This document shows positions 1 to 23,613 of a stretch of DNA of 23,613 nucleotides, one piece after another. The stretch's first letter is position 1, and every line of letters begins with the position of its first letter. A program made the translations under genes and the position numbers. The stretch covers positions 1-23,613 of IMG/VR virus record IMGVR_UViG_3300028388_001123; one strand, given 5' to 3'. This DNA is from a virus. The notes under the pieces are model-generated. The model had not been told where the DNA came from, searched no databases, and saw nothing but the letters and a program-made list of their open reading frames with translations.

Positions 1-903
1 CATCTGCCGGTTGGGCGTCAGGGTGACCACGCCGAAGTTGCCCACGAACATGTTCACCGCGCCCTGCGCGACGATGCCGCCGCCCCGCGCTCCGTTGCCG
101 GAGTTGGCGCCGGTACGGTTCGACTGCATCACGTCCGTCTGCATCGTGGCGACACGAGCGGTGGAGGTGAACATGTAGTTGCCGATGGCCTCGATCATGT
201 CTCCGGTCGACATCAGCATGTTGTAGCGGGCACCGCCCTGCCAGCCCTTACGCAGCGTGCTGCGGAGCAGGGTCTCGGTGAAGGCACGGGCATCGCCCGC
301 GACCGGCCCGGTCGTCGGTGCGCCACCGGTGTCCTCCAGCGTCGAGCCGGAGCCGTCTAGCACGGCGTTAGCGCCGCCGTTATCGCCGCGGCTGGAGTAG
401 AACATCGCCCAGCAGGCTGCGCCGGCGGTCTTCGAGGGGTTTTCAGTCGGTGTGATGTCCTCAGGGGTCGCCGCGTTACGGCTGACCAATGCGGCCTCTT
501 CGTCCATCTTCAGCTCTTCGCCGGCATCGATGAGCTGCTGCAGGAACTCGTCCACGCCGCCGACGTGCTCGACGTCACGGCCGCGCTGGGAGGTCTTGAT
601 CACCTTGCCCATCTGCTGGCAGTAGTTGTAGTACCGCAGCCCCTGCTTGGAGTCGTTGTAGGTGGTGAGGTCTTCGTTTTCGCTGAACGCGTTGTCCTTG
701 TTCGGCGTCGCGAGTACCTTGTTGACGAACTCTTTCTTGACGCTCTTGGCGGTTGTGCTGCCGATGGAGTCGATCAGCGGACGGTCAACCTCGGTGATGT
801 TGATGATCTCTTTGAGGACGTCTTCGGCGACAAGGCCACCCAGGTCAACGCCGGACAAGTCCGCGGCGCGAGTGGTGGCGGGGGAGGTCATTGTGAAAGC
901 CAT
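1..903 (-). CDS. Major capsid protein, SU10/DUF5309 type (3' end outside window)
   Basis: This is the main shell protein of the phage head. The reading frame is open from the ATG at 903 to the window edge, giving 301 codons with the C-terminus missing. The pattern near the N-terminus (about residues 37-60, IDSIGSTTAKSVKKEFVNKV) is that of the DUF5309/SU10 major head family, where an 'f...ig...a....eW..d.l' stretch opens the fold. The last visible residues (VGNFGVVTLTPNRQM) match the family's late 'DFG.l.vvpnR' motif, so only a short tail should be missing. The ATG at 903 was chosen over the ATG at 891 because AGAGGT lies 7 bases upstream, overlapping the end of the scaffold gene. The gene lies 5 bases downstream of the scaffold stop, the usual scaffold-capsid order. 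The family call is from memory of its motifs and was not searched. Confidence 0.85.
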   Translation of the reverse strand, partial: MAFTMTSPATTRAADLSGVDLGGLVAEDVLKEIINITEVDRPLIDSIGSTTAKSVKKEFVNKVLATPNKDNAFSENEDLTTYNDSKQGLRYYNYCQQMGKVIKTSQRGRDVEHVGGVDEFLQQLIDAGEELKMDEEAALVSRNAATPEDITPTENPSKTAGAACWAMFYSSRGDNGGANAVLDGSGSTLEDTGGAPTTGPVAGDARAFTETLLRSTLRKGWQGGARYNMLMSTGDMIEAIGNYMFTSTARVATMQTDVMQSNRTGANSGNGARGGGIVAQGAVNMFVGNFGVVTLTPNRQM

Positions 904-908
904 TGTGA

Positions 909-2012
909 TTACCTCTGGCGACGGTTGCGTTTGCTTGCTGCAGATTGAACGATGGCGCGAGCAGCGGCGATCTTGTCACCTTGGGTGCCGGTCTGCTTGG
1001 CTCTGGCTTTCAGCTGATCCACCCGGGCATCTTGCGCCTTGGTGTTGGCTTTCGGCTGGCCAGGGCGCATGAGCTTCTTCGGTGCTTTTCGCACCTTCTC
1101 CTGCGCCTTACCCACCTGAGCCTTGTGCTGATTCCATAGCCACGCGTCGCGGGCGACCTTGCGAGCACCGGCGTGGTAGATCTGGGGAAGCTCTTCAGCA
1201 GTGAACCCGGACTGCAGCAGATAGTTCGCGATCTCTTGCGACTCTTTCTGCCACGTCTCTTGATTCTTCCACTCCGGAACCATCTCCAACAGGGCCTGGT
1301 TGTGGCGCTGGATCTCTTGCCGGTGCCACTGCTCAGCCTGCTGCTGATGTTGCTGCTGGGTCTCCTGTAGCTTTTGCTTGGCTCCGGCGTATGCCGTCGC
1401 GAAGCGCTGCCTCAGGTTCGCCGCACGTCCCGGATCGTCCTGCTCCAGCTTGTCCCAATCGACGCTACCGTACTGCTGCTCGATAGCAATCAGCTCACCC
1501 TGTGCCTGCGCGATTTCTTGCGTTTGCGCCTGTGCGCCAGACATGAGCTGCTGCTGGTACTGCTGCAGCTGTTGATACTGCTGCTGTAGTCCTGCTTGCG
1601 CCTGCTCGACCTCGGCCCGCCGTTCGGCGACCTGATCGTACTGATCCTTCATCTCGCCCAGGGTCAGGCTGGTGCCGTCCACCAAGGGCACGACGAGGTC
1701 GTTGTACAAATCCGTCGCTTCCCAGCCGATCTGCTCCGCCAGCTCCGCGACCTTGAACTTCAAACCCGTCTCGGGCTGTTCTCCGGTCTCTTCGTCGGCT
1801 TCGCCGTCAGCCTCGGCCGCTTGCTCGTCGTACTCGTCGGTCTCCGCTTCCTCAGCAACCGCTTCGTCGTCGAGCTGTTCAACCTCTGCCTCCAGAGGGA
1901 TATCATCGCCGTCACTCTGCGGGGGCTCCATCTCTGGAGCTGGTGGCGGCATTTCGCGCCCCGTCATGTCCGACAAGCGTTCACGAAGGGCGGTATTCAA
2001 ATCTTGGCTCAT
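909..2012 (-). CDS. Head scaffolding protein (probable)
   Basis: This 367-residue protein probably guides assembly of the capsid protein and is then released or degraded. It has the composition of phage scaffolds. It is proline-rich and acidic from about residue 20 to 100, with long runs of E and D. A glutamine-rich helical, coiled-coil-like segment follows at about 130-230, with many QQ pairs. The C-terminal third is basic and ends in SKRNRRQR; in known scaffolds a basic C-terminal helix binds the coat protein. It sits immediately before the major capsid gene, with 5 bases between, and just after a small gene, with 2 bases between. The start ATG at 2012 has GGAG about 11 bases upstream. No sequence motif proves the function, so the call rests on position, composition and length. 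Confidence 0.75.
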   Translation of the reverse strand: MSQDLNTALRERLSDMTGREMPPPAPEMEPPQSDGDDIPLEAEVEQLDDEAVAEEAETDEYDEQAAEADGEADEETGEQPETGLKFKVAELAEQIGWEATDLYNDLVVPLVDGTSLTLGEMKDQYDQVAERRAEVEQAQAGLQQQYQQLQQYQQQLMSGAQAQTQEIAQAQGELIAIEQQYGSVDWDKLEQDDPGRAANLRQRFATAYAGAKQKLQETQQQHQQQAEQWHRQEIQRHNQALLEMVPEWKNQETWQKESQEIANYLLQSGFTAEELPQIYHAGARKVARDAWLWNQHKAQVGKAQEKVRKAPKKLMRPGQPKANTKAQDARVDQLKARAKQTGTQGDKIAAARAIVQSAASKRNRRQR

Positions 2013-2014
2013 TT

Positions 2015-2227
2015 CTAGCGTCTCCGCAAGGTCTGTTCTTCCTTAAGCGCGTGCTCAAGGGCTTTCCGAGCCTCGACAATGCCCCACTGACACGCACGCA
2101 CTCGCGTGAGATGTTGGGAGTCATCGACCGAGCCCCGTTTGAAATCATCCCATAGGCGCTTCTCAACACGCTCGAATGCGTGTGCCCACACCTCGGACTC
2201 AAGGATCTCTTCTGCTGTTACGCTCAA
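2015..2227 (-). CDS. Small conserved phage protein of unknown function
   Basis: This predicted 70-residue, charged, helical protein follows the accessory island and precedes the scaffold. I chose the TTG at 2227 because it overlaps the upstream stop (TTGA) and has GGAG 8 bases upstream, matching the 4-bp couplings elsewhere in this operon. An ATG at 2266 would add 13 residues but has no ribosome binding site. The pattern 'AEEILESEVWAHAFERVEKRLWDDFK' followed by a second helix pair (WGIVEARKALEHALK) resembles short proteins often seen beside phage head genes, which have two helices and conserved W/F positions. Their function is not known to me. No DNA-binding or enzymatic motif is visible. Confidence 0.6.
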   Translation of the reverse strand: MSVTAEEILESEVWAHAFERVEKRLWDDFKRGSVDDSQHLTRVRACQWGIVEARKALEHALKEEQTLRRR

Positions 2228-2406
2228 TGCACGCGCTCCGGCAACGGCCCAAGCATGGCGCACCATTGCGCATAGGTCATATCAGGCGGCAGGTTCAGCT
2301 CTCGCTTAATACGCAACCACTTCTGCCCTCGCACGCGCCCGTTCGGTGCGACGCGGGGGTCGTGTGCGGTGCCCGCTGCTCGGGCTAGTTGCTCTCGCCA
2401 GTCCAT
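2224..2406 (-). CDS. Small hypothetical protein
   Basis: This 60-residue frame fills the gap between the 579-residue island protein, overlapping it by 22 bases, and the next small gene, joined by a TTGA overlap. The start ATG at 2406 has GGAG 8 bases upstream, which supports translation. The protein is basic in its middle (GRVRGQKWLRIKREL) and ends in a tryptophan-containing helix (MTYAQWCAMLG). I do not recognise a family. The evidence for it being real is the close packing, the ribosome binding site and the coupled junction on its downstream side. Confidence 0.55.
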   Translation of the reverse strand: MDWREQLARAAGTAHDPRVAPNGRVRGQKWLRIKRELNLPPDMTYAQWCAMLGPLPERVH

Positions 2407-4124
2407 TCGAGCGGCTCCGTCTCTGCGGTGGGTGTTGGTAACGTAAACTGCTGCGGTGCCTGCTCGGGCACATTACGCAGGCTGTCGTGGTATCCCTTGA
2501 TGCGGTCTGCGTGCGGCTTGAGCGCGTCAATGGTCTGCACGACCCGCTCCTGCAGCTCGGCCGGCAGCTGCTGGATCGCCTTGGGGTAGTTGTCGTACTC
2601 ATGGAAGCCGGTGTCAGCCCGGCCCCATTCAGTCGTCATGTTGCGGCTGCTCTCCCAGCGGGAGAAGCGCGAGCGCAAGTCACGCACCACCTGCTGGAAG
2701 TCCTGCGGTGGTAGGTCGCCCACATTGGTCAGCACGACACCGCCGGCGCCGTCGGGCGGCTCGGTGACAGCGATGACGTCCTCCAACGAGTCAGTCCAGT
2801 CGGGCATGCCCTCCGGCGGGTCCAGCTTGCCGAGCGTGTCGGCGATCTCCGCCACCTCGGGCGCGTTGATCATACTGGAGCGGAACTGGGCCATATTCAC
2901 CGCACCCCAGGGGATGCCCCGTGTCGCAACCTCCGACTCGGGCACCGACACGACGGGGTAGACCCACGCAGCGGCGTCCTGGTCGCGTAGGACGCCCTCT
3001 ACGATGGCGGTGGCGTCAAGCTGAGCCCTGTCCTGGGGGCTCAGCACGGCGTGCTCAGCGATCCACTCAGCGTCCCAGGACGGGTCTACCTCCGGCGGCT
3101 CGATCCGCAGGCGTGCAGCGGCGACCGGGTTGCGCTGACCCTTGTAGACGCCTTGGGACTGACGTACCGGCGCGTCCTGCACACCGAGCATGCGCGCGAC
3201 GACCGAGCCACCGTCGGGATCTCGCAGCAGCTGCTCCATATCCGCGTGCAGCATAGCGCCGGCGGCGGGGTTGTCTGAGTAGCCTTTGTAACGGGAGGCG
3301 AAGAACTCAGCGCCGGGCATCGATTCAGTTGTCACCTGCGCGTAGGGGCCGCCCCGCGCCAGTAGCTGCTCACGGCCGCCCTGCCGCACAGGGAGCCCTA
3401 GCTGCTCGCGCATGGCGGCGATGTTCGGCGCGTTGCCCTCAAGGTCCACAGGCGTCAGTGAGTACGCCACCGGCCCCTGGTGCACGTTGCTGAGCGTTGG
3501 GTCATCCGGCGTGCGGTAGCCGCCAGTGTAACCGCGGCGGCGGATCTCCCGGTCCAGCTCCTGGCTGTAGGTGCTCGGGTCGGTCCGGGTCGGCTTGGCG
3601 CCGATGAAGCCGTAGTCGTCCATGCGACGGCGGAAATTCTCCTCCAGGTACGCCTTGATCCCGTCCGGGTCGTCGGTGATGTTGTACATCCCCGGCAGCG
3701 CGCCCTCCACAACCCGGCGGCCGGAGGTAATGTCCGGCTCCTCTAGGCTCTGGCCGGGGATGTAGAACTGAGTCTGTGCGGAGTCGGCGAAGGCCGGCCC
3801 GGTGACACGGTTGTACTCCTTGTTCGACCGGCTGGTCGGGCGGCTGCCGTACATGGCCGGGTCAAGCGCCTGGGTGCCCTCGGGCGCGGTCGTGTAGTGG
3901 CGCACCGGCACGACGTCGCCCGGCGGCAGCTTTCCGCCGGGGTAGATCGACTCCGGCACTCGGTCCGGGCGGGCGATGCCTTTGCGCGTGGCGTCGATCA
4001 GGTCCACGACCTCGTCCACCAGCGGCATCAGGTTGACCGCTGCGGTCTTGATGCCCGGCGGATCGTTCCGTGGCCGGCTCGCCAGCTTACGGTCGAGGTT
4101 GTAGAGTGCAGTGTTGATGCTCAT
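2385..4124 (-). CDS. Accessory island protein with polyvalent/ADP-ribosyltransferase-like domain
   Basis: This 579-residue protein has no membrane segment or signal peptide. Residues about 70-220 carry the pattern of a domain I recall from large phage polyvalent proteins: 'RHYTTAPEGTQALDPAMYGS', then an aromatic strand with QTQFYIPG, then 'LPGMYNITDDPDGIK', and a closing 'GYTGGY...VAYSLTPVDL'. In relatives the first motif reads HYS...LDP..yGtg and the later part reads lYDl..DPlgl. Such domains are often compared to ADP-ribosyltransferase toxins, but I see no certain catalytic triad here. The C-terminal half is unassigned. The start overlaps the upstream stop by ATGA at 4121-4124. Position between portal and scaffold suggests a virion-internal or co-injected protein; this is inference. 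Confidence 0.7.
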   Translation of the reverse strand: MSINTALYNLDRKLASRPRNDPPGIKTAAVNLMPLVDEVVDLIDATRKGIARPDRVPESIYPGGKLPPGDVVPVRHYTTAPEGTQALDPAMYGSRPTSRSNKEYNRVTGPAFADSAQTQFYIPGQSLEEPDITSGRRVVEGALPGMYNITDDPDGIKAYLEENFRRRMDDYGFIGAKPTRTDPSTYSQELDREIRRRGYTGGYRTPDDPTLSNVHQGPVAYSLTPVDLEGNAPNIAAMREQLGLPVRQGGREQLLARGGPYAQVTTESMPGAEFFASRYKGYSDNPAAGAMLHADMEQLLRDPDGGSVVARMLGVQDAPVRQSQGVYKGQRNPVAAARLRIEPPEVDPSWDAEWIAEHAVLSPQDRAQLDATAIVEGVLRDQDAAAWVYPVVSVPESEVATRGIPWGAVNMAQFRSSMINAPEVAEIADTLGKLDPPEGMPDWTDSLEDVIAVTEPPDGAGGVVLTNVGDLPPQDFQQVVRDLRSRFSRWESSRNMTTEWGRADTGFHEYDNYPKAIQQLPAELQERVVQTIDALKPHADRIKGYHDSLRNVPEQAPQQFTLPTPTAETEPLEWTGESN

Positions 4125-6157
4125 GGAATACTTCTGCCGTACTGGTCAGCCAACGCGCGCAATTCTCGCGTTCTGGCTCCTGGTGGATTATCCCTCCTAA
4201 TCAGCTCAACCAAAGACGGCTGATCGTCGATCGGAGTCCAGCCTTTTCGCTCCCACAGCTCTTTTTCCGCAAACCACATCAACGCCTGAAGATCGTCGGC
4301 ATCCATACCAAGTTTAGCGGCCGCAGTGTTAAATACATCGCGAGCCAACCCGTATTGGGCGGTTACTTCGGGCGCCGGTATTTGCTCAGCGTCTTTTGCG
4401 GCCCCCATGCTAGGAGATGGTGGCGCCTTGCCGCGCTCAAACGCACGCAACTCACGATTTCGCTGAGACAGCGCCCTATCGTAATGCCCCGAACGCAGCG
4501 TATATGTCGGCTGCGCGCGCTGCCCCGGCACACCCGCATCTGCTTTAGGTGGCACGCGATCACCGCCCATTAAGCGGTTGACCGTTCGACCGGCCCACAC
4601 GTCGATAGTTGGGTCGACAGACGTACCTCTGAGGTTCTGCGCAAAATTGCGCATCTTCGGCGCCATTCCAGGCTCGACGTTACCGAGCAACCTCCGCGCA
4701 GAAAGCATTGCGCTAGCACTGTGCATGCCGAATTTTTTGCCGTTACGCTTCAACGGCACCGCGGCGGGATCGTACTCCTCGGCGCGCTCGTCAAACAGCC
4801 GCCGCGCCCATTGAGAGTCGGTTTCTCCGTCCGGCTTGCGTGCCATGTGCGCATCGAATCGCTGAAGATGGTCATCAAACTCACCTCCAACCAATCGTTC
4901 AAAGAACTCTTGAGCCATTTTATGCTGGTCTCGTAACTTGGTGTTTGGGCTCATTGCCCCCTGGAGGTCCGCATACAGCGAACCGCCAGTATCACCAAAC
5001 GCGTCACGTATTGTTCGCTGCGCATCGTTGTACCATTTACTCTGGTCTACGATGAACTGAGCGTTAGCATCACCGGCGCCAGCGCGCGTAATGATATCAG
5101 CAACTTCATCAACCAACGCGTTGCTCGCGTTTTCAACCGCCGCCGTGCGTCGCGCGCCTTTGTACGGTCTGTCGGTAGTGGGGTCTATGTGGAAGTTTGG
5201 ATGGGCTCCTTTATAGGTGATGCTCGGTCCGCTGTCTCCGGTATCTACGCGACCTATCTCTGCGGGCGCCCAGCCCTCGCTCGGGTGATGCTCTGAGCGG
5301 TATTTGACAGCGTCGGCGCGAGCCATGGCCGCGAGCTTCTCTGCGGTCGGCGCGCCATACTCTTCTGTCATGCGCGCCTGATATTCGCGCACCCGCTGCG
5401 CGTCGGGAGGCGCCAGCCTTGCCGCTCTTGAGGTGCTCTCTACACCCTGCGGGTATGTGTATATGCCGGGCGACGTACCCACCTGATAGCCCGCCGCAGC
5501 GGTCATCTCGTCCAGCGTGTCAGACGACCGCGGCAGACGAGTGCCCAACATGCCGAGCTGCGCCCGCCCGCCGAGCGGTGCGCTGATCGCCGGCATGGCG
5601 CCGGCCTGACGCGCCACGTAGTCATCGACAATGCGCCCTGGCAGTCGGGCCGCATCCTCGGCGAAGTGCCGGGCCTTGGTGAGCGCAAGGGGTGTTGCGT
5701 CAGCGGCGAGTGCCGCCAGCTCGACGCCGGCAGCGGTCGGCATCGAGACGCTGCCCCGCTGCGCCATACCGCCACGGGTCTGGACCATCTCCGGCTCAGT
5801 GTCTTGCCAGTACACGTCTTCGTCGCCGACGGCCGCGCGCTCGGCATCAGTCGGCATATCACCAAGCAGAAAGTCACCGACGCGTCCCGCTACGCCACCG
5901 GGGCTGTAGACGGGCGCCTGAGCCATGTCCTCGAACATGCGATCGGCGGGACCGAGCACTGCGTCAACCACCTCGCCGACTGCCTGCTGCTGCTCCTGCG
6001 AGGGGCGGATGTCGCGAGGGGTCTGCCGACGAGTGCCGCGGGACGCCGTCCGTCGCCCCTCAAGCGCTTGCAAGGCGCGCTCCTGCTCGCGTTGGCGCTG
6101 CTCCCACTCCCGGCGCTTGCCGGCTGATGCTCGGAATGCTTGGTAAGCGGCGGTCAT
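4121..6157 (-). CDS. Accessory island protein with DUF7178/DNA-glycosylase-like core
   Basis: This 678-residue protein starts at the ATG at 6157, which overlaps the upstream stop by ATGA. The frame can be extended to a TTG at 6196, but that start has no support. Residues about 5-65 are very basic and helical (KRREWEQRQREQERAL). The second half carries a pattern found in phage DUF7178-like, helix-hairpin-helix/DNA-glycosylase-like domains: 'WYNDAQRTI', 'LQGAMSPNTKLRDQ', then 'MAPKMRNFAQNLRG' and 'DPTIDVWAGRTVNRLMG', with a closing 'LQALMWFAEKELWERKG'. In relatives the LSP..n, K..nFa.Ni.G and tiD.ha/wa elements occur in this order. The 3' part (about 4130-5300) is clearly less GC-rich than the rest of the operon, suggesting later acquisition. 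Function is not established. Confidence 0.75.
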   Translation of the reverse strand: MTAAYQAFRASAGKRREWEQRQREQERALQALEGRRTASRGTRRQTPRDIRPSQEQQQAVGEVVDAVLGPADRMFEDMAQAPVYSPGGVAGRVGDFLLGDMPTDAERAAVGDEDVYWQDTEPEMVQTRGGMAQRGSVSMPTAAGVELAALAADATPLALTKARHFAEDAARLPGRIVDDYVARQAGAMPAISAPLGGRAQLGMLGTRLPRSSDTLDEMTAAAGYQVGTSPGIYTYPQGVESTSRAARLAPPDAQRVREYQARMTEEYGAPTAEKLAAMARADAVKYRSEHHPSEGWAPAEIGRVDTGDSGPSITYKGAHPNFHIDPTTDRPYKGARRTAAVENASNALVDEVADIITRAGAGDANAQFIVDQSKWYNDAQRTIRDAFGDTGGSLYADLQGAMSPNTKLRDQHKMAQEFFERLVGGEFDDHLQRFDAHMARKPDGETDSQWARRLFDERAEEYDPAAVPLKRNGKKFGMHSASAMLSARRLLGNVEPGMAPKMRNFAQNLRGTSVDPTIDVWAGRTVNRLMGGDRVPPKADAGVPGQRAQPTYTLRSGHYDRALSQRNRELRAFERGKAPPSPSMGAAKDAEQIPAPEVTAQYGLARDVFNTAAAKLGMDADDLQALMWFAEKELWERKGWTPIDDQPSLVELIRRDNPPGARTRELRALADQYGRSIP

Positions 6158-7578
6158 GGGACAAGGTCTCGCAGTGGTACGTCGTAATCTAACCAAGGCG
6201 GCCGGCGGCGGCGCTCCTCCGGCGTCATCCGCAGCCGCGCCTGTACGGCGCGCGCCTCGGCCTCGCCGCCGAAGCGACGGTAGCGCTCGTAAGCGTCCAT
6301 ACTGTCGAGCCGTCGGTATTTATCGATCAACTCTCGGGCCTGGTCGGCCGCGGGTTTATACTGCGCGTCGCCGGTCTCCTTGTAACGGTACAGATCCGAC
6401 TGCAGCGGCTGCAGATCCTTCGTCTTACCTTTCTCGACCCGACCGAAACCGTGCGCTGCGTCAATGCCAGAGCCTCCCGGCGAGAAGCCGCGCTCTTGGT
6501 TCTGTATTACGTGCTGAACCTCGTGCACGGAGCGCGAAGCCATTTCCGCCGGGTCTCTGCGCGTGTTCAGGCCAAGCTGCTCCCTTCGCGGGTCGTAGTA
6601 AGCCGCTAATGACCCGTCACCCCGGACACGGGGGTCTGTCGACGTCATTGGGTCAAAGTATGTGACGCTGATGCGGTCCGTCTCGGGGTACGCCTTCTTC
6701 AACTCTGGAAAATCAATTCGCTCGTGCAGCGGCCGCCCCCGGTCCTCGTACAACTTGGCCATCTTGACGATACCGCGGCGCCACGCCTCAAGGTCCTCGA
6801 CGGTATCTTCAGCGGCGCGCTCGACCGCGTCATGCCCCGGGTCAAGCCCGAAAGCGGCGCCGGCCTCTTCAGCAGACACGCCGTCACGGTCCATCGCCCG
6901 GCGCACCTCCAGCGCCAAGTCCGTCTCCTCAAATTGCTCCCTTGCATTTCGCTCGTACGCCTCCGTCTGCGGCGTACGCTGCCGGACCTCCATGCCCTCT
7001 GGCTCGGGTATCTCGTACCGTGGCGCGCCGCCCGGCGGCGTCGGCCCGTCGGGTGTCGGCACCCACCAGCCCGTCTCTCGCCAGATATCCTCAGCCGCGC
7101 TGCCCCCCGCCGCCATAGCCTCAGCACGCTCCAAGGCCGCGGTGTCGGCGGTCTGGCTGCCGCGCCCGGCGAAGACCTGCATCTGGCCGCCCGCAGGGCT
7201 GCCTCTCGCGGCCTCCAAGGCCATGAGGGCGTTGGGCTCATAGGGTACGTCTCCCACCGGCCCGACGCGCCTCTGGGCAGCGTCCAGGGCGCCCTGGATA
7301 CCTCTGCCGGCGACAAAGGGAAGCGCCAGTCCGGCGGCGCCGAGGGCCATCTGGGGGATATTGGCGTTCTGCGCACCGGAGATCATGTCCTGCACGTCCA
7401 TCGCTTCGCCAACACCCGGCAGCATGCCGCCCAGCGTGTCCCGGGCAACCGGCCCGACGTCACGTATCGCCTGGCTCGCGTACTCGGGGTAGCCTGGCGT
7501 GCGCTGCCGGTAGCCGTGGTCCATGCGGCGTTTCTGGTAGCCCTCAGCCATACGCATCAGTCGGGCGAGATCGCTCAT
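6154..7578 (-). CDS. Accessory island protein with HExxH metallopeptidase-like domain
   Basis: This 474-residue protein has two clear parts. Residues about 19-100 form the module MDHGYR...PGYPEYASQAIRD...LPGVGEAMDV followed by Ala/Gly-rich hydrophobic helices, and are shared with the island protein at 8139-9134. Residues about 300-470 look like a phage polyvalent-protein metallopeptidase. HEVQH at 352-356 fits the HExxH zinc motif, is preceded by an S/T-V position and followed by ..ERGFSPGGSG. GGEAEARAVQ (E439) may supply the third ligand, and the end 'MTPEERRRRPPWLDYDVP' matches relatives I recall. The start ATG at 7578 lies in the left copy of a 119-bp direct repeat, so its first nine residues (MSDLARLMR) equal those of the inserted gene upstream. 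Zinc binding and proteolysis are inferred. Confidence 0.8.
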   Translation of the reverse strand: MSDLARLMRMAEGYQKRRMDHGYRQRTPGYPEYASQAIRDVGPVARDTLGGMLPGVGEAMDVQDMISGAQNANIPQMALGAAGLALPFVAGRGIQGALDAAQRRVGPVGDVPYEPNALMALEAARGSPAGGQMQVFAGRGSQTADTAALERAEAMAAGGSAAEDIWRETGWWVPTPDGPTPPGGAPRYEIPEPEGMEVRQRTPQTEAYERNAREQFEETDLALEVRRAMDRDGVSAEEAGAAFGLDPGHDAVERAAEDTVEDLEAWRRGIVKMAKLYEDRGRPLHERIDFPELKKAYPETDRISVTYFDPMTSTDPRVRGDGSLAAYYDPRREQLGLNTRRDPAEMASRSVHEVQHVIQNQERGFSPGGSGIDAAHGFGRVEKGKTKDLQPLQSDLYRYKETGDAQYKPAADQARELIDKYRRLDSMDAYERYRRFGGEAEARAVQARLRMTPEERRRRPPWLDYDVPLRDLVP

Positions 7579-7670
7579 CGCAGCCCCCGCTCCTTCAGCT
7601 TGGCCTCAGTGATCGGACCCCCCGCTCGGGGTGGGGGTGGCTCAAGCCCGGCGTCACGCATACGGTCGGC
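7552..7670. repeat. 119-bp direct repeat, left copy
   Basis: This segment is identical to 8116-8234 except at one position (7589 G, 8153 A), with an offset of exactly 564 bases. It spans the stop/start junction between two island genes. On the minus strand it holds the tail of one gene and the first nine codons of the next. Confidence 0.97.
7575..7670 (-). pseudogene. Duplicated C-terminal tail of the 8139-9134 gene
   Basis: These 96 bases repeat the last 31 codons and stop of the gene at 8139-9134 (ADRMRDAGLEPPPPR...KLKERGLR), differing at one base (7589 versus 8153), which changes W to R. There is no start codon for this fragment. It is a leftover of the duplication that flanks the inserted gp49-family gene. 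It still provides the TGA/ATG junction of the downstream gene, and in another frame it supplies the stop codon of the inserted gene. Confidence 0.85.
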
Positions 7671-8142
7671 CTCGCTGCATCATTGTAATCAGCTCTATCT
7701 CCTCCAAGTCATCCCGCTGTTCTGCGAGCACCGCCTTTTCCGCAGAACTCGTCATCGTCCCTCGTGCCAAACTGTCTTTCAGCAAGAACCCGAGCAGCGG
7801 CCACAGCTTGTTGCGGGCATCCCTGAACGCGACCTCGCGGCCGATATCTTCGCGGAAATCAGCCGGGTCTACGCACGCCGCCTCTCCTGTGACGGTGTAG
7901 CCGTTCTTGAGGGTGATCAGGCACACGGTCGTGGTGGTGCCAGGAAAGACGTGGTACTGCACCGGCACCAGCGGATCGATAGCGGCATCCAGGTCTTGCG
8001 GCGTGATGTGATCGCCGGTGAGGCCCTTTGCTTTGATTATCTCCTCGATGGACTGTTCGTGTTGTCGGTCGGTAATGTCAGCCATTTGACTTTTACTCGT
8101 GTTGTGCGCCGTTTGACGCATCAGTCGGGCGAGATCGCTCAT
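7654..8142 (-). CDS. Phage gp49/Sf6-gp66 family protein (inserted moron-like gene)
   Basis: The 162-residue frame matches the N4 gp49/Sf6 gp66 family (Pfam Phage_gp49_66). The signature is 'FPGTTTTVCLITLKNGYTVTG' followed by 'EAACVDPADF', then 'A...A..KLWPLLGFLL'. The family is widespread in phages as a small stand-alone gene of unknown function. The gene lies between two copies of a 119-bp repeat. Its first nine codons (MSDLARLMR, with the ATGA overlap at 8139-8142) are borrowed from the repeat, and its stop at 7654-7656 lies in the other copy, read out of frame. The original start may be the ATG at 8085 (MADITDRQ), giving 143 residues. The 75 bases after its stop are the duplicated tail fragment. 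Confidence 0.85.
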   Translation of the reverse strand: MSDLARLMRQTAHNTSKSQMADITDRQHEQSIEEIIKAKGLTGDHITPQDLDAAIDPLVPVQYHVFPGTTTTVCLITLKNGYTVTGEAACVDPADFREDIGREVAFRDARNKLWPLLGFLLKDSLARGTMTSSAEKAVLAEQRDDLEEIELITMMQRGRPYA

Positions 8143-8234
8143 CGCAGCCCCCACTCCTTCAGCTTGGCCTCAGTGATCGGACCCCCCGCTCGGGGTGGGG
8201 GTGGCTCAAGCCCGGCGTCACGCATACGGTCGGC
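8116..8234. repeat. 119-bp direct repeat, right copy
   Basis: This is the partner of 7552-7670. It contains the genuine 3' end of the 8139-9134 gene and the start of the inserted gene. The unique sequence between the copies is 7671-8115 (445 bases). Recombination between the copies would delete 564 bases and rejoin the 8139-9134 gene to the 6154-7578 gene by a clean ATGA overlap. Confidence 0.97.
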
Positions 8235-9134
8235 GATCTCTTCGTCGCTAATGACGCGGTTATGCTTGACGTAGTCAGACACCATCCACGGCTTCTTACC
8301 GCCGGGTGCCTGGTACAGGTAGAAGCCGCCCTCGGGCAGTGTAGCGGGGTCGCCGAACGGCAGCTCATCACCCTCGCGGTAAACCCTCGTCGGGCGCGCC
8401 GGGTCGGTGTAGCCGCTGTAGTCAACGTCCGCGCCCAGCTCCACCTCGCTGTAAACCGTGTTGTGCGGTTGCTGGCCGGTGCGCTTATTGAACTGAGCGC
8501 CATATGGCGCAACGCCGGCGTGCCAGCCTTGGCGCGGCGCCATCTGAAACGGCACGAACTCGCTCTTGAGCCACTCACCCATCGGGATCTGCTGCTCGCG
8601 GGCAACAGCCACCTTCGTATCCTTACCGATCATAGCGGGGTACAGCGGCATCGGATGCTGACCCTTAGCCAGGCTGCCGTAGCGAGGGTCGCCCGGCAAG
8701 AAGATCCGGTGCGCCCGGTACGCCGGCACGGTTACCTTCGGCGGCGTCGCAGCTTTGATCACGCCCGCTCCCACGCCGGGAACAGCCGCAGCCACCAGCG
8801 ACGCAGCCACACCGCGGTAGTCGCCGTCGCTGGCATCGCGCAGCGCGGTTGCCACGTCAGCCGCCTCGCCAATGCCAGGCACGTACGTGGCGGCATCAAG
8901 CGGCGTCGGCGCAAGGTCTTTGATCGCCGCCGAAGCATAGGCCGGGTAACCGGGTTGCTCTTCCCGCCAGCCGTGGTCCATCAGCAGGACATCAGGGTCA
9001 TGCGTCGGTACGTCCGGCCCGAGCAGCGGCTCAGGCGGCGGGCGCTGGTCGACCCGGTAGCCGTCGATCATGCGCGCGATCTCCGCCGATGTCGGCGGCG
9101 TGCGCTCCAGCAGTGACAGCGCGCTTGGCATCAT
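8139..9134 (-). CDS. Accessory island protein sharing an N-terminal module with the metallopeptidase-like protein
   Basis: This 331-residue protein overlaps the portal stop by ATGA (9131-9134); a second ATG follows directly at 9131. Residues about 52-130 (MDHGWREEQPGYPAYASAAIKD...YVPGIGEAADV, then an Ala/Val-rich hydrophobic stretch) are the same module seen in the 6154-7578 protein. The second half carries a pattern I recall from several phage and island proteins: 'PRQGWHAGVAPYGAQF', then 'TVYSEVELGADVDYSGY', then 'LPEGGFYLYQ' and 'VKHNRVISDEEIADRM'. In relatives this reads as GWH...P...hig, v..Ev....D, iPegGfY and i.r.lsdeev. No catalytic role is known to me. It is the first gene after the portal, a place often used for proteins packaged in the virion. 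Confidence 0.75.
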   Translation of the reverse strand: MMPSALSLLERTPPTSAEIARMIDGYRVDQRPPPEPLLGPDVPTHDPDVLLMDHGWREEQPGYPAYASAAIKDLAPTPLDAATYVPGIGEAADVATALRDASDGDYRGVAASLVAAAVPGVGAGVIKAATPPKVTVPAYRAHRIFLPGDPRYGSLAKGQHPMPLYPAMIGKDTKVAVAREQQIPMGEWLKSEFVPFQMAPRQGWHAGVAPYGAQFNKRTGQQPHNTVYSEVELGADVDYSGYTDPARPTRVYREGDELPFGDPATLPEGGFYLYQAPGGKKPWMVSDYVKHNRVISDEEIADRMRDAGLEPPPPRAGGPITEAKLKEWGLR

Positions 9135-11284
9135 CGCCCCCCGCGAATTGGTGTCGCCGCCTGCAGCAGATCAATCTCCCGCTGCGCCTCAGCCTGGTTC
9201 TGCTTCTGCTCTAACTCGGCCAGCTTAGTCCGGTGCCCGAGCAGCTTGTCGAGCATCTGCATCTGCTCGCGGATCAGCTTGGCCTGCTCATCCATACGCT
9301 GCTGCGCCAATTTGAACTCGCCCTTGACCTTCTCAATGTCGGTCATGAGCTGGTACTGGTACTGCATCTGCTGCTGTTGCAGCTGTTGCTGCTGCATAGC
9401 CTGCTGCTCAGCCTGCTGCGCGGCCTGCTGCTGCGCCATCTGCGCTTCCTGACTTGTTGGGTCGACGTAGTACTGCTCTGGGTTCGGCAGCCCGCCGAGC
9501 CTGGCCCGGTCCACCCGCGCCCGGTACGCGCTCTGCAGGCTGCTGAGCACGCCCACGGTGCCGGCCTGGGCGTCGGTCATGTGGTCCTGCTGGACAGCCT
9601 GCAGCGCCGCGATACGCTGCGAGCGCTCGCCGACGGACATGCCCATTGTGATCGTCATCTCATCGCGCTCGCGCCACTCGCCGGGCTGAGTCTCTTGCCA
9701 GCCCCCGGCCGGTTGCGGCATCACAATAGGCTCACGCCGGTACATCCGCAGCAGCTGGTGCAGCTTGAGGTACGCCGGCTTGAGCAGCGTCTCAACGAGA
9801 TTTTTAGCGACCATCGCGTTAAGCTGCTCGGTCGCCGCCATGACCCGCTCTAGCGACCAGTCGCCGCCCTGGCCAAGCACTTGAGCGCTGGCCGTCGCGT
9901 CGACAGCGCCGCCGCCACGGTCCTGCCGGAGCCCGTCAAGGTACTCCAGCAGCGAGAACGCCGATGCCGGTAGCTGCGCCTCCTGGATCGGCACGATACC
10001 GTTCGGGGTCTGCATCCGGATGCCGCCGCCCAGGGTCGAAGCCATCCAGTCATCGAGATTGGCGTCACCTTCGACCAGCCCCGCGCGCTGGCGCATGCTG
10101 CGCTTGGTCGCGTTGAGCATCTCACGCAACAGCTCGGTCTTCAGCTCCTGCACGAGCCGGAGGCGGTCGAACAGGGAAACGCCCTCCCAGGTGAACAGCC
10201 CGAGGTAGCCGACGCCGGTGGCGAACGGCTGACACTCGACCGGCTCCCAGAGGATCATCTCATCGGTGCCAGCCGAGCCCCCGGCCGTGAGCACACGGAT
10301 GCGCTCAGCGATACCGTCGCCGTCCATGTCGATCTGATAGTACGCCTCGACCGCCATAATCATCTCGGTTGACGGGTGAGAGCTGCGGTACTTGCCGGTG
10401 CCGTGTGACGCTTTCGGTTTATGTAGGTCGTCTGTCGTTTCCTGCAGCGTGTCCACCAGCTCCTTGCTTGCGCCCATCTCAATCAGCTCGGAGCGCGATA
10501 ATGGCCGCTGGTGCGCGACGAAACGCGCCTCGTCCGCATTTGGCGAAGTCAGCTCGTCGCTGATCAAGAACTCATCCCACGGCACAGCCATGATGCGGGG
10601 GCGCCCGTCGGTGCGAGTACGCCGGATCATCCCGCTTGCGGTGCCGTTTTCGTGCTCCTCAGCCCAAAGCAGCTCTACCAGCTCGCCCGGACGTTTGGGG
10701 GCTATAGCCTCGGGCCACTCCTCAGGCGGGACTCGTGTGCGCTCGTCGTACACGACCTTGCGTCGCTCGTCCCAAACAACCTTGATGACGCCTGCCTTAC
10801 GCAGCAGGGCGTCCATGACGGCCTGCTGCGCCGCAACATAGATACCGGCGCGGGATGCAGCCTGATTCGTGGCGCGGGTCTCAAGATCGGCCTGCGCCTC
10901 ATCCTCCTCAGACATCGGAGGGAACTCGACGGGAGCGCTCCCGGTGAACGCCGGTAGCAGCTCTGCCATCACGGCATAGACGGCGTCTTGGACATCAGTA
11001 CTGACGACAGCGGACAGCCCGAGCCGGAGGTCTCGCCCGGCGCTGTCGGTGTAGCAGTCGTCGGCCGGCTCCGCCGGACGGTCGCCGTAGAAGTAGTCAG
11101 CCGCCTCGTCGCCGCTCTCGACGCGGGCGTTGCGGCTCTGCTCGGCCCAACTGACCTCGTCATCGATGATGCCGAGTAGTTCTTCTTCGCTGACCGCCTC
11201 AGGCTCGCCGGCCGAGGGAAACTCCTCCACGACTAGTTGCTGCGCGAGTGAAGTTGATTCGGACATCGACGTCGGCTCGGCCAT
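9131..11284 (-). CDS. Portal protein (podovirus type)
   Basis: This 717-residue protein probably forms the dodecameric ring at the capsid vertex through which DNA enters and leaves. The N-terminal part fits the portal family common with SU10-like capsids: an acidic start, 'EELLGIIDDEVSWAEQ' helix, 'ADYFYGDRP', 'SAVVSTDVQDAVYAVMAELL' at about 91-110, and 'AVMDALLRKAGVIKVVWDE'. The length of about 700 residues is usual for these portals. The C-terminal part, about 609-690, is a glutamine-rich coiled coil (many QQQ runs) followed by a charged helix. The gene begins 86 bases inside the 3' end of the large terminase gene in another frame. An internal ATG at 11266 would shorten the protein by six residues; neither start has a strong ribosome binding site. 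Order terminase, portal, scaffold, capsid supports the call. Confidence 0.88.
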   Translation of the reverse strand: MAEPTSMSESTSLAQQLVVEEFPSAGEPEAVSEEELLGIIDDEVSWAEQSRNARVESGDEAADYFYGDRPAEPADDCYTDSAGRDLRLGLSAVVSTDVQDAVYAVMAELLPAFTGSAPVEFPPMSEEDEAQADLETRATNQAASRAGIYVAAQQAVMDALLRKAGVIKVVWDERRKVVYDERTRVPPEEWPEAIAPKRPGELVELLWAEEHENGTASGMIRRTRTDGRPRIMAVPWDEFLISDELTSPNADEARFVAHQRPLSRSELIEMGASKELVDTLQETTDDLHKPKASHGTGKYRSSHPSTEMIMAVEAYYQIDMDGDGIAERIRVLTAGGSAGTDEMILWEPVECQPFATGVGYLGLFTWEGVSLFDRLRLVQELKTELLREMLNATKRSMRQRAGLVEGDANLDDWMASTLGGGIRMQTPNGIVPIQEAQLPASAFSLLEYLDGLRQDRGGGAVDATASAQVLGQGGDWSLERVMAATEQLNAMVAKNLVETLLKPAYLKLHQLLRMYRREPIVMPQPAGGWQETQPGEWRERDEMTITMGMSVGERSQRIAALQAVQQDHMTDAQAGTVGVLSSLQSAYRARVDRARLGGLPNPEQYYVDPTSQEAQMAQQQAAQQAEQQAMQQQQLQQQQMQYQYQLMTDIEKVKGEFKLAQQRMDEQAKLIREQMQMLDKLLGHRTKLAELEQKQNQAEAQREIDLLQAATPIRGGR

Positions 11285-12515
11285 ACGCGCTGCTCGTTAG
11301 CTGATTCGTGGACTGTGAGAGTAGACGGAACGCGTCAGCGCCGTGTGAGGCCCAGTCGTGAACGGGGCGGGGTTTGGGTGTGCGTAGCTTATCATCGATC
11401 TCGACTCGGTATGAGCCTAGCGCAAGTAGCCCATCTTTGCACCGGTCCGCATCGAACCAGCACCGAGACAGAAACGACCGGGTGCGCTGAATGTCGCCCA
11501 TGAGGTCGGTCGTGCGAGGCATGACCTTGGTGTTCTCCAGGCCCGCCTTTTTCAGGTGCCCCTGGTACGACACCATGGCGCCGAGGTCACGGATGCCGGC
11601 GTCGTGCGGCAGGAATGCAGTGCCCGTCGTATAGCCGCGCTCACGCAGCCAATGCGCATAGTGCGCCGCCGCCTGGCCTCGGTTCTCGTAGTAGTCAATG
11701 AGCCGGATCTCATGCCCTACCGGCTGGCAGACCCAGATAGCCGTCGCGTCATCAATGCCGAGATCCCATGCGGTGTGAATAGGCGGCTCGGCTTCAATCG
11801 GGATCTTGGTTATACGCCCATCCAATCGAGCCTTGGTCAGTTCGTTGGCATAATAGGCGCCCTCGCCTATCTGCTGGTAGCCGCCCTCCCAGATGTGCTC
11901 ATAGAGTGCGAGGTCGCGCTCTCTATCGCGCTCCAGATCGGCGCGGAGGTCCCCCGGGAAGTGGGGGTTATCGTACCAGTTGACCTTGACTACGATTGAA
12001 TCCTCTGGCGGATGCTCACCGCGCAGGAATTTGTCGATGGGGTCATGCTCGTAGCGCGGGTTCCAGGTCGCCCAGATCTCTGCGCCGGGCGCGCGAATAG
12101 TCGGCGTCAGCAGCTGCAGGCTGCGCTCGCTGATGGTCTGCGCCTCCTCGATCCAGCAGCGCGTGTAGCCTTCGAGCGACTTGATCGACTCGGCGGAATA
12201 GTCGCGCAGGCCGCGGAAAATCATGTTGCCGCCGGTGGCGGGACAGCGGATCTCATCACGCACCTTCTCAAAGTGCTCAGCCACGCCCATGTGCGTGATG
12301 TAGTCCTCCACCAACTGCTTCACAGAGTCGCGGATGGTGTTCTGGACCTCGCGGACGCCGACAATGCGGTGCCCGCGCAGCATGTCAATGACGCACGCCT
12401 GCGCCCTGTCATGCGATTTTCCGCTGCCGCGGCCACCCCATGCGCCTTTGTAGCGCGCGTGTCGCTCCCACAGCGGGGCGAACGCTTCAGGCGTCTGCGG
12501 TCGTAATTGAACCAT
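11199..12515 (-). CDS. terL: Terminase large subunit (ATPase/nuclease, terminase_3-like)
   Basis: This is the 438-residue motor that cuts and pumps phage DNA into the head. Walker A is GGRGSGKS at residues 27-34. The Walker B and catalytic acid are RCWIEEAQ at 119-126 (E123/E124). The coupling motif appears as WATWNP at 148-153. The nuclease half begins at about 247 with TAWDLGIDD (D251 is the first metal ligand), and the late acidic motif is DWASHGADAF near the C-terminus. The length matches the PBSX/terminase_3 family. The start ATG at 12515 lies 29 bases inside the small subunit gene, and no ribosome binding site is obvious, so translation may be coupled. The 3' end overlaps the portal gene by 86 bases. 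Confidence 0.95.
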   Translation of the reverse strand: MVQLRPQTPEAFAPLWERHARYKGAWGGRGSGKSHDRAQACVIDMLRGHRIVGVREVQNTIRDSVKQLVEDYITHMGVAEHFEKVRDEIRCPATGGNMIFRGLRDYSAESIKSLEGYTRCWIEEAQTISERSLQLLTPTIRAPGAEIWATWNPRYEHDPIDKFLRGEHPPEDSIVVKVNWYDNPHFPGDLRADLERDRERDLALYEHIWEGGYQQIGEGAYYANELTKARLDGRITKIPIEAEPPIHTAWDLGIDDATAIWVCQPVGHEIRLIDYYENRGQAAAHYAHWLRERGYTTGTAFLPHDAGIRDLGAMVSYQGHLKKAGLENTKVMPRTTDLMGDIQRTRSFLSRCWFDADRCKDGLLALGSYRVEIDDKLRTPKPRPVHDWASHGADAFRLLSQSTNQLTSSAYGRADVDVRINFTRAATSRGGVSLGRRA

Positions 12516-12765
12516 CAGGACGGAGGAATTGGAGCGTGACAGTCGCTTTCAACGGGCCGCCATCGTCACCGGTAACCTCGACCGCTTTCAGCTGCGGGTA
12601 GCAGTAGGGCATTAGCTCCTTCGCTCTCGCCGCCCTGAATTCGGGGTCATCGCTATTGACGAGCAGACGCGCCAGCTCGCGAGCCGGGTCAAGGTCGAAC
12701 TCATCGAGCAGGCGCCTGGCGACGATACCGCTGCGCTTGTTGGGAGACCCCTTTGGCCGAGCCAT
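12487..12765 (-). CDS. Probable terminase small subunit
   Basis: This 92-residue protein begins MARPKGSPNKRSG, a start common to small phage proteins placed just before the large terminase. The N-terminal basic stretch should contact DNA. The middle (RRLLDEFDLDPARELARLL) is helical, and 'AKELMPYCYPQLKAVEVTGDDGG' is a pattern found in such proteins, reading 'l..y.yPkLkavev.g'. It would recognise phage DNA and present it to the large terminase. It overlaps that gene by 29 bases. The call rests on position and this pattern; the protein is shorter than many small terminases. No strong ribosome binding site precedes the ATG. Confidence 0.65.
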   Translation of the reverse strand: MARPKGSPNKRSGIVARRLLDEFDLDPARELARLLVNSDDPEFRAARAKELMPYCYPQLKAVEVTGDDGGPLKATVTLQFLRPDGSITTADA

Positions 12766-12825
12766 TTTATACTAGCAAACACCTGACAGACATACGGCAA
12801 AGCATATGTCCATCGCCGGGGCGCG
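12766..12825 (-). promoter_or_regulatory. Short intergenic region with inverted repeat and weak extended -10
   Basis: This 60-base gap before the small terminase gene contains the inverted repeat GACATA (12789-12794) and TATGTC (12805-12810). On the minus strand it also has TGCTAGTAT directly before the start codon, which resembles an extended -10 box without a good -35. It may be an operator or a weak internal promoter. The evidence is slight. Confidence 0.25.
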
Positions 12826-13446
12826 TCAACCTTGGGGTGCGGGCTGCTGCTTGATGCACATCTTCATCCACTCAAGGTCTTTCTCGCCGGCTGTCTGACC
12901 ATGCCCCCGCGTGCCTTGCGCCCCGCGCTGGCCGTTGTAGCGCCCCCGCTTAGCGTACGACGCGTGTTCTGGCACCGGCGCCCCGAGCCAGAACACCACC
13001 TGCCCAACACGCATGCCGGGCGCCAGCTGAAGACTGTGGGTGAGACAGTTGTTGCGCAGCTCCAACGTCAGCGTCGCGTTATTCCAGCCAGGATCGCCCC
13101 AGCCAGCCAGCGCGTGGTCAAGACCAGCGCGCGCCATAGAGCTGCGCAGCTTGAACTCCAGCGCAAGATCATCCCGTAGATTGAAACGCTCCACTGTCTC
13201 AAACAGCGCCCACTGCCCCGGCAACAGTACCCATTTTCCTTGGTCGTCAAGCGGCGCCGAAAACATAGACGGACCCTCAGCTTTCTCCGCTGTGAGGTCG
13301 ACAGTACCCCTCTCGCAAGTACGCTCTAACCACATCACATCACCTAGGCGCACGTCCAAACTCGCCGCGTTCACGTTCTCAAGGCTGGCGCCCTCAACCA
13401 CGCCGTCCTCGACAAGCGAGCAAATCCCGTCGTAAGTCACAAGCAT
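12826..13446 (-). CDS. dCTP deaminase/dUTPase-family protein
   Basis: This 206-residue enzyme probably converts dCTP to dUTP, or directly to dUMP, feeding thymidylate synthesis. It shows the family's ordered motifs: AASLDVRLGD at 27-36, LPGQWALFETVE at 75-86, RSSMARAGL at 101-109 (nucleotide contacts), GDPGW at 117-121, LTLELRN at 126-132 with the expected catalytic Glu (E129), GMRVGQVVF, and a closing RYNGQRG. The A.GW.DPGW...tLEL and GQRG pattern is nearer to bifunctional dCTP deaminase:dUTPases than to E. coli Dcd. The frame stays open far upstream, but the ATG at 13446 is right: GGAGG lies 9 bases before it and the protein then begins like the family. It sits 4 bases after the stop of the preceding gene. 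Whether it is mono- or bifunctional cannot be read from sequence alone. Confidence 0.88.
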   Translation of the reverse strand: MLVTYDGICSLVEDGVVEGASLENVNAASLDVRLGDVMWLERTCERGTVDLTAEKAEGPSMFSAPLDDQGKWVLLPGQWALFETVERFNLRDDLALEFKLRSSMARAGLDHALAGWGDPGWNNATLTLELRNNCLTHSLQLAPGMRVGQVVFWLGAPVPEHASYAKRGRYNGQRGAQGTRGHGQTAGEKDLEWMKMCIKQQPAPQG

Positions 13447-13450
13447 CGCT

Positions 13451-13867
13451 CTAGCCCTCCTGCGCGCGTAGCGCGTCCGTAGCCCTGGCCCATGCACGCA
13501 GGCGTTGCACGGCCTCGTTGTGGAAGCGCGCCTCCTGGGTGTCACCCTCAAGGTACCGCAGGTCGTCGACGAAATCCTCTGTGCGTATGTCGAACAGGTA
13601 CTCCTCCGCCCAGGCCAGCGCCATGCGCACGCCGCGAGAGAGCTTGCCGCCGCCCTGCTTCTTGGCGCGCTCGTGCATGTCGTCGGAAATGACCACGCGC
13701 CGGGGCTTGGACTCAGGGGCGGGGGCGTAGTCGCTGCTGTCAGGGTCAGTAAGAAGCATGGGGCACTGGCGCAGCGCGATCTCGATACCGAAGGCCACGC
13801 TGCCGCCGCCCATGGTGCGCGCGACGAGCGCCTCGTGGTCGGTGAGCTGGATAACTGTGTTGGCCAT
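13451..13867 (-). CDS. Tandem ribbon-helix-helix-like protein (possible regulator)
   Basis: This is a 138-residue protein of no family I can name. It contains two copies of a similar unit. The first is at about residues 4-32 (VIQLTDHEALVARTMGGG...GIEIAL) and the second at about 57-84 (VVISDDMHERAKKQGGG...GVRMAL). Each has a short strand, a T/S-D turn, a helix, a GGG turn and a helix ending in AL, which is the layout of one ribbon-helix-helix chain. Two fused copies could form a single-chain DNA-binding fold. The C-terminal part is helical and charged. AGAGG precedes the ATG closely, and a good minus-strand promoter lies at 13897-13925. It is the first gene of the unit with the dCTP deaminase-family gene and lies beside the repeat array at 13964-14247, so DNA binding there is possible but unproven. 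Confidence 0.7.
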   Translation of the reverse strand: MANTVIQLTDHEALVARTMGGGSVAFGIEIALRQCPMLLTDPDSSDYAPAPESKPRRVVISDDMHERAKKQGGGKLSRGVRMALAWAEEYLFDIRTEDFVDDLRYLEGDTQEARFHNEAVQRLRAWARATDALRAQEG

Positions 13868-13896
13868 GTCAACCTCTCGGCTGTGAGTGTCAGGAC

Positions 13897-13925
13897 ATTA
13901 TACACCAGACGGCAATACGAACCAA
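13897..13925 (-). promoter_or_regulatory. Sigma-70-like promoter
   Basis: On the minus strand, TTGGTT (13925-13920) and a consensus TATAAT (13902-13897) are separated by 17 bases. Transcription would start near 13890 and enter the RHH-like gene at 13867, then the dCTP deaminase-family gene and probably the packaging genes, because no terminator is seen between them. Confidence 0.7.
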
Positions 13926-13990
13926 TAGCTGCCGCCGGTGTCGCGGGGGGCGCGGGGGTCGCCGGACCACGGGACCACCGGACCACGCCT

Positions 13991-14130
13991 TCCTAAGAGA
14001 TATAGTAAAAGGTCTATATATTGTACTAATAGTTATACTAACACTGTATTAACCCAATATAGCTACTATTTACATACCTCTTAGACTATTTGTGGTACTG
14101 TGGTCTTAGTAGTAGATAGTTTCGTAGAAT
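13991..14130. other. AT-rich noncoding block, possible DNA unwinding element
   Basis: By hand count 42 of these 140 bases are G or C (30%), against roughly 65% in the surrounding genes. The block is rich in TATA, TACTA and TAGTA words, and CTAAGAG (13993-13999) is inverted as CTCTTAG (14078-14084). No open reading frame with a start and ribosome binding site is convincing here. Together with the flanking heptamer repeats and the adjacent primase/helicase gene it is a candidate origin of replication. Confidence 0.6.
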
Positions 14131-14194
14131 CAGGCGTTTACACCGGACCACACACCTCCGCAAATGTGGTCCGCGTGTGGTCCGATTCGCACAC

Positions 14195-14223
14195 AAAAAA
14201 AGCCCCTGCTGTACGCAGGGGCT
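14195..14223 (-). terminator. Intrinsic terminator after the primase/helicase gene
   Basis: A perfect 9-bp stem (AGCCCCTGC at 14201-14209 with GCAGGGGCT at 14215-14223, 5-base loop) is followed on the minus strand by seven T residues. It lies 28 bases after the stop of the primase/helicase gene and is a textbook rho-independent terminator for that transcript. Confidence 0.9.
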
Positions 14224-14251
14224 TAAATTGTGGTCCGGGTGTGGTACCGCT

Positions 14252-16555
14252 TTAGAGACCGTTCTTGCGCACCTCCTCCCTAATCAGTTCGAGGTCTCCA
14301 AGCTCCACCGCGCGCCGCCACCGCGCGACAGCCTCCTCGCGACGAGCCGCCGGCGCCAGCACGTAAGGTTTTAAATTCATGCCGTCGACTTTCATGCACC
14401 AGTCGCGCTTGTCCGGCACCAGCCGGTCCTTCCGCTGCTTGAGCCGCAGGCTGACGTAGCCCCACCCGATATCCTCAGCGAGCGGGTTGCGGATCGCGTA
14501 CTCCGTCCACTGCTGCTTGAGCGCCTTGGGCGTGATCAGCTCGCCCGGCAGCTGCTCGATGAACTCCTCGATCACGTCCTCGCGGTCATCCATCGTCGCC
14601 TCGCACAGCGCCTCCTTCGTCGGCGTCATTGGTGCCGGCGCGTGCGGATCGAAGTCCGACACGTCCATCGACATCAGCCGCCAGTAGATCGCCGCGACCA
14701 CGTCGGGGTTCTCGATGTCCGCGTGCAGGGCCGCCCAGAACGCGCTGTCAGCGCTCGGCGCGGATCGGCAGGCGAACACCCGCCGATCCTCGCGCGGCAC
14801 CTCCAGCGCGTCCATGTGGTTGGTGCTCACTATCAGCGACGTGAACACTGACCGCTCGGTGTTGGGAAGCCCCTTGCGGATGATCGTCTTGCGGGTCGTG
14901 CCCGGGTCCGCCAGCTCTTTCAGCCGCTCGTACGTGCTCACCTTCGCCGAGCGCCTGTACAGATGCTCCGCGCTGCTGTCCTTGGCCTCGTCCACGCAGA
15001 GCAGCAGCGTCCCGTCTAGGAAGTCGGTGTACTGCGACTGCGACGTCGTACCGGCGAAGTGCTCGAAGGGTACGGTCTGAACGTGACGGTGCCCCAGCAG
15101 CGCCCGGAGCAGCTTCTGGAGCGTCCCGCGACCAGAGCCTTGGTTCTGCCCCCCGCCGCCCTGTGAGGCCGACACAGACAGCACCAAAGGCCCCCTGGCC
15201 CACGGGCGCTGCAGCTTGTACGCCAGCCACCGCTCTAGGTACGCACGCTCCTCCGGTATCGCGGCGACCCGCTCCATGAGCCTGTCCCAGGCGCTGGTGT
15301 CCGCCTCCGCCTGTACGTGATACGGAGCCCGGTAGCTGTTCGCCAGCCACTTGCGCCCCTCCAGCCACAACATCTCCGGCTTGTCCGGGCGGAAGTCGAG
15401 CCGGTCAACGGCGCGGATGCGCCCCCGCGCCACGTCCCCCGCCGCACGCACGGTGGGGTTGCCGCCGGGCGTGATCGTCTCGATCCGCTCCGTCCAGCGC
15501 GCGCCGAGCTTCTCGGCCTTGTAGAGCGTGGTGTCGTCAGTGTCGACCCGCACGACCCTGTCGTCCTCATGCGAGTACACATACTTGGCGGCTATCTGCG
15601 CGACACGCTCCATCGGCTCCCCCGACGGCATCGCGTCGATACGCTCGCCCTCCAGCACCCACCCAGGCTTGTCCGGCGTGTCTGCTCGCAGCTGCATCAG
15701 CACGTCCGGTCCGCCGAGCGCGGCGACCTTGCGCAGGAACGCCTCTGTCGAGTGCTCGTGCGAGTGCAGGCACGAGAACGCCCGCTCTTCTGTGACCGGG
15801 TCCATCGGCGCGTAGCCGGTGCTTCCGTCGCCGTCCTCGCCGGTCGTGTGCTCGTGCTCCCAGGGGCAGTGTATGCTGAGCCAGCCGCGGGTGTTCTGCT
15901 CCCCGTAGACCCAGCCCTGCTCCTTGAGCCACGCCAGCACCGGGTCCGCGGCGAGCTGCTCCTCAGTCAGCTGCGCCACCTCGCGCTCGCGCCGGGGGCT
16001 GCCGCACGGCACGGCCCCGAGCTGCTCCATCAGGTCGTCAATGTCCCAGACCCGGTCCGTGTGGACGCCCTCCAGCAGCAGCGCCTCGTGCGGCGGGTCG
16101 TGTTTGAGGTTGAGCGAACCCGGCACGCGCATGACCCGGTACGCGCCCCGGGCGCCTGGGTCGGTGAGACCCGCCCGGGCCAGCCCGTTGATGCAGCGCT
16201 CGTAGTGGTCTAGGTCTTCGACAGGGTCGAGCAGGTAGCCCCACTGCTCGTTGCCGGGCGAGGTCTCGATGCGCCAGCTCGGCTCGACCTTGATATTGCG
16301 CGGGTCGACCTTGCTCTTGACATCGTCTAGCACCACGGCCCATGCGGCGACGAGGTCTTCTCGTTTGCGGGATATCCGTCGCCTCCGTCTCTCGGGCGGC
16401 TTGACAGTGCAGACGCCGAAGTACCAGGCGTCGGGGCCGACGTCGGCGTCCCAGGGCAGGTTCTCCCAGTAGCCCTTGTCCGTCTGTCGGGTGATGATCG
16501 GTAGCTCTTGCTCGGCGTCGTAGTCGGAAAAGATTGATTTGAGGAAAGAACGCAT
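14252..16555 (-). CDS. Primase/helicase (AEP-type primase fused to D5/VirE-like ATPase)
   Basis: This 767-residue replication protein starts at an ATG with AGAGG 8 bases upstream. The N-terminal part looks like the archaeo-eukaryotic primase/polymerase type found in phages and plasmids. VVLDDVKSK at 74-82 should hold the metal-binding acids, ETSPGN at 97-102 and 'YRVMRVPGSLNLK' at about 146-158 are typical companions. A possible zinc-binding region with HCPWEHEH and CLHSHEH lies at about 228-268. The C-terminal part is a P-loop ATPase of the DUF5906/VirE/D5 kind; its Walker A is GSGRGT at 473-478, with arginine (R476) where lysine is usual, and LLLCVDEAKD is the Walker B. It would make primers and unwind DNA for the adjacent phage polymerase. 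The terminator and candidate origin lie directly downstream. Confidence 0.88.
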   Translation of the reverse strand: MRSFLKSIFSDYDAEQELPIITRQTDKGYWENLPWDADVGPDAWYFGVCTVKPPERRRRRISRKREDLVAAWAVVLDDVKSKVDPRNIKVEPSWRIETSPGNEQWGYLLDPVEDLDHYERCINGLARAGLTDPGARGAYRVMRVPGSLNLKHDPPHEALLLEGVHTDRVWDIDDLMEQLGAVPCGSPRREREVAQLTEEQLAADPVLAWLKEQGWVYGEQNTRGWLSIHCPWEHEHTTGEDGDGSTGYAPMDPVTEERAFSCLHSHEHSTEAFLRKVAALGGPDVLMQLRADTPDKPGWVLEGERIDAMPSGEPMERVAQIAAKYVYSHEDDRVVRVDTDDTTLYKAEKLGARWTERIETITPGGNPTVRAAGDVARGRIRAVDRLDFRPDKPEMLWLEGRKWLANSYRAPYHVQAEADTSAWDRLMERVAAIPEERAYLERWLAYKLQRPWARGPLVLSVSASQGGGGQNQGSGRGTLQKLLRALLGHRHVQTVPFEHFAGTTSQSQYTDFLDGTLLLCVDEAKDSSAEHLYRRSAKVSTYERLKELADPGTTRKTIIRKGLPNTERSVFTSLIVSTNHMDALEVPREDRRVFACRSAPSADSAFWAALHADIENPDVVAAIYWRLMSMDVSDFDPHAPAPMTPTKEALCEATMDDREDVIEEFIEQLPGELITPKALKQQWTEYAIRNPLAEDIGWGYVSLRLKQRKDRLVPDKRDWCMKVDGMNLKPYVLAPAARREEAVARWRRAVELGDLELIREEVRKNGL

Positions 16556-16630
16556 AGATAATGCCTCTCGTAGGGTTAGCAGCGCCTCCGGTGGGTGGCG
16601 CTACGTTTCACTGGTAAGCCTCACTCCTTT

Positions 16631-16657
16631 AGGCCCGCTCTCGCGGGCCTATTTTTT
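16631..16657 (+). terminator. Hairpin with T-tract on the plus strand, over the polymerase stop codon
   Basis: The stem AGGCCCGC (16631-16638) and GCGGGCCT (16643-16650) has a 4-base loop and is followed on the plus strand by A and six T residues. As an intrinsic terminator it faces the plus strand, against the coding direction here. On the minus strand the stem is followed by TAAAGGAG with no T-tract, so it would not stop the polymerase transcript efficiently. It could stop antisense transcription or protect or process the mRNA between the two replication genes. Positions 16556-16630 hold only the ribosome binding site of the next gene and a weak stem (16581-16586 with 16597-16602). Confidence 0.5.
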
Positions 16658-18640
16658 ATACTCCGGCCCGACCCAGATCTCCACCCCGAGCGGCAGCCCG
16701 CCGGCCCACCCCGGCAGCGTTAGCATCTCCCGCTCCAGGTCCGCCCGCGCCGCCTCGGCCTTGTCCTCAGGTACCTCTAGCAGCCCCTCATCGTGCGTGT
16801 GCCCGGAGATAGGCCACCCGGTCGGCTTCAGCCGCTCTAGGCACTCGCCAAGAATGTCCGCGGACACTGCCTGCGTAGCGTTCTCCGCAAGCAGCCCCCC
16901 GTAGAGGTCCACGCGCGGCCACTCCGGGTCGTCCACTTTAGCAGTCCACGACCCCTTGAGCACCGTGAGCCGCTCGCCCTCCATGCGCGGCTCAGGGTAG
17001 TAGAGCAGCCGCCCGGAGGGCAGTCGGCACACCAGAGGCCCGCCCGGTATGCGCCCGTACGCGACCCGCCCGACGCTGAACCACTTCGGCTTGCGGGAGA
17101 CCACGGCACGCTTCGCCGCCTGCTCCAACGCGGCCCAGAACCGAGGCGCCCACGGGTTCGCCACGCGCCAACCGTCACGTATCTGCAGCGCCCGGGAGTC
17201 GGGCACCCGCACCCCATACGCCCTCGCCATCGCATGGAACGCGCCCACGCCCCCGGCGTAGCCCATGGATAGCTCCGCTACCTTCCCCTCCTGGCGCGAG
17301 CCGCCAAAACGCTCCGCCACCACCAGGTACTCGTCGTGCCCCGGCGTCGCCAGCCGCTTGAGCTTCTCGTCTGCGTCGGGGTCATCCGCTAGCCAGGGCA
17401 GCACACGCCCCTCGATGCCTGTCCAGTCGCCGCAGACGAACACGCACCCAGGCGCTGCGACGATAGACGGGCGCAACATCCCCCCAAGCACGTCCAACGT
17501 CGACCCAAGCACCCCTTCCTTGCCGGCGGTGAAGCGCCCCGCCAGATCTTCCTGCCGCATCACGGCATCGCGCACGGCGCTGGGGTCGTCGACGCAGACG
17601 CGGCTGAAGTTATGCACCTGGAGCCCGACACTGCTCCAGCGCCCGGTCTGCCCGGCGCCGCTGTACACGTACGCCCCGCGCACCCGGTGATCCTCCGGGT
17701 CCGCCCGAGAGATCATGGCGCTGTACTTCGAGACGCTTGAGCGCCCCGCCTCGCTCACCAGCTCCAGCACTTCACACACCACCGGCGAGAGGTCGTCTGG
17801 GGGCAGCGACAGCAGGTCCGTGCGCACAGCCTTATCGAGCACCGTCTTGGTCTCGGACTCGCGCGTGCGCCTGTTGCGCCTAGTCACCTGCATCAGCGCC
17901 TTCGCCTGCGCCGACATGCCGTCCCCGTCGAGCACCCAGGCTTTAAGCGCGGCGAACGCACGGGCGCTGCTTACGCGGTTCTTAGTCAGGCACCGTATCT
18001 TGGAGGAGATGTCTGCCGCCTCCGCCTCGGCGTACGCCTGCGCAGCCCGAGCGAAGGCCACATCGACCCGCAGCCCCCGGTCGTTGATACGCTCAGTGAG
18101 CCAGTACCGGCGCAGCTCGTACTCTGTCAGCGGCACCGACCGGGCGGCGGCCGCGCGCTCCACAACGACGTCGCGCTCGCAGTACGTGAGCATCTCCTCC
18201 AGCAGCTCGGGCGTATGCTCATACGGCGGGACGCACATACGCTTTATCAGCTCTTTGCCCCGCTTGTCTTTTTGCGTGTCGAGCTTCAGGCACCGGCCCA
18301 GGTGCTCTAGCTTACCGGGCAGCCCCCGGGCGCGAGCTTGTGCCGCGGTGCAGTACCAGTTCTCGATCTCCGTGAAAGGCCAGCCGTGGTCCGGCTCCAT
18401 AATGTACTGCCAGATGAGCCGGTCGAACTCAGCGTTATGCGCCGCCAGCAGCAGCCCGTCGTTCAGCGCCGCCCCCAGGTCGGTCGGCACCGGGTCGCCC
18501 GGCACCCACTGCCGTACCGGCCCGTTGCCGATGGCGTAGCAGGCGCAGAGCACCTCTGTCTCAGGGTCCGTCGCGTAGACGTGCGCCCCGGCACTGGGCA
18601 GATCGACCGGGCTGCGGGTCTCGAAGTCGATGTGTATCAT
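16649..18640 (-). CDS. Phage DNA polymerase, family A with 3'-5' exonuclease
   Basis: This 663-residue polymerase replicates the phage genome and proofreads. The exonuclease motifs are D5/E7 in IDFET, HNAEFD at 68-73 and YCERD at 153-157. Polymerase motif A is DWTGIEGR (D405, E410). Motif B is RQEGKVAELSMGYAGG (R449, K453, L457, Y461). Motif C is HDE at 616-618. The residue equivalent to E. coli Pol I Phe762 is leucine (L457), a type associated with slower phage polymerases and often temperate lifestyles. The open frame extends upstream to 18841, but the ATG at 18640 gives the family's usual MIHIDFET start and lies just after a promoter. There is no clear ribosome binding site. The primase/helicase gene follows in the same direction. 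Confidence 0.95.
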   Translation of the reverse strand: MIHIDFETRSPVDLPSAGAHVYATDPETEVLCACYAIGNGPVRQWVPGDPVPTDLGAALNDGLLLAAHNAEFDRLIWQYIMEPDHGWPFTEIENWYCTAAQARARGLPGKLEHLGRCLKLDTQKDKRGKELIKRMCVPPYEHTPELLEEMLTYCERDVVVERAAAARSVPLTEYELRRYWLTERINDRGLRVDVAFARAAQAYAEAEAADISSKIRCLTKNRVSSARAFAALKAWVLDGDGMSAQAKALMQVTRRNRRTRESETKTVLDKAVRTDLLSLPPDDLSPVVCEVLELVSEAGRSSVSKYSAMISRADPEDHRVRGAYVYSGAGQTGRWSSVGLQVHNFSRVCVDDPSAVRDAVMRQEDLAGRFTAGKEGVLGSTLDVLGGMLRPSIVAAPGCVFVCGDWTGIEGRVLPWLADDPDADEKLKRLATPGHDEYLVVAERFGGSRQEGKVAELSMGYAGGVGAFHAMARAYGVRVPDSRALQIRDGWRVANPWAPRFWAALEQAAKRAVVSRKPKWFSVGRVAYGRIPGGPLVCRLPSGRLLYYPEPRMEGERLTVLKGSWTAKVDDPEWPRVDLYGGLLAENATQAVSADILGECLERLKPTGWPISGHTHDEGLLEVPEDKAEAARADLEREMLTLPGWAGGLPLGVEIWVGPEYKK

Positions 18641-18650
18641 CAGGAAAGAC

Positions 18651-18679
18651 TTGCACGGAAAAAGAACATGCAGTATATA
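18651..18679 (+). promoter_or_regulatory. Plus-strand early promoter (candidate)
   Basis: TTGCAC (18651-18656) and TATATA (18674-18679) are 17 bases apart on the plus strand, pointing into the HTH gene at 18711 and the operon behind it. The -35 box is weak (three of six consensus bases). The -10 overlaps the divergent promoter's -10, so the two could exclude each other. Confidence 0.45.
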
Positions 18680-18700
18680 GAGAGCATTACTGTGAAACAA
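18672..18700 (-). promoter_or_regulatory. Minus-strand promoter of the polymerase gene
   Basis: On the minus strand TTGTTT (18700-18695) and TATACT (18677-18672) are 17 bases apart. Transcription would begin near 18665, giving a short leader before the polymerase ATG at 18640. Its -10 box overlaps that of the opposing promoter. Confidence 0.6.
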
Positions 18701-18710
18701 CGGGACAGGC

Positions 18711-18911
18711 ATGGATAAACTGCTTACTACGAGTGAAGCGAGGGACGTGCTTGAGTATGAGTACGGTATCCCCATCGCCGAACGTACGCTCGCCAACATC
18801 CGCACGACAGGCGGCGGCCCACGGTTCCTCCGTGTCCGCAAGTTCGTGCGGTATCACCCCGATGACCTCGCCGCGTGGGCGCGTAAGCAGCGGGAGTGGG
18901 TAGATGCCTGA
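18711..18911 (+). CDS. Small helix-turn-helix DNA-binding protein (AlpA/excisionase-like)
   Basis: This 66-residue protein is the first gene of the plus-strand operon. LLTTSEARDVLEYEYG, then 'ERTLANIRTTGGGPRFLRVRKFVRYHPDDLAAWARK' is the pattern of a small MerR/AlpA/excisionase-type winged helix: a recognition helix, a 'GGGP.f...g..v.Y...dl..w' wing and a closing helix. It could control the divergent promoters directly upstream or act as a recombination directionality factor; no integrase is visible in this window. The stop overlaps the next gene by 8 bases (ATGCCTGA). The ribosome binding site is weak. Confidence 0.8.
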   Translation: MDKLLTTSEARDVLEYEYGIPIAERTLANIRTTGGGPRFLRVRKFVRYHPDDLAAWARKQREWVDA

Positions 18912-19998
18912 GCAGCACGCAGCGCCCGGCTTCGGCGGCTCGACCGCCACCCGCACACTCTACTGCCCCGGTTGGCGGCACCTTGCCGCGGACCTACCGA
19001 AGGGCAGGCCCTCCGAGTACGCACTGGAGGGCTCCAGACTGCACGGCGAGATCGAGCGTGTGATGCGCGGCGAGGCAGCCCCCCGGAGCGAGAAAGTGCA
19101 CACCGCGCTGGAGCAGTACCGGCTGCTGCTCCGGGACGCCTACGGCAGCGTCGACATCAAACCCCACCACCTTGAGGTCGAGCTGCGTGTCGAGCTGGAC
19201 GGCGTACCGGGCGCCCGGGGCACGCTGGACCTTGGCGTCGACCCGCCAGCACCGCACCCGCCGCTGCTGCTCGACTGGAAGTTTGGGGACGGGCACATCG
19301 TCAGCGCGCGCGCCAATGACCAGCTGCAATTCTACGCCAACGGCTGGCTTGACCAGTTCGAGGACATCGCGGACGACGAGCCTATCTACCTCGGCATTGT
19401 CCAGCCCCACGACCGCGGCGGCCCGCAGCGCTCCCTCTGGCGCACGACCGCGGGCGATCTGCGTGCGTGGAAGCAGCGCTTCGCCGCCGCCCTGGAGCAA
19501 GACCACCTGTGCGCCGGCAGCTGGTGCCAGTTCTGCCCTGTGAAGCCGACGTGCCCGGAGCTGCGCCGCTCAGGGCTGGAGGCGCTGAACCGCGAGCCGG
19601 CGCCGCAGCACCCGGCCGAGGTCGCGGAGAACCTCGACATCGCCAGCAAGCTGGAGCGCTGGATCAAAGCCGTGCGCGAGCACGCGCAAGAGCTTGCCGA
19701 AGAAAAGGGGCACCGCATCCCCGGCTGGAAACTCGTCAGCAAGCGCGCCCAGCGCAAGTGGGTTGATACCGACGCGGTCTGGGCCTGGCTGCGGGAGGTC
19801 GGGCAGGATGAAGATGAGGCCGCGCCGCGGGTCTTGTTAAGCCCCGCTAAAATGGCTACCATTTGCGACATCCCAGAGGAGCTTGTCGAGTACCGCTCCT
19901 CCGGGTTGACCTTGGCGCCTGAGGACGATCCTCGGGAGCCTGTTCAGCCGGCGACGTCGCTCGACGCGTTTGCCGATCTTCACCGACAGTACGAGTAA
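18904..19998 (+). CDS. DUF2800-type PD-(D/E)XK nuclease with Fe-S cysteines (Cas4/AddB-like)
   Basis: This 364-residue protein is a predicted exonuclease for phage recombination or replication. The nuclease motifs are in order: G43..H47 (EGSRLHGEIE), D109 (GTLDLGV), D124-x-K126 (LLLDWKFGDG) and Q140..Y144 (DQLQFYA). One cysteine before the nuclease core (C21, LYCPGW) and a cluster after it (C203, C208, C211, C217 in LCAGSWCQFCPVKPTC) match the arrangement that binds a 4Fe-4S cluster in Cas4 and AddB. The C-terminal part has a helical segment (about 240-270) and a stretch rich in acids. GGAG lies 7 bases before the ATG. It overlaps the HTH gene by 8 bases and is followed at 7 bases by the next gene. 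DUF2800 proteins are usual in phage replication clusters with polymerase, primase, VRR-NUC and SNF2 genes, exactly the set here. Confidence 0.88.
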   Translation: MPEQHAAPGFGGSTATRTLYCPGWRHLAADLPKGRPSEYALEGSRLHGEIERVMRGEAAPRSEKVHTALEQYRLLLRDAYGSVDIKPHHLEVELRVELDGVPGARGTLDLGVDPPAPHPPLLLDWKFGDGHIVSARANDQLQFYANGWLDQFEDIADDEPIYLGIVQPHDRGGPQRSLWRTTAGDLRAWKQRFAAALEQDHLCAGSWCQFCPVKPTCPELRRSGLEALNREPAPQHPAEVAENLDIASKLERWIKAVREHAQELAEEKGHRIPGWKLVSKRAQRKWVDTDAVWAWLREVGQDEDEAAPRVLLSPAKMATICDIPEELVEYRSSGLTLAPEDDPREPVQPATSLDAFADLHRQYE

Positions 19999-20005
19999 CA
20001 CCGAC

Positions 20006-20731
20006 ATGAGCACCGATATGACACCGAGCACCGCAAACGCGCTGACCAGCGCAGACGACCTGCAGGCCCTGGGTCGGCAGATGGCGGCTCAGACCGCCGC
20101 CGCACCTATCGCGGACACCAACGACGTGCCCTTCCTTCGCCTGCTCAAGAGCGGGCAGTGGGTCTATGGGCAGGACAGCGTCGAGGTTGAGGAGGGCTCC
20201 GAGTGGGCTGTCAACCCCGCCAGCCTGTACCACGGTTACGTGGCCTGGACCGACGACGCCCAGCCCACGACTGAGGTGCTGGCCGAGCGCATGGTCCGGT
20301 ACGGCGTGGAGGAGCTGCCGAGCGCGGCCGAGCTTGGCCCGCCCCCCTCCGGCAGCCGGGGCTGGCAAAAGCAACTCGCTGTGCAGCTGCAGTGCCTCAC
20401 CGGCGAAGACCGCGGGCAGCAGGTGCTTTACAAAGGCACCTCGCACGGGCTCAAGAAGCTGTTCGCGCAGAAGCTGATCCCCGCGATCACGCAGCGCCTA
20501 CTTGAGAGGGCCGACCCGGTCGCTGTCGTCACGCTGGAGGCTGAGAGCTACAAGCATAAGAAGTACGGGCTGGTCTACAGCCCTATCTTCCAGATTGCGC
20601 GCTGGGCGTCAATGAACGCCGCGACACCTGCAGCCGAGACGGATGAGATGGATGAGCCGGAGGACGGCGAGCCGCCGTTCGAGGCTGAGCCCGAGCAGCC
20701 GAGGCGTCGCCGCCAGCGTCGGGCTGCGTGA
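20006..20731 (+). CDS. Conserved phage protein of replication/recombination cluster, unknown function
   Basis: This 241-residue protein resembles a family I recall beside phage exonuclease genes. The signature is 'FLRLLKSGQWVYGQDSVEVEEGSEWAVNP' (read in two parts, about residues 43-71), then 'HGYVAWTDD', 'GWQKQLAVQLQCLTGEDRGQQVLYKG', and a late 'YKHKKYGLVYSPIFQIARW'. The mixed strand pattern would suit a single-stranded DNA-binding or annealing fold, and an acidic tail (DEMDEPEDGEPPFEAE) is followed by a basic end (PRRRRQRRAA). I infer, but cannot show, a role with the flanking nucleases. The start ATG at 20006 was chosen because the TTG at 19970 lies inside the preceding gene; an ATG at 20018 is also possible. 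The stop overlaps the next gene by GTGA. Confidence 0.7.
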   Translation: MSTDMTPSTANALTSADDLQALGRQMAAQTAAAPIADTNDVPFLRLLKSGQWVYGQDSVEVEEGSEWAVNPASLYHGYVAWTDDAQPTTEVLAERMVRYGVEELPSAAELGPPPSGSRGWQKQLAVQLQCLTGEDRGQQVLYKGTSHGLKKLFAQKLIPAITQRLLERADPVAVVTLEAESYKHKKYGLVYSPIFQIARWASMNAATPAAETDEMDEPEDGEPPFEAEPEQPRRRRQRRAA

Positions 20732-21024
20732 GGGAATCGACCCTAGAGGCCCGCTGCCGTAAGCGAGCCGCTGCCCTCGGGTGGCGGCTTCCCAAGTGGG
20801 TCTCGCCAGGCAACAACGGCGTGCCGGATCGTATCCTGCTTGCCGACGGTTGCCTGGTCTTCATCGAGTTCAAGGCGCCGGGCAAACGCCCGACGCCGCT
20901 ACAGCAGCACTGGATAGACTGGCTCAACGACCATGGACTCCGCGCAGAAGTCATCGACAGCTACGACGCCTTCGAGACCCTCGTTGAGGAGCTATCAGGA
21001 GCGGGCGGTAGAGCGGATCTATGA
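20728..21024 (+). CDS. VRR-NUC domain nuclease
   Basis: This 98-residue stand-alone VRR-NUC protein is a PD-(D/E)XK endonuclease type that can cut branched DNA such as Holliday junctions. It shows E3 in the opening helix (ESTLEARCRKRA), then GNNGVPDRILL with D34, then VFIEFKAPGKRPTPLQQ with E47-x-K49 and Q59. These are the family's active-site residues in normal order, and the length is typical for phage forms. The start is GTG at 20728, overlapping the previous stop as GTGA. Its 3' end overlaps the helicase gene by up to 92 bases. Confidence 0.93.
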   Translation: MRESTLEARCRKRAAALGWRLPKWVSPGNNGVPDRILLADGCLVFIEFKAPGKRPTPLQQHWIDWLNDHGLRAEVIDSYDAFETLVEELSGAGGRADL

Positions 21025-22300
21025 GTACGACACGACACTTGTCGACGCCAAGATGGGTGCCGGCAAGACGGCCATCGCATCGACCGCGGCAGCAGAACTG
21101 CTGCGTGACGGCGTTGTCTCTCGCGTGCTGGTATTGGCCCCGGCTAACGTGGCGCGTTTTGTGTGGCCTACGGAGGCAGCTATTTGGGCGCCGGACTGGG
21201 AGTGTCGCGCCGCCGCCGGCACGCCAAAGCAGCGCGCACGCATACTTGCAAGCGACACGCCTATCGTATCCATGAGTCTGGACGTGCTGCCGTGGGCAGC
21301 GCGCGAGCAGCTGCTTCGCGGCTTTGACATGCTCATCATCGACGAGTCAACGTGGATCGCTGACGCGACCACTGCTCGGTTCAAGGCGCTGATGAAGGTC
21401 CGGCCCCAGTTCAAGGTCGTTGTCGGTCTTACAGGCACGCTGATGGGCCGGGGCCTGCTTGGGCTTTATGGGCAGGTGACAGCCGTCGACGGCGGCAAGC
21501 GCTGGAGCACATCGTTCTACCGGTGGCGCAAGCGCTTGTTCGACTCCGACTACCAGGGGCACAAATGGGAGCCCAAGCCGGGCACGCACGAGCGGCTACT
21601 GAGAGAGATGCGTGACCTGGTCTGGTACATCGAGCCCGACACACTCGACGCCGAGCTGCCAGACGTTGTCACCGATACGATCCGCGTAGGCATGCCCGCC
21701 TCAGTCAGGCGTGAGTACGAGCGCCTTGGCGAAGACTTCGTGCTTGCGCTGGAGACAGGCGACACGATCCTCGCCGGCTCCGCGGACACGCTCACAGGTA
21801 AGCTGCGGCAGCTTAGCGGCGGCTTCCTATACAACGAGGCGGGTGAGCCAGTGTGGCGCTTCCACGGCAAGATGGACGCTGCCGCGCAAGCGCTGCAGAC
21901 GATGGGCGCCAACTGCCTCGTGCTCTACGAGTACATCGCAGAGCTGGAGGCGATGCAGGCGCGTGTGCCGGGCGCTACGATCCACGACAGGGGCGTCATT
22001 GACGCGTGGAACCGCGGCGGGGTGCCGGTGCTGTACGCGCACCGGGGCAGCGTCGGGCACGGGCTCAACCTTCAGCACGGCGGCAACGCGCTTCTCTGGC
22101 TGAGCCTACCCTGGAGCTGGGAGCAGTACGAGCAGGCTCGGGCGCGGTTGATCCGCCCCGGTCAGCGGAACACCGTGATGGAGCACATTATGCTCGTGAG
22201 CGACACCATCGACGACGCCGTCCTTGGGTCGCTGCAAGCGCAACGCAACACGGCGGCTGATGTCGCCGACTATCTCAAGAGGCACCAAGATGGCAGGTAG
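20933..22300 (+). CDS. SNF2/DEAD-type phage helicase
   Basis: This 455-residue ATP-dependent DNA translocase has motif I MGAGKTA at 41-47, motif II IIDEST at 135-140 (D137, E138), motif III-like GLTGTLMGRG, and in the second domain 'GSVGHGLNLQHGGNALLWLSLPWSWEQYEQARARLIRPGQ', read in two parts (motifs V and VI; RPGQ ends at 411). The LRSYQ..AV N-terminal Q-motif-like helix begins at residue 18, so the start must lie inside the VRR-NUC gene: ATG at 20933 (92-base overlap) or TTG at 20984 (41-base overlap). Such helicases accompany VRR-NUC and DUF2800 genes in many phages and are thought to act in replication or recombination. The next gene overlaps its end by 11 bases. Confidence 0.9.
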   Translation: MDSAQKSSTATTPSRPSLRSYQERAVERIYEYDTTLVDAKMGAGKTAIASTAAAELLRDGVVSRVLVLAPANVARFVWPTEAAIWAPDWECRAAAGTPKQRARILASDTPIVSMSLDVLPWAAREQLLRGFDMLIIDESTWIADATTARFKALMKVRPQFKVVVGLTGTLMGRGLLGLYGQVTAVDGGKRWSTSFYRWRKRLFDSDYQGHKWEPKPGTHERLLREMRDLVWYIEPDTLDAELPDVVTDTIRVGMPASVRREYERLGEDFVLALETGDTILAGSADTLTGKLRQLSGGFLYNEAGEPVWRFHGKMDAAAQALQTMGANCLVLYEYIAELEAMQARVPGATIHDRGVIDAWNRGGVPVLYAHRGSVGHGLNLQHGGNALLWLSLPWSWEQYEQARARLIRPGQRNTVMEHIMLVSDTIDDAVLGSLQAQRNTAADVADYLKRHQDGR

Positions 22301-22490
22301 AAGCTACGCAGAGGCGCGCGTCTCGACGCACGTCAGCATCAAGCGCTCAACGTGGGAGTACCTCACAGAGCAGGCGGACGAGCGCCGTGCGCTTGGCATG
22401 GCCCCCGGCCGTGGGCAGGTGATCGACGACCTGGTGTATCTGGTTAAACAGAAGGAGTGGGACGATGCTCGGCGCGCGGGTGACACTTGA
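22290..22490 (+). CDS. Small ribbon-helix-helix-like protein
   Basis: This 66-residue protein starts at an ATG with AGAGG 7 bases upstream. The pattern STHVSIKRSTWEYLTEQADE, followed by PGRGQVIDDLVYLVKQ, is a short strand, a helix, a turn and a second helix, as in CopG/Arc-type DNA-binding proteins ('v.v.i....w..l...a......s.gqvId.lv'). It may regulate the early operon. It overlaps the helicase gene by 11 bases and the next small gene by 26 bases. An upstream start at 22224 in this frame lies in the helicase and lacks support. Confidence 0.7.
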   Translation: MAGRSYAEARVSTHVSIKRSTWEYLTEQADERRALGMAPGRGQVIDDLVYLVKQKEWDDARRAGDT

Positions 22491-22620
22491 CGACGGCACC
22501 GAGGCCACAGTGATCGCCGCGCGGCGGATAGGGAAAGACCTGTTCAAGCTGCGCGTCATACCTGACGACCTCAACCGTCGTCCACGTTGGATAGGGCCTG
22601 TAAGCTATGCCAAGGGATAA
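22465..22620 (+). CDS. Small hypothetical protein (51 residues)
   Basis: The ATG at 22465 has a near-perfect ribosome binding site (AGAAGGAG, 7-base spacing), one of the best in the window. The product begins MLGARVTLDDGTEATVIAA and ends RRPRWIGPVSYAKG. It reads like a small beta-barrel, with a strand-turn-strand 'V.ldDGteatVi.a' as in SH3-like folds, but I cannot assign a family. It overlaps both neighbours, by 26 bases upstream and 14 downstream, as is normal in this operon. Confidence 0.65.
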   Translation: MLGARVTLDDGTEATVIAARRIGKDLFKLRVIPDDLNRRPRWIGPVSYAKG

Positions 22621-23080
22621 AGCAGCCAAGCATATGTTCACCGCCGCAGAGACCGCTGAGATCCGCCGCATGCACGCCGCGGGCGCTACCGACACTGAAA
22701 TGGCGCGGGTTTTGGGTCTCACAAGCAACCAGGTGTGGAGGCACCGGTACCGACAGTTGAAGCTGCCGGCCAACACAAAAGAGCAATGGGACTGGACCGT
22801 TGCGGAAGACGAGAAACTATGGGACATCTGCGGTATCCAGGGGCGCAGCTACAAAGAAGCTGCCAGCCAGCTCCCGGGACGCACGCACCTTGCAGCGAAA
22901 AAGCGATTCTTGATCATACGAAGACTTAGAAGCCCGAAAAAGGTCGCCCCTTCAGCACCCAAGCCGGAGAGCGAAACGTCACTGCTGCGCCAAGAAAACA
23001 AGGCATGCTTCGAGGACTACCTTCGCCGGCAGCGGCTCCCAGAGAGCAGCACCTGGCAACCGGGAGACCCCATCACATGA
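22607..23080 (+). CDS. Double helix-turn-helix (Myb/SANT-like) DNA-binding protein
   Basis: This 157-residue basic protein has two similar DNA-binding-like units. At about residues 11-53, FTAAETAEIRRMHAAGATDTEMARVLGLTSNQVWRHRYRQL (read in parts) is a classic HTH with an ATDTEMARVLG turn. At about 61-105, WDWTVAEDEKLWDICG then YKEAASQLPGRTHLAAKKR matches a SANT/Myb repeat with 'W...Ed..L' and 'GRT...v..R'. The C-terminal part is polar, and a helix with CFEDYLRRQ precedes the end. It may be a phage transcription factor or an HNH-less relative of homing-type DNA binders. The start ATG at 22607 overlaps the previous gene by 14 bases; an ATG at 22634 is the alternative. Confidence 0.75.
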   Translation: MPRDKAAKHMFTAAETAEIRRMHAAGATDTEMARVLGLTSNQVWRHRYRQLKLPANTKEQWDWTVAEDEKLWDICGIQGRSYKEAASQLPGRTHLAAKKRFLIIRRLRSPKKVAPSAPKPESETSLLRQENKACFEDYLRRQRLPESSTWQPGDPIT

Positions 23081-23105
23081 AACACTACAAACGATCGGAG
23101 GAATC

Positions 23106-23270
23106 ATGACCCCCGACCAGCGGCTCACGCACAAACAGATCGGCGACACCATTGCCGAGATCATGCACCGCTACGCCAATAGGGATTGGACGTGGTTCAG
23201 CCAAACGGATCAGATCGACGACTTGCGGATCTTGGCGAAGCACATGGAGGGGCGCGGGGATGCACAGTGA
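23106..23270 (+). CDS. Small hypothetical protein (54 residues)
   Basis: The ATG at 23106 follows a strong GGAGG ribosome binding site (4-base spacing) in the only sizeable gap of the right arm. The product begins [20 protein letters not shown] and continues with [16 protein letters not shown] and a final helix ([15 protein letters not shown]). It is helical, with a cluster of aromatics in the middle; I recognise no family. Its stop overlaps the DfrB-like gene by 11 bases, which suggests that the two are translated together. Confidence 0.65.
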
Positions 23271-23454
23271 CAAGCACACCAAGTTCAGGATTGGCGATCG
23301 GGTGCAGAAGACGAAAGGCTCGGACTGGCGAGGACACGTCGTCGGGCTCTACAGCACCTGGCTCACTCCCGAGGGTTACTGCGTCGAGAGTGAAGATCAC
23401 TATGGCTCCGTGCAGATATACCCCGCCGCAGCGCTGGAGAAAATAGATGAGTAA
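23260..23454 (+). CDS. Type II dihydrofolate reductase, R67/DfrB-like
   Basis: This 64-residue protein aligns without gaps to the core of plasmid R67 dihydrofolate reductase, as I recall its sequence: 36 of 55 residues are identical from F9 to D63. The active-site strand VQIY is at 51-54 (R67 66-69), the substrate-binding lysine at K17 (R67 Lys32), the tetramer-interface histidine at H47 (His62) and tryptophan at W23 (Trp38). TPEGY at 36-40 and VESE at 42-45 are also kept. R67 is a homotetramer of SH3-like barrels with one central pore that reduces dihydrofolate using NADPH and is not inhibited by trimethoprim. The disordered R67 N-terminus is shortened here. The start ATG at 23260 has GGAGG 9 bases upstream; a frame extension to 23152 is not needed. 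The ribonucleotide reductase gene overlaps its end by 8 bases. Enzyme activity is inferred. Confidence 0.9.
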
Positions 23455-23613
23455 GCCTCTGTTTGGTCCGTGTGACAGCTACCAGCTTGAACCTTTCGCC
23501 TATCCCTGGGCGTGGGAGATGGCCCGAGGTCAAGAGCATAACAACTGGGCGCCGGAAGAGATCCAGGTCCACAGTGATGTCTCCGACTACAGCGACGCTG
23601 GGCTCGATCCCGC
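23447..23613 (+). CDS. nrdB: Ribonucleotide reductase small (beta) subunit, 5' end only
   Basis: The first 55 codons of a class I ribonucleotide reductase beta subunit run off the window. The visible part shows the family's opening: [21 protein letters not shown] then [13 protein letters not shown] (residues about 14-47), matching 'yp.a...w..q..n.W.peEi....D..d'. This subunit carries the diiron/tyrosyl radical that lets the alpha subunit turn ribonucleotides into deoxynucleotides. GGAG lies 7 bases before the ATG at 23447, which overlaps the DfrB-like stop. The metal ligands are beyond the window, so completeness and the partner gene cannot be judged. Confidence 0.82.

Follow-up and report, generated by a model that had tools for sequence, protein, structure and literature searches.

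R67 (DfrB1) and its integron-borne and environmental relatives DfrB2 to DfrB21 (PF06442) form the classic "enzyme without a past," and their origin or original function was called unknown in papers published from 2020 to 2023 (PMC7725336, PMC9835603, and PMC10432401). Catalysis by R67-type enzymes is slow, with a kcat of 0.2 to 0.4 per s (PMC9774602), so that a sufficient amount of enzyme would be needed. Phage-borne members have been described: DfrB-H3 of Pseudomonas phage PS-1 and DfrB-H4 of a Vibrio phage were assayed in 2023, and DfrB-H4 conferred trimethoprim resistance, whereas DfrB-H3 showed neither visible expression nor resistance (PMC9835603). Four dfrB genes have been reported from viromes (PMC7265639) and eight from lytic phages (PMC12466917). 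Other known phage DfrBs are those of Ochrobactrum phage ZX86 and of podovirus ctOsX528, the latter a stand-alone protein of 68 residues encoded among replication genes on a genome that also carries a class II ribonucleotide reductase (RNR); most of the known phage DfrBs are fused to other domains or lie distant from nucleotide genes. Lemay-St-Denis et al. (2023) left room for the view that such proteins are binding modules.

The virus record IMGVR_UViG_3300028388_001123 was analyzed over its full length of 23,613 bases (the window). As the initial annotation had proposed, an open reading frame (ORF) at 23260-23454 on the plus strand (start ATG at 23260 and stop TAA at 23452-23454, according to the ORF list and translation) encodes a 64-residue R67/DfrB-type protein. 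The protein matched PF06442 (DHFR_2, R67 DHFR) with an E value of 2.8e-24 and 85 bits, far above the Pfam cutoff of 25; it matched the R67 chains in the PDB with an E value of 8e-20, and an ungapped BLASTP alignment with R67 gave 36 identities in 55 positions (65%), exactly the number that had been counted by hand. Together, these three results exclude chance similarity to R67. With protein positions equal to the R67 number minus 15, the key lysine K32 was found as K17, the tetramer-interface residues W38 and H62 as W23 and H47, and V66-Q67-I68-Y69 as V51-Q52-I53-Y54, so that the residues listed in the initial annotation were all retained. The position of W45 is occupied by Leu30; this tryptophan is reported to be replaceable in DfrB (PMC9835603). 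The SH3-like core is thus shared with R67 and the other DfrBs, whereas only 8 residues precede it, in contrast to 23 (up to F24) in the 78-residue form of R67. An AlphaFold2 monomer model built from 39 sequences of the window and the loci had a pLDDT of 89.7, and its seven best Foldseek matches in the PDB were all R67 (2gqv, TM score of 0.88 and rmsd of 0.6 A), followed by KOW, CAP-Gly, and PWWP-type folds. The score against the resistance-grade NCBIfam model trim_DfrB (NF000331) was 95.4 bits, under the cutoff of 137. On these sequence comparisons, the protein is classed as a member of the DfrB family and not as a resistance allele by the trim_DfrB standard. We consider it to be a phage R67-type dihydrofolate reductase (DHFR) whose likely role is the regeneration of tetrahydrofolate for dTMP synthesis, with a probability of about 0.7.

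The gene lies in a phage array and not in a cassette, unlike the integron DfrB genes (Table 1). Its stop codon is overlapped by 8 nt by the ATG-initiated reading frame of nrdB at 23447 (ATGAGTAA), which encodes the N-terminal 55 residues of an RNR small chain and ends at the contig end; the direct overlap with an RNR gene reported in the initial annotation was thus confirmed. The 54-residue ORF upstream had no match in Pfam, PHROG, or NCBIfam. The plus strand carries a replication and recombination array including DUF2800, VRR-NUC, and helicase genes, and the minus strand carries genes for an SU10-type capsid, a portal, and a large terminase; the dCTP deaminase-like gene was placed between the structural and the replication genes. 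The record is probably a fragment of a genome; RNR and dCTP deaminase-like genes were present in the 23.6-kb fragment, and no thyA was found in it. A scan for promoters and terminators gave signals no stronger than those in shuffled sequences. PADLOC found no defense system in the record, and a defense-system reading of the locus was dropped on that result. A polymerase scan found no close relatives of the whole phage, and a terminase scan found one 4.3-kb fragment at 73% and otherwise matches of 45% or less; relatives of the helicase were found in 1,501 phage records.

Table 1. Features of the virus record and examples of the thyA gene order in other viral contigs
Feature	Position	Strand	Evidence
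dCTP deaminase-like protein, a source of dUMP for thymidylate; start codon within the frame not fixed	12829..13470	-	PF22769 DCD, E 1e-25
SNF2/DEAD-type helicase, same plus-strand array	20933..22300	+	PF00176, E 4e-7
HTH/Myb-like DNA-binding protein, probable phage regulator	22607..23080	+	PF13921, 9e-5; phrog_323 "D5-like regulator," 2e-8
54-aa ORF, overlaps dfrB start by 11 nt	23106..23270	+	ORF list
dfrB-like gene, R67-type (type B) dihydrofolate reductase, 64 aa	23260..23454	+	PF06442, PDB, BLASTP, AF2/Foldseek
VQIY active-site motif, residues 51-54 (R67 V66-Y69)	23410..23421	+	Sequence, alignment
NrdB (RNR small chain), N-terminal 55 aa, cut by contig end	23447..23613	+	PF00268, 2.2e-8, over cutoff; NCBIfam PRK09614, 1.6e-9
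Gene Y - X - thyA, examples L323, L334, L343, L357	about 3300-5050		
Gene Y - X - thyA, controls L395, L402, L415	about 3900-5870		

The presence of a DfrB in a phage, as claimed in the initial annotation, was correct but not new. A tblastn search found DfrB in 26 GenBank phage records, several of them labeled "R67" or "dihydrofolate reductase" and including cultured Rhizobium and Vibrio phages. A profile-guided scan of IMG/VR gave at least 231 stretches with DfrB, and a scan of 84,980 species with one genome each gave 51 stretches (50 loci), the motifs differing slightly between the two scans. The gene at 23260-23454 adds to these a compact member, coupled to an RNR gene, in an unusually suggestive setting; no overlap with an RNR gene was seen in any of the phage homologs that were looked at. 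Among 50 DfrB-bearing viral records, RNR genes were found in 3 and thyA in 7, and neither thyX nor a canonical DHFR was found in any. The description of a native nucleotide-metabolism setting therefore holds for this record, with its nrdB overlap and dCTP deaminase-like gene, and does not extend to phage DfrBs as a group. Because RNR genes occurred in just 3 of the 50 records, the RNR adjacency is special to this one and, taken alone, could be a coincidence. That RNR or thyA accompanies a minority of phage DfrBs also counts against the thymidylate reading.

Some phage DfrBs are stand-alone proteins of 58 to 70 residues, and many form the C-terminal part of a mosaic protein; others are N-terminal to further domains, including MazG-type pyrophosphatase and DUF3850/ASCH domains. 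In the viral contigs L012 (4180-4788), L091, L006, and L002, a MazG-type pyrophosphatase was either joined to the DfrB domain or encoded after it, and L016 carried a DfrB-DUF3850/ASCH fusion. The MazG partners are in line with a role in nucleotide metabolism. The mosaic structure of many phage DfrBs, however, is as compatible with a binding module as with an enzyme, and the protein might be a nonenzymatic SH3-like module that binds nucleic acid or protein, its DHFR activity being adventitious. The variety of fusion partners, the lack of thymidylate genes in most DfrB contexts, and the KOW, CAP-Gly, and PWWP-type folds as next structural neighbors are all in keeping with such a module, as is a sporadic distribution among phages sharing the terminase or helicase (DfrB in 0 of 40 such contigs, a weak negative, since no control rang for that family). 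Against it, the tunnel residues K32, Q67, and Y69 hardly varied from one fusion to another. Among the 133 unique cores compared, K32 was conserved in 99% and W38, Y46, Q67, Y69, and P70 in 100%, values that are inflated because the scan motifs contained GSVQIYP, and W45 and position 62 were variable; in the GenBank phage set, which was collected without a motif, 10 of 11 distinct cores had VQIY and the 11th had VQVY. Such conservation in many different fusions favors ligand binding or catalysis rather than the function of a plain SH3 adaptor. A second argument against the module comes from a sister family whose members take the position of DHFR upstream of thyA; the loci examined showed no gene of any other kind at that position (see below). 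We regard a purely binding role as unlikely, while still giving it some weight.

The sister family was recognized through a weak match of the first DfrB scan (L018:7995-8174) that had LHIY in place of VQIY. Scans with L018 and its relatives gave at least 103 IMG/VR stretches encoding members of this LHIY family, 58-residue SH3-like proteins (L294 to L373, with the match at 4001-4180 in most) with the consensus GDKVxKxxGYKWPGxVVAxFxTLxGERRxVVECTxPExxGALHIYNExQLE. The family had no entry in Pfam or PHROG, and its best NCBIfam match was a subthreshold one to trim_DfrB. Homology to DfrB was indicated by a profile-profile comparison (probability of 97.8% and E value of 1e-12, with approximately 26 to 36% identity) and by a PDB profile search in which R67 ranked first, the best match being to its Q67H mutant (E value of 6e-6). 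In addition, a model with a pLDDT of 95.9 had R67 as its top Foldseek match (TM score of 0.80), and the LHIY hidden Markov model, run on the ORFs of the window, also picked out the 64-residue DfrB (E value of 1e-8). The two families share the SH3-like fold, K32, W/F38, G64, I68, and Y/F69; the LHIY proteins differ in V66L, Q67H, the replacement of P70 by Asn, a conserved GERR loop, and linkage to thyA or mazG. The motif is compatible with catalysis, since natural DfrB12 carries Q67H yet confers resistance to 150 ug/ml (PMC9774602). The family is largely viral, because among 249 genomes from the order to which Rhizobium lusitanum belongs, just 4 had a strong member; GenBank members, in Pelagibacter phage Kolga and Rhizobium phage RHEph10, are labeled "hypothetical" or unannotated. 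The LHIY family is a new result of this analysis, with R67 as its nearest solved structure.

Dihydrofolate arises mainly through thymidylate synthase. The gene following the LHIY gene was thyA in eight of 80 LHIY loci (PF00303, E value of about 1e-105 in the four scanned). As a control, 80 viral relatives of the ThyA proteins from LHIY loci were fetched, and 50 of the contigs were searched for canonical DHFR, which was found in 23; in 21 of these it ended within 116 nt upstream of thyA. The gene order throughout this phage group was gene Y, X, and thyA, X being a canonical DHFR gene, an LHIY gene, or nothing. X was canonical DHFR in those 23 contigs. An LHIY gene stood at X in 10 loci (L323, L324, L334, L335, L338, L343, L345, L357, L423, and L442; 7 distinct loci once the same or near-identical contigs were removed), with a gap to thyA of -1 to 22 nt, and X was empty in 27; the contigs share kinship, and these counts are not independent. 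In no locus did an LHIY gene and a canonical DHFR gene stand together before thyA, and no other gene was seen at X in the examined empty loci. Canonical DHFR was likewise absent from all 50 LHIY records searched and from all 13 thyA-bearing LHIY contigs, the latter compared with 23 of the 50 controls (Fisher's P value of 0.002, indicative only for related contigs). The spread of the LHIY label over the ThyA tree required four changes, two of them forced by the starred branches.

Displacement by a working DHFR predicts precisely that X should be DHFR, LHIY, or nothing, and never both. The simplest reading of the gene order would be a nonorthologous displacement in which the LHIY protein and the canonical phage DHFR (FolA/DfrA-like, PF00186), whose fold is unrelated to that of DfrB and LHIY, both regenerate tetrahydrofolate from the dihydrofolate made by ThyA; the two would thus share a reaction as well as a place in the operon. 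Because the LHIY genes sit where a canonical DHFR would be, before thyA, this analogy suggests that folate supply for thymidine synthesis may be the natural job of the DfrB/LHIY family. The operon result belongs to the sister family, in which L-H replaces V-Q in the motif, and this counts against carrying it over to the 64-residue protein. For that protein, the earlier proposal of tetrahydrofolate production for thymidylate gained strong indirect support from the sister genes and none from a thyA in the fragment itself. It was the gene for the 64-residue protein that led to this homologous phage family in the place of canonical DHFR, and the family makes native function a directly testable question.

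LHIY genes were found more often beside MazG-type pyrophosphohydrolase genes than beside thyA: of the 80 loci, about one third had a MazG-like gene close to the LHIY gene, usually directly downstream. This preference, together with an RNR adjacency seen only in this record, is what would be expected if the protein were a genuine DHFR serving another folate need (purine or fMet), or another pterin reductase, with the RNR neighbor being coincidental. Such a role seems improbable to us, given that the sister family sits by the very enzyme that produces most dihydrofolate and that this record also carries a dCTP deaminase-like gene. In L316 (4173-4589), L311, and L330, the LHIY gene was followed directly by an HhH-GPD-type (base-excision glycosylase-like) gene and mazG, neighbors suggesting a possible link of LHIY proteins to the handling of uracil or odd bases.

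Under the preferred reading, regeneration of tetrahydrofolate for dTMP synthesis, we infer that four copies of the 64-residue protein would assemble around the tunnel known from R67. K17 (K32) and the VQIY strand would bind NADPH and dihydrofolate there, one facing the other, and the hydride would be transferred directly, with no need for a catalytic acid. The gene would be translated in the early array, coupled to the RNR gene. During phage DNA replication, thymidylate synthase of the host or the phage would convert the extra dUMP to dTMP, and DfrB would restore the tetrahydrofolate. Trimethoprim insensitivity would then be a by-product of the unrelated fold, which, if true, explains how it could predate the synthetic drug.

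The tree built from the 133 unique cores placed the integron proteins DfrB1, 2, 3, 4, 9, and 10 in one shallow clade (100/97), which also held relatives in Burkholderiales and other genomes and a protein of viral contig L103; viral contig L052 was sister to this clade (97/85). Both contigs are phage, as judged by the tail, helicase, integrase, or methyltransferase genes on them. With the LHIY family as the outgroup, the integron clade was still shallow (99/79) and contained L103, and the deep forks collapsed; the trees rest on 55 columns, too few to show the direction of transfer between phage and integron. Two pairings, of the 64-residue protein with Ochrobactrum phage ZX86 (88/90) and of the plasmid DfrB L272 with viruses (98/90), were unstable once the outgroup was added and were rejected. 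The earlier suggestion that phages are a source of the resistance genes thus found backing in the position of L103 and none in the deep branches: a phage origin of the integron DfrBs is plausible, with transfer from bacterium to phage as a possible alternative. As a tentative wider proposal, to which we give slightly less than even odds, the DfrB fold would have arisen, or at least been kept, in phages as an independent second answer to the need for dihydrofolate reduction in thymidylate synthesis. LHIY proteins would then serve as the functional DHFR in viral thyA operons and replace, or be replaced by, the canonical enzyme at a single position, and the integron genes would be a recent phage offshoot.

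The same comparisons bear on whether the gene at 23260-23454 is a trimethoprim-resistance cassette recently captured by a phage. It belongs to the same family as the integron DfrBs, and a DfrB close to the viral ones occurs on the multidrug resistance plasmid p1160-VIM. Its 65% identity to R67 nevertheless contrasts with identities of about 80% and upward among members of the integron clade, its trim_DfrB score is below the resistance cutoff, and phage-array ORFs overlap it on both sides, leaving no room for a cassette. Moreover, it fell outside the DfrB1-4/9/10 clade in both trees, with a best identity to any tree row of 75%. Recent capture is accordingly very improbable.

An integron integrase scored above the cutoff in 8 of the 18 genomes that were checked within the complete DfrB set, irrespective of its position relative to dfrB. 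On p1160-VIM (L272:2998-3201), an unnumbered DfrB, whose nearest matches in sequence identity (78%) are viral proteins, lies beside aadA1, and its flank looked on inspection like an attC site or cassette interrupted by ISPa62, an IS110 element. A distinct DfrB branch (KKGRASWRGKIVGWYRT; L265 to L271 and L281) was found in Rhizobiales and sphingomonads, and on one plasmid it adjoins a Tn3 transposase and a recombinase.
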